DNA of 45,526 nucleotides, from IMG/VR virus record IMGVR_UViG_3300047472_000308, positions 1 through 45,526 of that record. One strand, written 5' to 3'. Both the position numbers and the translations under genes were made by a program. The DNA comes from a virus. The notes below the pieces were generated by a model. That model saw nothing but the letters and a program-made list of their open reading frames with translations. It was not told the origin of the DNA and ran no database searches. Shown here one piece after another: positions 1 through 45,526 of the stretch. Every line of letters begins with the position of its first letter. The stretch's first letter is position 1.

Positions 1-639
1 CTTGGAGCCGAGCGCGACGTGCGGGGTGCGCACCCACACGCCGCGCGGGAGGTGCTGCTCCATCCGCCCGTGCTGCCACGAGTGGCGTCCATAGGGGTGC
101 GTGCCCTTGCCCGTGCTGACGAAGTAGGCCTCGCGCGCACGCTTGGCCCTGCTGCGCCTGCTGCTCGACGCATTGGCATCCGAGCCTGCCAGGCTGAAGG
201 CCTGGAGCTGACTGAGGATCTTGACGATCTGCCCCCGGCTCATGTTCCCGAACGCATCCAGCTTGGCGCCTGCACCGGGTACGGCCCGCTCGTTCGCGCG
301 CATGAGACCACGTTGCACGAGCATCTTCTCGAAGCGCTTCTGTGGACGGGTTCCACCCACGATCTGGGGCAACAGGTAGTGGTCGGGGCGCTCGAAGTCC
401 TTCACCCATACCCGTGCCTCCAGGTCCTGCTTCGTCGCGGTCTTGAGGTACAGGGAGTTGACGGTGTAGCGCGTGGGCCTGTCGAAGACGGCACGGATCT
501 CCGACTGCTCGTCCCGGCGGACATCCTGGGCTGTACGAGTAAGCGCGAGGGCGAGGGCGAACGGCATTTGGCGCTGCTGCCCTGCCAGCGCGCGTTTGAT
601 CTCGGGGTAGTTGTCCCTGATGTCGATCCTCATTTTCAT
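1..639 (-). CDS. Phage minor-tail/neck-like protein, cut by the window edge
   Basis: Reads 213 codons from ATG at 639 to the left edge without a stop. If the window is circular it continues in frame from base 45526 for 16 codons and ends at TAA 45478-45476, giving 229 aa. AAGGA lies about 6 nt upstream of the ATG; a second ATG is at 633. The start (MKMRIDIRDNYPEI, then FALALALTRTAQDVR) resembles the opening of gpZ-like minor tail or tail-completion proteins. The middle has a conserved-looking stretch (KRFEKMLVQRG, NMSRGQIVKILSQLQAF), and the wrapped C-terminus has a hydrophobic strand (PVVALVHG). It lies between the helicase and the small terminase gene, an odd place for a tail gene, so the role is a guess; its reality as a gene is well supported. 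Confidence 0.75.
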   Translation of the reverse strand, partial: MKMRIDIRDNYPEIKRALAGQQRQMPFALALALTRTAQDVRRDEQSEIRAVFDRPTRYTVNSLYLKTATKQDLEARVWVKDFERPDHYLLPQIVGGTRPQKRFEKMLVQRGLMRANERAVPGAGAKLDAFGNMSRGQIVKILSQLQAFSLAGSDANASSSRRSRAKRAREAYFVSTGKGTHPYGRHSWQHGRMEQHLPRGVWVRTPHVALGSK

Positions 640-698
640 CAATCCTTTTCTTTTTTCAAGGGAAATAGGGGGAGAGGGGGCGCGCGCGCGAGCGCGTT

Positions 699-887
699 GC
701 GTAACGCGTTTCGCCCGCAGCCCGCGTGGTTACGTGAGTTACGCCGTTACGCGGGCATGCCGTGCGCACATGCGCATGCACGCACGCACACGCCCGCACG
801 CACATACGGGAGCGAAGTGGCGTAACACGCGAAACACGCGTAACGACGGGGCCTAGCGCGCGAAACACGTTACGCATCTGGCGTAAC
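699..887. repeat. Field of GCGTAAC/GTTACGC heptamers, possible origin iterons
   Basis: The 230-bp gap after the helicase, plus the helicase stop region, holds heptamer GCGTAAC at 699, 820, 838 and 881, and its complement GTTACGC at 738, 746 and 869, with a near copy GTTACGT at 729. A 10-mer GCGAAACACG occurs at 829 and 860. Between the two groups (about 754-806) is an alternating purine-pyrimidine tract rich in GCAC/GCAT steps. No gene is visible here. Iterated sites beside a primase/helicase pair recall origins of the P4 alpha type; this is inference. Confidence 0.55.
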
Positions 888-2444
888 AGGGGGGTCTTCC
901 CTGCCCTCTTGGTTGTTCCTGAAAAAGCGGCCGAGCGGCAGCTCGAACGACTCCACCGCCTGCGCCGCCCACTCCCCCTCCGACACGCCGTTGAGCGGGC
1001 CGGTGCCGCGTGGCAACCAGCAGCGCACCGCACGTCGACCATTGGTCGCGAGCACGTCCTTGAGCTGGACGACCTTGTATCGAAGCCTCGGTTCCATGCG
1101 ATCACCGTAGGCGTCTCGCTCAACTCGCTCCAGCACCCACCGCTCGGCGTTCTTCGTGAACTGCGCCCTCGCAGGGGGCCATCGCTCCCCTGCCTGATCG
1201 CACCAGCGTCGGAAAGCCCGGTAGAGCTGCTCGGCAGAGCAGACCTGCATAGGGAGGGGGAGCAGGCCCTGGGTCCATTCGGACATGAAACGCTCGGCCG
1301 GCCGCATACCCAGCTCGATGAGATCGGCCTTGGCCGCCGTCATGAGCGGCTTCGTATGTTCGTGGAAGTCGCCCAGGTCGTAGTGCAGCAGGTAGTGGAA
1401 GAACTTCGAGGCGCCGCCGGCGGCCAGGAACGCCGAGACGCGCTTGTACAGGTCGCCGTCCTCGCTGGATGGCGTGTAGACAACCAGGTAGCGCCTGTCG
1501 CCATCCTCCAGCACCAGCGGGAGCTGCTCGTTGGAGAGGAAAACGACATTCGCGTGGTTGCTCTCCCAGCGCGTGGCCTGCTGCATGGGACGAATCGGGA
1601 TCTGCTCTTCAGTGATGACCCACTTGAGGATGTTCTTGTTGTGATAGAGCTCTTGGCGCGTCACCACCTCATTGCCGATCACCATCAGCTTCGCGGAGAG
1701 CCAGTCGTTGAAGCGGTCCTCCAGCTGGGTCTGGCCCACCATCACGCCGTACTTGCCATAGATCGTGCGAATGGCATCGAAAAAGAGGTTCTTCCCCGTG
1801 CCCTGCGGCCCATGGAACACGAGCGCCGAGCGCGGCTTTGCGCCCCTGCGCTGCAGCGGCAAGGCCAGCCAGCAGAGCACCCAGTGCATAACCTGCTCAA
1901 TCGTGAGATCGATGGTTGCGCAGTTGCCGCACAGGTGCCGCAGTAACTCCAGCATGACCTCGACCTCCTCCGGCCGACATGGCGTCGGCTCCATGCCGAA
2001 TCCGTCGTAGAGGTTGATGCAGACCTTCGGATCGCACGTGTTCGTCGGGTCGAACACCACATCGTCCTGCATCACGGTGCGGCGCTGATCCGACGCTTTC
2101 CACATCCGGACCATGTCGGTGCCGTGCGCGTGCGCCATGTTGGCGATCTTCATGATGGTGCGAGTGCTGCCATCCCACACGGTGTCCGTGCCGTAGATCA
2201 ACGCGAAGTGCGCGATCAGGCTGTTGAACTTGCCGAAGTCGATCGGCTTCTCGGGCTTCTTGCGGCCGCCCTTGGCGCTCGCCCCCTCTCCCGAGTCTCG
2301 CGCGCTCGCGCTTTTCTCCGGGGATGGGGGTTTGTCGGTGGCCGAGGACGAACGAGGGCGCCGGGTCTTCGCATCGCCCAACTTCACGACGTTGCTGTCG
2401 CCTGGCGAAGACGAATCCTCGGGTACGCCGATGTCGTCAACCAT
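870..2444 (-). CDS. SF3 replicative helicase (D5/DUF5906-like, VirE-like)
   Basis: 524 aa. The first ~65 residues are charged and low-complexity, then comes an SF3 ATPase: Walker A FHGPQGTGKN, a motif B region LMVIGNEV, and a motif C-like VVFLSNE ending in the sensor Asn. This is the usual architecture of phage D5-type helicases paired with a Toprim primase. ATG at 2444 has GGAG 7 nt upstream; a GTG at 2450 is the alternative. The start overlaps the 3' end of the primase gene by 8 nt, so the two are probably translationally coupled and together act at the phage origin. The stop TAA (870-872) lies inside the heptamer repeat field. Confidence 0.9.
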   Translation of the reverse strand: MVDDIGVPEDSSSPGDSNVVKLGDAKTRRPRSSSATDKPPSPEKSASARDSGEGASAKGGRKKPEKPIDFGKFNSLIAHFALIYGTDTVWDGSTRTIMKIANMAHAHGTDMVRMWKASDQRRTVMQDDVVFDPTNTCDPKVCINLYDGFGMEPTPCRPEEVEVMLELLRHLCGNCATIDLTIEQVMHWVLCWLALPLQRRGAKPRSALVFHGPQGTGKNLFFDAIRTIYGKYGVMVGQTQLEDRFNDWLSAKLMVIGNEVVTRQELYHNKNILKWVITEEQIPIRPMQQATRWESNHANVVFLSNEQLPLVLEDGDRRYLVVYTPSSEDGDLYKRVSAFLAAGGASKFFHYLLHYDLGDFHEHTKPLMTAAKADLIELGMRPAERFMSEWTQGLLPLPMQVCSAEQLYRAFRRWCDQAGERWPPARAQFTKNAERWVLERVERDAYGDRMEPRLRYKVVQLKDVLATNGRRAVRCWLPRGTGPLNGVSEGEWAAQAVESFELPLGRFFRNNQEGREDPPVTPDA

Positions 2445-3495
2445 AGGCACGCTCCAGCAGACGCGTCACGCCGCCGAGCTGGCGCTGCACGACTTCCAGG
2501 CCCTCGCGCATGCGCAGGTCGTCGAAGTCAGTGTCCTTGTCCCTCCGATCGACCGGCGAGAGAACCGGCCAGACGATGTCGCAGCCGGACACCTGCTTCG
2601 CGATGGCCTTCGCAATCGTCCGGCCCGGGTTGTTGAGGACCTTCGTGGCCGGGTCGCGCGTCTTCCAGTCGTCGTCGGCGCAGATCAGCAGCCGCGCATC
2701 AGCGTAGAGCGTGCGAAGCATAGGGACGACATGCGCGAGGTTGCCCGCATCGAAGGCGACGAACACAGGGAAGCGGAAATCGAGCGCCAGCCGGCAGGAG
2801 AGGCCGGTCGCGAAGCCCTCGACGACAATGATCAACCAGGTGTTGGCGTCGACGATCCCCAACCGCAAAGAGCAGCATGCCTTTTCGAACCCACGCTGGT
2901 AGATCTTCTGGCCATCGGGCCGGATGAACTGCAGGCCGCGTAGCGCTTCGTCCCGGGTCAGGTCATAGCGCACGAGTGGCACGACCAAGGTGCCGGGGGG
3001 CAGGCGAACAATGGTCTCGCGCTCGCTCCCGCGGCGCGCAGGCCATCTGAGCACCAGGCCCTGCGGCAGGTAGCGGCAGGCCTCGCCGGCGAGACCCTTG
3101 CGCGCAAGGTAGGGTGAAACGCCCTCTCGCGCGGCGCCTCGCCACAGCGTGCCCGCGTCCGCCATCGCGTTGGCGACCTCGGCCGCACGGGCGATCACCG
3201 CGCGCTCCTCGGCCGCCTTGCGCTCGCGGGCGTGGCGCTGGCGTTCGTCGTCTGAGAGTCTCGACCAGTTGACGTCGACCTTCTGCGACGATCCGCCGTG
3301 CCTGTAGGTACCGAAGGTGCCCACGATGAAGCATCCGCCCCGATCGGGCCGGAAGAGGTAGAGCCGATACCAGTCCTTGCCCTTCGCCCCGCACGTCACC
3401 TTCTTCGGCGTGTCGAATTTCAAGGGCAAGTTCTTCTGCTGCAGCTCAATGCCGAATGCCTGCATCTGGTGCAGGACCTCCTCATAGTTGTCCAT
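2437..3495 (-). CDS. Toprim-domain DNA primase
   Basis: 352 aa, ATG at 3495 with AAGG about 6 nt upstream (a TTG at 3498 is in frame). The N-terminal third contains a CGAKGKDWYRLYLFRP stretch typical of phage primase N-terminal domains. The C-terminal half is a Toprim fold: IIVVEGFATGLSC supplies the catalytic Glu and LLICADDDW the DxD motif, followed by DTDFDDL. It would make primers for phage DNA synthesis and work with the helicase encoded immediately downstream. The pair equals the two halves of P4 alpha-type primase-helicases on separate chains. Function follows from family; origin use is inferred. Confidence 0.88.
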   Translation of the reverse strand: MDNYEEVLHQMQAFGIELQQKNLPLKFDTPKKVTCGAKGKDWYRLYLFRPDRGGCFIVGTFGTYRHGGSSQKVDVNWSRLSDDERQRHARERKAAEERAVIARAAEVANAMADAGTLWRGAAREGVSPYLARKGLAGEACRYLPQGLVLRWPARRGSERETIVRLPPGTLVVPLVRYDLTRDEALRGLQFIRPDGQKIYQRGFEKACCSLRLGIVDANTWLIIVVEGFATGLSCRLALDFRFPVFVAFDAGNLAHVVPMLRTLYADARLLICADDDWKTRDPATKVLNNPGRTIAKAIAKQVSGCDIVWPVLSPVDRRDKDTDFDDLRMREGLEVVQRQLGGVTRLLERAYG

Positions 3496-3510
3496 CAAGC
3501 CTTCACGTCA

Positions 3511-3654
3511 TCAAAGAGCACCCGCCGCCCCGCCGCGCCCAACACCGCGCACTTGCCTGCGCGCGGCGGTGGAGGAGGAGGAGAAATGGACAAAGAACGA
3601 GACGCGCCGGTGTGAGCGGCGGCGGGTGCAAAAAGGGTTGCGCGTCAGGGTCAT
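3511..3654 (-). CDS. Small basic protein, hypothetical
   Basis: 47 aa. Its ATG overlaps the TGA of the upstream regulator gene (ATGA at 3654-3651), a coupling arrangement used widely in this genome. The product is very Arg- and Ser-rich (FCTRRRSHRRVSFFVHF core) with no recognised domain. It lies just before the primase gene. Composition this rich in Arg can arise by chance in GC-rich DNA, so the call rests on the start-stop overlap alone. Confidence 0.35.
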   Translation of the reverse strand: MTLTRNPFCTRRRSHRRVSFFVHFSSSSTAARRQVRGVGRGGAAGAL

Positions 3655-4001
3655 GCGACCAACTTCGTAGCGGTGATCTCTTCGAGCACGGTCAGCTTGT
3701 CGTGGCGCGCGATCCACTGCGAAACTAGGGTGTTGCCGACGAACTGGTTGAAGCGAGCAATGCAGTCACCCGGCAAGCTGCGCCGGGTGGGCTTGTCATC
3801 CGGGTTGATCCAGTCGCTGACGTGCTGGGCGTAGAACCCCATCGCCATGGCCATGTCGGCCGGCTTCGAGTTGGGGACTCGCCTCAACTTCCATGCCACC
3901 CGCACGACCTCTCGGTACGTCAACGCCGCCCTCACCCAATGCTCGGGGGCCACGCTCGGGCCGTCGAGACGCCCCAGGAGCGGAAACTCCAAAATATCCA
4001 T
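3651..4001 (-). CDS. Phage regulator, HTH, in the CII position
   Basis: 116 aa from ATG 4001 (GAGG 7 nt upstream). Residues ~55-75 (ADMAMAMGFYAQHVSDWIN) fit a helix-turn-helix, followed by a conserved-looking KPTRRSLPGDCIARF and VGNTLVSQWIARHDKLTVLEE. It is the first leftward gene between the Cro-like gene and the primase, the place where CII-type or replication-control regulators sit in lambdoid phages. The frame stays open upstream past 4001, so a longer form is possible. The DNA-binding role is inferred from the motif and position. Confidence 0.75.
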   Translation of the reverse strand: MDILEFPLLGRLDGPSVAPEHWVRAALTYREVVRVAWKLRRVPNSKPADMAMAMGFYAQHVSDWINPDDKPTRRSLPGDCIARFNQFVGNTLVSQWIARHDKLTVLEEITATKLVA

Positions 4002-4030
4002 CGCCTGCCTCGATAGAAAAAGATCAACGT

Positions 4031-4053
4031 CTAACCAGTTGCCTAACCAGTTG
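4031..4053. repeat. Tandem 11-mer CTAACCAGTTG
   Basis: CTAACCAGTTG occurs twice, at 4031-4041 and 4043-4053, with a period of 12 bp. It lies 30-52 bp before the start of the leftward regulator gene (ATG 4001). The spacing of about one helical turn suggests a site for a protein that binds side by side on one DNA face, possibly the regulator itself. No data beyond the repeat support this. Confidence 0.4.
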
Positions 4054-4103
4054 GCTCGGGCAAAAGAATAAGGGCCATGACGACGCGAAAAATCACGGCC
4101 TTT

Positions 4104-4180
4104 CAGAGTTGCCCAGTCCACGCAACCGGCGCCAGCGGAGGCGGCCGACAGGCGCATGGCCTTGTGGGTGGGCAACTCTG
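4104..4180. repeat. 12-bp inverted repeat with 53-bp loop
   Basis: CAGAGTTGCCCA (4104-4115) is repeated as its exact complement TGGGCAACTCTG (4169-4180). The arms are perfect and the spacer is 53 bp. It lies between the Cro-like gene and the regulator gene on the leftward transcript. It could be a protein-binding pair, an RNA fold, or a relic of a small insertion; there is no run of T to make it a terminator. Confidence 0.4.
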
Positions 4181-4362
4181 GAAGGGCGCGACGGCACGCA
4201 CGAGCGCCCTCTTCTCGCGGCGCGAGCTGGGCGGCGAGACGGTGCTGATCGTGGTGGTGCTGTGGGCGCTGAGCGCGCTGGCGATTGGCCAGGACGGGTG
4301 TCCGCCCACCCGCGGGGCAGAATCCAAGTTCCCCAACCTGGACCCCGCGAGGGGCGAACGAA

Positions 4363-4605
4363 ATGGAATCCTCCGAATTCAAAGCGCGCCTCGAGGAGTT
4401 GGAGCTGCGGCAGGTAGCTTTGCTTGCTGCACTGGCGGCTGTAGTGAAGCACCTGCCCCAGTCGCACTCGGATCTGCGCATGCTTGCTGCCGAGAGCCCG
4501 GGTGCACCTGTCCCGTTGTCGGATGCCCATCTACAAGTCTTTGCAACAACCATCCGCGCAGTGCTTCGAGACCCAGATTCCAATCCCTGGCCCGGAGACG
4601 AGTAG
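4363..4605 (+). CDS. Hypothetical 80-aa protein, opposite to the leftward operon
   Basis: ATG at 4363 has GAGGGG about 10 nt upstream. The product is a likely helical protein: heptad-like N-terminus (FKARLEELELRQVALLAAL), then a Pro/Ser linker and a second helix. No family recognised. It faces against the leftward cro-primase transcript, so it is either an inserted accessory gene with its own promoter or an antisense reading. Its amino-acid make-up is ordinary, unlike the Arg/Pro-rich shadow frames around it, which is the main reason to accept it. Confidence 0.5.
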   Translation: MESSEFKARLEELELRQVALLAALAAVVKHLPQSHSDLRMLAAESPGAPVPLSDAHLQVFATTIRAVLRDPDSNPWPGDE

Positions 4606-4646
4606 CGCGCGCCCGCCAGGCGATCGGCTTGAGAGGCTTCGCCATA

Positions 4647-4898
4647 TCAGAGCGCTCCGGGTTGGGTGACAGTCTCTTGTTGGCCGTCGCTGTGCACGGG
4701 AGCGAACTCTTCGACCAAGTCGACGACGTTCAGGCGCTCATCCGCGGCTGCCAAGCGCGAGAGCTGAGCCAATGACGGCTTCTTGCCTCGCCACTGCGTC
4801 GCGAGCTGCCACAGATAGGCAGGGCTCATACCCGCACGCGCGGCGAGATCGACCCGTTCTTCCTGGGTCAGGGTGGGATGCAGGTCTGAGAGGCGCAT
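4647..4898 (-). CDS. Cro-like HTH regulator
   Basis: 83 aa, ATG 4898. A helix-turn-helix is visible at about residues 10-50 (LTQEERVDLAARAGMSPAYL, then PSLAQLSRLAAADERLNV). It is divergent from the CI-like gene, with three operator palindromes in between, which is the cro position of a lambdoid switch. Its transcript starts at a TTGACA promoter (4905-4932) that one operator overlaps. By analogy it shuts down repressor synthesis and favours lytic growth. The exact subfamily (Cro or YdaS-like) cannot be told by eye. Confidence 0.82.
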   Translation of the reverse strand: MRLSDLHPTLTQEERVDLAARAGMSPAYLWQLATQWRGKKPSLAQLSRLAAADERLNVVDLVEEFAPVHSDGQQETVTQPGAL

Positions 4899-4904
4899 TG
4901 GCCG

Positions 4905-4932
4905 ATATTAGCGGCGCGCTAGTACTTGTCAA
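4905..4932 (-). promoter_or_regulatory. Leftward early promoter (PR-like) for cro and replication
   Basis: On the minus strand TTGACA (4932-4927) is followed after 16 bp by TAATAT (4910-4905). The -35 is perfect and the -10 matches 4 of 6. The spacer contains most of operator 4909-4921, so repressor bound there would block polymerase. The sequence around it is nearly the same as the rightward promoter at 6388-6416. Confidence 0.75.
4909..4921. promoter_or_regulatory. Repressor operator 1, TAGCGGCGCGCTA
   Basis: Perfect 5-bp arms TAGCG and CGCTA around 3 bp. It lies between the -35 and -10 of the leftward promoter and is next to the cro start. Confidence 0.75.
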
Positions 4933-4945
4933 TAGCCGTGCGCTA
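4933..4945. promoter_or_regulatory. Repressor operator 2, TAGCCGTGCGCTA
   Basis: Same palindrome with one changed base in the left arm (TAGCC for TAGCG); an extra A:T pair extends the symmetry on both sides. It directly abuts the -35 of the leftward promoter. Centre-to-centre spacing to operators 1 and 3 is 24 bp on each side, a regular layout that would suit cooperative binding. Confidence 0.72.
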
Positions 4946-4956
4946 TGCCACGAAAG

Positions 4957-4969
4957 TAGCGTAGCGCTA
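4957..4969. promoter_or_regulatory. Repressor operator 3, TAGCGTAGCGCTA
   Basis: Perfect TAGCG and CGCTA arms around TAG. It ends 12 bp before the start codon of the CI-like gene, so binding here would be expected to limit repressor synthesis itself, as OR3 does in lambda. Confidence 0.72.
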
Positions 4970-4981
4970 TCCAATCGGCTG

Positions 4982-5413
4982 ATGAAAGTTGTTGAGGACG
5001 TGCGGCGCGAGCGGCTGCAGGAGTTGCGCGTGCGTTTCGGCACTCTCGCCGCGCTCAACCGCCAGCTCGGCCGGCTGGATCGCGACGCCACCCTCGGGCA
5101 GTACCTGAACAAGTCGGTGGACAGCCGGACCAAGAAGGTCAAGGGCATGGGCTCAGCCTTGGCGCGCGAGATCGAGGAAAAGCTGAATCTCGAAGTTGGG
5201 TGGATGGACACGGATCCAGACCTCGTCGCAGGGCAGGCTCCGGCCTGGCCCTTTGCCAACCTCGACTATGGTCGGTTCGAGAGGCTCACGGCCGAGCAGC
5301 GGATCGAGATTCAGGGCGTTCTGCGCGAACGCATTGAGCGCTTCGAGGACGAATCATCGGGGGGAGCTGGCACCGACGAAGGCGGGCGCGACCAACTCAG
5401 GAACGTCGGGTAG
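4982..5413 (+). CDS. CI-like phage repressor without peptidase domain
   Basis: 143 aa from ATG 4982. Residues ~1-75 form a CI-type DNA-binding region (FGTLAALNRQLGRLDRDATL, then LNKSVDSRTKKVKGMGSAL and AREIEEKLNLEVGWMDTDP). The remaining ~65 residues are acidic and helical, with no S24/LexA serine-lysine peptidase domain, so RecA-driven self-cleavage is not expected. It is divergent from the Cro-like gene across three operators and is the best candidate to bind them. There is no Shine-Dalgarno before the ATG (CCAATCGGCTG), which may mean a leaderless message as for lambda cI from PRM. Confidence 0.82.
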   Translation: MKVVEDVRRERLQELRVRFGTLAALNRQLGRLDRDATLGQYLNKSVDSRTKKVKGMGSALAREIEEKLNLEVGWMDTDPDLVAGQAPAWPFANLDYGRFERLTAEQRIEIQGVLRERIERFEDESSGGAGTDEGGRDQLRNVG

Positions 5414-5648
5414 AGAAGCCCGCCGGAATCTACGCGCTATCGCGCAACACGGTCACCGGGACTGTCTCAATCCTCAGTCGGATTCGAGGAATTTGTGTGA
5501 AGAACTCCTCGTACTGGTGTACCCGAGTCAGCCCAGAATCAGAGTGGGGTGCGATGCCGCCCGGCTGCGGCCACGCCCGCCAGCGCTAACGAGGAGTCCC
5601 AATACGCTTCGAAGTGAAGCGGCCTTACAGAACTCGATTGGAGGGGTT

Positions 5649-6263
5649 GTGAGCGATTCAGCACTGAGTTATCGCCTGGCTGCGGCTTGGTATCGACTAC
5701 CCTTCGGGATCCGTGCAGGCGTCGTTGGTGTCGCGCTGTGTGGCGGGACCTATCTCTGGGTTCAGTCTGAGCGCTCTTCCAACATCACCCCTACCGTACC
5801 TGTTTCGACTGACGGGACCGCCCATGCCGCCCTGGAGCGCAAGCGAACCGAAGAAGCCGAAAAGCGGCTTGCGGAAGCGACCGCTTCCTGCACCACCGGC
5901 CTGAAGGAACTATTGGACGTTGCCCGCGGCTTGGTCGCGGCGGGTGATTTAAACATGGCCGCCGCGAGACTGAACTTCTGCGAAGGCAAGACGAGTGACC
6001 CCGCATATGTCTCTCTCGTGCGGCGGATCGAGCGCGAGCGAAAAGTAAAGGCGGAGCGCCTGGCAAGGGCGGAGAAGGCTCTGAAGCGGAGCCAAGGCGT
6101 CCACATCGGAATGTCAAAAGAGGACGTTCTTGCGAGTTCGTGGGGCAAGCCACAGCACGTCAACACGACGACCACCGCACGTGGGACGCGAGAGCAATGG
6201 GTATATGGACTTCGCGCCTACCTCTATTTCGACGATGGAGTGCTCTCCGCCATCCAGAACTGA
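5649..6263 (+). CDS. Membrane-anchored protein with a DUF2845/SmpA-like C-terminus
   Basis: 204 aa from GTG 5649, chosen for GGAGGGG directly upstream. One membrane segment at about residues 23-40 (AGVVGVALCGGTYLWV), then a charged coiled-coil (ERKRTEEAEKRLAEA), and a C-terminal domain with GMSKEDVLASSWGKP, EQWVYG and YLYFDDGVL, the pattern of small DUF2845/OmlA-type folds. It is downstream of the repressor in the same direction and just before a terminator, so it is probably expressed in the lysogen. That position suits a lysogenic conversion or exclusion protein at the cell envelope, but no function is known. Confidence 0.72.
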   Translation: MSDSALSYRLAAAWYRLPFGIRAGVVGVALCGGTYLWVQSERSSNITPTVPVSTDGTAHAALERKRTEEAEKRLAEATASCTTGLKELLDVARGLVAAGDLNMAAARLNFCEGKTSDPAYVSLVRRIERERKVKAERLARAEKALKRSQGVHIGMSKEDVLASSWGKPQHVNTTTTARGTREQWVYGLRAYLYFDDGVLSAIQN

Positions 6264-6301
6264 CCCGCATCGCCGTCCCTAGGCAATCCGCCGTCATTTA
6301 C

Positions 6302-6323
6302 GCCCGCAGTCGCGGGCTTTTTT
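6302..6323 (+). terminator. Rho-independent terminator after the repressor operon
   Basis: GCCCGC-AGTC-GCGGGC forms a perfect 6-bp stem with a 4-nt loop, followed by six T. It ends the rightward repressor/membrane-protein transcript and isolates it from the early promoter 65 bp further on. Confidence 0.9.
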
Positions 6324-6374
6324 AATGCTTTGCGCGAGTCGCCGAGCGCGCCAGCGAGGCTAGAGCAATGATAC

Positions 6375-6387
6375 TAGCGCCACGCTA
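6375..6387. promoter_or_regulatory. Repressor operator 4, TAGCGCCACGCTA
   Basis: Perfect TAGCG and CGCTA arms around CCA. It ends at the base before the -35 hexamer of the rightward early promoter. Confidence 0.75.
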
Positions 6388-6416
6388 TTGACTGAGAACT
6401 AGCGCGCCGCTAGTAT
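6388..6416 (+). promoter_or_regulatory. Rightward early promoter (PL-like)
   Basis: TTGACT (6388-6393), a 17-bp spacer, then TAGTAT (6411-6416). Operator 5 fills the spacer and operator 4 abuts the -35. From ATTGAC to the -10 it nearly copies the leftward promoter read on its own strand, including the shared ACTAGCGCGCCGCTA block. It should drive the operon beginning at 6443. Confidence 0.75.
6400..6412. promoter_or_regulatory. Repressor operator 5, TAGCGCGCCGCTA
   Basis: Perfect TAGCG and CGCTA arms around CGC. It lies in the spacer of the rightward early promoter and overlaps the first two bases of its -10. Confidence 0.75.
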
Positions 6417-6442
6417 CTGCCCCATCCACTGATGGAGGCCGA

Positions 6443-6628
6443 ATGCTCACCCCCCTCTCCGCTATCCGAGCCGCCAGGCTCAACCTCGCCGAGCCGCTGA
6501 GGTTCCTCGACAGGCGCGACCGCCGGTCGTACCTCGTCCCGGTTCATGCGTCCGAGGACCAGGTCTACGAGCTGGCGTCGCGCATGGGCGTCCGCCTTCC
6601 CGTCCACACACGCAACGGGGGGCGGTGA
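6443..6628 (+). CDS. Small early protein, hypothetical
   Basis: 61 aa, first gene of the rightward early operon, about 25 bp after the promoter -10. GGAGG lies 5 nt before the ATG. The product has no recognised domain; it reads as a compact alpha/beta protein (YLVPVHASEDQVYELASRMGV). Its TGA overlaps the next ATG (TGATG). The first early gene is often a host-takeover protein, but nothing here shows that directly. Confidence 0.7.
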   Translation: MLTPLSAIRAARLNLAEPLRFLDRRDRRSYLVPVHASEDQVYELASRMGVRLPVHTRNGGR

Positions 6629-6747
6629 TGAAGCTGATCCTCATCGTGACCCTCGTCGGCCTCCTGGCGGGCTGCTTCGTGTTCTTGGCCATCAGCGAGC
6701 CCGGGCCGACCTGCAGCAAGACCAACGACTGCGTGGTTAAGCCATGA
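6628..6747 (+). CDS. 39-aa lipoprotein-like peptide
   Basis: Starts MKLILIVTLVGLLAGCFVF. A Lys, a hydrophobic run and LAGC make a near-ideal lipobox with Cys at about residue 15. The rest holds two further Cys (TCSKTNDC). It overlaps both neighbours (TGATG at its start, ATGA at its end), which supports translation. A phage lipoprotein this small could act at the envelope, for example in superinfection exclusion; this is inference. Confidence 0.65.
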   Translation: MKLILIVTLVGLLAGCFVFLAISEPGPTCSKTNDCVVKP

Positions 6748-7412
6748 GCGCGCAGCACACGCCGGGCCGCCAATGCGACGAATGCGAGGGCTTCTGCCTT
6801 CGCACAGCGACGATCGATGAGGCGAACACGGCCCTGGCCGTTGCCGGCACGCGGCAAGAACGACTCCTCGCTTGCAAGGCTCTGATTGGGGCGGCCCAAG
6901 CAGAAGCCCAACGGCTTCGCGCTGCCATTGCTGAAGCCGCCGACAACGGGCAACGCGCACCGGGGCCATGGGAACCCGTGAGCCTGCTGCGCACACCGTA
7001 TGAAGCAACAGCGCGTCTCGTGGTGCGACGACTGGCATGGAAGGATGGCTGGCCGGAGTCGGAATACCTTCCTGGCACGTTCGCCACCTTGGAGGAGGCT
7101 CGCACCGCCATCGCGTTGGCCACCACTCAGGCGCCGTGCGATTTGCACCCTGCGACTGCCGACCTCGTGCGACGGTTCTCAGTTGCGCTTGCTGAAAAGC
7201 TGGCCGCCGCCGAGAAGAAATACGGCTACAGCGACGGCTGGTGCGATCCCGACTGGATGGATGAATGCCGAGCGAAGCTGCTCGAACACGTCAGCAAGGG
7301 TGATCCGCGCGACGTGGCGGCCTACTGCGCCTTCCTCTGGCATCACGGCGAGAGCACCACCGCCACCGCGCCGAGCACCGCTTTCGCCAAGGCCACCGGG
7401 AGCGCGGCATGA
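6744..7412 (+). CDS. Conserved phage protein, hypothetical
   Basis: 222 aa, ATGA overlap with the preceding lipoprotein gene. The N-terminus has a Cys pair (CDECEGFC), the middle is helical (ANTALAVAGTRQERLLACKAL), and the C-terminal ~60 residues form the most conserved-looking part (ALAEKLAAAEKKYGYSDGW, DPDWMDECRAKLLEHV, DPRDVAAYCAFLWHHG). That block recurs in proteins of many temperate phages without assigned function. Likely cytoplasmic; no catalytic motif is visible. Confidence 0.75.
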   Translation: MSAQHTPGRQCDECEGFCLRTATIDEANTALAVAGTRQERLLACKALIGAAQAEAQRLRAAIAEAADNGQRAPGPWEPVSLLRTPYEATARLVVRRLAWKDGWPESEYLPGTFATLEEARTAIALATTQAPCDLHPATADLVRRFSVALAEKLAAAEKKYGYSDGWCDPDWMDECRAKLLEHVSKGDPRDVAAYCAFLWHHGESTTATAPSTAFAKATGSAA

Positions 7413-7642
7413 CACCCGTGCAGAAGCAGCGCCTCCGCTTCAACTCCCTGGTGCCACCGCCGATCAGCGTCCAGGGCGCGGAAAAGCAATGGGCCGCGGC
7501 TCGCAGGGATGTCTTGCGAGCACTGAAGGGGCGCAACCTCGACGCGGGCCTGCGCGGTTGTGTCTTCATCGAGGCGTGTCGCGAGGCCGACCGGCACATC
7601 GTGCGCTCGCCCGTCGGCAAGGCCATCGGGAGCGCACCATGA
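7409..7642 (+). CDS. Small early protein, hypothetical
   Basis: 77 aa with ATGA overlaps on both sides (start inside the end of the 222-aa gene, end inside the next start). Basic N-terminus (VQKQRLRFNSL) and two predicted helices; no recognised family. Acceptance rests on tight operon packing and normal composition. Confidence 0.65.
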   Translation: MTPVQKQRLRFNSLVPPPISVQGAEKQWAAARRDVLRALKGRNLDAGLRGCVFIEACREADRHIVRSPVGKAIGSAP

Positions 7643-7827
7643 GGCAGGCGCTCGAAATCACCGCCCTCATCATCGGCGCCTTCTTAGTGCTCCTGGTCGG
7701 CATCGTCGCAATGGCGCTGGTGGTCGGCATCTACGCACTTTGCCTAGGCGTGATCATCGGCGCACCGATCGGCGCGGTGGCCGGCGTCGTGTTCCTCATC
7801 CTCAAGGCTTTCGGGGTGTGGGCATGA
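7639..7827 (+). CDS. Small two-helix membrane protein
   Basis: 62 aa, almost wholly hydrophobic: two membrane spans (ITALIIGAFLVLLVGIVAMA and GVIIGAPIGAVAGVVFLIL) joined by a short turn, Gly-rich in the second. ATGA overlaps on both sides. It belongs to a run of membrane or exported peptides in the early operon. It is too early in the transcript to be an obvious holin; an exclusion or membrane-remodelling role is possible but not shown. Confidence 0.65.
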   Translation: MRQALEITALIIGAFLVLLVGIVAMALVVGIYALCLGVIIGAPIGAVAGVVFLILKAFGVWA

Positions 7828-8024
7828 AAGCGCAGCTCGCCACCCTCAAGCGCCAGGCCGTGAACGTCGGCCTGACGATCCTCCTCATCGTCGCCTGGAT
7901 GGGCCTATCCGCCTACCTCGATGCGCAGCCATCGGAGACCGATGCGCTCCAGGCCTCGGCCCTCGACCACGCCGACGCGATCGCCGACGCACGAGCTGCG
8001 GCCAAGGAGCGGCGTGCGCCATGA
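7824..8024 (+). CDS. Small single-span membrane protein
   Basis: 66 aa. One membrane segment (VGLTILLIVAWMGLSAYL) after a basic start (MKAQLATLKRQ), then an acidic Ala-rich tail, which predicts the tail outside the cytoplasm. ATGA overlaps on both sides tie it to its neighbours. No family recognised. Confidence 0.65.
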   Translation: MKAQLATLKRQAVNVGLTILLIVAWMGLSAYLDAQPSETDALQASALDHADAIADARAAAKERRAP

Positions 8025-8308
8025 AACACGACACCTCCGAGGATGTCGACGCCCTCATGGCCACGCACGACAGCCACCGCCAGGCGCTGGAGATCATCCA
8101 CCGCCACCGCCTGCCCAGCTCGCCGCCGCCGCGCGAGGACAGCGAGGATCTGTGCGGCCTGGGCGGCGTCCGCGCGCTGGTGACGGCCTTCCTCGCCGTC
8201 GCCGTCGCCGTGGCGATCCCGCTCGCCGCGGCCGTCGTACGCAACGCCCCCGAACTGTGGGCGCTGGCGATGTTCCACGTGCAACGCCTTCTCGCGTGGC
8301 TGCAATGA
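8021..8308 (+). CDS. 95-aa protein with a C-terminal membrane segment
   Basis: The N-terminal half is soluble and His-rich (THDSHRQALEIIHRHRLP); a single membrane span follows at about residues 52-75 (ALVTAFLAVAVAVAIPLAAAV), then a short amphipathic end. It overlaps both neighbours by ATGA. It is the last of the four-gene set of small membrane or exported products in this operon. Function unknown. Confidence 0.65.
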   Translation: MKHDTSEDVDALMATHDSHRQALEIIHRHRLPSSPPPREDSEDLCGLGGVRALVTAFLAVAVAVAIPLAAAVVRNAPELWALAMFHVQRLLAWLQ

Positions 8309-8661
8309 ACGCGACCGGCCTCTTCTTCCTGCGCGGCAAGCCCTACCCCGTGGTCGTGCAGGCACACGGTGCGACGGCCCCAGTTGGCTGGGCGTTTCCG
8401 CTGGTCGAGCGCACCAGACGCGGCGTGCAGGTCGTCACCGTGTACTGGATGGGCGCCGACGCGGAGGTGTTCTGCAAGGTCCACGCCGAGCGACTGAAGG
8501 CCGGACTCGCGCTCGCGCTGGACCTCGAACACGTGCGGCCCGAAGGCGACGGCCTGCGTGCCCACATGGTCACCTGCCGGCTTGCTCCGGAGCGCTGGCC
8601 CAGCACCGAGGTCGACGCGACCTCGCCCTCTTTCCAACCCCAGCAGCACCACGCTGCCTGA
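8305..8661 (+). CDS. Hypothetical 118-aa phage protein
   Basis: ATG overlaps the previous stop (AATGA). The product appears to be a beta-rich soluble protein (FLRGKPYPVVVQAHG, GVQVVTVYWMG, CKVHAERLKAGLALALDLE). No recognised domain. It is followed after 8 bp by the dNMP kinase gene. Likely cytoplasmic. Confidence 0.65.
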   Translation: MNATGLFFLRGKPYPVVVQAHGATAPVGWAFPLVERTRRGVQVVTVYWMGADAEVFCKVHAERLKAGLALALDLEHVRPEGDGLRAHMVTCRLAPERWPSTEVDATSPSFQPQQHHAA

Positions 8662-8669
8662 CCACTCCC

Positions 8670-9371
8670 ATGAAATTCCATCTCTACGGCCTCTGCGGCT
8701 ACGCCGGAACCGGCAAGGACACCGTCGCGGATCTTCTCTGCACGCATCTCGGCTTCAGGAAGTTCGCGTTCGCGGACACGCTGCGCGCCGAGGTCGCAGA
8801 GGCCTTCGGCGTCGACCGCATCTACTTCACCAGCCAGCACACGAAGAACGTGCCGATGGCGGCCCTGATGATGGAGCGCGCGCCGCATGGCTTCGTCGGC
8901 GCCGTCGCGCTCACCGTCGACAGCAGCGGCCGCAACGCGCGGGGCCAGCTCAGCGAGGCCTGGATGACCGAGCCGCGCACGCCGCGCCAGATCATGCAAT
9001 GGTGGGGCACCGAGTACCGCCGCCGGCAGTCCTCGCTCTACTGGGTAAACGCCCTCGCGGCGCGGATCTTCGAGCACCGCCGCGCCGGCAACGACCGCAT
9101 CGTCATCACCGACTGCCGCTTCGCCAACGAAGTTGACCTGGTGCGTGCCTATGGCGGCCAGCTCTGGCAAGTCACACGCCCAGGCGTCGACGGCGGCAGC
9201 ACGCCTGAGCGTGGCCACGTCAGCGCCACGGACGGCACCGAGTTCGAGCCGGACGCGGTCATCGCGAACCTGCACGACATCAGGCACCTGCAGCAGCTCG
9301 TGCTCACCGAATTCCTCGCCCGCGAGACCGGCATCAGCACGGTGAAGGTCTCGCTCCCGGCCGAGGCCTGA
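8670..9371 (+). CDS. Deoxynucleoside monophosphate kinase
   Basis: 233 aa. P-loop GYAGTGKDT at residues ~10-18 with a following Asp-Thr-Val helix, then FRKFAFADTLR, the typical second motif of dNMP kinases of phages (T4 gene 1/T5 dnk-like), and VITDCRFANEV near residue 148. These enzymes phosphorylate dNMPs to dNDPs for phage DNA synthesis. An insertion of about 40 residues follows the first helix (VDRIYFTSQHTKNVPM onward). It is in the early operon, as expected for a nucleotide-supply enzyme. Confidence 0.85.
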   Translation: MKFHLYGLCGYAGTGKDTVADLLCTHLGFRKFAFADTLRAEVAEAFGVDRIYFTSQHTKNVPMAALMMERAPHGFVGAVALTVDSSGRNARGQLSEAWMTEPRTPRQIMQWWGTEYRRRQSSLYWVNALAARIFEHRRAGNDRIVITDCRFANEVDLVRAYGGQLWQVTRPGVDGGSTPERGHVSATDGTEFEPDAVIANLHDIRHLQQLVLTEFLARETGISTVKVSLPAEA

Positions 9372-9442
9372 GTCCACACACACAGGCCGTCGTCGCGCGC
9401 CTGCCCTTTTCCGAAGCGCGACATCCATTGGAAGGAACATCC

Positions 9443-10084
9443 ATGTTCAAGGCATCTGCCGTCTTCGCCGCCGCCCTGCTGCTGGCCGCCGCGGCCACGG
9501 CGACGACGAAACCGCCCGCGCAACCGTCGGGCATCACCAACGCCAACAACGCAACCGCGGCGGCGGCGGCGTCCGCACGGGGCGGCAGCGCCTGGTCAGC
9601 GGGGGGCAGTGGTGGCGCCGGCGGAGCGGGCGGCCTGGGCGGTGCCGGCGGCACAGTGGGCAGCGTGTTCGCCGGCGGCGTCGACCTGGCCGGCGCCCGG
9701 ATCGGCTCCGACATCGCCGTGGAGCGCAGCACGCCGCCGCTGTATGCGCCGCAACCCACGGCAGGCGGGTTCGCGAGCTGCCCGAAACCCGGCATCACCG
9801 CAGGGGGGAGCGGGCCCGGCGGCGGCGGCATCCTGAGCTTCACCTTCGGGACCGACGCGACGTGCCGACTCGGGCAGGCGCTCGACCTGATGGCGCGCGA
9901 TCGGGCGAACTTCACAGCCGAGGACCGGAAGCAGGTCGCCTGCAAGCAGGAGGACATCGCCGAGACGCCCACGTGCAAGGCGCTGGCCAGGAAGCTGGCG
10001 GAGTCCGAACGGGCGAGCGCTGCGCTGGAAGACCGGCCCGCGCCGACGGCGCGTCAGCCCATGCCCTGGCAGGCCGGTGGCTGA
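9443..10084 (+). CDS. Exported Gly/Ala-rich protein, hypothetical
   Basis: 213 aa from ATG 9443 with GGAAGGA upstream (an in-frame TTG at 9428 is weaker). A clear signal peptide (MFKASAVFAAALLLAAAAT) is followed by a low-complexity Gly/Ala/Ser region (~35-80, repeats of GGAGG), then a soluble part with paired Cys (ATCRLGQALDLM, KQVACKQEDIAETPTCKAL). Exported early-gene products are uncommon in siphoviruses; a periplasmic or surface role is likely. The Cys-containing C-terminal domain resembles small phage proteins of unknown function. Confidence 0.72.
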   Translation: MFKASAVFAAALLLAAAATATTKPPAQPSGITNANNATAAAAASARGGSAWSAGGSGGAGGAGGLGGAGGTVGSVFAGGVDLAGARIGSDIAVERSTPPLYAPQPTAGGFASCPKPGITAGGSGPGGGGILSFTFGTDATCRLGQALDLMARDRANFTAEDRKQVACKQEDIAETPTCKALARKLAESERASAALEDRPAPTARQPMPWQAGG

Positions 10085-10097
10085 GGGGCAGCACGCC

Positions 10098-12059
10098 ATG
10101 GCAAGCCCCACCCACAAGAAGTGCCACGGCGTGCTGCTGCCCGCCGATGCCTTCGCCGCCAATGCCAAGCGCTCCGATGGCTTGCAGGCCTACTGCCGCG
10201 ACTGCATGAAGAAGAAGCGTGCGGACTGGAACGAGCGCAATCTCGACAAGATCGAGGCGTACAACGCATCGAGGCGCAAAGGAACGACAGCGCCCGCGCC
10301 GGACGCGCCAAACATGCCTGCGCCGGCGCCCGCCCTTCCGTCGTTCGAGGAGGCCCCCGCGACCTACCTCAAGCTGTCCCGCTCGGCCATAGTCCCGAGC
10401 CGCAGCAATCCGCGCACCCACTTCGATCTCGACTTCATCAAGGATCTGGCCGCCAGCATCAAGGCGCACGGCCTCGCGCAGCCGATTCTTGTGCGCCCGC
10501 TGCCCGGGTCGCGCCTCGAAGAGACCTACATGGACCGGCGTGCGGACGCACCGCGGCCCACGCATGAGATCGTGTGCGGTGAGCAGCGCTGGCGCGCGTG
10601 CGAGATCGCAGGCATTCGCGATGTGGACGTGCTCGTGCGGAATCTCACCGACGGGCAGGTCCGCCTGATCCAGCTCGTCGAGAACCTGAAGCGCCGCGAT
10701 CTCCATCCGATGGAGGAGGCTGAGGGCTACGAACGCCTGCGCGAGGAAGGCATGTCGGCGGAGGACATCGCCGAGCAGATCGGCAAGGGCCGCTCCTACG
10801 TCTACAAGACGCTGAAGCTGGTGGAACTCGAGCCCGAGGCGCGCGAGGCCTTCTACGACGGCAAGCTGACCAGGTCGACGGCCGAGCTGGTCGCCATGCG
10901 TCCTCCGAACCTGCAGGTCACGCTGCTCAAGGAACTCATCGCCGCCGATTTCCACGGCGAGCCCATGAGCTTCCGGCGTGCGAAGGCACACGTCGAGAGC
11001 CACTACATGCTGCGGCTCGGCAGCGCGGCGTTCAAGATCACCGATGCGACCCTGCTGCCGGAGGCGGGGAGTTGCCGCACGTGCCCGAAGCGCTCCGGCG
11101 CGAATCCGCAGCTCTTCGACGACGTGTCGCACGCGGACACGTGCACCGACCCCACATGCTTCGCGAAAAAGAAGGATGCGCACTACGACCGCATCAAGGC
11201 CGCCGCCGAGCAGAAGGGCCAGACGCTGATCGTCGGCCGCGAGGCGAAGGAGATCATGCCGCATAGCGGCATGCTGCGCGGCTACCGACGCGTCGACGAG
11301 CATGCCGACATCGGCGGCGAGATGAAGACGCTGCGCAAGGTCCTGGGCGAGGACATGCCCACGCCAATGCTGCTGGAGGATCCCCAGTCGAAGGAACTCA
11401 TCGAGGTGCTGCCGACGACGCTCGTGGGCAAGCTGCTGAAGGAACAGGGCATCACGAAGCCCGCGCCCGACACCAACGATGCGGCCGAAAAGCGGAGGCT
11501 GGCCGAGAAGTTCGAGAAGACATGGCGGCTGCGCGCGATCGAGAAGCTGGATGCAGCCTATGGCGGAGACGGCTTCGGCGCTCCCGTGCAGCGCTGCATC
11601 GCGCTCGATCTCCTGGAGGGTCTGACCGCTGACGAGCGCAAGCACACGTGCAAGCTGCTGGAGCTGGGCGACATCGCCACCCGTGAGGCCATCGAGGCGC
11701 ACATCGCCGAGTGCCCCGAGGACGAGATCGAGCGCGTGGTGTTCCTGCTGCTGGCCCAGCACGACATGCGCGAGCTGATCTCGTACAGCACCGGCAAGGC
11801 CACGCCGGCACCGCGGCTCGAAGCCATCGCGGGGGATCTCGGCGTCGACCTCGACGACGTGCGCGCCGCCGTCAAGAAGGAGTTCAGGGCCGCGGCGAGC
11901 GAGAAGGTCGTTGCCGCAGCCGCGAAGGCCGTGCGCGAGCAAGGCGCCGGCGTCACACCCAAGCCGGCCCGCAAGCCGAAGACCACCAAGGAAGAGGCCT
12001 CCGCGGCGATCGCCACCGCGCTGCAGGCCGCCGAACGTCAAGGAGCCACCCATGGATGA
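10098..12059 (+). CDS. ParB/Spo0J-like nuclease-domain protein with Cys clusters
   Basis: 653 aa from ATG 10098 (GAGGGG about 10 nt upstream). Order: a degenerate zinc-finger-like start (residues ~8-45, CHGVLLPADAF then YCRDC, so one Cys pair is reduced to a single Cys); a ParB N-terminal domain (~90-215) with box I EIVCGEQRWRAC and box II ENLKRRDLHPMEEAEG; a ParB HTH (RSYVYKTLKLVELEPEAREAF); a second Cys cluster (CRTCPKRSG, DTCTDPTCFAKKK); and a long helical C-terminus with a basic Ala-rich tail. ParB-fold proteins bind DNA and CTP or cut DNA. With no parA here, a role in DNA metabolism or regulation is more likely than partition. Confidence 0.85.
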   Translation: MASPTHKKCHGVLLPADAFAANAKRSDGLQAYCRDCMKKKRADWNERNLDKIEAYNASRRKGTTAPAPDAPNMPAPAPALPSFEEAPATYLKLSRSAIVPSRSNPRTHFDLDFIKDLAASIKAHGLAQPILVRPLPGSRLEETYMDRRADAPRPTHEIVCGEQRWRACEIAGIRDVDVLVRNLTDGQVRLIQLVENLKRRDLHPMEEAEGYERLREEGMSAEDIAEQIGKGRSYVYKTLKLVELEPEAREAFYDGKLTRSTAELVAMRPPNLQVTLLKELIAADFHGEPMSFRRAKAHVESHYMLRLGSAAFKITDATLLPEAGSCRTCPKRSGANPQLFDDVSHADTCTDPTCFAKKKDAHYDRIKAAAEQKGQTLIVGREAKEIMPHSGMLRGYRRVDEHADIGGEMKTLRKVLGEDMPTPMLLEDPQSKELIEVLPTTLVGKLLKEQGITKPAPDTNDAAEKRRLAEKFEKTWRLRAIEKLDAAYGGDGFGAPVQRCIALDLLEGLTADERKHTCKLLELGDIATREAIEAHIAECPEDEIERVVFLLLAQHDMRELISYSTGKATPAPRLEAIAGDLGVDLDDVRAAVKKEFRAAASEKVVAAAAKAVREQGAGVTPKPARKPKTTKEEASAAIATALQAAERQGATHG

Positions 12060-13158
12060 GAACTGGGATACGCGCGGTCGCGCGCCCGAGCAATTCGCCC
12101 CCGACTCGCGCCGCGTCGCAGAGCCGGCCACCACCCGGGCGCCGAGCACCGCAGCCGTGGAACGGGTGCCGAGCGGGGACGAGGCAGTCGCCATTGACTT
12201 CTACACGCGAAACCCCAGCGCCGCCCTGTTCGACATGCGCAGGCGTCTTGAATCCCCCGCCCAGCCGAAGGCCGCCCCTGCGCAGCAAGACACGGTGAGC
12301 GAGTTCACCAACGAGCTTGGCAACGCGATCCGCATCACCATCGAAGGGCCAACTTCCACTTCGGAAAACGTGTTGACGCCGATGGAGGTAGACCGGTTGC
12401 GGCAGGCGCTTAATTCTCACGCGACCCCTGCGCAGCAAGGCGATGCGCCTTCGTCACTGAGTGCCGAGCCCAAAAAGCGCACCATGCTTCAGCGCTTCAG
12501 AGCCGGCGAAGCCATCGACATGATGTATCACGGCACTCGAAAGCGTGTGGACTCAATGCAGTATCAGCGGCCCGGCTTTATCAGCGCAAGTTCTGGCCGC
12601 ATGCTGCCCGTGATCTTTCGGGAAGATGGTAGCTACTCAGGCAACGCCCCGATGTGGCTGGAGGTCGCCCCTCCCGCACCGGCAGCAGCCACCCAGCAAA
12701 ACGACGATGGAGAGCACGTTGCGTGGCTGTGCTACCGCGAGCACAACGGACACGAGCCGACGACTCTCCATCTCTGCGACAGCGACACGCCCGACGCATT
12801 CATGGTCTATCGCAAGAAGCAAGCCGAGCGGCCAGCACCAGCAGGGCACTGGCAACCAATCGACACTGCAAACAAGCATGGAGCGCCCGTCTGGCTCTTC
12901 GATCCCGCCCTTATAGACGAGGATTTCAACCCCACTGGCACGGTGGACGGGCACTGGCAGGACGACGTTGGTTGGATGGGCGCGGTATGGGACGGCTACC
13001 GCGACGAGTGGTCCACCGAACAGGTGAACCCCACTCACTGGATGCCGCGCACCAAACCGAGCGATCTGCCTGCCGAGCCGAAGGCCGAAACGCAAGGAGC
13101 GATCGCGCGCTTCGAAGGCGACCACGTCGGCATCCACCAAGGCGGCACGCGGCCATGA
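12052..13158 (+). CDS. DUF551-containing phage protein
   Basis: 368 aa from ATG 12052, overlapping the ParB-like gene by 8 nt. The first ~250 residues are Pro/Ala-rich and partly disordered, with a central beta-rich part (RKRVDSMQYQRPGFISA). The C-terminal ~90 residues carry a DUF551-type domain: HWQPIDTANKHGAPVWLF, GHWQDDVGWMG and the closing THWMPRTK. DUF551 proteins are common in temperate phages and have no assigned activity. It reads like several short phage modules fused by low-complexity linkers. Confidence 0.78.
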   Translation: MDENWDTRGRAPEQFAPDSRRVAEPATTRAPSTAAVERVPSGDEAVAIDFYTRNPSAALFDMRRRLESPAQPKAAPAQQDTVSEFTNELGNAIRITIEGPTSTSENVLTPMEVDRLRQALNSHATPAQQGDAPSSLSAEPKKRTMLQRFRAGEAIDMMYHGTRKRVDSMQYQRPGFISASSGRMLPVIFREDGSYSGNAPMWLEVAPPAPAAATQQNDDGEHVAWLCYREHNGHEPTTLHLCDSDTPDAFMVYRKKQAERPAPAGHWQPIDTANKHGAPVWLFDPALIDEDFNPTGTVDGHWQDDVGWMGAVWDGYRDEWSTEQVNPTHWMPRTKPSDLPAEPKAETQGAIARFEGDHVGIHQGGTRP

Positions 13159-13835
13159 GGCACCCGCGAATTTGCTGGACACCGGTCATGGTGGATCTGC
13201 TCCGTCAGTGGTACCCCATCTATGCGACGCGAGTCGTCGCTGGCGCCCTCGACGTGCCCGTCGCAGCCGTGTATCAGAAGGCTCAGCGCCTGGGCCTCGG
13301 CAAGTCTCCTGACTTCCTCGCCAGCACCGCCAGTGGGCGCCTCGGACGGCACAACGTGGGCGGGGTCAGTACCCGGTTCGCCAAAGGGCAGGTGCCGTGG
13401 AACAAGGGCACCCACTTCGTCTCGGGCGGGCGCTCTGCTGAGACACGCTTCAAGCCCGGGCAGAAGCCGCGCTCATGGCTTCCGGTTGGCTCGTACCGCA
13501 TCGTCCCGGACGGAATCCTTGAACTGAAGGTCAACGACCTCCCAGGGCCAAACCACATCAGGTGGCACCCCGTGCATCGCCTGGTGTGGATCAAGGCGCA
13601 CGGACCGGTGCCTCCTGGGCACCTGGTGGTGTTCAAGCCTGGTCGACGGACATCGGTGCTGGAGGAAATCACGCTCGATCGCATCGAGTGCATCTCCCGG
13701 GCAGATAACGCCCGCAGGAATCACCCGCGCTCGAAGTCGCCCGAGCTGGCCCGCCTGGTCCAACTCAAGGGCGCCATCACGCGTCAAGTCAATCGCATCG
13801 TGCGCGAGCACGAAGAAAGAGAAGGTACCCAATGA
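13155..13835 (+). CDS. HNH endonuclease family protein
   Basis: 226 aa, ATGA overlap with the previous gene. An N-terminal DNA-binding region (residues ~5-50, WTPVMVDLLRQWYP, AVYQKAQRLGLGK) resembles the HTH that precedes HNH nucleases, then a linker (FAKGQVPWNKG). The HNH-type core is HRLVWIKAHGPVPPGHLVVF with the closing NARRN. Free-standing HNH proteins in phages can be homing nucleases or packaging helpers. Since it is inside an early operon and far from the terminase, a homing or host-DNA role is more likely. Confidence 0.8.
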   Translation: MRHPRICWTPVMVDLLRQWYPIYATRVVAGALDVPVAAVYQKAQRLGLGKSPDFLASTASGRLGRHNVGGVSTRFAKGQVPWNKGTHFVSGGRSAETRFKPGQKPRSWLPVGSYRIVPDGILELKVNDLPGPNHIRWHPVHRLVWIKAHGPVPPGHLVVFKPGRRTSVLEEITLDRIECISRADNARRNHPRSKSPELARLVQLKGAITRQVNRIVREHEEREGTQ

Positions 13836-14113
13836 GCCAGCCTCACATTTCCCAACTGCGCGAGCAACTCCTCGCTACCCTTTCAGACCTTCGCAATCGA
13901 GACACACCGATGGAGCCAGATCGCGCGCGCGCAATGGCCACCATTGCGGCCGTCCTGGTCGACAGCGCCAGGGTCGAAGTCGAGTACCTCAAGGTCACGG
14001 GCCAGGACTCTGTCCCCTTCCTCGGCGTGCAGGAGCAGCTCGGCGTCGCCGGGGAAAAGACGCCGCCGACCAACGGCATCACGGCCATCACGCGCCACCG
14101 CCTCAGGGGTTGA
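13832..14113 (+). CDS. Small early protein, hypothetical
   Basis: 93 aa, ATGA overlap with the HNH gene. Two long helices (ISQLREQLLATLSDLRNRD, RAMATIAAVLVDSARVEVEYLKVTG) and a short C-terminal tail. The layout, a helical bundle of under 100 residues with a conserved ARVEVEYLKVTG element, is common among phage regulatory accessory proteins, but no family is named with confidence. Confidence 0.7.
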   Translation: MSQPHISQLREQLLATLSDLRNRDTPMEPDRARAMATIAAVLVDSARVEVEYLKVTGQDSVPFLGVQEQLGVAGEKTPPTNGITAITRHRLRG

Positions 14114-14115
14114 TC

Positions 14116-14859
14116 ATGCAGCCCGACGAACTCCGCGCCCTCGCCGACCGAATCGACCACGAGGAACTGTGGCGTCGCGCTGGCATGGAGCGCGACCAGA
14201 TGACGCCGGAGCAGCGCGACCGCCTGGATGCAGGGGTCAACCTGCGCCGCTACGCGAGTGATCGTGGCACGGTCCTCGAAGCGCTCAAGGAAGGCCGCGA
14301 GTTCATCCGCGGCTACAAGCTCACCCGCACGGACGGCGGCACCGATGCTCGCGGCTGCGGCACGAACGGATGGCACGCAGCGATCAACGCCTTCTCCGAC
14401 AGCGGCTTCTACGCGCGCCCGGCCGACGGCCGCAGCAAGGATTGGCCGAAGATGATGTACGAGGCCAAGAAGCTCGCCGACGAAGTGCCTCGCATGATCT
14501 TGCTCTTCGAACGGGAGCGCGCGGGCCAGTTGCCGCAGGCCTGGAAGATGTGCGGCCACGACCAGCGCCCTGCGTCGCCACTGCCCGACAACCACCTGCG
14601 CTGCGCACTCGACAAGGAATGCAGGCGGTGCCCATACCTCGCCGCGATTGAGGCCTCACCGACGATGACGGCCGAGGCTAAGGACGAAGCGAAGGCGTGG
14701 ACGTGCGCGACGCACATCCTTCGGGAAACCACGACCAATCATCACATCGAAGAGTTCATCTGGGAGAAGAGTTCCGTGGCTTTCCACGAGCGCATGGCGC
14801 GCAGCTTCGCGGAAATGGAATCGCCGGAGTCTGACCTCAACCCGCCGGAGGGCACATGA
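14116..14859 (+). CDS. Hypothetical phage protein with C-terminal Cys set
   Basis: 247 aa from ATG 14116 (a TTG at 14110 is in frame). The first third is charged and helical; the centre has FSDSGFYARPADGRSKDWPKM; the C-terminal third holds Cys residues spaced like a metal site (CGHDQRP, CALDKECRRCPYL, WTCATH). No catalytic motif recognised. Its TGA overlaps the Gp37-like start (ATGA). Cytoplasmic. Confidence 0.68.
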   Translation: MQPDELRALADRIDHEELWRRAGMERDQMTPEQRDRLDAGVNLRRYASDRGTVLEALKEGREFIRGYKLTRTDGGTDARGCGTNGWHAAINAFSDSGFYARPADGRSKDWPKMMYEAKKLADEVPRMILLFERERAGQLPQAWKMCGHDQRPASPLPDNHLRCALDKECRRCPYLAAIEASPTMTAEAKDEAKAWTCATHILRETTTNHHIEEFIWEKSSVAFHERMARSFAEMESPESDLNPPEGT

Positions 14860-15848
14860 GCGCCAACAGCAAGATCGAGTGGACGGACCACACGTTCAAC
14901 CCATGGATCGGGTGCACCAAGGTCTCTATCGCGGCCACGGGCGGCGGTGGGTGTGACCACTGCTACGCCGAGGTGAGCACGCCGGCGCGAGTCCTGCGCA
15001 GCAAGGGCGACGAAACCTGGGGCGCCCGCGCACCGCGCGTTCGAACGAGCGAGGCGAACTGGAAGCTGCCGAGACGCTGGAACGCACAGCACGAAGCCTT
15101 CTTCGCACAGCACGGCCGCCGCCAGCGCGTGTTCTGCGCCAGTCTCGCCGACGTGTTCGACAACGCGGTTGATCCTATGTGGCGGAGCGAGTTGTTCATT
15201 CTTATCAGCGAGACGCCCAACCTCGATTGGCTCCTGCTCACGAAGCGAATCGGCAATGTGCAGGCCATGCTGCCGGTCTGGTACCGGGATCCCGCCGCAT
15301 GGGAGGGCGGCAACGGCCGGGCGCATGCGAACGTTTGGATCGGCGCCACCGTCGTGAACCAGGCGGAGGCCGACCGCGACATCCCCAAGCTGCTGGACGT
15401 ACCCGCCGCGAAGCGCTTCCTGAGCATGGAGCCGCTGCTGGGGCCGGTGGATCTGCAGAAGTCGTGCACGGCTCGCTGCCCGAACGGCGACTGCTTCCCG
15501 CACAGTTCCGGCCACCGCGTCGTGGTGGATTCCGAGAGCGGCGGCCTTTGTCTTGAATGCATCTGCTCGCGGCTCAACGGCCTGCACTGGGTGATCGTCG
15601 GCGGCGAGAGCGGGCCAGGCGCGCGGCCCATGCATCCCGACTGGGCGCGAGCCCTGCGCGATCAGTGCGCGGCCGCCGGCGTGCCCTTCTTGTTCAAACA
15701 ATGGGGGGAGTGGTTGCCTGCGCTACAGGACGGCGATCCCAATGCGAGCACATGGGAGGTCAATGCCAGCGACTCGCCAATCAAGGTCGGCAAGAAGGCC
15801 GCCGGACGGCTGCTCGATGGCCGCACGCATGACAAGGTGCCAGCGTGA
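14856..15848 (+). CDS. Phage Gp37/Gp68 family protein (DUF5131)
   Basis: 330 aa. The family signature is plain: KIEWTDHTFNPWIGCTKV, then CDHCYAE, SLADVFDN, DWLLLTKRI, ANVWIGATVVNQ, FLSMEPLLGP and WVIVGGESGPGARPM. The Cys set at the start resembles radical-SAM clusters, but here an extra Gly-rich run (ATGGGG) splits the first Cys from the CxxC pair compared with the usual GCTKVSPGCDNCYAE. A Cys-rich insert (CTARCPNGDC) lies near residue 205. The activity of the family is unknown. It is paired with an ASCH-like gene, a common phage couple. Confidence 0.88.
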   Translation: MSANSKIEWTDHTFNPWIGCTKVSIAATGGGGCDHCYAEVSTPARVLRSKGDETWGARAPRVRTSEANWKLPRRWNAQHEAFFAQHGRRQRVFCASLADVFDNAVDPMWRSELFILISETPNLDWLLLTKRIGNVQAMLPVWYRDPAAWEGGNGRAHANVWIGATVVNQAEADRDIPKLLDVPAAKRFLSMEPLLGPVDLQKSCTARCPNGDCFPHSSGHRVVVDSESGGLCLECICSRLNGLHWVIVGGESGPGARPMHPDWARALRDQCAAAGVPFLFKQWGEWLPALQDGDPNASTWEVNASDSPIKVGKKAAGRLLDGRTHDKVPA

Positions 15849-16495
15849 AAGAACACGGCACCCTCTTCAAGCCCGAGATGGTGCGCGCCCTGCTGCGCCA
15901 GTCTGACCCGAAGTCCCAGACGCGCCGACTGTTCACGCGGCACAACAGCCGCGTCGACGGCGCGCGCGCGTCGCCGGCGCTCTGGGCCGATCTCAACTTC
16001 GACGAAGCGTGGGTCGACAACGGGCCGTCGCCTGCCGGCAATCCTGGCCCGTACCTCAAGGTGCCACGTCGTAGCGACAGCGAGACAGTGCACAGGGTGT
16101 ACGCGACGATCGAGCCCGGCGATCGGCTATGGGTACGCGAGACGCACTGCGACGCGCGCGGCGGCATGGCTGGCCGCGTGCTGTTCCGCGCTGATGGCGA
16201 CGTCGCCTGCAAATGGACGCCCGGTATTCACATGCCTCGCGTGCTCAGCCGCATCCTGCTCGAAGTCCTCGAGGTCCGCATCCAGCGGCTCCAGCAGATC
16301 AACGAGTCGGACTCCAAGGCCGAGGGGTGCGCGCCTGCGTGGCTGGACGCCGACGACGGGGTCACCGTGCATGCGCAAGCGCAACCCACTTACAGGCGCG
16401 GCTATGCGCGACTATGGCGCGAGATCCACGGCGATGCCAGCTGGGAAGGCAATCCGTGGGTGCGCGCGTTCGTGTTTCGCGGGCTCAAGCCATGA
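15845..16495 (+). CDS. Phage ASCH-like protein
   Basis: 216 aa, ATGA overlap with the Gp37/Gp68 gene. The recurring features of this phage family are present: TLFKPEMVRALLRQSDPKSQTRRLF at the start, GDRLWVRETHC in the middle, HMPRVLSRILLEVLEVRIQRLQQI, then WREIHGDASWEGNPWVRAFVF at the end. These proteins share the ASCH/PUA-like barrel thought to bind RNA or modified nucleic acid. Constant pairing with DUF5131 proteins suggests joint action on nucleic acid; that is inference. Confidence 0.8.
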   Translation: MKEHGTLFKPEMVRALLRQSDPKSQTRRLFTRHNSRVDGARASPALWADLNFDEAWVDNGPSPAGNPGPYLKVPRRSDSETVHRVYATIEPGDRLWVRETHCDARGGMAGRVLFRADGDVACKWTPGIHMPRVLSRILLEVLEVRIQRLQQINESDSKAEGCAPAWLDADDGVTVHAQAQPTYRRGYARLWREIHGDASWEGNPWVRAFVFRGLKP

Positions 16496-16878
16496 AGCGG
16501 GGTCTGACGCACGCCGAGGCGATTGAGTACGTCGGCGTCAAGCGCCGCACATTCGACGACGTGTGGCGGCCCAAGCTGGCGCCGATGCGCCAGGGCAGTT
16601 GCCTGATCTTCGACCGCCTCGACCTTGATCGGGTGTTCGACGAATTCAAGGCCGCGGCGGCCACGCCGGCGATGAACGATGACGCCGGCGCCACCCGGCC
16701 CCACAATGGCGCCCGGAACGGACGGCCCATTCAAGAAAGAGGAGAAAGTAAATGGGCCAAACAACTCGGGGTATCTACCCCGGTGAGAACGGAACCTGGC
16801 AGGTCGACAAGTGGTGGCGCGGCGATCGATTTCGCCAGCGTGGCTTCGGCAGTTTTGAAGAGGCGGAACGCTGGCTGA
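16492..16878 (+). CDS. Excisionase-like HTH protein
   Basis: 128 aa, ATGA overlap with the ASCH-like gene. Residues ~3-55 fit a winged-helix/AlpA-type fold (LTHAEAIEYVGVKRRTFDDVW, GSCLIFDRLDLDRVFDEF). The tail (PIQERGESKWAK, VRTEPGRSTSGGAAIDFAS, LKRRNAG) recurs in proteins placed directly before integrases of temperate phages. It overlaps the integrase gene by 127 nt in another frame, tying excisionase and integrase levels together. Role as directionality factor inferred from fold and place. Confidence 0.75.
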   Translation: MKRGLTHAEAIEYVGVKRRTFDDVWRPKLAPMRQGSCLIFDRLDLDRVFDEFKAAAATPAMNDDAGATRPHNGARNGRPIQERGESKWAKQLGVSTPVRTEPGRSTSGGAAIDFASVASAVLKRRNAG

Positions 16879-17933
16879 TCGATCGGCTGGCGGCCAGGCG
16901 CGAAATCGTGGTGCATGGCGCGCGCGAGATCCGCAGCTTCGAGGCCGCCGCAGCGCACTACGTGACGCTCAACCAGGACAAGACTTCAATCGAGACGGAG
17001 ATCCACCTTCTGAAGAGCGTCATGCCGAGCATCGGATCGTTGGAGCTACATCAGGTCCACGACGCCACCCTGGCGCCGTATGTGGCTGCGCGCCTGGCCG
17101 TGGGACGATCGCACAAGACGGTCAACCTAGCGCTGGGCGTCGTCCGCCGAATCCTCAACTTGTCGGCCACAAGCTGGCGGGACGAGGCCGGGCGTACATG
17201 GCTTCAGCAGGCGCCGAAGATCACGATGCTGCCGCTGGTCGGGTTCCAACGCGAACCTCGCCCCATCACCTGGGGTGAGCAGCGCAAGCTGCTGCCGGCG
17301 CTGCCAGACCACCTGGCTCGCATGTCGTTGTTCACCCTGAACACCGGTGTACGCGACGACGTGGTCTGCAACCTCCGGTGGGCCTGGGAGATCAAGGTGC
17401 CCGAGCTGGGCATCTCGGTGTTCGAGGTGCCGAGGCAGCATGTGAAGGGCAAGCGCCAGGCGCGGGTGCTGGTGTGCAACAGCGTCGCCCAGTCGATCAT
17501 TGAGTCCGCACGTGGCCAGCACGCAGAGTTCGTCTTTGTATGGCGCCGCGAGCGGGTGAAGAACGTTGACCAGGCGCCGGCGATGCCGTACCGGCCGATA
17601 GCGTTGATGAGCAACAACGGCTGGATGCGTGGCCGGGCGAAGGCCGGGTTGGCCGACCTACACGTCCACGACCTGCGCCACACAGTGGGCATGCGCCTGC
17701 GGGAAGCGGGTGTTTCCGAGGCCACGCGGGCGGACATCCTGTGGCACTCGACCGGGTCGATGACCAACCACTACAGCGTGGCCCAGATCGCCGAGCTGCA
17801 TGCGGCGCTGGAGGCGATCAAGGCCGACTCGGGGCGGTGGAACAAGAGCCTGGCGACGCTCCGCCGCGAACAGGAAGAGGGACGGCAGGACGTGAGTCCC
17901 CCAGAAGTCCCCCGACAAAAGAAAACAGCCTAG
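16752..17933 (+). CDS. int: Tyrosine-family integrase
   Basis: 393 aa, complete. The catalytic set of tyrosine recombinases is visible: R201 in NTGVRDDVV, K in HVKGKRQ (~232-234), H306/R309 in HDLRH, H332 in LWHSTG, nucleophile Y341 in NHYSVA. The N-terminal ~60 residues (GIYPGENGTWQVDKWW onward) form an arm-binding domain, then a core-binding domain. The gene stops 39 bp before the tRNA-Arg 3' half used as attachment core. The start ATG 16752 has GAGG upstream and overlaps the excisionase-like gene. The protein joins phage attP to the host tRNA gene and reverses this with the excisionase. Confidence 0.95.
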   Translation: MGQTTRGIYPGENGTWQVDKWWRGDRFRQRGFGSFEEAERWLIDRLAARREIVVHGAREIRSFEAAAAHYVTLNQDKTSIETEIHLLKSVMPSIGSLELHQVHDATLAPYVAARLAVGRSHKTVNLALGVVRRILNLSATSWRDEAGRTWLQQAPKITMLPLVGFQREPRPITWGEQRKLLPALPDHLARMSLFTLNTGVRDDVVCNLRWAWEIKVPELGISVFEVPRQHVKGKRQARVLVCNSVAQSIIESARGQHAEFVFVWRRERVKNVDQAPAMPYRPIALMSNNGWMRGRAKAGLADLHVHDLRHTVGMRLREAGVSEATRADILWHSTGSMTNHYSVAQIAELHAALEAIKADSGRWNKSLATLRREQEEGRQDVSPPEVPRQKKTA

Positions 17934-17953
17934 AGGGGTGAGCCTCTAAGCTG
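17926..17953 (+). terminator. Hairpin at the integrase stop codon
   Basis: CAGC-c-TAGAGG / ggtgag / CCTCTA-a-GCTG gives a 10-bp stem with one mismatched pair, and the integrase TAG is inside the first arm. No proper T run follows (TTGATT), so it may be a weak terminator, an mRNA-stabilising end, or part of attP. Its right arm shares bases with the left 13-bp repeat of attP. Confidence 0.5.
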
Positions 17954-18045
17954 TTGATTCATAAGGAAAAAATGGTGCGGCTGGCAGGAATTGAACCCAC
18001 GACCCCTTGGTTCGTAGTTTGGTTGCCGCCGCTAAGTTGTTGATT
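17947..18045. other. attP: attP: tRNA-Arg(ACG) 3' half with flanking arm repeats
   Basis: Read on the minus strand, 18017-17973 is the last 45 nt of a tRNA: anticodon loop CTACGAA (anticodon ACG, Arg), stem strand CCAAG, variable loop, T arm with GGGTTCAATTCC, acceptor strand and encoded CCA. To its right the sequence does not pair as a tRNA 5' half, so this is an integration core and not a tRNA gene. The 13-mers TAAGCTGTTGATT (17947-17959) and TAAGTTGTTGATT (18033-18045), differing by one base, flank the core in direct orientation and are good candidates for integrase arm sites. Both arms around one core mark attP. Confidence 0.85.
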
Positions 18046-18213
18046 TAGTTGATAGCCGGGCCGTCCGTTTCATCTCATCCTGCCCTGGTTTGCGATGCCG
18101 ATCATCCGCCAGTCCCCCAAGGTCCCCCCGCGCCCCACTGCGGACCATTCCGCTAGGGTACGGCACGCTACACCGTCGACACAGGTGGGCCCGGCGTAGC
18201 GATGAATCATGCA

Positions 18214-18762
18214 TCACACCTTGGAAGGTTCGATGTGGACCACCTTGGAAAGCAGGAACTGCTGTACTGCCAGCGATTCAGGACCTTGCCACGGAACGGT
18301 GTAAAGCCCCGAATGTGGGTCAAAACGCATGTCAGTCATCAGGCGCCCCTGCCCGGAGCGATATGCATTCCAAACTCTTGGCACGTGGCGGCAGAACAAT
18401 CCGCTCCAACGACGACTCTCCACTCGATACCCCTGCAGATCTGCCACCCGGACTGCCGCCAAGCGACCCGACTTCTGGAGCTTTAACTCTGGATGCGACG
18501 ACGAAGTCATAAATAGCCGAAGCGCCTCAAAGCTACTGGCCATTGTCGAAACTGGCTGCAAGTATTCGAGCCAATGGACAGAGACGTAACTCTCACCGGG
18601 ACGCGGGGAAAAAGCCTGGGGCAACAGACTGTTACCCTGAATATCTTTCTTTCGCACCACCCGCACGACATGATGGCCCTGAGGGATTCTGCGAAAAAAC
18701 GCTAACTCCCACCATCTAAAAACACGCTCGCCGAAGGAAAGGATTGAAGTAGTTCCTTCCAA
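18214..18762 (-). CDS. Cassette protein C, hypothetical
   Basis: 182 aa from TTG 18762, with AGG 8 nt upstream; no in-frame ATG lies near. It overlaps the upstream gene by 61 nt. The core HHVVRVVRKKDIQGNSLLPQAF then SYVSVHWLEYL, and the end FDPHSGLYTVP with ESLAVQQFLLSKVV, looks like a family I have seen only as uncharacterised. Soluble and mixed alpha/beta, with no catalytic motif. Third gene of an A+T-richer cassette beside attP, typical of a moron. The start is the weakest part of the call. Confidence 0.68.
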   Translation of the reverse strand: MEGTTSILSFGERVFRWWELAFFRRIPQGHHVVRVVRKKDIQGNSLLPQAFSPRPGESYVSVHWLEYLQPVSTMASSFEALRLFMTSSSHPELKLQKSGRLAAVRVADLQGYRVESRRWSGLFCRHVPRVWNAYRSGQGRLMTDMRFDPHSGLYTVPWQGPESLAVQQFLLSKVVHIEPSKV

Positions 18763-19316
18763 TTTGCCTGCCCCCAGTTTCGTTTGACTTTTTTTCCAGA
18801 TTCAAGTGCCCATGCGTATTCGACTGTATCATCCTCAAAGAATTTGATACTGAGCATGGAATCTTGGCTAATGCGCCACGTAGCGATGAGCCGACCGTTC
18901 GAATCAGATGCGATCAATGGTGACATCTTGACTGAGTTTTCACTCAAAAACCTGTCCATTGATTCAATAGAACGCGCCGCTGGGAACGCCTCATCATCCT
19001 CCATGGCATATTTGAGCAGATCAAAAATTCGCCGACGGACTGAGTCCTTAACATCCGAACCTGAATAGGCTCCCAACTCCTCATCCGCCGCGTAAGCAGA
19101 CGCGCCTAATGCACTGTCACCGTACGAATATTCCGGCGCATACTCACTCGCAGTTGAGGGCGGCTGCCGTTGGATCACTCCGAAAGTACCTAGAGCCTTG
19201 CCCGAAGGATAGGTGAAGAACTGCGTGAGGGACTCAACAAGCGAACCCCGATTGGGTTCGCCGTCATACGGCGAGAATGAAGATGTGGCCGGCGAAAGTG
19301 CGATTGCTGTCGTCAT
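18702..19316 (-). CDS. Cassette protein B, hypothetical
   Basis: 204 aa, ATG 19316, 9 bp after the TIGR04255 gene. The N-terminal ~75 residues are Ser/Tyr/Ala-rich and probably disordered; then a helical region (DSVRRRIFDLLKYAMEDDEAF) and a C-terminal beta domain (NGRLIATWRISQDSMLSIKFF, EYAWALESGKK). The W-x-x-L-x-I-x-F-x-x-D-x-V-x-Y-x-W layout of the last domain recurs in small orphan proteins of mobile DNA. No function assigned. Base composition is lower in GC than the phage core genes, as for both neighbours. Confidence 0.72.
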   Translation of the reverse strand: MTTAIALSPATSSFSPYDGEPNRGSLVESLTQFFTYPSGKALGTFGVIQRQPPSTASEYAPEYSYGDSALGASAYAADEELGAYSGSDVKDSVRRRIFDLLKYAMEDDEAFPAARSIESMDRFLSENSVKMSPLIASDSNGRLIATWRISQDSMLSIKFFEDDTVEYAWALESGKKVKRNWGQANWKELLQSFPSASVFLDGGS

Positions 19317-19325
19317 CAGTTTTTC

Positions 19326-20117
19326 CTACGAGGTACGCTTCCAAAGACGCTGCTGCGCGTCGATGCTCGTGACCTCACAGAAGCCCTCGACGATCGCATC
19401 ATGAGCAAGCTGATACCACTCCTCTTCAGAGGACCTTAGTTGATCTGCGGGACACTGCGCTGCGAGTTCCATTCGCAGGACCGGTTGCTGCGTTTCATTA
19501 TTGCGTGCCGAGCCAATCGTGAGGGCCATCTTGCCGGGGCATTTTCTCAATTCAATATCAAATTTTATAAATCCTTGCTCAAGCCTTCCCAATTTTTCGA
19601 ATTGAGAAATGAAATCAAAATCCTTAAACAGAGCTCTTAGATCGGAGGTGTCGTTCCAATCGACACCTTTTTTGAAGACATTGATATAGGTCAAGTCCAA
19701 CCGAACTGTTTTTAATGGAGTTGCCAGTTGGCTTACAACGAACGAGTCAAGTATTTGAGAATACTTCGAAAATCCTGCAAATATCTTTTCAAACCGAATG
19801 TACTCGCGCGTTTTATCCGTCAACTGCCGCCAGTTGTAATAGAACCGATCATGCTGTAGCTGGAGCAGCTGCGTCTGCTCAGCAGATACAAACCATGCTC
19901 GTTGGCTTGGATGGTTTGCGACAAGGATCTGGATCTCCCCATTCGCCAACATCGTAGGCGGATCCATGACCGGCGGCATGCCCCGGTACTGCGGGAACTC
20001 CGCCTCCACCAAGCCCCAGAATTTACCTACGTGACCAGCGGTAAGGTCGGGCCTGGATCCGAACACGCGGCCGACGACCACTTCGTCGATTGGGGGTTTT
20101 TCGAAGGTAATGGCCAT
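19326..20117 (-). CDS. TIGR04255 family protein (cassette protein A)
   Basis: 263 aa from ATG 20117, chosen because MAITFEKPPIDEVVVGRVF is the typical start of the family. The hallmark AWFVSAEQTQLLQLQHDRFYYNW is at residues ~77-100, followed by YIRFEKIFAGFSKYSQIL. TIGR04255 members are sporadically spread among bacteria and phages, with unknown activity. It leads a three-gene operon with A+T-richer sequence between attP and the SOS region, so it is likely acquired and expressed from the prophage. A defence or exclusion role is inference. No clear Shine-Dalgarno precedes the ATG. Confidence 0.82.
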   Translation of the reverse strand: MAITFEKPPIDEVVVGRVFGSRPDLTAGHVGKFWGLVEAEFPQYRGMPPVMDPPTMLANGEIQILVANHPSQRAWFVSAEQTQLLQLQHDRFYYNWRQLTDKTREYIRFEKIFAGFSKYSQILDSFVVSQLATPLKTVRLDLTYINVFKKGVDWNDTSDLRALFKDFDFISQFEKLGRLEQGFIKFDIELRKCPGKMALTIGSARNNETQQPVLRMELAAQCPADQLRSSEEEWYQLAHDAIVEGFCEVTSIDAQQRLWKRTS

Positions 20118-20350
20118 GGGATTCGGTGGGTTGTTGGAATGTACCAGAGGAAACGCAGTTCCCAAGGCGCGATCACGTCGACTCCGGAACCATCCCTCAG
20201 ATGAAGATGATCCGTTAAATATTCAATGTGCTCCGACCTTGAGAAGACAATTTAGCAACCGGTCAAGCGCTGCGACAGTTGGCGAGGAGGCCCTCAGAAA
20301 TGGCCGGCCGCGATGAAGCGCCAATTTGACACCGAAGAGCAGAGGGGATC

Positions 20351-20563
20351 ATGGTCGAACGCACGAATCTAACGCTCAGCATGATCCGCCTGCGCTGGCG
20401 CGCAGACATCGTCCACGACGCAGAGAGTGAAGAGCAGCGGCCGGATTGTGGGCCTTGGTTCCCACGGACGCCGGAGAACCTCCGAATGCTGCGCATCATG
20501 CGACAGTACGGTATCGGGACGTTTGGCCCAGGTTCTCACTGGATCGAAGAACGCGAAGCCTGA
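20351..20563 (+). CDS. Small conserved phage protein, hypothetical
   Basis: 70 aa. GAGGGG lies 4 nt before the ATG. The second half (CGPWFPRTPENLRMLRIM, YGIGTFGPGSHWIEEREA) follows a pattern repeated in small phage proteins: GPW(F/Y)P-x-TP-x-N and GSHW(I/V)E. It is divergent from the TIGR04255 operon across a 233-bp gap with an A+T-rich patch near 20211-20255 that may hold promoters. Function unknown. Confidence 0.65.
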   Translation: MVERTNLTLSMIRLRWRADIVHDAESEEQRPDCGPWFPRTPENLRMLRIMRQYGIGTFGPGSHWIEEREA

Positions 20564-20591
20564 ACGAGCTCTCTCTGACCGAATTCAGCCT

Positions 20592-20888
20592 TCATCGGTC
20601 CGGGGTAACCTCAATGTGGGCTCCATACGGGATAACAGTCCAGCCCTCGCAGCACGCGTGGAGCGCAGCATATTCCGCCTCATCCCAAGCTTTCGCGGCA
20701 TCCAACTCCGCGTCCGTGGGCTCGTTGGCTTCGTTGAAGCCGCCTATATCCCAGCAGACCCGCGCATGCAGGCCGAGGGCGGCCTGCCATGGAGTCACGC
20801 CGGCTGAGGCGAGCGCCACGACCGCAGCGGCCAACCCGCGCGCGCGCTCTTCATCGCTCGCACCTTCGACATGTAGACGCATGACCAT
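20592..20888 (-). CDS. Hypothetical 98-aa protein
   Basis: Start at ATG 20888 (a second ATG at 20882); 13 bp after the previous leftward gene. The product is acidic and helical (ASDEERARGLAAAVVALASAGV, TDAELDAAKAWDEAEYAAL) with a short beta end (WTVIPYGAHIEVTP). No family recognised. Third and last gene of the yedK-led leftward group, converging on the plus-strand 70-aa gene. Confidence 0.6.
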   Translation of the reverse strand: MVMRLHVEGASDEERARGLAAAVVALASAGVTPWQAALGLHARVCWDIGGFNEANEPTDAELDAAKAWDEAEYAALHACCEGWTVIPYGAHIEVTPDR

Positions 20889-20901
20889 GAGGCGGTGGCG
20901 A

Positions 20902-21165
20902 TCAGGGCGCCGCGCGAAACATCGCGGTGCGCAGCGATTCAACCGCCTGCACCCGCGCATCCGAATAACCGCGTTCGCTGGCCAGAAGGCCGGCAATGGT
21001 CTGCTCAAACATGGCCTCAAAGGTTGCCGTGAGTCCCGCACGCTGCGCCTCAGGCTGCTGGCTCACCAGCGCCTTCAACAGGAAGGCCGTGAAGCCCGCC
21101 ACTACGGCGTGCTGGGACTCCAGCGAGTCCAGCCGCGCGCGCAATTCCGTGATGTCGTCCGTCAT
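20902..21165 (-). CDS. Small coiled-coil protein, hypothetical
   Basis: 87 aa, ATGA overlap with the yedK-like gene. It starts with a heptad pattern (ITELRARLDSLESQHAVV), then two helices. No recognised domain. The overlap suggests co-translation with the SRAP protein and thus shared SOS control. Confidence 0.65.
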   Translation of the reverse strand: MTDDITELRARLDSLESQHAVVAGFTAFLLKALVSQQPEAQRAGLTATFEAMFEQTIAGLLASERGYSDARVQAVESLRTAMFRAAP

Positions 21166-21866
21166 GGCGCCTCCAAGTCTCGCTGCTCTGCTAACTCCGC
21201 CGGTGGAACGATTGGGCCGGCCGCAAACGCTTCGACGGGCGTGAGCCGCAGCAGCGCGGCGGCCTCCTCCATCGTGCCAGCAAGCCAGGTGTCGACATCA
21301 GCGAGCTCGATCGGGATCACCGACCGCTTGTCCTGCTTGTCGGGCGCGAGCTTCGGATCCGGCTTGTGCATGCGGTTCATCAGCGGGTGCGCGTCGGCGT
21401 TGAGCGTGAGCATCGTGTAGCTCTCGACCACCTCCCCCGTCGCCTTGTCCGTCCAGGTGTTCCAGAGCCCGGCCAGGCCCCACGGATCGCCGTCGGCGCG
21501 GCGGAAGTTCCACCACACATTCTTGCCGCTCTCCCAATTCGGTTCGTCGAAGCTGGCGGCCGGGATGATGCAGCGCTGGCCACGCGCCCAGGGCAGCTTG
21601 TACGTGGCCTTGGCGGCCAGCTCCTCGCTGCGGGCGTTGTTCGTCGAGTATTTCAGCTTCGGCCCGTCGGCGAACCACGGCACCAGGGCCCACTGCCCGA
21701 TGACCAGTTCACGCGAGTAGTCGGCGTCATTTCGCGCGCGGCGGATGAACGGGCCGGGCGAGCGCGGGAACACACCGCGTGGCCACAGGCTGGGCTGGTT
21801 GCCGCGGCCGACGTGCCAGAAGCGCTCGACCTCGCGCTCGATCGGCGTCTCGTATCGGTTGCACAT
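21162..21866 (-). CDS. yedK: SRAP (YedK/HMCES-like) abasic-site protein
   Basis: 234 aa. Cys2 (MCNRYETP) is the residue that in YedK/HMCES forms a covalent link to abasic sites once Met is removed. Other family marks: ALVPWF, TNNARSEEL, RCIIPAASFDEPNW (active-site Glu region), SYTMLTLNADAHPLMNRMH (active-site His). The protein shields abasic sites in single-stranded DNA. The sequence belongs to the phage/plasmid branch, judging by KQDKRSVIPIEL. A perfect LexA-type box lies 26 bp upstream of its start (21892-21907), matching the name SOS response-associated. Confidence 0.9.
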   Translation of the reverse strand: MCNRYETPIEREVERFWHVGRGNQPSLWPRGVFPRSPGPFIRRARNDADYSRELVIGQWALVPWFADGPKLKYSTNNARSEELAAKATYKLPWARGQRCIIPAASFDEPNWESGKNVWWNFRRADGDPWGLAGLWNTWTDKATGEVVESYTMLTLNADAHPLMNRMHKPDPKLAPDKQDKRSVIPIELADVDTWLAGTMEEAAALLRLTPVEAFAAGPIVPPAELAEQRDLEAP

Positions 21867-21891
21867 CGGAGCATTCTGCCGCCGAAAAGCA

Positions 21892-21907
21892 CTGTATGCT
21901 CGTACAG
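21892..21907. promoter_or_regulatory. LexA-type SOS box between yedK and a 97-aa gene
   Basis: CTGT-ATGCTCGT-ACAG fits CTGT-N8-ACAG exactly, and the arms extend to ACTGTA/TACAGT (21891-21908). The right end touches the ATG at 21909. It sits between divergent genes and so can control both. LexA binding follows from the consensus known for beta- and gammaproteobacteria. Confidence 0.82.
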
Positions 21908-21908
21908 T

Positions 21909-22202
21909 ATGAAAGTCAGAATCTCGACGATGCGAAACGCCGGGAGGTGGCTCACTTGGAACGAGAAGCCCAAGGTATTCGAGGGCTCGCTGCTGTCCGG
22001 CATGAAGGGGAACGACACCCGCAGCGTGCCCGTGCTGTACGTCGGCGGGGACGCGGGGGGCCCGGTGCTGTTCGAGCCTCGCATCGCCTCGGTCCTCGGT
22101 TACGAACTCCGCATCGTAGGCCTCGAAAAGATCGAATCGGCCTGGGTGCTCCAGGAATGGCAGTGCGAGATCCTCGCGATCAAGGACGTGCCGCCGGGGT
22201 AG
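21909..22202 (+). CDS. 97-aa protein directly behind an SOS box
   Basis: ATG 21909 follows the LexA box at once and lacks a Shine-Dalgarno; ATG 21930 is an alternative. The product is a compact beta-rich protein (STMRNAGRWLTWNEKPKVFE, VPVLYVGGDAGGPVLFEPR, SAWVLQEWQCEILAI). I recall similar uncharacterised proteins in Burkholderiales but give no function. Since the phage repressor cannot self-cleave, an SOS-induced antirepressor must be considered for this gene; that is a hypothesis only. Confidence 0.62.
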   Translation: MKVRISTMRNAGRWLTWNEKPKVFEGSLLSGMKGNDTRSVPVLYVGGDAGGPVLFEPRIASVLGYELRIVGLEKIESAWVLQEWQCEILAIKDVPPG

Positions 22203-22211
22203 GATTTGCCG

Positions 22212-22448
22212 ATGGAAGATGAAAACCTCGACCCCGTAGGCCCACCGGACCGCGATGTGCTGGAGAGGCTCACGACCGCCGCGGTCGAAGTCGGCCTGCT
22301 CCGCGCCGGCGACAAGCCCGACCAGAACCTCATCGACTTCTGGATGCGCGCGGTCGACGCCTGCGCCATCGTGGCGGATCGCTACCCGAACCCCGATTGC
22401 GATGGCGACACCGTCGGGGATGCGATCAGGGCGGAGTTGTACGAATAA
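22212..22448 (+). CDS. Hypothetical 78-aa protein
   Basis: ATG 22212 with AGGA upstream, 9 bp after the 97-aa gene and so probably in the same SOS-linked transcript. Acidic and helical (DVLERLTTAAVEVGLLRAG, IDFWMRAVDACAIVADRY, DTVGDAIRAELYE). No family recognised. Its end overlaps the convergent Rz-like gene by 23 nt. Confidence 0.62.
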   Translation: MEDENLDPVGPPDRDVLERLTTAAVEVGLLRAGDKPDQNLIDFWMRAVDACAIVADRYPNPDCDGDTVGDAIRAELYE

Positions 22449-22989
22449 TCTGCGCAGCGCCGGCCGGCGCCAGCAGCGTGCGGTCGTTGCGCAGCAGGCC
22501 GAGCAGGAGCCCTACTTCGGCGTCGCGTCCTCTGACAATGCGGAGAGCTTCTTCAAGAAGTTCACCGCCCTCGCCTGCCACTCCTGCGAGGACTTCGGAT
22601 CGATCCGCGACACGCTCGCAGGCAACGGGGTCGCTTCGGGCTGCTTCGCGATCACGGGCGGCGCGGGCGGCAAGCTGGCGGGACACCCGCTGAGCATCAG
22701 CGACAGCAGCAGCGTGGCCGCTTTCCAGCCTCTGCACGATTCCGGTGTAGACATCGACGATCTCCTGTTGGTTGGCGGCGTGCGCGAGCTGCAGCGCGGC
22801 TACACGTTCCGACTCGCGCAGCGCAGCGCGGTTGCGCTCGCTGGTCTCGGTGGCGCGCGCTTGGCGCTCCTCGGCGAGTTCAGTCTTGACGCTGGCCACG
22901 CGCACCGTCTGCCAGCCGAGCGCTGCCAGCTGCACGGCAATCAGCACCAGCTTCCAGTTGGCCAGGAGCAGCTTGGCGGCGGTGATCAT
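22426..22989 (-). CDS. i-spanin (Rz-like)
   Basis: 187 aa. A single N-terminal membrane span (WKLVLIAVQLAALGW) in inner-membrane signal-anchor orientation, then a long charged helical periplasmic domain (VKTELAEERQARATETSERN onward) with coiled-coil character. It follows the endolysin gene by 13 bp and contains a second reading frame with an outer-membrane lipoprotein. Together these make the two-part spanin that joins inner and outer membrane in the last step of lysis. Last gene of the late operon. Confidence 0.85.
   Translation of the reverse strand: MITAAKLLLANWKLVLIAVQLAALGWQTVRVASVKTELAEERQARATETSERNRAALRESERVAALQLAHAANQQEIVDVYTGIVQRLESGHAAAVADAQRVSRQLAARAARDREAARSDPVACERVADRSEVLAGVAGEGGELLEEALRIVRGRDAEVGLLLGLLRNDRTLLAPAGAAQIIRTTPP
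22512..22754 (-). CDS. o-spanin (Rz1-like lipoprotein), nested in the Rz frame
   Basis: 80 aa, wholly inside the i-spanin gene in another frame, as in lambda Rz/Rz1. The signal AATLLLSLMLSGC ends in a lipobox LSGC (Cys at about residue 24). The mature part is Pro-rich (PASLPPAPPVIAKQPEATP), then a short helix. It would be lipidated at the outer membrane and pair with the i-spanin C-terminus. Confidence 0.85.
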   Translation of the reverse strand: MSTPESCRGWKAATLLLSLMLSGCPASLPPAPPVIAKQPEATPLPASVSRIDPKSSQEWQARAVNFLKKLSALSEDATPK

Positions 22990-23002
22990 GTCGGCGCCCG
23001 GG

Positions 23003-23548
23003 TCAGGGGAACTTCACCAGCGCGGCCGTGATGGCAGGCCCGGCATCGTGACCAAGGAACACCAGGCGCTCGGCTTCACGCCGGCGCTGGAGGCCTTTCA
23101 TGACCTCGCCACCAGACAGGTTCCAGCGCGGGAACTGCCCCGCGGCGCCCTTGTAGTCGCCGCTGTTCAGAACGCGCACCAGGGTCGACGCGGACAACGC
23201 CTCAGCGCCGGCGTTGTAGAAGATGGAGACGAGCGCGTCGAACTGCTTCTGCGTGAGCTGCACTCTGACAGCGCGCAGCACGGCCGGCTCGAACTCCTCC
23301 GCCATGCGGCGTGCGAACCGCGCGTCAGCCTCCTCCTGAGTGATGACCAGGCCCTCCACCACGCCGGGGCCGGTGTCGCCCCAGCCGATCGTCCAGGGGT
23401 CGCCGCGCAAGTGTGGCCCGATCGCCTTGCCTGCGCGCAGCGCCTTGGCAAGTTCGCTGCCTGGGTCGGGGTAGGCGCGCAGGCGGCACTTCTCGTAGGA
23501 GTGACAGATCTCGACGCCGTCGACGCCGATGTGCATGTTTTCGTTCAA
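23003..23548 (-). CDS. Endolysin, GH24 lysozyme
   Basis: 181 aa from TTG 23548, supported by AGGAG 7 nt upstream; ATG 23536 has no such site. E19 in YEKCRLRAYPDPG is the catalytic Glu; D28 follows eight residues later as in T4-type lysozymes; the third residue, a Thr, is in PWTIGWGDTG after an insert of about 19 residues. The body matches GH24 (FDALVSIFYNAGAEAL, RRREAERLVFL). There is no N-terminal signal or SAR segment, so release needs a holin. Confidence 0.92.
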   Translation of the reverse strand: MNENMHIGVDGVEICHSYEKCRLRAYPDPGSELAKALRAGKAIGPHLRGDPWTIGWGDTGPGVVEGLVITQEEADARFARRMAEEFEPAVLRAVRVQLTQKQFDALVSIFYNAGAEALSASTLVRVLNSGDYKGAAGQFPRWNLSGGEVMKGLQRRREAERLVFLGHDAGPAITAALVKFP

Positions 23549-23557
23549 GGTGTGCTC

Positions 23558-23881
23558 CTAGCGGGGGACGATGTCCAGTTGGACGGTGCGGGCGATTTCT
23601 TCGCCGTTCGAAAGCCGCATCCAGTACTCGATCGCGAAGCGCTGCCCCAGCGTGCCGCCGCTGACCCTGGGCACGGAGACCGTGGTCTCATCAAACAGCA
23701 CTTCGCCCTCTTTCCCCAGCCCATCGGCCAGATCGGCGGTCGCCTCAACGATGGTGATTCCGTCACCGAGCTCGGCGAGGTATTCGCCCATGTCGAGGCT
23801 GTAGGTAAGCTTCTCCCTCACTCCCTTGGGAATGGTCGGCAGGCCATCCGGCCCTGGTGTGTAGGTGACGATGACGTTCAT
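23558..23881 (-). CDS. Small beta-rich structural or accessory protein
   Basis: 107 aa, ATGA overlap with the repeat protein gene. Beta-rich throughout (MNVIVTYTPG, LTYSLDMGEYLAELGDGITIVEA, IARTVQLDIVPR), like an Ig-type domain. Such short beta proteins beside fibre genes are often virion accessory parts. Placed between the repeat protein and the endolysin. Confidence 0.68.
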   Translation of the reverse strand: MNVIVTYTPGPDGLPTIPKGVREKLTYSLDMGEYLAELGDGITIVEATADLADGLGKEGEVLFDETTVSVPRVSGGTLGQRFAIEYWMRLSNGEEIARTVQLDIVPR

Positions 23882-25287
23882 GGTTTCTGGACCTCATAGG
23901 TTCTTTTCTCTGGAGGCACGCCGAACTCCCGATCCTCGGCGTCGACCACCAGGACACGGCGCTCCGCCGGCACGACATAGGTGCGCTCGGTGCGCTCGAA
24001 GACATAGGCGCGCAGGCGCAGCGCACCGAACGTCAAGGAACTCGGGATGCCGATGCAGACAAGCTGGTATGGATCGAGGTGCTCCGCACCCAGTGCCGGG
24101 GTTCCGACTCGCGCGCTCGACGGAATTGCAAGCACTCCGAGTTCGAGCGCGAGCGACGGCACGCCCATCCACTCATCCGCGGGGACGCCGGGCACGGCAA
24201 ATCCGAGCGAAGGCGCCGGGACGCCGAAGCGCTCAGCAGTCGGCGAGCCGGCAGCATCGATGCGCAGCACAAGCGACGGCGCTCCGAACTTCTCCGCCGA
24301 TTCGATCGACGGCAGTATCAGGTCGGCGGCGTCTCCGCCCAGGGCCAGCACGCCGAACGCCTCGGCAGGCAAGATGCCGGGCGGCGTCAGGCCGAGGACA
24401 ATCGAGGCTGCCCCGAAACGCTCGCCGGTCGGGATCCCCGCCGTCACCACGCCAAGCGCCATCACAGGCGCACCCACGGCCTCAGAGCCTGGGGCACCGC
24501 CGACGCTCGCGACTGCGATGGAGAGAGAGCCGCTGCCGACCTTCGAGGCTCCCGGTACCCCGGACACTGCGAGCGCAGCCCCCAGCGTCGGCGCACCAAG
24601 CGCCTGAGTGCTTGGGATACCGGGCGGGGCGATGCCGAGGCTCATTGCCCCTATGCCGAAGGCCTCGGCACCTCTGACCTGGCCAACGGCCGTCATCGAG
24701 ATGCCGCCGCCAGCGTTCAGTACCCACTGCGCAGCGAAAACGGCGATGTTGGCGGAGATGCCAGTGGCGGTCTGCACGAAGATCCGCACGCGCAGCGTCT
24801 GGCCGGCGCTGGCCGCCGCGTAGTCGACGGTCACGACTCCGGTCTTGACATTGCCGGTCGTCGCGGACACGGTGCTCGTGTCGCTCACGTCCGTGGCGCT
24901 GTTGTCGCTCAGGTGGAACGAGACGCCCAGCACCGCCTCGTAGCAACTCAGGTCGACGCGCGCGCGCCGGCTGTTGGTGTCCGCAGGCAGCGTGAACTCG
25001 ATGCCGTCCCCGGTCTGGCTGAAGGGCGGACCGTCGTTGCGGTCGTTGTAGACATTGCCCGTCCACGTGCCCGAGGCGGGTGAGACGCCGCCGGTGAAGG
25101 GGATGGTGTAGGGATCGCCGGAGTACCGGTTCAGCGCGCCGTTGTTGAAGACCGAGAGCCCCGAGATGGTCCCGCCGCCACCGGACTTGGTGTTGTCCGT
25201 CGGTCCAAAGAGGCGCCAGTCGGCCGCGCCGGCGACGGTTCCGGACGTAGCCCCGGTCGTGAACGAGACGATCGACAGCGCGGCCAT
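23878..25287 (-). CDS. Virion protein with ~20-residue GIPS-x-E-x-FG repeats
   Basis: 469 aa. The N-terminal ~200 residues form a beta domain (SIVSFTTGATSGTVAGAADW, SGTWTGNVYNDRNDG). Residues ~205-435 hold about ten imperfect repeats of ~20 residues with the pattern G-I-P-S-x-E-x-F-G-A-P-S-L-x-L (GIPSTQALGAPTLG, GIPTGERFGAASIVLG, GSPTAERFGVPAPSLG). A short C-terminal tail ends REFGVPPEKRTYEVQKP. Repeats of this type occur in phage surface or fibre-like proteins. In the late operon after the tail fibre group, so a host-binding or capsid/tail decoration role is likely. Confidence 0.78.
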   Translation of the reverse strand: MAALSIVSFTTGATSGTVAGAADWRLFGPTDNTKSGGGGTISGLSVFNNGALNRYSGDPYTIPFTGGVSPASGTWTGNVYNDRNDGPPFSQTGDGIEFTLPADTNSRRARVDLSCYEAVLGVSFHLSDNSATDVSDTSTVSATTGNVKTGVVTVDYAAASAGQTLRVRIFVQTATGISANIAVFAAQWVLNAGGGISMTAVGQVRGAEAFGIGAMSLGIAPPGIPSTQALGAPTLGAALAVSGVPGASKVGSGSLSIAVASVGGAPGSEAVGAPVMALGVVTAGIPTGERFGAASIVLGLTPPGILPAEAFGVLALGGDAADLILPSIESAEKFGAPSLVLRIDAAGSPTAERFGVPAPSLGFAVPGVPADEWMGVPSLALELGVLAIPSSARVGTPALGAEHLDPYQLVCIGIPSSLTFGALRLRAYVFERTERTYVVPAERRVLVVDAEDREFGVPPEKRTYEVQKP

Positions 25288-25288
25288 G

Positions 25289-25507
25289 CTATTTCAGCTT
25301 CTCGGTGATCCGGTCGGCCGCATGGCCCCGCCAGACATCCTGTCGGTGCTCGGGCATCCGCTCCCAAGCATCGGCCGGGTAGGCGAAGCCGCTCTCCACC
25401 GCGACGGCACGGAACAGCGCCTCCGCAAGGCGCTCGGGCGTCTTGCCGGACTTGCTCACAGCGAGCATGACGCGCCCCAGGGGCGTCGCAGCTTGTTCCG
25501 CGTCCAC
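25289..25507 (-). CDS. Hypothetical 72-aa late protein
   Basis: GTG start at 25507, two bases after the previous stop TAG. Helical, with a possible conserved block (LAEALFRAVAVESGFAYPAD, EHRQDVWRGHAADRITEKLK). Fits the gap between two structural genes exactly. No family recognised. Confidence 0.6.
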   Translation of the reverse strand: MDAEQAATPLGRVMLAVSKSGKTPERLAEALFRAVAVESGFAYPADAWERMPEHRQDVWRGHAADRITEKLK

Positions 25508-25509
25508 GG

Positions 25510-26133
25510 CTACAGCTTGAAGATCTTGCTCGGGCCGTTGTCCCAGACGACGCTGATCGGCTGGCTTGGCGCGGGCGTGAATGGAGCGGTGAAGCTCGCC
25601 GCCGTGTACTCGTAGACCGCACCGGCCGCAACCGCGCTGCCCAGCGCCGCGACGGTGAGCGACCGAGCGCCGGCGGATGCTGCGGCCGACGTGGCGATGG
25701 TCGTCGGACCGGTGCCGCTGATCTTGGTCAGGACCGCGCCGCTGGCGATGTCAGCCGGCAGATCCTCGGGCACGAGGGCCGTCGCGCCGCTCGCTGCATT
25801 GGCGGTGATCTCGATCTGGAAGCGCCCGTCGAGGTATGCGATGACGCGCGCCGTGGCGTTGTTGCCCGTGTGCTGATACAGCGCGATGGCGTTCGACGGA
25901 TCTGCGGCCAGCGCGCTGAGCGTGGTGTCGGCTGCGTCGAACACGCCTGCCGCATAGCTCTTGCCCGAAAGCGCCGCGCTGCGGCCATTGTCGTTGGCGA
26001 CCAGGTCGTCGAGGAAGTCATGCGCGGCATTGAAGGCGTAGGCGCTCTTCAGCAGCATGGCGCGCACGTCGCCCGTCATATCGATGGTGCGGTCGAGGAT
26101 GCCTTCACGGCCTTTGTCGTAGAGAACGTTCAT
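25510..26133 (-). CDS. Phage virion structural protein, fibre-associated
   Basis: 207 aa, ATG with GGAGCAAC upstream. MNVLYDKGREGILDR and DVRAMLLKSAYAFNAAHDF followed by DTTLSALAADPSNAIALYQHTG is the pattern of a structural family found in many phages, including actinophages. The remainder is Ala/Thr/Ser-rich beta sequence. Probably a virion surface or baseplate part; precise place unknown. Confidence 0.75.
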   Translation of the reverse strand: MNVLYDKGREGILDRTIDMTGDVRAMLLKSAYAFNAAHDFLDDLVANDNGRSAALSGKSYAAGVFDAADTTLSALAADPSNAIALYQHTGNNATARVIAYLDGRFQIEITANAASGATALVPEDLPADIASGAVLTKISGTGPTTIATSAAASAGARSLTVAALGSAVAAGAVYEYTAASFTAPFTPAPSQPISVVWDNGPSKIFKL

Positions 26134-26157
26134 GGGTTGCTCCTAAAAAGATGTTGA

Positions 26158-26532
26158 TCAAGGTGCAGACGCACGCGAGCCCGCAACGGGCTTGGCGGCT
26201 GCACTGGTCGCTGCTTGCTTCGCGGCCTGTGCGGCGTTCTGAGCTGCCGACGCCGCGTCATCCGCCCTGGCCGCTGCGGTTGCCGCGGTATCGGCAGCGA
26301 CGCCGACGCGCCCGCTAAGGTTGCTGAGGCGCTGGTCGTAGGCCTGGCGAAGCCGCTCGATCTCGGCAATGCGGTCCGCGCGCTCCTGCTGGATGCCGCC
26401 CCAGTAGCCGACACCCATGCCGCCGCCCACGAGGCCGCACAAGACGACAAGCATCTCGAACCACTTTCGGACGGTGCGGGGTAGGCGCTTCAGGGTCTCT
26501 ATGCCCTGCAGGTCAGAGTCATTGCTTTGCAT
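26158..26532 (-). CDS. Membrane protein with Ala-rich coil, holin-module candidate
   Basis: 124 aa, GGAG 7 nt before the ATG; overlaps the upstream gene by 14 nt. One membrane segment at about residues 25-47 (EMLVVLCGLVGGGMGVGYWGG), then a heptad region (ERADRIAEIERLRQAYDQR) and an Ala/Gln-rich tail. Alone among late genes, this and the next one encode single-span membrane proteins upstream of the endolysin, so together they are the most likely holin/antiholin pair. Confidence 0.6.
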   Translation of the reverse strand: MQSNDSDLQGIETLKRLPRTVRKWFEMLVVLCGLVGGGMGVGYWGGIQQERADRIAEIERLRQAYDQRLSNLSGRVGVAADTAATAAARADDAASAAQNAAQAAKQAATSAAAKPVAGSRASAP

Positions 26533-26893
26533 TCATCTGCTCCTTCAGCCCGCGCACCTGGTCGCGAAGTTCGTTGAGTTCCTGGTTCTGGAGGGCGAGC
26601 TGCTCCGTCATGGCCTTCATCTGGCCCTTCAGTTCCCAGACTTGCTGGTAAGCCTCGTTGCGTTCCTTGGCGAACTGGTCCGCGCGCTGTTCGGCGAGCG
26701 CGCGCTGCTCGCGCTCGGTCTTCAGCAATTGGTCATAGACGCTCAGCGCCTTGATCTGGCCGTTTGCGTCGGCACCCGCCATCTCGCGCGAGTTCCGATT
26801 GCTCCACAGCCACAGGGCAACCGACACGCCGATAGCGGCAGCGCCGCCGATCGCGCCGCGCAGCTCCACGAATAGCTTCAGGAGGTCTTCCAT
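26519..26893 (-). CDS. Membrane protein with coiled coil, holin-module candidate
   Basis: 124 aa. One membrane span (AIGGAAAIGVSVALWLW) close to the N-terminus, then a long coiled coil (LLKTEREQRALAEQRADQFA through ELNELRDQVRGLKEQMN). The order resembles small phage inner-membrane proteins next to lysis genes. Its end overlaps the next membrane protein, suggesting joint translation. Holin function is inferred from layout and not from family. Confidence 0.6.
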   Translation of the reverse strand: MEDLLKLFVELRGAIGGAAAIGVSVALWLWSNRNSREMAGADANGQIKALSVYDQLLKTEREQRALAEQRADQFAKERNEAYQQVWELKGQMKAMTEQLALQNQELNELRDQVRGLKEQMNAKQ

Positions 26894-26897
26894 AGAC

Positions 26898-27368
26898 TCA
26901 GGCTGGCCACCCGGCAGCTACGTCATACGCCCCCGCTTGCTCGATCGAGGTGATCGCCGCGATGGCCTCATGATGCGCACGCTCCGCGTCGAAGCACGCC
27001 TGGACGTGCTGGCCGATCGCCCCAGCGATCGCCCTGACCTGGTCGATGGTCAGCGACACCCAGCCCGAGGCGGACTTGAAATTGACCGCCTCCACACCGG
27101 CGAGGCCCGCGCTCACGAGGACGGCCGTGATGCGCGCCTGATCGTCGCTGCCCGTCTGCACCTCCGTGCCATCAGGCAAGGTCATACCGCCGGTCTCCAC
27201 CTCCCAGCGCTTCGCGGTGGCCAACTTCAACAGCTTCGCCTTGAGTTCATCGAGGCTGGGCATCTGGATGATTTCGCCGTCCGGCAGAGCCGAGGCGAGC
27301 ATGCTTTCCATGCCGCCGTCGGGCCGCGTGCGGTAGACGATCGTGTCATTGAGATAGCGCCAGGTCAT
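26898..27368 (-). CDS. DUF4376-like tail fibre accessory protein
   Basis: 156 aa, ATGA overlap with the fibre gene. After a short N-terminal beta part (MTWRYLNDTIVYRT), a DUF4376-type domain covers most of the protein: ALKAKLLKLATAKRWEVETGG-like start, DDQARITAVLVSAGLAGV, and NFKSASGWVSLTIDQVRAIA. This domain is found on proteins next to, or at the ends of, tail fibres and is thought to help fibre assembly. Confidence 0.78.
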   Translation of the reverse strand: MTWRYLNDTIVYRTRPDGGMESMLASALPDGEIIQMPSLDELKAKLLKLATAKRWEVETGGMTLPDGTEVQTGSDDQARITAVLVSAGLAGVEAVNFKSASGWVSLTIDQVRAIAGAIGQHVQACFDAERAHHEAIAAITSIEQAGAYDVAAGWPA

Positions 27369-28294
27369 AGTTCGGCTCCGGTGAAAAGGAAGGCGGAGTT
27401 GGTGGAGTTGGCGTTGAGTACGGTCGAATCGCCGGCCACGAGGCCGGACGCGACCGTCGCCGTGCAGATGGCGCCCTGCAGGCTCGCGACGGTGTACGCA
27501 AACGAACCGAGGTTTCCGGTGGCCGATCCAGCTGCCGTGAGCAGGTAGGCAGTGCCGACCGAGATGACGCCGGAGGGAACGACGCGAGGCTCGACGCGGA
27601 ACTTGAAGAACACCAGCGCCGAAGTGCCGCTCGTACATTGCCCCTGGGCGATGGGGTGGCCAACGACAGGCGCAACGAACGCAGGAAGGAACCGCTCGCA
27701 CCGAAGAAGCTCCTGGTCGTACTCGCGCGCCTCATAGGGGGTCTGCAGCGTGCCGGGCTCGAGTTGCACCTTGCCCAGGGTGCCGGTGCCGAACTCGATG
27801 CTGAGATTGGCATTCGCAGTGATCCCGCTGGCAGTCACTCCCGATGCAGCTGCTGCGCCGCCGGCGATCTTCCCTTGGGCATTGCCGGCCCACGACATGA
27901 CGTAGTCCCCGCCCTCTACGTCCCTCCCCTCGATGACGTGGACCAGCGATCCAGCGGAGATCGTCAGCAGGTTCCCGTTGCCGGAAGCGGTGAAGGTGAA
28001 CGTGCACCCGCCTGCACCCGCCTTCCAGCGATCGAAGCCCGTCTGGCCGGCAGGCAGCACGACGGTGCCCGAAAGGCCGCGGCGATTGACCGCGAAAATG
28101 CTGTTGTCAACGCGGTTGCGGTTGCTGATCACCGGACCGATGCGCAGGGCGTCGCGCGCCTCCGCCGGGTTGCCGGTCGGCCCGAGCAGCCCAAAGACAT
28201 AGTCATACCACTTGCCGAAGCCGACGCGCGCAGCGCCGGCGGACGGTACAGGATAGGGAGCGGAGATCTCGTTCCTTGCGGGAGGTGCGGGCAT
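27365..28294 (-). CDS. Tail fibre / receptor-binding protein
   Basis: 309 aa. The N-terminus (NEISAPYPVPSAGAARVGF) resembles attachment regions that dock to the tail tip. The rest is beta-rich: VNRRGLSGTVVLPAGQTGFDRWKAGAGG is the pattern of phage carbohydrate-binding jelly-roll modules (usually preceded by an N-G-x-F motif), and ends with a Ser/Thr/Ala-rich beta tip (ICTATVASGLVAGDSTVLNA). It lies right after the tail tip gene and before a fibre-assembly domain protein. Host recognition is inferred. Confidence 0.75.
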   Translation of the reverse strand: MPAPPARNEISAPYPVPSAGAARVGFGKWYDYVFGLLGPTGNPAEARDALRIGPVISNRNRVDNSIFAVNRRGLSGTVVLPAGQTGFDRWKAGAGGCTFTFTASGNGNLLTISAGSLVHVIEGRDVEGGDYVMSWAGNAQGKIAGGAAAASGVTASGITANANLSIEFGTGTLGKVQLEPGTLQTPYEAREYDQELLRCERFLPAFVAPVVGHPIAQGQCTSGTSALVFFKFRVEPRVVPSGVISVGTAYLLTAAGSATGNLGSFAYTVASLQGAICTATVASGLVAGDSTVLNANSTNSAFLFTGAEL

Positions 28295-28305
28295 GGTGGG
28301 GCCTT

Positions 28306-31300
28306 TCAGTAGCCGATGATTTCGAGGTCTGCCGTCGCGCCGGAAACGCCGACGCCGGCAACGTTGAATGCATGGATGACGGGAGCAAGCTCGACCGCCT
28401 TGTCGGCCTCGGCGCGGATCGCGCCGCTCGCGTTGGCCTGGAGTGCGCCGACCAGCACGGCCTTGATGGAAGTGAAGTTCTTCGTGTAGGGGATGAGCGT
28501 GCCGCCAGCTGCAATCGGGACGTCTGCGAGGGTCTCGCGTAGGTCTGGCGCGTCCACCGTGAGCACCAACGCGTTGATCGCCCCCTGCGTCGCGCCCGCG
28601 CCGATCGTGATGCGGAATTGGTACACATCATTCGAGGCGATGACTTGGCCTGGCCAGGGCTGCCAAACGCCGGGTGGCCCGTACATGGGCGCATCGTCAT
28701 CGGCCGGATAGAAGGAAGCGTTGTCCGGTCCATAGAAGGAGCCCGGGCCCATCAGCCGATACTCAATGCGCAGGTCCTTCCCGTCGGCGTCAATCGCCAG
28801 CGTCATGAAGGAGCCGGCCAACGCAGAATTGATCGAGATCTCTTCGGTCACATAGACCATCTCGGCGAAGTCCCCAGCGCTGTAGAAGGACTCGTTGTCG
28901 TCGCCATAGAAGCTCTGGTCGTCAGTTCCATAGAACGAGTCCAGCGCATCCGCTGTCGGAACGCCTCCGACGATCGTCCACCCGCTTTGTTCGCCGGCCG
29001 CGAAGGGCCAGCCCATCGCATTGAAGTCCCACTGCTCAATGACATTGGCGATGTTGGGATCGCCAAGGTTCATCACGATGTTGGCAGTGGCCCGGGACTG
29101 GTTGCCCGTCGTGTCCACCGCCTTCGCCATGATCGTCACGACGCCGTTGGGCCGGGTGACCAGGTCGTACGGGCTCTCCGTCACTATCCCCGAATGCAGC
29201 GGCACGGCGCTGTTCCAGTCGAGGCTGTTGCCGTAGTGGAAGCGGAAGACGAAGCCCGCGAGATCCGGCACGCGCCGGGGCAGACTCCAGGACAGGATGC
29301 TGCCGCTGATGGACAGGTCCTCGATGTCCGGCGGCGGCGCCGTCTTGCCCTCCACGACGTGCGCGACCTGCAGCCCCCAGTCGCTGACCGCAAGCGTGCT
29401 CCGTGAACGCGCACGGATGTAGATCAGCGCACGATCTTCGAGGCCGACGAGCAGAGCCTGAGTCGTGTCGCCCTGCACTACCACGCTCTGCCAGATGCCG
29501 TCCGTGACTCGGCGGTACTGAATCTCGACGGTGCCGCCTTGTGTGATCGACGCGTCGGCGATCGCCCCCCAGATCACGCGCACCGCATTGACGATTGTGC
29601 CGTCCGTCTGAACGATCAGTTCGTCCTCTCCGCTGCGAATGGCAGTGATAGTAGGTGGGTAGATCTCCCAGGGCCGTGGCAGGGTGGAGTTGCTCGCATA
29701 GCCTTGAGGGACGAATGCGGCACCAGGTTGAAAGATCGCGGCGCTGTTCTCCTTCAGGGTCAGCTCGATGAACCCTCCCGGGATAAAGCGGCGCCCTAGG
29801 ATGCGAAACTCCTTCGCGCTCCAGCCATAGCGCGGCATGGTCATCGTCACGCCATCGAAGAGCTGCAGCGGGTAGGCGCGCATCTTGAACGGCAGCGTCA
29901 CCGTCATCGGGTCGCGGCCATCGCGCAGCATGATCCCCGCGATGTGATTTGCCTGCGGCGCGTAGAACACGGCTGGCATTGACACTTCGATGGGAAGCTC
30001 AGCCCCATCGTCAGCGATCAGCGCTGGTCCCTTGAAGGGCGAGATCGGCGTGAGAACGTAGTTCGCCGCCGCATCCCATATGCGCGCGGAGATCGTGTTG
30101 ACCTTGTCGTTGCGGGGCCTATGCGGGCTCACGTTGCTCGCGTTGAAGCTGCGGGATCCGTTGCTATCCACCACCGAGATCGCGAGATCCTCCTGAGTCA
30201 GGTGCATGACCGGCAGTTGATAGACGCCTGCGCGCAGGAAGAACTCGCCCGCGGCATAGGCCCACTCGCCGCCCATGGCCTGCGCAAGGTCGTCGAGAGC
30301 ATCGCGCGCCGGCGTGCCGAACGGGAACACGCAAGCGCCTCGGAACATGGAGACCCAATCGCTGCCGGTGTAGCTGATGCCCGGTTCGCAGGCGTTCGCC
30401 GCTGCGGCAATGCGCGCATCCTCAGCGGGGGTGATGGCGGTGCGCTTGCCGAAGTGCGGATGCGTGAGGATGTGGCGCATCATGAGGGGCGGCGTCTCGG
30501 TGAAAAGGGTCAGGCCATTGCGCGGATCGAAGACCCGCCCTCCCCGCATCAGGGCGGTCACTACGGGCACGCTGCTCGGGAACGCGGTGTCGTCGAAGAG
30601 GAACTCGCAGATCACGTAGGTGATGCCCTCCCCGCGATGCTGCGGCGTCCAGACGCCGGGGAAAAACTGCTGCAGGCGCAGGTCCGCCTGCTGGCCAGGG
30701 GCGCCCAGATACCAGCGCACGATGGCCTTGCTGTCGAGGTACTGGTACTGGTAGGAGTGGTAGTAGGCCCAGCTCGGATCGAAGTCAGGGACCGTGAGGA
30801 CGTTGCCCTCCAGGGTGAAGGCGACGGGGCCGATGTCGCGCTCACCGCCGGCGCTGTCGCGCTCCCGATGCACGGACAGCGACCCCGCGAGGGGCACGTG
30901 GTCGAGGATGGTGACGGCGCCCGTGAGGGCAGCGCCCGGTCCGAGCGCTGCCGGGACCGACTGGGTCACGATGCGCGCGTAGGGGGCACTGAGCACATTG
31001 CCGTCGGCGTCGAGCGACACCGGCACATCGTTGAAGAAGATCTGCTCGATGCCGTCGCATTCGTGGCCGGCCATCGCGAGGCACATGAAGAAGCGCTCCT
31101 TCGTGGCGCCGTGGCTGCCCTTGAAGAGGACCGTGCCACCTTTGCGTACGCGGCCGAGGACCAGTTCTCGCGACCCGAGAGTGTCCGCCAGGTTCACGAG
31201 CCGGTCGACGCGCGATGCGTCCGCACGCGCGCGCGCCGCCCGTTCCTGCTTACGCTTCTGAAAGCTGGAGAACGCCATTGTCCCGAGCAGAACGACCGCG

Positions 31301-31380
31301 TTCGAGATGAACACCACGGCCGCCGAGGTGGCTGCCAGGCCAGTAATGGCCGCTATGGCGGGAGCGATGATGGTCGGCAT
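28306..31380 (-). CDS. Tail tip host-specificity protein (gpJ-like)
   Basis: 1024 aa, the largest protein here. Begins with a hydrophobic stretch (AATSAAVVFISNAVVLLGTMA), then a basic segment, and the J-like body (VLGRVRKGGTVLFKGS, GIEQIFFNDVPVSLD, WYLGAPGQQADLRL, FEDPRNGLTLF-like region). Later parts look like fibronectin-type domains (PPTITAIRSGEDELIVQTDG). Near residues ~830-900 a short motif SFYG-x-D-(D/N) repeats. TGATG overlap with the preceding tail gene. In siphoviruses this protein closes the tail and contacts the host receptor. Confidence 0.88.
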   Translation of the reverse strand: MPTIIAPAIAAITGLAATSAAVVFISNAVVLLGTMAFSSFQKRKQERAARARADASRVDRLVNLADTLGSRELVLGRVRKGGTVLFKGSHGATKERFFMCLAMAGHECDGIEQIFFNDVPVSLDADGNVLSAPYARIVTQSVPAALGPGAALTGAVTILDHVPLAGSLSVHRERDSAGGERDIGPVAFTLEGNVLTVPDFDPSWAYYHSYQYQYLDSKAIVRWYLGAPGQQADLRLQQFFPGVWTPQHRGEGITYVICEFLFDDTAFPSSVPVVTALMRGGRVFDPRNGLTLFTETPPLMMRHILTHPHFGKRTAITPAEDARIAAAANACEPGISYTGSDWVSMFRGACVFPFGTPARDALDDLAQAMGGEWAYAAGEFFLRAGVYQLPVMHLTQEDLAISVVDSNGSRSFNASNVSPHRPRNDKVNTISARIWDAAANYVLTPISPFKGPALIADDGAELPIEVSMPAVFYAPQANHIAGIMLRDGRDPMTVTLPFKMRAYPLQLFDGVTMTMPRYGWSAKEFRILGRRFIPGGFIELTLKENSAAIFQPGAAFVPQGYASNSTLPRPWEIYPPTITAIRSGEDELIVQTDGTIVNAVRVIWGAIADASITQGGTVEIQYRRVTDGIWQSVVVQGDTTQALLVGLEDRALIYIRARSRSTLAVSDWGLQVAHVVEGKTAPPPDIEDLSISGSILSWSLPRRVPDLAGFVFRFHYGNSLDWNSAVPLHSGIVTESPYDLVTRPNGVVTIMAKAVDTTGNQSRATANIVMNLGDPNIANVIEQWDFNAMGWPFAAGEQSGWTIVGGVPTADALDSFYGTDDQSFYGDDNESFYSAGDFAEMVYVTEEISINSALAGSFMTLAIDADGKDLRIEYRLMGPGSFYGPDNASFYPADDDAPMYGPPGVWQPWPGQVIASNDVYQFRITIGAGATQGAINALVLTVDAPDLRETLADVPIAAGGTLIPYTKNFTSIKAVLVGALQANASGAIRAEADKAVELAPVIHAFNVAGVGVSGATADLEIIGY

Positions 31381-31784
31381 CAGATCTTCCAGGCGAGGAT
31401 CGCCGTGTCCATGCCGACGAACTCGATGCCTTCGGTGCCGGCGCTCATGGCATTCGTGCCATTGCAGATCGCGAGGACCTTCCGGCCCTCATTCATGACG
31501 AGCACCACGTCGCCAACCGCCGCAAAGGCCGGCGCGACCGGCTCGCCCCACGCCTGCGTCGCCAGCCCTTGCGCGCCACCGTGGAGCTCCAGGAGGCGCT
31601 GGGCTTCGAGGGCCGTGCTGTAGCCGCGATACGCATGCGCCGCATCGCTTTCGGTCATCGCGAGCACGGCGTCCGCCGAGAATAGGCAACAGTCGTTGCG
31701 ACCCCACTCGAACGGCATGCGTTCGCGCTCGCGCCCGAAGGCGGCCAGGCGCAACTGCCAGTCGAACCTGCGGCGCCTTGTCAT
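31380..31784 (-). CDS. DUF6950 tail-tip protein
   Basis: 134 aa. Pattern of DUF6950: FEWGRNDCCLFSADAVLAMT, AHAYRGYSTALEAQRLLELHG and AAVGDVVLVMNEG. The Asn-Asp-Cys-Cys plus later GD recalls the papain-like NlpC fold of gpK-type proteins, with the catalytic Cys candidate in NDCC; a His partner is not obvious in the usual place. Sits between two tail-assembly genes and the tip protein. Overlaps both neighbours (ATGA, TGATG). Confidence 0.78.
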   Translation of the reverse strand: MTRRRRFDWQLRLAAFGRERERMPFEWGRNDCCLFSADAVLAMTESDAAHAYRGYSTALEAQRLLELHGGAQGLATQAWGEPVAPAFAAVGDVVLVMNEGRKVLAICNGTNAMSAGTEGIEFVGMDTAILAWKI

Positions 31785-32374
31785 GTCTGTCCCAACTGGC
31801 GCGGCGCGGGTTGCCAGCTCTTCGAAGGCCAGACCACCGGCTGGCCGGCCTGCGGGACGACCTGGTCGAAGAAACTGTCGCCGGGTGCAAGGGACTGCTG
31901 GTCGGAGTCGCTGTATGTGAGCGGCGAGCCGCGCAGGAGGTCCACGGCCGAACTCTCCGCTGTCACCTGTATCGCGCAGGAATCACCCTTGTCCTCGATG
32001 CTCATGGTGTCGAGGCGGCCGACCCAGTCGATGGGCGCGTCCACGATCACACCGGCTGCGTTGATGATGGCGGTGCGAATGGTGAGCGGCGTACCCTGCA
32101 CAACGGCAGCATCATCGAGGGCGAGAGAGATGGCCTCTGGACGCACGCCAGCGATCTCAAGCGAAAGGCCCTTGGTCTCCCCCGGTGAGTCGTCGATCTG
32201 GGAGATGGTGCCGAGACCTGCGGCACCGAGGTACTCCACCCCATCCCAGACGAGCGTCATGTTCGTCGTATTGAGCGCGATCGTGGCCGTCGGGAATTCC
32301 ATCAGTACGAGGGTTGCCAGCCCGACGGTGGGCGCGCTCAGCGCCGCCAGGGTGTCAGCGGAAAGCGTTCTCAT
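31781..32374 (-). CDS. Tail-tip assembly protein (distal tail / gpL-position)
   Basis: 197 aa, ATGA overlaps both sides. Opens LSADTLAALSAPTVGLATLV, then beta-rich sequence (MTLVWDGVEYLGAAGLGTIS, GLSLEIAGVRPEAISLAL, PIDWVGRLDTMSIEDKGDS, SSAVDLLRGSPLTYSDSDQQ). This matches a common siphovirus protein encoded just before the DUF6950 protein and equal in position to lambda gpL. It probably forms the ring between tail tube and tip. Confidence 0.75.
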   Translation of the reverse strand: MRTLSADTLAALSAPTVGLATLVLMEFPTATIALNTTNMTLVWDGVEYLGAAGLGTISQIDDSPGETKGLSLEIAGVRPEAISLALDDAAVVQGTPLTIRTAIINAAGVIVDAPIDWVGRLDTMSIEDKGDSCAIQVTAESSAVDLLRGSPLTYSDSDQQSLAPGDSFFDQVVPQAGQPVVWPSKSWQPAPRQLGQT

Positions 32375-32964
32375 CCGATCCGCTCCCGGAAATCGAAGCT
32401 CACCTCGGACACGAAGCCGGGGATGAACTGGACCTTCGAACTGCTGATCAGCTCGAACTCAGCGGTCGGGTGGTCCCAGATCACCGGGGCGTTCAAAGCG
32501 ATGGGCTTGCGGACGCGATTCCCGAGCTTCACCACGCCCCGCCCCGCGCCGTCCGCGACGCAGTCCTCGGCCACCATCAGCAAGAGGCCGCCCGCACTGA
32601 AGAGGTCGCCCTGGAGCAGTGTGTAGTCCGGCGCACCCCAGATCACGATCTGGCTCGCGGCCACGAGCGCGCCGTCCGTCACGGGATTCCCGCGCAAGGT
32701 ACCGCGCGGCTCGGTCCTCACCAGGTGCCCCAGGTTCACAGTGTTCACCCGGCCGCGCAGCGCACCCTTGAAGCCCTCAACCTCTGCCGCGTCCTCGTGG
32801 GTCGGAATCGCGATGGAGACGCTGGCGAACCACCGGTCGTTCATGAGGTCGACGGTCTGGTCGCTGCCGCCGTATGGCGAGTCATATGACTGCTGGTTGA
32901 CGGACGAGTCCAGCCAGAAGTTCACCGGATCGCTGAAGGCTTGCGGGAGCGCGATGATCGTCAT
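32371..32964 (-). CDS. Tail protein after tape measure (gpM-position)
   Basis: 197 aa, ATGA overlaps both neighbours. Beta-rich; begins IIALPQAFSDPVNFWLDSSV, then WFASVSIAIPTHEDAAEVEGF, GLLLMVAEDCVADGAGRG and VQFIPGFVSEVSFDFRERIG. Recurs as a minor tail protein directly downstream of tape measure genes in siphoviruses; it probably caps the tape at the tail tip end. Function inferred from place. Confidence 0.75.
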   Translation of the reverse strand: MTIIALPQAFSDPVNFWLDSSVNQQSYDSPYGGSDQTVDLMNDRWFASVSIAIPTHEDAAEVEGFKGALRGRVNTVNLGHLVRTEPRGTLRGNPVTDGALVAASQIVIWGAPDYTLLQGDLFSAGGLLLMVAEDCVADGAGRGVVKLGNRVRKPIALNAPVIWDHPTAEFELISSSKVQFIPGFVSEVSFDFRERIG

Positions 32965-35120
32965 GACGCCGCTGCTCCACCGTAACGACGGCTACGCTCC
33001 AGGGCCGCGGCGATCTGGCGCTTCGTGCTCTCGTTCGAATCGCGCAGCATGCTCGCCGTCACGATGTCGCCGACGTTCTGCGTGAGCTGGATGATCACGT
33101 TTTGGCCCGCTCCCGGCCTGTTCTGCGCGGCAGGGATGATCTTCTCGCCCTTGTGGATCACCGCGACCATGTCGCGGGGCACGTAGTCCGTGCCGGTGTC
33201 GAACTTCATCAGGCCGCTGAGCCACCCACCGAAGCTTGAGGCGATGGAGCCGAAGAGGTCCCCCGTCGTGGACCCCGAGGCACCGCCAGTGCTGCCCGAG
33301 CCGAACAAGCCGCCAAGCAGGCCGGTACCGCTGCCGCCCTTGACCAGATCGCCGAACAAGCTGCGCGTGATATCCGCCGCAGCGGCCTCGGCGGCCATGC
33401 GAATGAGCATCTTCTTGAAGCTGTCGCCGATGTCCTGAAAGTTGCCCTCCAGCGCCGAAGCGAGCCCCTCGCCCAGCTGGTCCTGGATGTTCTCCGCAGC
33501 GCGGCGGCCGAAGCTGTCGAGGTCGCCGCCGAGCTTCTTCTGGGCCTCCTGGTACTCCGTGGCCGCCTTGTCCGACGCACGGAAAAAGGTCGACGCGCTG
33601 ATGTAGTTGGCTTGGTAAAGCTCGTTGAGGTGCTCCAGCTCGGCGTTGTACGCTTCAAGCGGCGTGCGGGTTTCCTCGAAGACCCGCTTCGCGTCGTCCT
33701 GGAGTGCGAAGACACGGCGCTGCGCCTCTTCGCGGTCCTGTGTCGCCTTTTTCTCGGTCTCGGTGCGCTCCTTAAGGATGTCGATCTGTGCCGCTTCGCG
33801 GAGGATCTTCTGCTTCTCCTCCTCGGTTACCACGCCGCCCTCACGCCGGATTCGCTGTATCTCGGCCAGGGCGACCTCCACGCGACTCAGATCCTCGACC
33901 CGCTCCTTTTCCTTTGTGAGCGATTCGACGTAGCGCTTCGCGTCTGCTTCCAGATCCTTCGGCTTCTTCTCTTTGCCCCCGCCGCCACCGGCCGCGACTG
34001 GCGCCGCCGTCCGGCCGGCGCTGAGATCAGGAATAAAGCCACGATCCTCCCGCCGACGGTTGGGGTCCGAGGCCGGGTCGGCCGCATTGGCCAGCCCTTT
34101 GAGTTCCTCACTTGCTGCGGCGGCCGTCTTTTGAAGTGCTTCGATCTTGCTGCGATAGGTTTCAAGGCGGCGCTGAGCCATCTCGTTCTGTGGGTCGCGC
34201 TGCAACTGAAGTTGCACTCCATCCATCAGCCCCTGGATTCGGCGCATCTCGCTGGTGGCATCGTCCGCGCGACGCTGTGCAGCTCCGACTTCATCGATGC
34301 CGAGCGTGCGGGCGAAGCCACCACCGATCGTCACCAGAATCGCATTGAGCAGTCCGGCTTCCTTCTTCGCCTCGATCATTTGCTCGGTGATGCGCACGAG
34401 TGACTTGATGAAGGGTCCACCCAGTGCGATCGCCGCGGCTTCCGATGACAGTCTCAGCTTGGTGATGTTGTCATTGAGCGTCGCCGCATCCTTAGCAAGG
34501 TCGCCGCCGTAGATCGCGCCGAGCTGCTCGGCTTCCCGCCGAAGGCGCTCTATCCCATCCCGTCCCTGGTTCAGAAGCGGGATCATGTCCGCACCGCTCT
34601 TGCCAAAGATCCGCTGCGCCAGGGCGGCTTTGGCTGCCCCATCCTCATAGCTGCGGAAGCGATCAGCGATATCACCGAGCACCTGGTCGCTACCACGCAA
34701 AGTGCCGTCCGCGTTCTTCACCTCGACGCCTAGCGTCTTGAACGTCTCGATGGCTTCCTTGTTGCCGCCCGCCGCTTCGGCCATCTGCTTGCTCAGGCGC
34801 CCCACGCCGGTCGCGATGGCCTCCAGCGGAGTGCCCACGGCCTCGCCGGCGAATCGCAGTTCGCTCAGGCGCTCGACGGTGATGCCGGTCTTCTCGCTCA
34901 GGTCGTCCAACTGGTCCAGTATCTTGAGCGCCTGCAGGTTCTCCACTGTCGCGAATGCGCCGGCGATCCCCGCGACTACAGCCGTGACGCCACCAAAGCG
35001 GGCGGCGAGTCCGCCGACCTTGCCGGTCAGGCCGTCGATCGATCGGCTCACGCTGGCGAAGGCCGCCTTCGAATCGTCCTTGCCGGCGAGGACAATCTCC
35101 GGGCGCATCGGATTTCCCAC
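32961..35120 (-). CDS. Tape measure protein
   Basis: 719 aa from GTG 35120, with GGAGG 8 nt upstream and a one-base overlap with the previous stop (TAGTG); ATG 35108 is the alternative. Begins with EIVLAGKDDSKAAFASVSRS, hydrophobic stretches (GVTAVVAGIAGAFATV), the conserved GKSGADMIPLLNQGRDGI block, a long coiled-coil (KERVEDLSRVEVALAEIQRI), a Gly-rich region and a C-terminal lambda gpH-type end (FDTGTDYVPRDMVAVIHKGE). Length is short for the class and predicts a tail near 100 nm by the usual scaling (rough). Confidence 0.93.
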   Translation of the reverse strand: MGNPMRPEIVLAGKDDSKAAFASVSRSIDGLTGKVGGLAARFGGVTAVVAGIAGAFATVENLQALKILDQLDDLSEKTGITVERLSELRFAGEAVGTPLEAIATGVGRLSKQMAEAAGGNKEAIETFKTLGVEVKNADGTLRGSDQVLGDIADRFRSYEDGAAKAALAQRIFGKSGADMIPLLNQGRDGIERLRREAEQLGAIYGGDLAKDAATLNDNITKLRLSSEAAAIALGGPFIKSLVRITEQMIEAKKEAGLLNAILVTIGGGFARTLGIDEVGAAQRRADDATSEMRRIQGLMDGVQLQLQRDPQNEMAQRRLETYRSKIEALQKTAAAASEELKGLANAADPASDPNRRREDRGFIPDLSAGRTAAPVAAGGGGGKEKKPKDLEADAKRYVESLTKEKERVEDLSRVEVALAEIQRIRREGGVVTEEEKQKILREAAQIDILKERTETEKKATQDREEAQRRVFALQDDAKRVFEETRTPLEAYNAELEHLNELYQANYISASTFFRASDKAATEYQEAQKKLGGDLDSFGRRAAENIQDQLGEGLASALEGNFQDIGDSFKKMLIRMAAEAAAADITRSLFGDLVKGGSGTGLLGGLFGSGSTGGASGSTTGDLFGSIASSFGGWLSGLMKFDTGTDYVPRDMVAVIHKGEKIIPAAQNRPGAGQNVIIQLTQNVGDIVTASMLRDSNESTKRQIAAALERSRRYGGAAAS

Positions 35121-35455
35121 TACCTATGCCTCCGCGCGTTGAGCGCCTTGATCTGAAGGAGCCGCTGGCGGCGTGTCGAGGGCACCGGCGCGGACTCCGC
35201 CCACGGATCTGTCGTGATGAACTCGGACGCCGCCCAAGGCTTGCCGCTCGCGCGTGTGCTGGGCCCCTGGAGCATCGTCGCGAGAAGCTGCCCATGGCGA
35301 AGCCGCTCTGCTGCTGGATGCATCTCCTCGAGCCTCATGAACACCTGCCATTCCCCGAACTCCCGCGCGCTTATGCGCTCACCCAGTTCTTCTACGGAGC
35401 AGCGCATCCGGTCAGCGAGCGCGAATGCGAATCGCCGGTCCGGATGCGCCCTTAG
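35120..35455 (-). CDS. gpT-like half of the tail chaperone, made by -1 frameshift
   Basis: Open frame of 111 codons with no start of its own at the front; it becomes readable when ribosomes slip -1 at the A AAA AAC heptamer (35461-35455) and re-read the C. The result is a 233-aa fusion: 122 residues of the upstream chaperone plus LRAHPDRRFAFALADRMRC and so on. Content (SVEELGERISAREFGEWQVF) is typical of the T part of lambda gpGT in siphoviruses. The stop TAG is joined to the GTG of the tape measure gene. Confidence 0.85.
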   Translation of the reverse strand, partial: LRAHPDRRFAFALADRMRCSVEELGERISAREFGEWQVFMRLEEMHPAAERLRHGQLLATMLQGPSTRASGKPWAASEFITTDPWAESAPVPSTRRQRLLQIKALNARRHR

Positions 35456-35820
35456 TTTTTTTCCAGCTCTGCCTGATCCTGGCCGGACAGACGCATGGCG
35501 GTGTTGAAGAGGACGAAGGCCTCGGTGCGGTGCTTCGCGCCGAAGATGTCCCACTCCGCCGCCGACATCAGTGGCTCGCCGTCACCGTCGACGACGCATG
35601 CCGCGAGGACCCGCGGGAGCGCGAGACTGCCGGCGCGCACGCGCGCCTCGTCCTCGGGTTCGCCTTCGCGCGGCGCGCTGGCCAGTCGGTTGAGCGCGTC
35701 GAGCTGCAGCCGCTCGCTGAGCCGGAGACCGCGAACGACCACCTCCCCACCGAGCCCGTCGACCTGCACAGCCTCCTTCGGCAGCGTCGGCACCTTGATC
35801 TGCGAACGATCGAGCGCCAT
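35452..35820 (-). CDS. Tail assembly chaperone (gpG-like)
   Basis: 122 aa. VVVRGLRLSERLQLDALNRL and HRTEAFVLFNTAMRLSGQDQAELEKN are typical of siphovirus tail assembly chaperones placed between tail tube and tape measure genes. The last codons GAA AAA AAC TAA form an X XXY YYZ slip site right before the stop. The chaperone binds tape measure protein before the tube forms, and the ratio of short to frameshifted form matters in lambda. Confidence 0.85.
   Translation of the reverse strand: MALDRSQIKVPTLPKEAVQVDGLGGEVVVRGLRLSERLQLDALNRLASAPREGEPEDEARVRAGSLALPRVLAACVVDGDGEPLMSAAEWDIFGAKHRTEAFVLFNTAMRLSGQDQAELEKN
35455..35461 (-). promoter_or_regulatory. -1 ribosomal frameshift site A AAA AAC
   Basis: Seven A and a C (GGAAAAAAAC) sit in frame as GAA AAA AAC immediately before TAA. 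After a one-base slip the next codons are CTA AGG GCG, which open the gpT-like frame. This is the canonical slippery type and lies exactly where lambdoid phages frameshift between G and T. Confidence 0.85.
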
Positions 35821-35823
35821 GGA

Positions 35824-36474
35824 TCAGGCCGCCGGCGCTGCGTAGGGCAAGAGGAGGCCGCGCACGTCAATGCTGGCCGGCGTCGTGACGGCCTGGCCTG
35901 CGCTGCCGTTCGGAGCAAGGCTCGCCGTCGGATACCCCGAGAAGAGCACTTCGGCCCCATCCGCGAAACCGAAGCGCACAGCGCGGATCGAGCGCGTGCG
36001 GCCGGCGGCATTGAAGGCCTTCAGCACCGGGTCGTTCGGCAGCCACAGCGAGCCGAGCGTGAACACGAGCGGCGATTCGTTGCCGGGGATATTGAAGCCG
36101 CGACGCGTGTGGATGGTCTGGACGAGTTGCTTGTCAGCCTCGCCGCCGGCAGCGCTGACTTCGGTGATGGTGTCGGCGCTGGCGCCGAACGTGATCTTCT
36201 CAGCCGTGCCCGAGATGAAAGTCGCAAACAACGTGGAGTCCACTCCCTCCAGCGCAAACGTCCCGGTGTCGGGGTCCGCGACGCGAGCCACCGCGTAGTT
36301 CAGTTCGCGCATGCCCTGGATCTTGAGCAGGAGATAGTCGCCCTCCTCGAAGCCATGGGTCGCGGCGGAAGCTACGGCAGGATCTGCCTTCGAAATCGCG
36401 GTGATGGTCTTGGCGGGCCCGAGTGCGGTCTGCACGTCGACCGCGACATCGGACCAGAGTTGGATGTTGTCCAT
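35824..36474 (-). CDS. Major tail tube protein
   Basis: 216 aa, ATG with GGAG 6 nt upstream. Beta-rich from start to end: DVAVDVQTALGPAKTITAIS, FEEGDYLLLKIQGMRELNYA, FALEGVDSTLFATFISGTAE, then IHTRRGFNIPGNESPLVFTL and IRAVRFGFADGAEVLFSGYP. This matches siphovirus tube proteins placed directly before the G/GT chaperones. The product polymerises round the tape measure to make the tail tube. Confidence 0.85.
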   Translation of the reverse strand: MDNIQLWSDVAVDVQTALGPAKTITAISKADPAVASAATHGFEEGDYLLLKIQGMRELNYAVARVADPDTGTFALEGVDSTLFATFISGTAEKITFGASADTITEVSAAGGEADKQLVQTIHTRRGFNIPGNESPLVFTLGSLWLPNDPVLKAFNAAGRTRSIRAVRFGFADGAEVLFSGYPTASLAPNGSAGQAVTTPASIDVRGLLLPYAAPAA

Positions 36475-36486
36475 GAGTTGCTCCGT

Positions 36487-36933
36487 TCAGAGTGCTTGAT
36501 CCGGCGCCCCGCGCCGGGTGTAGTACGTGATGCGCCAGGTCTGCACGACCATGGCGCGGGGGTCTTCGCTTTCGCCGCTAGTGACCAGTCGAGAGCCGGT
36601 GAGGCGTGCGCGGCCGGGTCTCGGGTAGGCGAAGGTCGCCGCGCCGAGGCAGAGCTCGACCTCTGCGGACAGGCTGCGCGCTCTCTGGGCGTAGCCCGTG
36701 CCGCGGCTGGCCACCGACGTGATCTCCAGCGCGAAGAGTCGCTCATCGAGTCCGCCAAGAGTGGCCGCCTGGACGTCTTCGCCCTCCGGCGACTCGCCCA
36801 CCACCAGGGCGGGCAACTCGTTCTCCTGCAGGGGATCGAGGCGGTCCAGGAAGACGCGGTGCTGAGCCAACGTGCCGGCCGTGCCAAGTGCCGCACGCAC
36901 CGCTTCCAGAATGGCCTGTTGAGCGTGATCCAT
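36487..36933 (-). CDS. Tail terminator protein (gpU-like)
   Basis: 148 aa from ATG 36933, directly next to the stop of the preceding gene. It opens HAQQAILEAVRAALGTAGTL, then RLDPLQENELPALVVGESPE, LFALEITSVASRGTG, a beta sheet and a C-terminal WRITYYTRRGAPDQAL. This is the pattern of tail-terminator proteins of siphoviruses (gpU of lambda), which cap the finished tail and dock to the head. Confidence 0.8.
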   Translation of the reverse strand: MDHAQQAILEAVRAALGTAGTLAQHRVFLDRLDPLQENELPALVVGESPEGEDVQAATLGGLDERLFALEITSVASRGTGYAQRARSLSAEVELCLGAATFAYPRPGRARLTGSRLVTSGESEDPRAMVVQTWRITYYTRRGAPDQAL

Positions 36934-36934
36934 G

Positions 36935-37237
36935 TCAGGCGGCCCGGCGCAAGCGAAGAGTTTGCCAACCGGTGCCGTCAGGCATGGGCTCGACGACCTC
37001 ATAGGTGACCCCGCGCACGGTGAACATGGCGCCGTTGGTAGCGCCAGGCGCATCCGCCACCGCACAGTGCAATGCCGGACCGCTGCCACCTGCCAGCCCA
37101 TCAAGCGTCGCCCCGTACTCCTTGTCGAAGATCACCACGACAGGCGTGGCCACACCTCCGCCCGCCGGGACATAGAGCGCCTCTTCGGCGAACTCGTCCT
37201 GGTCGAGGAAGGAGTGGAAATCTTCGGTGAAGGCCAT
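36935..37237 (-). CDS. Head-tail joining protein (gpFII-like)
   Basis: 100 aa. FTEDFHSFLDQDEFAEEALYV, VVIFDKEYGATLDGLAG and TNGAMFTVRGVTYEVVEPMP with a final WQTLRLRRAA are the marks of the lambda gpFII / Phage_attach family. Placed between the head genes and the tail terminator as expected for a neck component. Confidence 0.85.
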   Translation of the reverse strand: MAFTEDFHSFLDQDEFAEEALYVPAGGGVATPVVVIFDKEYGATLDGLAGGSGPALHCAVADAPGATNGAMFTVRGVTYEVVEPMPDGTGWQTLRLRRAA

Positions 37238-37258
37238 GGCCTGTATGCGGGCTCGGCC

Positions 37259-37546
37259 TCAGGGGGCAGGTGCGGGCGCGGGCGGCGGGGGCGGCGGGGG
37301 CGGAGGCGGTGCGCCACCCCCTTCTGCCTTCTTGTCCTCGACGAGTTCGGCCAGGCTCTTCGGCAGCTCGCCGTCCACGTGGAACGTCTCGCCGGCCTTG
37401 AACTCGATGCGGCTCAGCACGAGGTAGGTGTTGCCCTTCCCCTGCTGCTGGATCGCATGCTCGCGCTTTGCGGCCTGCTTCTTGGTCAACTTGACCACGG
37501 CGCCGGCGTTGAGACCCACCGGGGCGACGGCTGTGTATTGCTGCAT
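37259..37546 (-). CDS. Small head protein with polyproline tail
   Basis: 95 aa, AGGAG upstream of the ATG. First ~75 residues: a possible beta/helix part (AVVKLTKKQAAKREHAIQQ, VLSRIEFKAGETFHVDGELP). The end is a run of about ten Pro, followed by Pro-Ala pairs. It occupies the gpFI position (between capsid and gpFII-like gene). The polyproline tail is unusual for a head-assembly protein. Confidence 0.7.
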   Translation of the reverse strand: MQQYTAVAPVGLNAGAVVKLTKKQAAKREHAIQQQGKGNTYLVLSRIEFKAGETFHVDGELPKSLAELVEDKKAEGGGAPPPPPPPPPPAPAPAP

Positions 37547-37578
37547 GGAATGCTCCTGGTCCGTGCGAAAGGAGGGGA

Positions 37579-38520
37579 TCAGGTCAGCGTGACCAGGGCC
37601 GCGCGTTGCCAGTAGCCGTAGCCGACATTGCGGATCGCCTTCACACCGTACTGGTGCTTGTCTTCCTTGAACTCCAGCTCGGAGCCCTCGGCGATCGCCT
37701 TGACCGTGACGCCTTCCTCCTCCTGGCGGATGAAGCCCTTGGTCTGGCTGTCCGTGCGGAACGTCGCGAACTTCGTCGTCCAGGGCAGGCGCGCATTCGT
37801 CGCCATCCGGATGGTGAAGCCGCCAAGTTGGCCCACCGTGAGGATGTTGTTGCTCCGCGAAGTGCTGCCGTCGACGATGATCTGGGATCCCAGCGCGCCA
37901 GCGGCGGGCGTCATCAGCGAGATCGGGACCATGATCAGGAACTCGCGAGCCGTTTCGTTCATCGGCTCGCCCTGGTCATCCTTGAAGCCCAGAATGGCAG
38001 TGACGCTGCGCATGATCGCGGTCTCCATCTCGCCGGCGGTTGGCGCCGCGGGCGTGGCCACGTCGACCGACAGGTCGTTGTCCTGCGGGCCGCTGTCGCC
38101 TTCGGCATGGTCGGTGTCGAAGAAGTACTGCCCGTCGTAGCACACCGAGGATTCCGCGTTGACGATGAGCGTGCTCAGCAGCTTTGCCCAGTGGCTGTTC
38201 GTGCGCTCGGCCATCTCCCGCACGCGGACCATCACCTGGCCGGTCTTGTCGCGGCGGATCTCATCGACGAGCACTTCGAGCGTCGCCTCGAACTTCTTGT
38301 TGACGATCGTCAAGCCGTTCTCGCGGAAGCCCTTCGCCTGGCGGCCGCCGATCCACTCGCGCATCGCCGGCGCCATGCCCAGCCATTTGTAGGTTTCGGA
38401 TTCCTGATCGGAATCGAAATAGTTCGACACCGCAGCGATCCACGAGGCGCCGAGTTCCTGCTGGAGCGTGTTGTAGAACTCGCCGATGATGGCGCGGCTG
38501 GAGAGGGATGATGCACCCAT
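37579..38520 (-). CDS. Major capsid protein, Mu gpT type
   Basis: 313 aa, AGGA 8 nt upstream. Family marks of Mu-like major head subunits: LSSRAIIGEFYNTLQQELGA, YKWLGMAPAMREWIGGRQ, IVNKKFEATLEVLVDEIRRD, YFFDTDHAEG and NILTVGQLGGFTIRMATNAR. HK97-fold shell protein. The neighbouring protease/scaffold, decoration, gpFII-like and terminase genes are lambda-type, so the capsid gene shows a mosaic origin of the head module. Confidence 0.88.
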   Translation of the reverse strand: MGASSLSSRAIIGEFYNTLQQELGASWIAAVSNYFDSDQESETYKWLGMAPAMREWIGGRQAKGFRENGLTIVNKKFEATLEVLVDEIRRDKTGQVMVRVREMAERTNSHWAKLLSTLIVNAESSVCYDGQYFFDTDHAEGDSGPQDNDLSVDVATPAAPTAGEMETAIMRSVTAILGFKDDQGEPMNETAREFLIMVPISLMTPAAGALGSQIIVDGSTSRSNNILTVGQLGGFTIRMATNARLPWTTKFATFRTDSQTKGFIRQEEEGVTVKAIAEGSELEFKEDKHQYGVKAIRNVGYGYWQRAALVTLT

Positions 38521-38549
38521 GATCTACTTCCTTGAATGTTGAAGAGGGG

Positions 38550-39119
38550 TCAGGCCGGCGGGTTGTTGCAGTCGAACGCGACCACGCACACGCCGCTTTC
38601 CACCCACCGCGAGACGCGGCCGATGATGGTGTTGGTGGACGCGGTCAGCGTGAACGTGTCGTCGTCGCTTGCATAGACAAGCGGCCCGTCGTTGGCAGTG
38701 ATTGCCGTGGCGCCGGCGACCGGGATCTGCACCTGTCCACGGCGCCGCGTGCGTACGCGCTTATCGCCCGCCGCGCCAGCGCTGTTGTCGACGATGGTCT
38801 CGGCAAAGCCAAGGAAGGGGTCGCCCGCCTGGAGTGGTCGCGCATAGCCCGAACCGTTCTCGCCCACGGCGGCGCCCTCGTAGATGATGTCCGCTGCGAT
38901 CACCGGGTACTCCTGGATATCGCCAAGCTCGTAGGGACGCGCCTTGTTCGCCGCCAGCGTCGTCATGCCGATGCCGAGCAGCATCCAGTCGCTCGGGTTG
39001 ACGGCGCCGAGCAGACTCGACACACGGAGCGCGTCGGCGCCCTGCGGGGCGGCGAGCGCAACGCCCGCTAGGACGATCGCCAAGACGGCGGCGATCAGGC
39101 CGATGTGACTGATTTTCAT
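38550..39119 (-). CDS. Head decoration protein with an N-terminal hydrophobic leader
   Basis: 189 aa from ATG 39119 (AGGA 7 nt upstream). From about residue 52 (MTTLAANKARPYELGDIQEY, VIAADIIYEGAAVGENG, GYARPLQAGDPFLGFAETIV) it is like phage capsid cement/decoration proteins. Ahead of it are ~50 residues with a signal-peptide-like run (HIGLIAAVLAIVLAGVALAA). ATG 38966 would remove the leader but has no ribosome binding site. A leader on a capsid protein is odd; whether it is made, cut or used is unknown. Confidence 0.8.
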   Translation of the reverse strand: MKISHIGLIAAVLAIVLAGVALAAPQGADALRVSSLLGAVNPSDWMLLGIGMTTLAANKARPYELGDIQEYPVIAADIIYEGAAVGENGSGYARPLQAGDPFLGFAETIVDNSAGAAGDKRVRTRRRGQVQIPVAGATAITANDGPLVYASDDDTFTLTASTNTIIGRVSRWVESGVCVVAFDCNNPPA

Positions 39120-39160
39120 GAGCTTTTCCTGGGAGTTGAGGGGTGTGATGCGTGCCGGGT

Positions 39161-39646
39161 TCAGGACTTCTTCATGACCTTGGCCTGGCCGGCAGCGGTC
39201 GCGCGCTCGTAGGCGACGTAGGCGCCCAGGCTCGAGAACTCGGCGTGCAGCTCGGCGGACGCTTCCCATTCAGCCTTGCAGCGCTCTTCGAGCGGCAGCT
39301 TGGCGCGCTCAGCGGCGGCTGCCGCAGCCTGCGCCGCGGCATCCGGCTTGACGGTTGCGCCAGGCGCGAGCGCCACGACGCCCGGCGCATCGCTGCCCAG
39401 TGCCGCAGCCTGCGTCTGGCGCGTCTTCTTCTCGGCGGCGAGGACCTGCAGTGCCGCGTCGCCGCCGCTGGTCTTGCCGTCGAACTTGAGCGAGTCGATG
39501 AGAGCCTCGTGGCCGGGGATCAGCGCTCCCTCCACTGCCTTGATTCGTGCACGCTCCTCGGAGGCGCCCGTGGTGCGGCCCTCGTCGAGCAGTGCCTGGA
39601 CAAGCTCGGGCGCCTCGGCCGCGAGCTTTTCGCGAGTGATCGTCAT
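39161..39646 (-). CDS. Nested scaffold protein (Nu3-like), internal start
   Basis: 161 aa in the same frame as the protease gene, starting at ATG 39646. AGGAG lies 8 nt before this ATG, a far better ribosome binding site than the full-length gene has. The product (MTITREKLAAEAPELVQALL onward) is helical and highly charged. In lambda the scaffold Nu3 arises the same way from gene C. Having more scaffold than protease in the procapsid would follow. Confidence 0.75.
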   Translation of the reverse strand: MTITREKLAAEAPELVQALLDEGRTTGASEERARIKAVEGALIPGHEALIDSLKFDGKTSGGDAALQVLAAEKKTRQTQAAALGSDAPGVVALAPGATVKPDAAAQAAAAAAERAKLPLEERCKAEWEASAELHAEFSSLGAYVAYERATAAGQAKVMKKS

Positions 39647-40534
39647 GGATGTGACTCCTGGGGTTGGTAGGTGAACGGTGCGGCCCGACGCAGCACCGGC
39701 GCGGTCGCGATTGAGTTGCTCGATCAGCGCGTCGAGGGTGGAGACACCGTCCACCAGCCCGGCCGCGATGGCCTGCTTTCCGATGAAGACGCGGCCCTCG
39801 GCCATGTCCTGCAAGACCTTCTCTTCGCTGACGCCGCGGTTCGCAGCAACGTTTGCCACGAACAGCGAGTACATGTAGTCGACCTGCTCCTGCATGGTCT
39901 GGCGTCCCGACTCGCTGAGCGGTCCGTACTGGCTGGCGATGCGTTTGAACTTGCCTGCGAAGATCTCGGTTGTCTTCACGCCGCGTTGCTCCTCGGCCTT
40001 CGACACGTCGACATGCGTCGCGACGACACCGATTGAGCCGACACCAGTGGTGTCGTCTTCGATGTAGATCTGCTGGCCAGCGGACCCGACCCAGTACGCC
40101 GCGCTCAACATCATTCCACCGCCCAGCGTGGCGACCGGCTTCGTGTCGCGCGCGCTGCGGATCACGTTCGCAAGCGTCTGCGTGCCGTCGACGGTCCCAC
40201 CCGGGCTGTCGATCGCCATGACGATGCTGTGCACTGACGGATCGGCGAGCGCAGCTCGCACGTCGCGCGCGATGAGCTCGGTGGACGCGCCGCCGGAGAT
40301 CTGCATGAAGAGGTTCGCGCGCTTCGCGATGACCCCTTCAACGGGGATCACCGCCACGCCGTCGACTATGTCGAAGGCCTTCGGTTCGTTCGCGAGCGGG
40401 CGCCCCAGCCGCGCCTCGACTGCGCCGATATCGATCTTCTCGCCGCGCATGTGCGTCGCGTAGATCGCCTGGATCTCAAGCAACTTCGAAGGCTCGATGG
40501 CCCAGGGAGCGGTGAGAACGTCGAGGAGTTTCAT
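39161..40534 (-). CDS. S49 head maturation protease fused to scaffold region (gpC-like)
   Basis: 457 aa. The protease part (~1-290) is SppA/S49-type: VAVIPVEGVIAKRANLF, SIVMAIDSPGGTVDGTQTLA, then GGMMLSAAYWVGSAGQQIYI with the Ser nucleophile candidate in MLSAAYW, and DTTGVGSIGVV. The C-terminal ~160 residues are charged and helical, as in scaffolds, and end in a small basic tail (AAGQAKVMKKS). An internal start (39646) should release the scaffold separately, as Nu3 within C of lambda. No Shine-Dalgarno is seen before ATG 40534; a 24-bp inverted-repeat site lies 47 bp upstream. Confidence 0.9.
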   Translation of the reverse strand: MKLLDVLTAPWAIEPSKLLEIQAIYATHMRGEKIDIGAVEARLGRPLANEPKAFDIVDGVAVIPVEGVIAKRANLFMQISGGASTELIARDVRAALADPSVHSIVMAIDSPGGTVDGTQTLANVIRSARDTKPVATLGGGMMLSAAYWVGSAGQQIYIEDDTTGVGSIGVVATHVDVSKAEEQRGVKTTEIFAGKFKRIASQYGPLSESGRQTMQEQVDYMYSLFVANVAANRGVSEEKVLQDMAEGRVFIGKQAIAAGLVDGVSTLDALIEQLNRDRAGAASGRTVHLPTPGVTSMTITREKLAAEAPELVQALLDEGRTTGASEERARIKAVEGALIPGHEALIDSLKFDGKTSGGDAALQVLAAEKKTRQTQAAALGSDAPGVVALAPGATVKPDAAAQAAAAAAERAKLPLEERCKAEWEASAELHAEFSSLGAYVAYERATAAGQAKVMKKS

Positions 40535-40580
40535 TGAGGCACTGTGTGGATCAGTGCCGGGAATGTAGAAAACTTACGCT

Positions 40581-40604
40581 GTCTCAAATAGGGCAAATTG
40601 AGAC
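40581..40604 (-). repeat. 24-bp inverted-repeat site, copy 2, before the protease gene
   Basis: On the plus strand GTCTCAA, a 10-bp centre ATAGGGCAAA, then TTGAGAC. All 24 bases equal those at 42516-42539. It starts within the portal stop codon and ends 47 bp before the protease ATG on the minus strand. Thirteen bases after it, on the minus strand, comes TACATT, a -10-like hexamer. Likely an activator-dependent promoter site. Confidence 0.7.
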
Positions 40605-42250
40605 TACTCGACCACGGCGGCCTTCTTCGTGACGGTTTCGTCGTCGGACTCCGGTTCTGCCGGCGCAGCCGCAGCGGCCGGCGCGGCGGGCATTGCAGTC
40701 CCGTCTCGCTTCTGCGCCTCGACCTCGCGCACGCGCTGCCGGTGCTTGACCTCCCATGGAATGCCGTCGTGCAGGATGCTCTCTGCGTCGAGCGTGCTGA
40801 TTTCCATATCGACGCGATCGCGCGCTGCTTTCACTTCCTTGCCCGGATCAATGGAGCCCGGACCGTCACCGGTCCAGACAGAGCCGCACCAGGCCGCCCG
40901 CACAAGGTCATCCGCGAAGAAGCCCGGAGCCGAGATGCGGCCCTCCGCGACCTCGTCAGCAAGCCACAGCTCCACCACAGGCTGGCAGAGGTTGGTGATG
41001 GTGTGCTCGCGGCGCGCACGAAAGAACTTCCACGCCATGAGCAACGCGCCGCGTGCTGCGGTGTAGCTGCTCTGGAAGTGCATCACGAGCACCTCGTAGG
41101 GCAGTTCGAGCGCCACCCCGATCTGGCGCAGGATCGCGAGCACGAACGGATCGAACTGGGGATTCGGCCGCCCCGGCGTGTGCGTCTGGATCTCCTCGCC
41201 GGGGAGCAGGTTGACCGCCTTGCTCGTGCCGAGTTCGCCGTTGTTGAGCGCGCCGTCCCATTCCGTCGCCTGCTTCACGATGCTCTCCTGCGCATCGTCG
41301 TCGAAGAGCTTGTCGAAGGCTTCGGCGTCCATCTTCACAAACACGCTGAAGATGGCCGAGTCCACAGCCGCTTTCAGTTCGGCGTCGGTGTACCTGCTGA
41401 GCTGCTTGAGCGGCTCCAGGATAGGTGCGATCCAGGGAACTCCTCGTACCTGGCCGGGGCGCAGCGTCTTGAAGCTGTGGAGAACGTTCCGGCGGCCCGT
41501 CTTCTCGCCGCGCATGGCCACGCGCTGCCAGGTATTGCCGGCACTCCGAAAGTCACCGGGATGCTTCTTCGCGATATGCACTGCCACCGCTTCATTCGTC
41601 TCTGGCGCCAGTTCGATGCCGTCGATCAACGTCTCGGTGTCCGCCTTGTAGTCGGGGTTGCAGACCTGGTCGGCCTCGATCAGTTGGAGTGCAAGACGGG
41701 CAGGTCGACCTGCGCGAGCGATGCGCGGCGTCACGACGAATGAATCGCCGCTTTCCAGCTCGGTTCGGAAGCTCAGTTCCTGGATCTCGTAGAAGTTGAG
41801 GCGACGACCCACGTCGCAGTCCTTCGACTCGGCCCAGGCCTTGAAACGTCGAGCGGTGTCGGCGCTCCACGCCGTTGCCTCTTCTTCGGTCAGGCCAAGG
41901 GCGGCGGCATCGATCGCGGGCGTGTAGGTCAAGCCGGTGCCCACCACGTGACTCACCGTGGTGTTCATCGCACCGACGGCGATAGGCGCGTTCCGGAACT
42001 GGTCCCTGCTGCGGGCCCGCAGCATGGGTAGATCGCCAATGATGTCCGACGTGGGCGACCCTGCGCCGACGCGCCAGTTGGCCAAGCTCTTCTTGTCGAT
42101 CCTGGCACCGGTGTATCCGCCCGCCAGCGCGAGGTGCGCGCGGTGCACCATGCGCTGCTTCGCGACCGCCGGAGCAAAGTACGCAATCGCCTTGTCCAGC
42201 AGGTTCTGCTGCACGAGCGGGTGGCGGCCGATTCGCTTTTCTTCAGCCAT
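40604..42250 (-). CDS. Portal protein (lambda gpB-like)
   Basis: 548 aa from ATG 42250 (TGATG overlap with the gpW-like gene). Lambda-type portal marks: ANWRVGAGSPTSDIIGDLPM, RARSRDQFRNAPIAVGAMNT, VVGTGLTYTP, LIEADQVCNPDYKAD, GRRNVLHSFKTLRPGQVRGV and SSYTAARGALLMAWKFFRARR. A Pro/Ala-rich end follows (MPAAPAAAAAPAEPESDDE). The ring of 12 subunits at one vertex forms the DNA gate for the terminase motor. Confidence 0.92.
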   Translation of the reverse strand: MAEEKRIGRHPLVQQNLLDKAIAYFAPAVAKQRMVHRAHLALAGGYTGARIDKKSLANWRVGAGSPTSDIIGDLPMLRARSRDQFRNAPIAVGAMNTTVSHVVGTGLTYTPAIDAAALGLTEEEATAWSADTARRFKAWAESKDCDVGRRLNFYEIQELSFRTELESGDSFVVTPRIARAGRPARLALQLIEADQVCNPDYKADTETLIDGIELAPETNEAVAVHIAKKHPGDFRSAGNTWQRVAMRGEKTGRRNVLHSFKTLRPGQVRGVPWIAPILEPLKQLSRYTDAELKAAVDSAIFSVFVKMDAEAFDKLFDDDAQESIVKQATEWDGALNNGELGTSKAVNLLPGEEIQTHTPGRPNPQFDPFVLAILRQIGVALELPYEVLVMHFQSSYTAARGALLMAWKFFRARREHTITNLCQPVVELWLADEVAEGRISAPGFFADDLVRAAWCGSVWTGDGPGSIDPGKEVKAARDRVDMEISTLDAESILHDGIPWEVKHRQRVREVEAQKRDGTAMPAAPAAAAAPAEPESDDETVTKKAAVVE

Positions 42251-42474
42251 CACCGGCTCACGATCGTGCGTGCCCGGCCGCGCCCCGCTGCCTGAGCGTT
42301 GGCCGTCGTGAGACGCTGGGACCACAGCTCGATGCCCTGCTGAATGTCGCCCAGGTTGGCGCGAGTCAATTTTCTTCCGGCGATTTCGTACGACTGGTTC
42401 AGCAGAACAGCGGCCTCGGCCGCGATGTAGAGGTCGAGCTGCTGCTGGGCGAGGGCGGGACTGAAGGCGGGCAT
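42250..42474 (-). CDS. gpW-like head-tail connector (DUF6148-like)
   Basis: 74 aa from ATG 42474, GGAG 5 nt upstream. LYIAAEAAVLLNQSYEIAGR followed by KLTRANLGDIQQGIELWSQR and a basic tail is the typical small protein encoded just ahead of lambda-type portals, comparable to gpW. It probably plugs the portal ring from below. Its start is 42 bp after a 24-bp inverted-repeat site. Confidence 0.78.
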   Translation of the reverse strand: MPAFSPALAQQQLDLYIAAEAAVLLNQSYEIAGRKLTRANLGDIQQGIELWSQRLTTANAQAAGRGRARTIVSR

Positions 42475-42515
42475 GGATGCTCCATTGGCGATGCGCAGTC
42501 TATGAATGAAAGGTC

Positions 42516-42539
42516 GTCTCAAATAGGGCAAATTGAGAC
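42516..42539 (-). repeat. 24-bp inverted-repeat site, copy 1, after the Mor-like gene
   Basis: Identical in all 24 bases to 40581-40604. Here the symmetry is longer: 10-bp perfect arms GTCGTCTCAA and TTGAGACGAC around a 10-bp centre (42513-42542). It begins in the stop codon of the Mor-like gene. On the minus strand TAGACT, a -10-like hexamer, follows 13 bases later, the same distance as in copy 2. Confidence 0.72.
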
Positions 42540-42541
42540 GA

Positions 42542-42859
42542 CTACGGAGGTGACCGCCGCTTCATGTGGCGGTAGAGGGTCGCGCGGCTGACGCCATACC
42601 GTTGCTGCAGCTCGTCGTCCCGAAGGTTGCTCACTGCGTCGATCACGAACTGCTTGCGCTCGTCCGAGCTGAGACGCCGCTGCTTGCCCTTGGCCACAAA
42701 CCACCGTCGGCCGCCGAACTGCTCGCGAACATCGGTCTCGACACGTTTCACCAGATCCGGCGCCAGGTTCGGCACCACGAGGGCGACCATGCGAAGGATC
42801 TCGCGCACGATATCGGCGTCGTCGGCGCCCGTGCTGCTCTGCTCCGTAGGTGCGGTCAC
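42542..42859 (-). CDS. Mor-like transcription activator
   Basis: 105 aa from GTG 42859 (GAGG 6 nt upstream), overlapping the TerL stop (GTGA). The second half is a Mor/C-type region: FGGRRWFVAKGKQRRLSSDE, then an HTH RDDELQQRYGVSRATLYRHM. Mu Mor and C activate middle and late promoters that have a poor -35. A regulator gene inside a head module, directly followed by an inverted-repeat site that recurs before the protease gene, fits a local activator of head-gene promoters. The site link is inference. Confidence 0.78.
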   Translation of the reverse strand: MTAPTEQSSTGADDADIVREILRMVALVVPNLAPDLVKRVETDVREQFGGRRWFVAKGKQRRLSSDERKQFVIDAVSNLRDDELQQRYGVSRATLYRHMKRRSPP

Positions 42860-44883
42860 TGGCCGCCTCGCTTCGTGCCGGTCAGCGAAATGCGCCCGCC
42901 TGGACCGCGCTGCTTCACCACGATCGATTCAGCAAGCGGGACGGCGGGCGCGGCGACTGCACCTGGCGACGGTTCCTGGAAGAGATCAAGCTCGCGCGGC
43001 GCAATGCGCTGCTCGCGCCGAGCCCAGCTAGGCTCGCGGTACTTGTCGATGCCCAGGTAGCAGGCTGCCGCGTATGCGTAGACCATGCAGTCGCTCGCCT
43101 CTTCGCGTTTGCCCTGCGGGGTGATCCAGCGCATGAACGGCTTTCCCTGCACGACGACCGGCAACTTCCTCGCGGCGGTCATCTGCTCGAACTCGTCCGT
43201 GGTCTCGAACGCCTTCGGCACGTGCACGAAGCCGCCCGCGCCGGCGACCGTCAGGCGCATGCGGCCGTAGAGCAGATCCTTCGCGGTGTCGGTCCCAATG
43301 GGCCAGAGCTTGACGCCGCGCTCGATCTTCTGCCCATGCCAGTCGACATCCTGGAGCGTCGGCTTCCCGAGAATCGGCGCACCCGCCTTGCTCGCGCCCT
43401 TGATCGCCAGCACGTGCGAGCGAGAGTGATTCCGGCAGTAGGTATACGCGGCGTGCGTGTTGTGGCCGCCGGTGTCGACGCAGGTCGCCTCGATCAGCAC
43501 CTGGTTGCCGCTCGCGTGCATGATCGGCGTGCGACGGATCTCGGTCAGCCTGGTCCACGGCGAACCGGGGGCACCCTCATCGAGGTTCGGATCGCCGAAG
43601 ATCACGTGCACTTCGACCAGCCAGCTCTCCTCGCCGCGCCCGTAGGCCCAGATCCGCGCTTCGAGTCGATCGGGCTGCGTGTCCACCCCCATGGTGACCA
43701 TGAGGCCGCGCAGCGGGACCTTGCCGGTTTCGTACGGCTCTGCCCGCCGGCGCAGCGTCTCGCTGTCCGCCCCGGTGCCGTCCTCTTTCCATGTTTCCGC
43801 CAGGCTCGAATTCACGAACTCCTTCAGCGGCGCGCTGTTCCCTTTGCGCTTCTCCACTTGGGCGGTGTCCCACTTCTCGACGAGCGCCGCCCATGACCGC
43901 CAGCCGAGAGGGCTGTAGAGCTTGTTGAGCTGGAAACCGGCACGCCTGCCTCTGCCCGCCCCAGGCGCTGCAGGTATCCAGATCCCCTCGCGCAGCATGA
44001 ATTCCTTGTTGTGCTCCTCGATGGCCGCCCCGCACTTGATGCACACATAGACGGCCGTCTCCGGCCGCGCCGCGCCCTGCAGCGTCCGTAGCCATTTCAG
44101 GCCGTGCTCCGTTTCGGCTCCCCACACGAGCACCTGGCGCTCGCCACAGTGCGGGCACGGGACGTGGTAGCGCCGCTGGTCGCTGGCGAGGTACTCGGTC
44201 TCGATGGCGCTGGCACCGCGAACGGTCGGCGTGCTCGCGATCACGAGCTTGCGCCGACCGAAATTGCTCATACGCTCTTCGAGCAGCGCGAGCGGCGGAC
44301 CCTGGTTGTCGACGTCGGCAGGCCACTTGTCGACCTCGTCGGCGGCGGCGAAGCCGAGCGGCTTGGAGGCCAGCGAACTGGCGCTGTTCGCGCCGCCGAA
44401 GAACACCGCGAATCCACCCTTGATCGATCGGGCCTTCCAGGTGCTCGACTCGTCGCGGCTGCGCTGCACCGTCACCAGGCCGTCCATTGCCGGCGTCTGC
44501 TGCACCGTCGGCAGGAAGCGCAGGCCGCTGTGTTCCTGTGCGTCCTGCAGGGTCGGCTGCACCATCATCATGTCCTGCGGTTCCGTGTGGATCCGCTGCA
44601 TGATGGAGTTGTAGATGACCTCCGTCTTGCCGAGCTGCGTCGCGAACATCAGCACGATGCGCTCGTACGGCGAGAAAGAGCTCACGCAGGTCATCGGCTC
44701 GACCAGGTACGGCGTCCGCTCGTTGCGCCACTGGCCGCGCTCCGGGCCTTTCGCGATGCGGCGGAACTTCTGCGCCCACTGTGCTGTGTCGACGTGCGGC
44801 GGCGGCCTGAGGTAGCGATCCCTGCACCGATCGAGAATCTCGACGGCGCGGAGTTCGTCGCCCGGCAGGTCGCGAGCGCTCAT
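42856..44883 (-). CDS. Terminase large subunit (gpA family)
   Basis: 675 aa from ATG 44883 (ATGA overlap with the small subunit). ATPase: YERIVLMFATQLGKTEVIYN is the Walker A region, GFAAADEVDKW the Walker B. A Cys set (CPHCGE, CIKCGA) is inserted as a zinc ribbon, typical of lambda gpA. The nuclease half follows (VTMGVDTQPDRLEARIWAYG with a metal-binding Asp; CVDTGGHNTHAAYTYCR; REEASDCMVYAYAAACY). The motor cuts and pumps DNA into the head. gpA-type enzymes usually cut at cos. Confidence 0.93.
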   Translation of the reverse strand: MSARDLPGDELRAVEILDRCRDRYLRPPPHVDTAQWAQKFRRIAKGPERGQWRNERTPYLVEPMTCVSSFSPYERIVLMFATQLGKTEVIYNSIMQRIHTEPQDMMMVQPTLQDAQEHSGLRFLPTVQQTPAMDGLVTVQRSRDESSTWKARSIKGGFAVFFGGANSASSLASKPLGFAAADEVDKWPADVDNQGPPLALLEERMSNFGRRKLVIASTPTVRGASAIETEYLASDQRRYHVPCPHCGERQVLVWGAETEHGLKWLRTLQGAARPETAVYVCIKCGAAIEEHNKEFMLREGIWIPAAPGAGRGRRAGFQLNKLYSPLGWRSWAALVEKWDTAQVEKRKGNSAPLKEFVNSSLAETWKEDGTGADSETLRRRAEPYETGKVPLRGLMVTMGVDTQPDRLEARIWAYGRGEESWLVEVHVIFGDPNLDEGAPGSPWTRLTEIRRTPIMHASGNQVLIEATCVDTGGHNTHAAYTYCRNHSRSHVLAIKGASKAGAPILGKPTLQDVDWHGQKIERGVKLWPIGTDTAKDLLYGRMRLTVAGAGGFVHVPKAFETTDEFEQMTAARKLPVVVQGKPFMRWITPQGKREEASDCMVYAYAAACYLGIDKYREPSWARREQRIAPRELDLFQEPSPGAVAAPAVPLAESIVVKQRGPGGRISLTGTKRGGQ

Positions 44884-45458
44884 TGACCCGGCTCCAGCTT
44901 GCGCACCTCGGCGCTGGCCAGCGTCTCCAGCGCCTTCCGATGTTCCGCGTCGAGCATCTGCTCGATCTTGAACACGTCGCTCTCCGCTGCCAGCAACGGA
45001 GCCAGGCGGGCGCGCACCTGGAGGAGGTGCTCGCGCGCCGACGCGAGCATGGCCGACCACACGCCCTCGACCGCGGCGACGCTGATCAGGTCGCGTCGCT
45101 GCTCGGCCAGCCGCAGCTCGGCGAGTTCGGCATCCGCTGCTTCGCGTCGCCCGCGCCACATCGTGTAGTCGTCGGGCGGCGTCGGCTCCGCGCGAGGTGT
45201 CGTCGGCGCCGGAGGCTCGGACAGCAGGTCAGGGGTGTCCACACGTGTGGACGCTTCCACGGCCACCTCCGCCGGCGCAGGCTTCGAACCGATCCGGGCG
45301 CGGCTGTTCTGCGCCCACTGGATGTCCGCCACCGTCGGGTCGATCAGTCCGTCGATCAGGCTGATCCGCTTCGCCTTCACGGCCTTGTGCACCGCGACGG
45401 CCGAGCAGCCGCGATGCTTGGCGTATTCCGCCTGCGTGATCAACTTAACTTCGGCCAT
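44880..45458 (-). CDS. Terminase small subunit (Nu1-like)
   Basis: 192 aa from ATG 45458 (a TTG at 45482 is in frame). The N-terminus is a winged-helix DNA-binding part (ITQAEYAKHRGCSAVAVHKA, KAKRISLIDG), then a Pro-rich linker, then a helical C-terminal region for large-subunit contact (MWRGRREAADAELAELRLAE, LISVAAVEGVWSAMLASARE). Its start is 18 bp from the wrapped stop of the edge-spanning gene, so there is almost no intergenic room for a cos site. Confidence 0.88.
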   Translation of the reverse strand: MAEVKLITQAEYAKHRGCSAVAVHKAVKAKRISLIDGLIDPTVADIQWAQNSRARIGSKPAPAEVAVEASTRVDTPDLLSEPPAPTTPRAEPTPPDDYTMWRGRREAADAELAELRLAEQRRDLISVAAVEGVWSAMLASAREHLLQVRARLAPLLAAESDVFKIEQMLDAEHRKALETLASAEVRKLEPGQ

Positions 45459-45526
45459 GCGACTTAACCGTCCGATTAACAAAGTTGGCGGCCGTGCACT
45501 AGCGCGACAACGGGGTTCGAATTACC

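What the first reader, a model, noticed from the sequence alone, without database searches (positions are those of the whole stretch)
18214..20117. Three-gene A+T-richer cassette with TIGR04255 beside attP: candidate new defence or exclusion system
Three leftward genes (TIGR04255; a 204-aa protein with a Trp/Tyr beta domain; a 182-aa protein with VHWLEYL and DPHSGLY motifs) are tightly packed, overlap, differ in base composition from the core genes and sit between attP and the lysis region, where morons gather. None has a known activity, and all look like families of sporadic spread. If they travel together, they form an undescribed system.
Basis: partly seen in the sequence, partly recalled or inferred. 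Interest (0 to 1): 0.75.

Follow-up and report, generated by a model that had tools for sequence, protein, structure and literature searches.

The report
Phage-borne three-gene toxin–antitoxin-like module
A temperate phage carries, right beside the site where it inserts into the host chromosome, a foreign three-gene operon that belongs to a widespread and apparently undescribed family of toxin–antitoxin-like modules, all headed by the same protein of unknown function (TIGR04255) and ending in interchangeable toxins.

Summary
Three leftward genes (TIGR04255 = T, 263 aa; M, 204 aa; C, 182 aa) form a compact operon of 50–54% G+C in a 65% G+C phage. They lie about 200 bp from a tRNA-Arg(ACG)-derived attP. 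The central bet, that the three families travel together, holds. Of 90 TIGR04255 loci with downstream sequence, 68 have M+C homologues next. In 369 gammaproteobacterial genomes searched with C alone, 10 of 10 hits have M directly upstream and 9 have T before it. M and C match no Pfam, PHROG, NCBIfam or PADLOC family.

The function reading shifts from "defence or exclusion system" to a tripartite toxin–antitoxin-like module. TIGR04255 genes without M/C mostly head other three-gene operons. There the third gene is often a known toxin (VapC/PIN, MazF, YhaV) and the middle gene an antitoxin-like protein (MazE, MqsA-type HTH). By position, M is the antitoxin, C the toxin, and T a constant extra component with a two-lobed, weakly TBP-like predicted fold. 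The closest working analogue is the toxin–antitoxin–chaperone (TAC) module, but T is not SecB-like. Toxicity, neutralisation and anti-phage activity are untested. No paper in the held library names TIGR04255.

The parts
19326..20117 (-). T: TIGR04255 family protein, 263 aa, first gene; predicted two-lobed beta-alpha fold (weakly TBP-like)
   Evidence: NCBIfam 40.7 bits vs cut-off 30; AlphaFold2 pLDDT 93.7, pTM 0.90; Foldseek best to TBP-fold proteins, prob 0.9-0.99 but TM 0.3-0.4
18702..19316 (-). M: 204-aa middle protein; poorly conserved N-terminal ~90 aa plus conserved C-terminal domain; antitoxin/adaptor by position
   Evidence: A profile of middle genes trained without the window finds it at E 0.0024 among 9167 ORFs; iterated profiles 2.9e-6 and 2.9e-9; no Pfam family
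18214..18762 (-). C: 182-aa third protein (TTG start, overlaps M by 61 nt); near-invariant R24, S61, H150 retained; toxin/effector by position
   Evidence: A profile of this protein alone finds 14 homologues after iteration, each two genes downstream of TIGR04255; family alignments; model of the relative L030 pLDDT 93.8, no PDB match E<0.1
17973..18017 (+). attP core: 45 bp identical (1 mismatch) to the 3' part of tRNA-Arg(ACG)
   Evidence: blastn to L005 9251-9295 and ARAGORN tRNA-Arg at L005 9251-9327
16752..17933 (+). tyrosine integrase
   Evidence: tblastn matches to annotated integrases in 156 phage records; 70-72% identical in L003-L005
17924..17955 (-). weak terminator-like hairpin between integrase stop and attP that could end the leftward operon transcript
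   Evidence: consensus scan only; number of such sites not above shuffles

Best explanation
The cassette is one version of a large family of tripartite toxin-antitoxin-like modules whose constant first gene is TIGR04255. Shown: T, M and C are a conserved, near-obligate gene trio, and the T slot is shared with other trios whose third gene is a known toxin and whose middle gene is antitoxin-like. Inferred: C is a toxin whose active site probably includes its conserved Arg, Ser and His; M is its antitoxin or adaptor; T is a dedicated third partner that stabilises or licenses the M-C complex and acts as the sensor. A trigger, plausibly another phage's infection or loss of the operon, would disrupt T or M and free C, stopping growth of the lysogen and so protecting the resident prophage's niche, much as CmdC-CmdA-CmdT does. 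The phage carries it as foreign cargo next to attP, so it would sit at one extreme end of the prophage.
For: Trio linkage: 14 C homologues found from the window protein all lie 927-1156 bp past a TIGR04255 stop; 68 of 90 TIGR04255 loci with room carry M and C; a reciprocal search by C in 369 genomes gave 10 hits, 10 with M and 9 with T adjacent. Swappable partners: in random draws from four groups, 33 of 89 TIGR04255 operons carry M and/or C and most others carry a different middle and third gene. Toxins and antitoxins in those slots: PIN 5 (+PIN_3 1), YhaV 6.8e-46, PemK/MazF 5.8e-19 (Pfam); MazF 4.5e-34, VapC, MazE 3.4e-7, MqsA-type HTH antitoxin 4 members at best 1.4e-4 (NCBIfam); L264 is T-MazE-like-MazF with 4-nt overlaps. 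Partner type clusters on the T tree: 6 changes for 4 states over 92 rows, as expected if T is matched to its partners. Mobility: foreign base composition, phyla intermixed on the T tree (36 changes, minimum 12), a plasmid copy beside a MobF relaxase.
Against: No toxicity or neutralisation data exist for C or M, and neither resembles a known toxin or antitoxin by sequence or, for C, by fold. The slot argument transfers function between non-homologous proteins. Most alternative third genes are themselves unnamed (the 'CDL', HEAT-partner and DUF7689 types). The chaperone-addiction idea in its simple form failed: middle proteins have no excess of hydrophobic N-terminal segments (0.27 vs 0.30 in controls; M 0.01). 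T is not SecB-like.
Confidence: 0.6

Rival explanations
1. It is a dedicated anti-phage defence system in which T (two-lobed, possibly nucleic-acid- or protein-binding) senses phage, M is an adaptor and C the effector, with no toxin-antitoxin neutralisation in uninfected cells.
For: Sporadic spread (2.7% of 369 gammaproteobacterial genomes by C, 9.5% by TIGR04255); prophage-end location; some type I R-M neighbours.
Against: No PADLOC model matches (weak Csx19 0.0065); 5 R-M neighbours around 40 loci is not decisive against 20 control loci; sister operons carry classical TA pairs.
Confidence: 0.2
2. It is a plain addiction/stabilisation module that keeps the prophage in the lysogen by post-segregational killing; T is an accessory chaperone or regulator with no sensing role.
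For: Location on a temperate phage and on a mycobacterial plasmid; TA-type partners in sister operons.
Against: Mostly chromosomal distribution; only one other copy in IMG/VR with this motif and none found in INPHARED phages, so it is not a typical prophage stabiliser.
Confidence: 0.12
3. C is an ADP-ribosyltransferase-type toxin of the ART fold (Arg-Ser-His), making this a CmdTAC-like system.
For: Beta-strand placement of Arg, Ser and His; several DarT chains among weak Foldseek matches (TM 0.34, prob 0.06-0.08).
Against: No significant structural match; hhalign with DarT, RES, KptA and DUF952 gives probability under 1, though known ART families also fail to find each other in that test.
Confidence: 0.1
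4. The three genes are ordinary metabolic or virion-related cargo without conflict function.
For: No direct activity is known for the window's own three proteins.
Against: Sporadic cross-phylum spread, swapping of third genes for RNase toxins, foreign composition, position at the prophage end.
Confidence: 0.05

Closest known systems
TIGR04255 (NCBIfam sporadTIGR04255, subfamily model of unknown function)
   Same: The first gene is a member above the curated cut-off and keeps the residues near-invariant in 99 aligned relatives (P9, E12, F19, R73, Y106, E141, Y144, W259)
   Different: The family model names one protein; the three-gene operon context and its variable toxins were not found in any paper searched
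Toxin-antitoxin-chaperone (TAC) modules, incl. CmdTAC (PMC11618068, PMC5105189, PMC6377645)
   Same: Three-gene operon; variable toxins with a constant third partner; plausible sensor-antitoxin-toxin logic
   Different: T has a two-lobed TBP-like predicted fold, not SecB; no hydrophobic addiction tail found; gene order is T-middle-toxin
Panacea/DUF4065 hyperpromiscuous antitoxins (PMC8832971, PMC10440598)
   Same: One constant protein associated with many unrelated toxins
   Different: No DUF4065 domain; here the constant protein is a third component and the antitoxin slot also changes
Type II TA pairs MazEF, VapBC, YhaV, HicBA, HEPN
   Same: These toxins, or proteins that look like them, fill the third slot of sister TIGR04255 operons
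   Different: The window's M and C belong to none of these families and an additional first gene is present

Membership tests
TIGR04255 | score above curated cut-off | tested here: met
   40.7 vs 30 bits, residues 5-149 of 263
TIGR04255 | family-conserved residues retained | tested here: met
   alignment of 99 members; the Q-x-Q-x-D-R-F-x-x-N-W-R stretch is biased because it was the search pattern
T-M-C trio (defined here) | M and C homologues directly downstream of T on one strand | tested here: met
Type II toxin-antitoxin | toxin or antitoxin of a known family | tested here: not met
   no Pfam/NCBIfam/PADLOC match for M or C; met only in sister operons
Type II toxin-antitoxin | toxin inhibits growth and is neutralised by its antitoxin | not testable with these tools
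   needs expression experiments
TAC module | SecB-like chaperone | tested here: not met
   T matches TIGR04255; Foldseek best hits TBP/guanidino-kinase folds, no SecB among the 50 listed
TAC module | antitoxin with chaperone-addiction extension | tested here: inconclusive
   M has a poorly conserved N-terminal stretch, but no excess of hydrophobic segments
Panacea (DUF4065) systems | DUF4065 domain | tested here: not met
   no Pfam match
ADP-ribosyltransferase / DarT | ART fold | tested here: inconclusive
   DarT only as weak Foldseek match; hhalign uninformative
PADLOC defence systems | match to a defence model | tested here: not met
   only Csx19 at E 0.0065

The most novel reading that the evidence does not exclude
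TIGR04255 is a universal sensor/licensing subunit of a new class of tripartite toxin-antitoxin immune modules. It is a two-lobed protein that clamps antitoxin-toxin pairs of many unrelated kinds (MazEF, VapC, YhaV, HEPN, and the new M-C pair) and releases the toxin on phage infection. The window's phage carries one as superinfection immunity, with C a toxin of a new enzyme family.
Probability: 0.3. Interest if true: 0.88.

Novelty: new variant of a known kind. Interest (0 to 1): 0.72.

Why it matters
If right, an unassigned protein family found in roughly 6-10% of sampled genomes becomes the hallmark of a combinatorial class of three-component toxin–antitoxin systems. That would give a rule for finding new toxins (the third gene) and new antitoxins (the middle gene) from genome sequence. 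It also supplies two protein families absent from Pfam (M and C), a candidate toxin with a high-confidence model unlike any solved structure, and a testable case of a temperate phage carrying such a module next to its attachment site.

Tried and rejected
Single-protein searches of IMG/VR, plasmids, phages and genome contigs found nothing; a relaxed plasmid search gave the first lead, and a Q-x-Q-x-D-R-F-x-x-N-W-R DNA pattern opened the family. The Caballeronia plasmid hits (H17/H18) look like chance: the hit covers 43 codons and no TIGR04255-like ORF was seen there. Hydrophobic chaperone-addiction tail in the middle proteins: not enriched, rejected. ART/RES/KptA/DUF952 relation of C: no support, and the positive controls also failed. 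Sequence search of PDB with T, M and C profiles: nothing significant. Csx19 and InvE_AD weak matches to T: ignored (E 0.0065 and 0.026). Defence-island enrichment: suggestive only. Promoter scan: none found. Exclusion (membrane/virion) reading: no support.

Full report
WHAT IS THERE. The window is a 45,526-bp linear IMG/VR virus record. Three leftward ORFs occupy 18214-20117: T (19326-20117, 263 aa), M (18702-19316, 204 aa) and C (18214-18762, 182 aa, TTG start). M starts a few nucleotides after T's stop codon and C overlaps M by 61 nt. Their G+C is 50-54% against 65% for the window, with GC3 0.51-0.59 against about 0.8 for core genes. The integrase ends at 17933, and a 45-bp stretch at 17973-18017 matches a tRNA-Arg(ACG) gene beside the integrase of a related prophage (L005) with one mismatch, so attP is real. 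In a related phage (L003) the stretch between attP and the lysis genes is only about 0.8 kb and holds other sequence. The place is therefore a variable cargo site, and after integration the cassette would lie at one end of the prophage.

KNOWN FAMILIES. T scores 40.7 bits against TIGR04255 (cut-off 30). M and C have no significant match in Pfam, NCBIfam, PHROGs or PADLOC, nor do 79 M-family and 70 C-family members match any Pfam family convincingly. No paper in the 5.39-million-paper library contains the name TIGR04255, and none contains the presumed InterPro labels, which I supplied from memory.

DO THEY TRAVEL TOGETHER? Yes. A relaxed plasmid search gave a Mycobacterium paragordonae plasmid with TIGR04255 followed by two overlapping small genes. 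A DNA pattern for the motif Q-x-Q-x-D-R-F-x-x-N-W-R found one IMG/VR contig, with a tyrosine integrase just upstream of the trio, and 117 genome stretches from many phyla. A profile built from the window's C alone found 14 homologues among 9167 ORFs, every one 927-1156 bp past a TIGR04255 stop. A profile of the middle genes, trained without the window, recovered the window's M at E 0.0024. Profiles iterated from the other viral contig's genes reached the window's M (2.9e-6) and C (7e-9). Of 90 TIGR04255 loci with more than 1.3 kb of downstream sequence, 68 carry both M and C. These loci were selected by T, so I reversed the test. C searched in 369 gammaproteobacterial genomes hit 10; all 10 have M directly upstream and 9 have TIGR04255 before it. 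In the tenth an unrecognised 219-aa gene fills the T slot.

WHAT THE FAMILY LOOKS LIKE. TIGR04255 was found in 35/369, 18/289, 21/247 and 19/246 genomes of four groups drawn evenly. Of 89 such loci 33 carry M and/or C, and most others have a different middle and third gene in the same compact arrangement. Pfam on 108 of these proteins finds PIN (5, plus one PIN_3), YhaV toxin (6.8e-46), PemK/MazF toxin (5.8e-19), HTH_3 (10) and HEAT (5). NCBIfam finds MazF (4.5e-34), VapC, MazE (3.4e-7) and, weakly (best 1.4e-4), four MqsA-type HTH antitoxins. The scan reports counts, not members; by reading the sequences, toxins fall in the third slot and MazE/HTH proteins in the middle slot. L264 is a clear T–MazE-like–MazF operon. 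By eye only, other third genes look HEPN-like (L160, L272, L273, L275) or HicA-like after a HicB-like middle gene (L261, L262, L285). Partner type is strongly clustered on the T tree: 6 changes for four states over 92 rows.

MECHANISM. By positional homology M is the antitoxin or adaptor and C the toxin or effector. C has three near-invariant residues, Arg, Ser and His (window R24, S61, H150). The model of its relative in Pseudomonas benzenivorans is confident (pLDDT 93.8) but has no solved counterpart; one viral protein of unknown function shares the fold (A0A9E7QQI2, TM 0.5, prob 1.0). T's model (pLDDT 93.7) is two lobes of beta-alpha architecture; Foldseek favours TBP-fold proteins with high probability but TM only 0.3-0.4. 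I infer a shared ancestral architecture at most, not TBP function. The working analogy is the TAC module: in CmdTAC the chaperone CmdC senses phage capsid, antitoxin CmdA is degraded and toxin CmdT is freed (PMC11618068). T is not SecB-like, and a simple hydrophobic addiction tail is not enriched in the middle proteins, so membership in TAC is rejected while the working analogy stays open.

DEFENCE? Possible, not shown. PADLOC type I restriction enzymes match 5 of 150 neighbouring genes around 40 cassettes and none of 150 control genes, but the control set holds a Wadjet locus. Phage carriage looks rare: one other IMG/VR contig with this motif and none found in INPHARED.

VERDICT. The interpretation moves from an unspecified defence/exclusion cassette to a member of a broad TIGR04255-headed class of tripartite toxin–antitoxin-like modules. 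Linkage is near certain; the toxin–antitoxin reading is inferred (about 0.6); the anti-phage role is a hypothesis.

Noticed in passing
L013 5740-6324, L045 1915-2520, L089 4718-5308, L268 394-981, L258 2629-3279 and others: A recurrent third-gene family in TIGR04255 operons with the signature TQGDLI..CP...VVMTQACDLEQ.KV; no Pfam name surfaced for it.
   Followed up: partly
L261, L262, L285: TIGR04255 followed by HicB-like and HicA-like genes (judged by eye), suggesting HicBA pairs also joined the module.
   Followed up: no
L160, L272, L273, L275: TIGR04255 operons whose last gene looks like a HEPN protein (SRAYY...RADYE motifs, by eye).
   Followed up: no
L028, L046, L058, L068, L070: A mostly myxobacterial group in which the middle gene is a HEAT-repeat-like protein and the third an unnamed protein.
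   Followed up: partly
L080 857-1672 (-): M-family protein carrying an extra C-terminal part directly before a VapC-like PIN gene: a possible hybrid of the M type and a VapBC pair.
   Followed up: no
L189 8463-9119: In one genome (G184) M and C are preceded by a 219-aa protein not recognised as TIGR04255, a possible divergent or replacement first component.
   Followed up: partly
L109 3899-4327 (-): An M-C pair on the strand opposite a T-M pair, apparently without its own T in the 8-kb tile.
   Followed up: no
window 21162-21866 (-): ORF beginning MCNRYETPIEREVERF looks like an SOS-response-associated peptidase (SRAP/HMCES type), next to the cargo site (recognised by eye).
   Followed up: no
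window 14856-15848 (+): ORF MSANSKIEWTDHTFNPWIGCTKVS... resembles phage Gp37/Gp68-type (DUF5131) proteins (recognised by eye).
   Followed up: no
window 23878-25287 (-): 469-aa protein built of degenerate repeats (..FGAPSLVLRIDAAGSPTAERFG..), probably a tail-associated repeat protein.
   Followed up: no

Follow-up and report, generated by a model that had tools for sequence, protein, structure and literature searches.

An uncultured phage with a lambda-type head operon likely encodes, among its head genes, a Mor/C-family activator that drives sigma70-type late promoters for two gene blocks, one for connector and portal and the other for protease, capsid and tail; based on comparative sequence data, we put the probability of this reading at roughly 90%. 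The window (the whole stretch of viral DNA analyzed, 45,526 nucleotides [nt]) contains the following features, all on the minus strand.

42856 to 45159, minus strand: terminase large subunit gene (GpA; PF05876 and PF20454), upstream of and outside both predicted activator-driven blocks
42542 to 42859, minus strand: mor-like activator gene, 105 amino acids (aa), whose GTG start overlaps the terminase stop (GTGA)
42516 to 42539, minus strand: candidate activator site 1, GTCTCAATTTGCCCTATTTGAGAC, after the 105-aa Mor-like gene
42497 to 42502, minus strand: -10-like hexamer TAGACT of candidate promoter 1 (predicted +1 at 42490, assuming a standard -10)
42250 to 42474, minus strand: gpW-like head-tail adaptor gene (phrog_118, E = 1.9e-19), the first gene past promoter 1, with a GGAG-type ribosome site
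40604 to 42250, minus strand: lambda-type portal gene (PF05136, E = 2.8e-93), the second gene of the promoter 1 block
40581 to 40604, minus strand: candidate activator site 2, the identical 24-mer GTCTCAATTTGCCCTATTTGAGAC, before the S49 protease gene
40562 to 40567, minus strand: -10-like hexamer TACATT of candidate promoter 2 (predicted +1 at 40555, assuming a standard -10)
39161 to 40534, minus strand: S49 head maturation protease/scaffold gene (PF01343, E = 8.6e-36), the first gene past promoter 2, followed by capsid and tail genes

The minus-strand order of terminase large subunit, mor-like gene, gpW-like adaptor, lambda-family portal, and S49 protease preserves the A-W-B-C order of lambda-type head operons. 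Two start/stop pairs are coupled, terminase-mor (GTGA) and gpW-portal (TGATG), and both 24-bp sites fall at the two uncoupled gene junctions of the head block. The exact 24-mer occurs twice in the 45.5-kb record and nowhere else in it, with the copies 1935 nt apart; chance is not expected to give two identical 24-mers in 45 kb. The first-pass annotation, which had noticed this repeat, had also placed a -10-like hexamer exactly 13 nt past each site, and this spacing holds for both TAGACT and TACATT. Its description of the sites as starting at a stop codon is approximate, since site 1 begins 2 nt past the TAG of the mor-like gene and site 2 at the last base of the portal TAG. Likewise, while its expected 5' end near 42490 coincides with the first predicted +1, the one expected near 40560 is shifted to 40555. 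The inverted repeat at site 1 reaches 10-bp arms (GTCGTCTCAA...TTGAGACGAC). When 3 mismatches were allowed, the palindrome pattern was not significant by itself in a scan of the window, and the case for the site is thus built on its relatives rather than on the pattern alone.

We assign the 105-aa protein to the Mor/C family, as a diverged member, with moderate confidence. It matched the Mor family PF08765 at E = 0.0068 (16.8 bits, below the Pfam cutoff of 24.9) and the late transcriptional activator family phrog_532 at E = 0.0038. Relatives scored above the PF08765 cutoff (27.4 bits for L131, 28.9 for L156, and 36.7 for L099), and all 11 of the 11 members of the first alignment (A1) matched both PF08765 and phrog_532. 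A search of PDB sequences with a 38-row profile returned Mu Mor first (1rr7, E = 0.015). The AlphaFold2 model (pLDDT 83) has helices at residues 17 to 28 and 34 to 48 and a helix-turn-helix (HTH) at residues 65 to 100, with no strand assigned by DSSP; its top Foldseek matches in the PDB, which were weak, were again to Mu Mor (9l0y, E = 0.09; 1rr7, E = 0.16). Three queries with the Mor-like protein found no match in 50,697 isolate records, and literature searches covering the sequence, Mor-like late promoters, and Mor cryo-electron microscopy found no description of this Mor-like system. The window does not classify with the Mu-like transposable phages: its head genes are of the lambda type, positions 16752 to 17933 match the phrog_1 integrase family, and no transposase was found among the window proteins searched. 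The non-structural half also contains a long open reading frame with a ParB-like partition family match (10077 to 12059) and, nearby, a dNMP kinase match (8670 to 9371).

When the viral collection was searched, 17 other viral contigs contained the exact 24-mer (18 stretches in all); every copy points the same way as the late genes, and almost all stand ahead of gpW or the protease. Across relatives, the sites lie between the mor-like gene and gpW or before the protease (MKLLDVLTAPWAIEP). The exact 24-mer did not occur in the genome_contigs collection (84,980 species), nor did it have a full-length match in the phage isolate and plasmid collections. An initial scan of viral sequences, run with the gap loosened to N8-12, had returned many unrelated palindromes, of which only those sharing the core mattered. 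The motif GTCTCA-N2-TTGCCCT-N22-TANNNT was found at 92 places in 2.03 Mb at a threshold of at least 14 of 16 scored positions, compared with none on the reversed sequence (the places were counted in fetched DNA, in which some loci overlap). The two sites within one phage differed at 1.2 positions on average and were identical in 18 of 30 cases, whereas pairs shuffled among phages differed at 6.9 positions, with none of 20,000 shuffles as low as the real pairs. L060 has an extra site in its portal-protease insert, ahead of a gene whose product matches a head scaffolding family. Seven loci (L060, L124, L130, L131, L133, L153, and L156) carry 2 to 5 kb of extra DNA between portal and protease, and there the site stays directly before the protease.

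Some loci were gathered through the site and others through the Mor gene, and many relatives are fragments; the subset collected through the protease is the one free of this collection bias. Within this subset, loci with terminase plus gpW or portal that lack a mor-like gene (L192 to L196, L198 to L200, L202, L208, L209, L214, L215, and L217 to L219) had no sites, whereas L185, L186, and L188 had both a mor-like gene and paired sites. The mor-like gene was absent over the whole length of six large Mor-less records. Conversely, all nine site-bearing contigs with an examinable Mor position encode the gene (L185, L186, L188, L189, L053, L044, L033, L082, and L099); none of the nine comes from the Mor-collected set or from the contigs with the exact 24-mer, and contigs ending before the Mor position were left out (e.g., L041, L049, L125, L129, L183, L184, and L190). 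Sites in phages without the gene, which the first-pass annotation had proposed looking for as evidence against the pairing, were thus not encountered among the loci open to this check. The two isolates examined, KT1 and Cr-LKS3, had neither mor-like gene nor site, and Cr-LKS3, in which the A-W-B-C genes overlap, differs in this from the window.

Across dozens of uncultured phages, the putative DNA-reading helix and the DNA site change in step. SRATLYR-type helices pair with GTCTCA half-sites, SKTTLWR or SNTTLWR with GTTTCA, SRRT with GTGCCA or GTGCAA, and DRAT or HRAT with GTCGCA or GTCGCC. Among 43 loci, an altered half-site went with an altered helix in 11 of 11 cases and a standard half-site with a standard helix in 31 of 32 (two-by-two table, 31/1/0/11; Fisher P = 2e-9, uncorrected for kinship). 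Since the terminase tree had long and unsure branches, a second tree was made from the Mor protein minus its helix; this tree implies ~7 changes and yields four supported independent pairs, for which a mean of 3.9 of 4 were concordant over 200 random pairings and none were opposed, numbers too small for formal significance in a sign test. A locus found later, L238, combines an L156-like body with SKTTLWR as its helix, and its half-site, ATTTCA/TGAAAC, is the one expected from the rule. Exceptions are L004, with GRATFYR and GTCTCA, and the distant member L230, with SRSTVYR and GTTTCA.

The hexamer was analyzed in 57 non-redundant sites picked on arm and core alone, ignoring the hexamer. Its consensus is NAnAnT, with A at position 2 in 54 of 57 sites, A at position 4 in 51, and T at position 6 in 55, and with low information between these positions; in the sigma70 -10 element, the strongest positions are 2 and 6. 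The distance from the core TTGCCC to the hexamer is a constant 23 nt for palindrome spacers of 10, 11, or 12 and also where the right arm is missing. No conserved -35 hexamer was found at the usual distance from the -10 in the 57 sites, and given the -10 placement, the palindrome extends from roughly -49 to -26 and takes in the -35 region. The covariation of helix and half-site, together with the fixed -10 spacing, argues for binding by the Mor-like protein and for promoter function. With the co-occurrence of gene and site, these data support the first-pass proposal of a promoter pair driven by a Mor-like activator, and we consider with high confidence that the 105-aa protein would work like Mor.

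The locus L191 (5037 to 6017) encodes a Mor-like protein with a shortened HTH (GGQRVQVWK...SVRETMYRLLRR), and neither of its sites has arms. Both nevertheless retain CCCCGTTATTT, whose first base lies 28 nt from TATCCT at one site and from TAGAGT at the other. L176, which has arms and a full HTH, shares this core and spacing. This comparison suggests that the arms go with the HTH, and the core with a different region of the protein or with RNA polymerase. Core sequences vary by clade along with the GGxR strand, a trend that is confounded with kinship.

From these sequence comparisons, we infer binding, activation, sigma70 use, strand/core contact, timing, and relative output as parts of the following putative mechanism. 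The activator would be translated off the terminase transcript and would bind both 24-bp sites, with its HTH on the GTCTCA half-sites and the GGRR strand probably on the asymmetric TTGCCCTATTT core. The bound site would cover the -35 region and recruit host sigma70 RNA polymerase to the NAnAnT -10 located 13 nt downstream. Promoter 1 would then serve gpW and portal, and promoter 2 would serve protease/scaffold, capsid, and tail. Late expression would begin with terminase and activator and then rise at both breaks of the head operon, so that the promoters would raise scaffold, capsid, and tail above terminase.

Since the stems covary, we took seriously the alternative that the repeat acts as RNA, i.e., as a hairpin in the polycistronic late mRNA that would serve as processing site, translational operator, or terminator and whose conserved loop is perhaps bound by the small Mor-like protein. 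Compensated stem changes, the conserved loop, and the fixed orientation all fit a hairpin. However, seven sites without a right arm keep the left arm, core, and hexamer spacing (L111, L122, L154 twice, L166, L168, and L171), L191 keeps core and -10 spacing at both sites without any arms, and most sites have no adjacent U-tract. Moreover, the stem spacer varies while the core-to-hexamer distance is constant, which favors a DNA promoter. Given the missing right arms and the fixed hexamer spacing, we dropped the RNA reading, which we now regard as very improbable.

We consider it just as improbable that the protein is a repressor or timing brake on the internal promoters. A repressor, too, could act at the -35 region that the site overlaps, but the promoters have no conserved -35 hexamer and so would need a factor that replaces it, and the homologous Mu proteins are activators (PMC4390567). 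Lower still is the chance that the site is a mobile element or a recombination sequence dispersed among the head genes, with the Mor-like gene a mere neighbor. Although identical copies within one genome could arise in this way, the copies share one direction and, with few exceptions, the same junctions, their sequence tracks the recognition helix, the -10 is conserved at a fixed spacing, and Mor-less head modules lack the site.

Among known activators, those closest to the one proposed here belong to phage Mu. At the middle promoter Pm, a sigma70 promoter with a -10 but no -35, the dyad element bound by Mor takes the place of the -35 (PMC4390567). The protein is predicted to share with Mu Mor its small size, N-terminal dimer region, G-G strand, and C-terminal HTH, and a dyad in place of the -35 is predicted here as well. 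The Mu Mor site, however, is one 16-bp element with 5-bp repeats centered at -43.5, whereas the element described here is 24 bp long with 6- to 7-bp arms, a center near -37.5, an asymmetric conserved core, and half-sites 18 to 20 bp apart; it also occurs twice, inside a lambda-type head operon and beside the activator gene. The related Mu C protein serves the late promoters lys, I, P, and mom, overlapping or adjoining their -35 regions (PMC4461284). Here, too, one Mor-family protein is predicted to serve several late promoters, but those of C belong to a Mu-type genome, in contrast to promoters placed between A-mor, W-B, and C in one head block.

These results would carry Mor/C-type late control, known from Mu, over to lambda-type head operons in uncultured phages; relatives occur in Burkholderiales genomes (Rhodoferax sp. 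U2-2l and Massilia sp. Root418). They would also explain by what means these phages might adjust capsid and tail output separately from terminase. At least four half-site specificities are represented among dozens of natural activator-promoter pairs, which makes a Mor-family recognition code directly testable. A broader scenario, to which we give slightly less than even odds, joins the observations: a portable activator-promoter module would have entered lambda-type head operons and diversified into specificity families, with the HTH reading the arms and a separate part, probably the GGxR strand, reading the asymmetric core that fixes position and direction. The HTH and arms could be discarded while core-dependent promoters are kept, as in L191, and promoter 2 would give a nearly leaderless protease mRNA in one large clade.

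The window itself showed no third site ahead of its lysis-like genes near 26 kb. The phages of L164 and L168 have third sites, each ahead of a small protein; an endolysin comes after it in L164's phage. At L254 (1501 to 2657) and L249 (near 1500, minus strand), the third promoter copy stands before a phrog_1024 protein, with endolysin next in L254. Given these third copies, the regulon may extend to lysis.

Counting +1 as 7 nt past the hexamer, gpW leaders are mostly 15 to 24 nt long, many with a GGAG ribosome site; in the window, the predicted leaders are 16 nt for gpW and 21 nt for the protease. In 17 loci (L004, L041, L060, L124, L125, L129, L130, L131, L133, L134, L145, L146, L150, L153, L156, L158, and L163), the protease ATG lies only 7 to 9 nt past the hexamer, for a predicted leader of 1 to 3 nt, and the protease mRNA of one large clade may thus be nearly leaderless. 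The gpW leader is longer in these phages, often with a ribosome site. The window (40534 to 40555) and L143 have a longer protease leader, with a small inverted repeat, CACTG-N7-CAGTG, just before the ATG.
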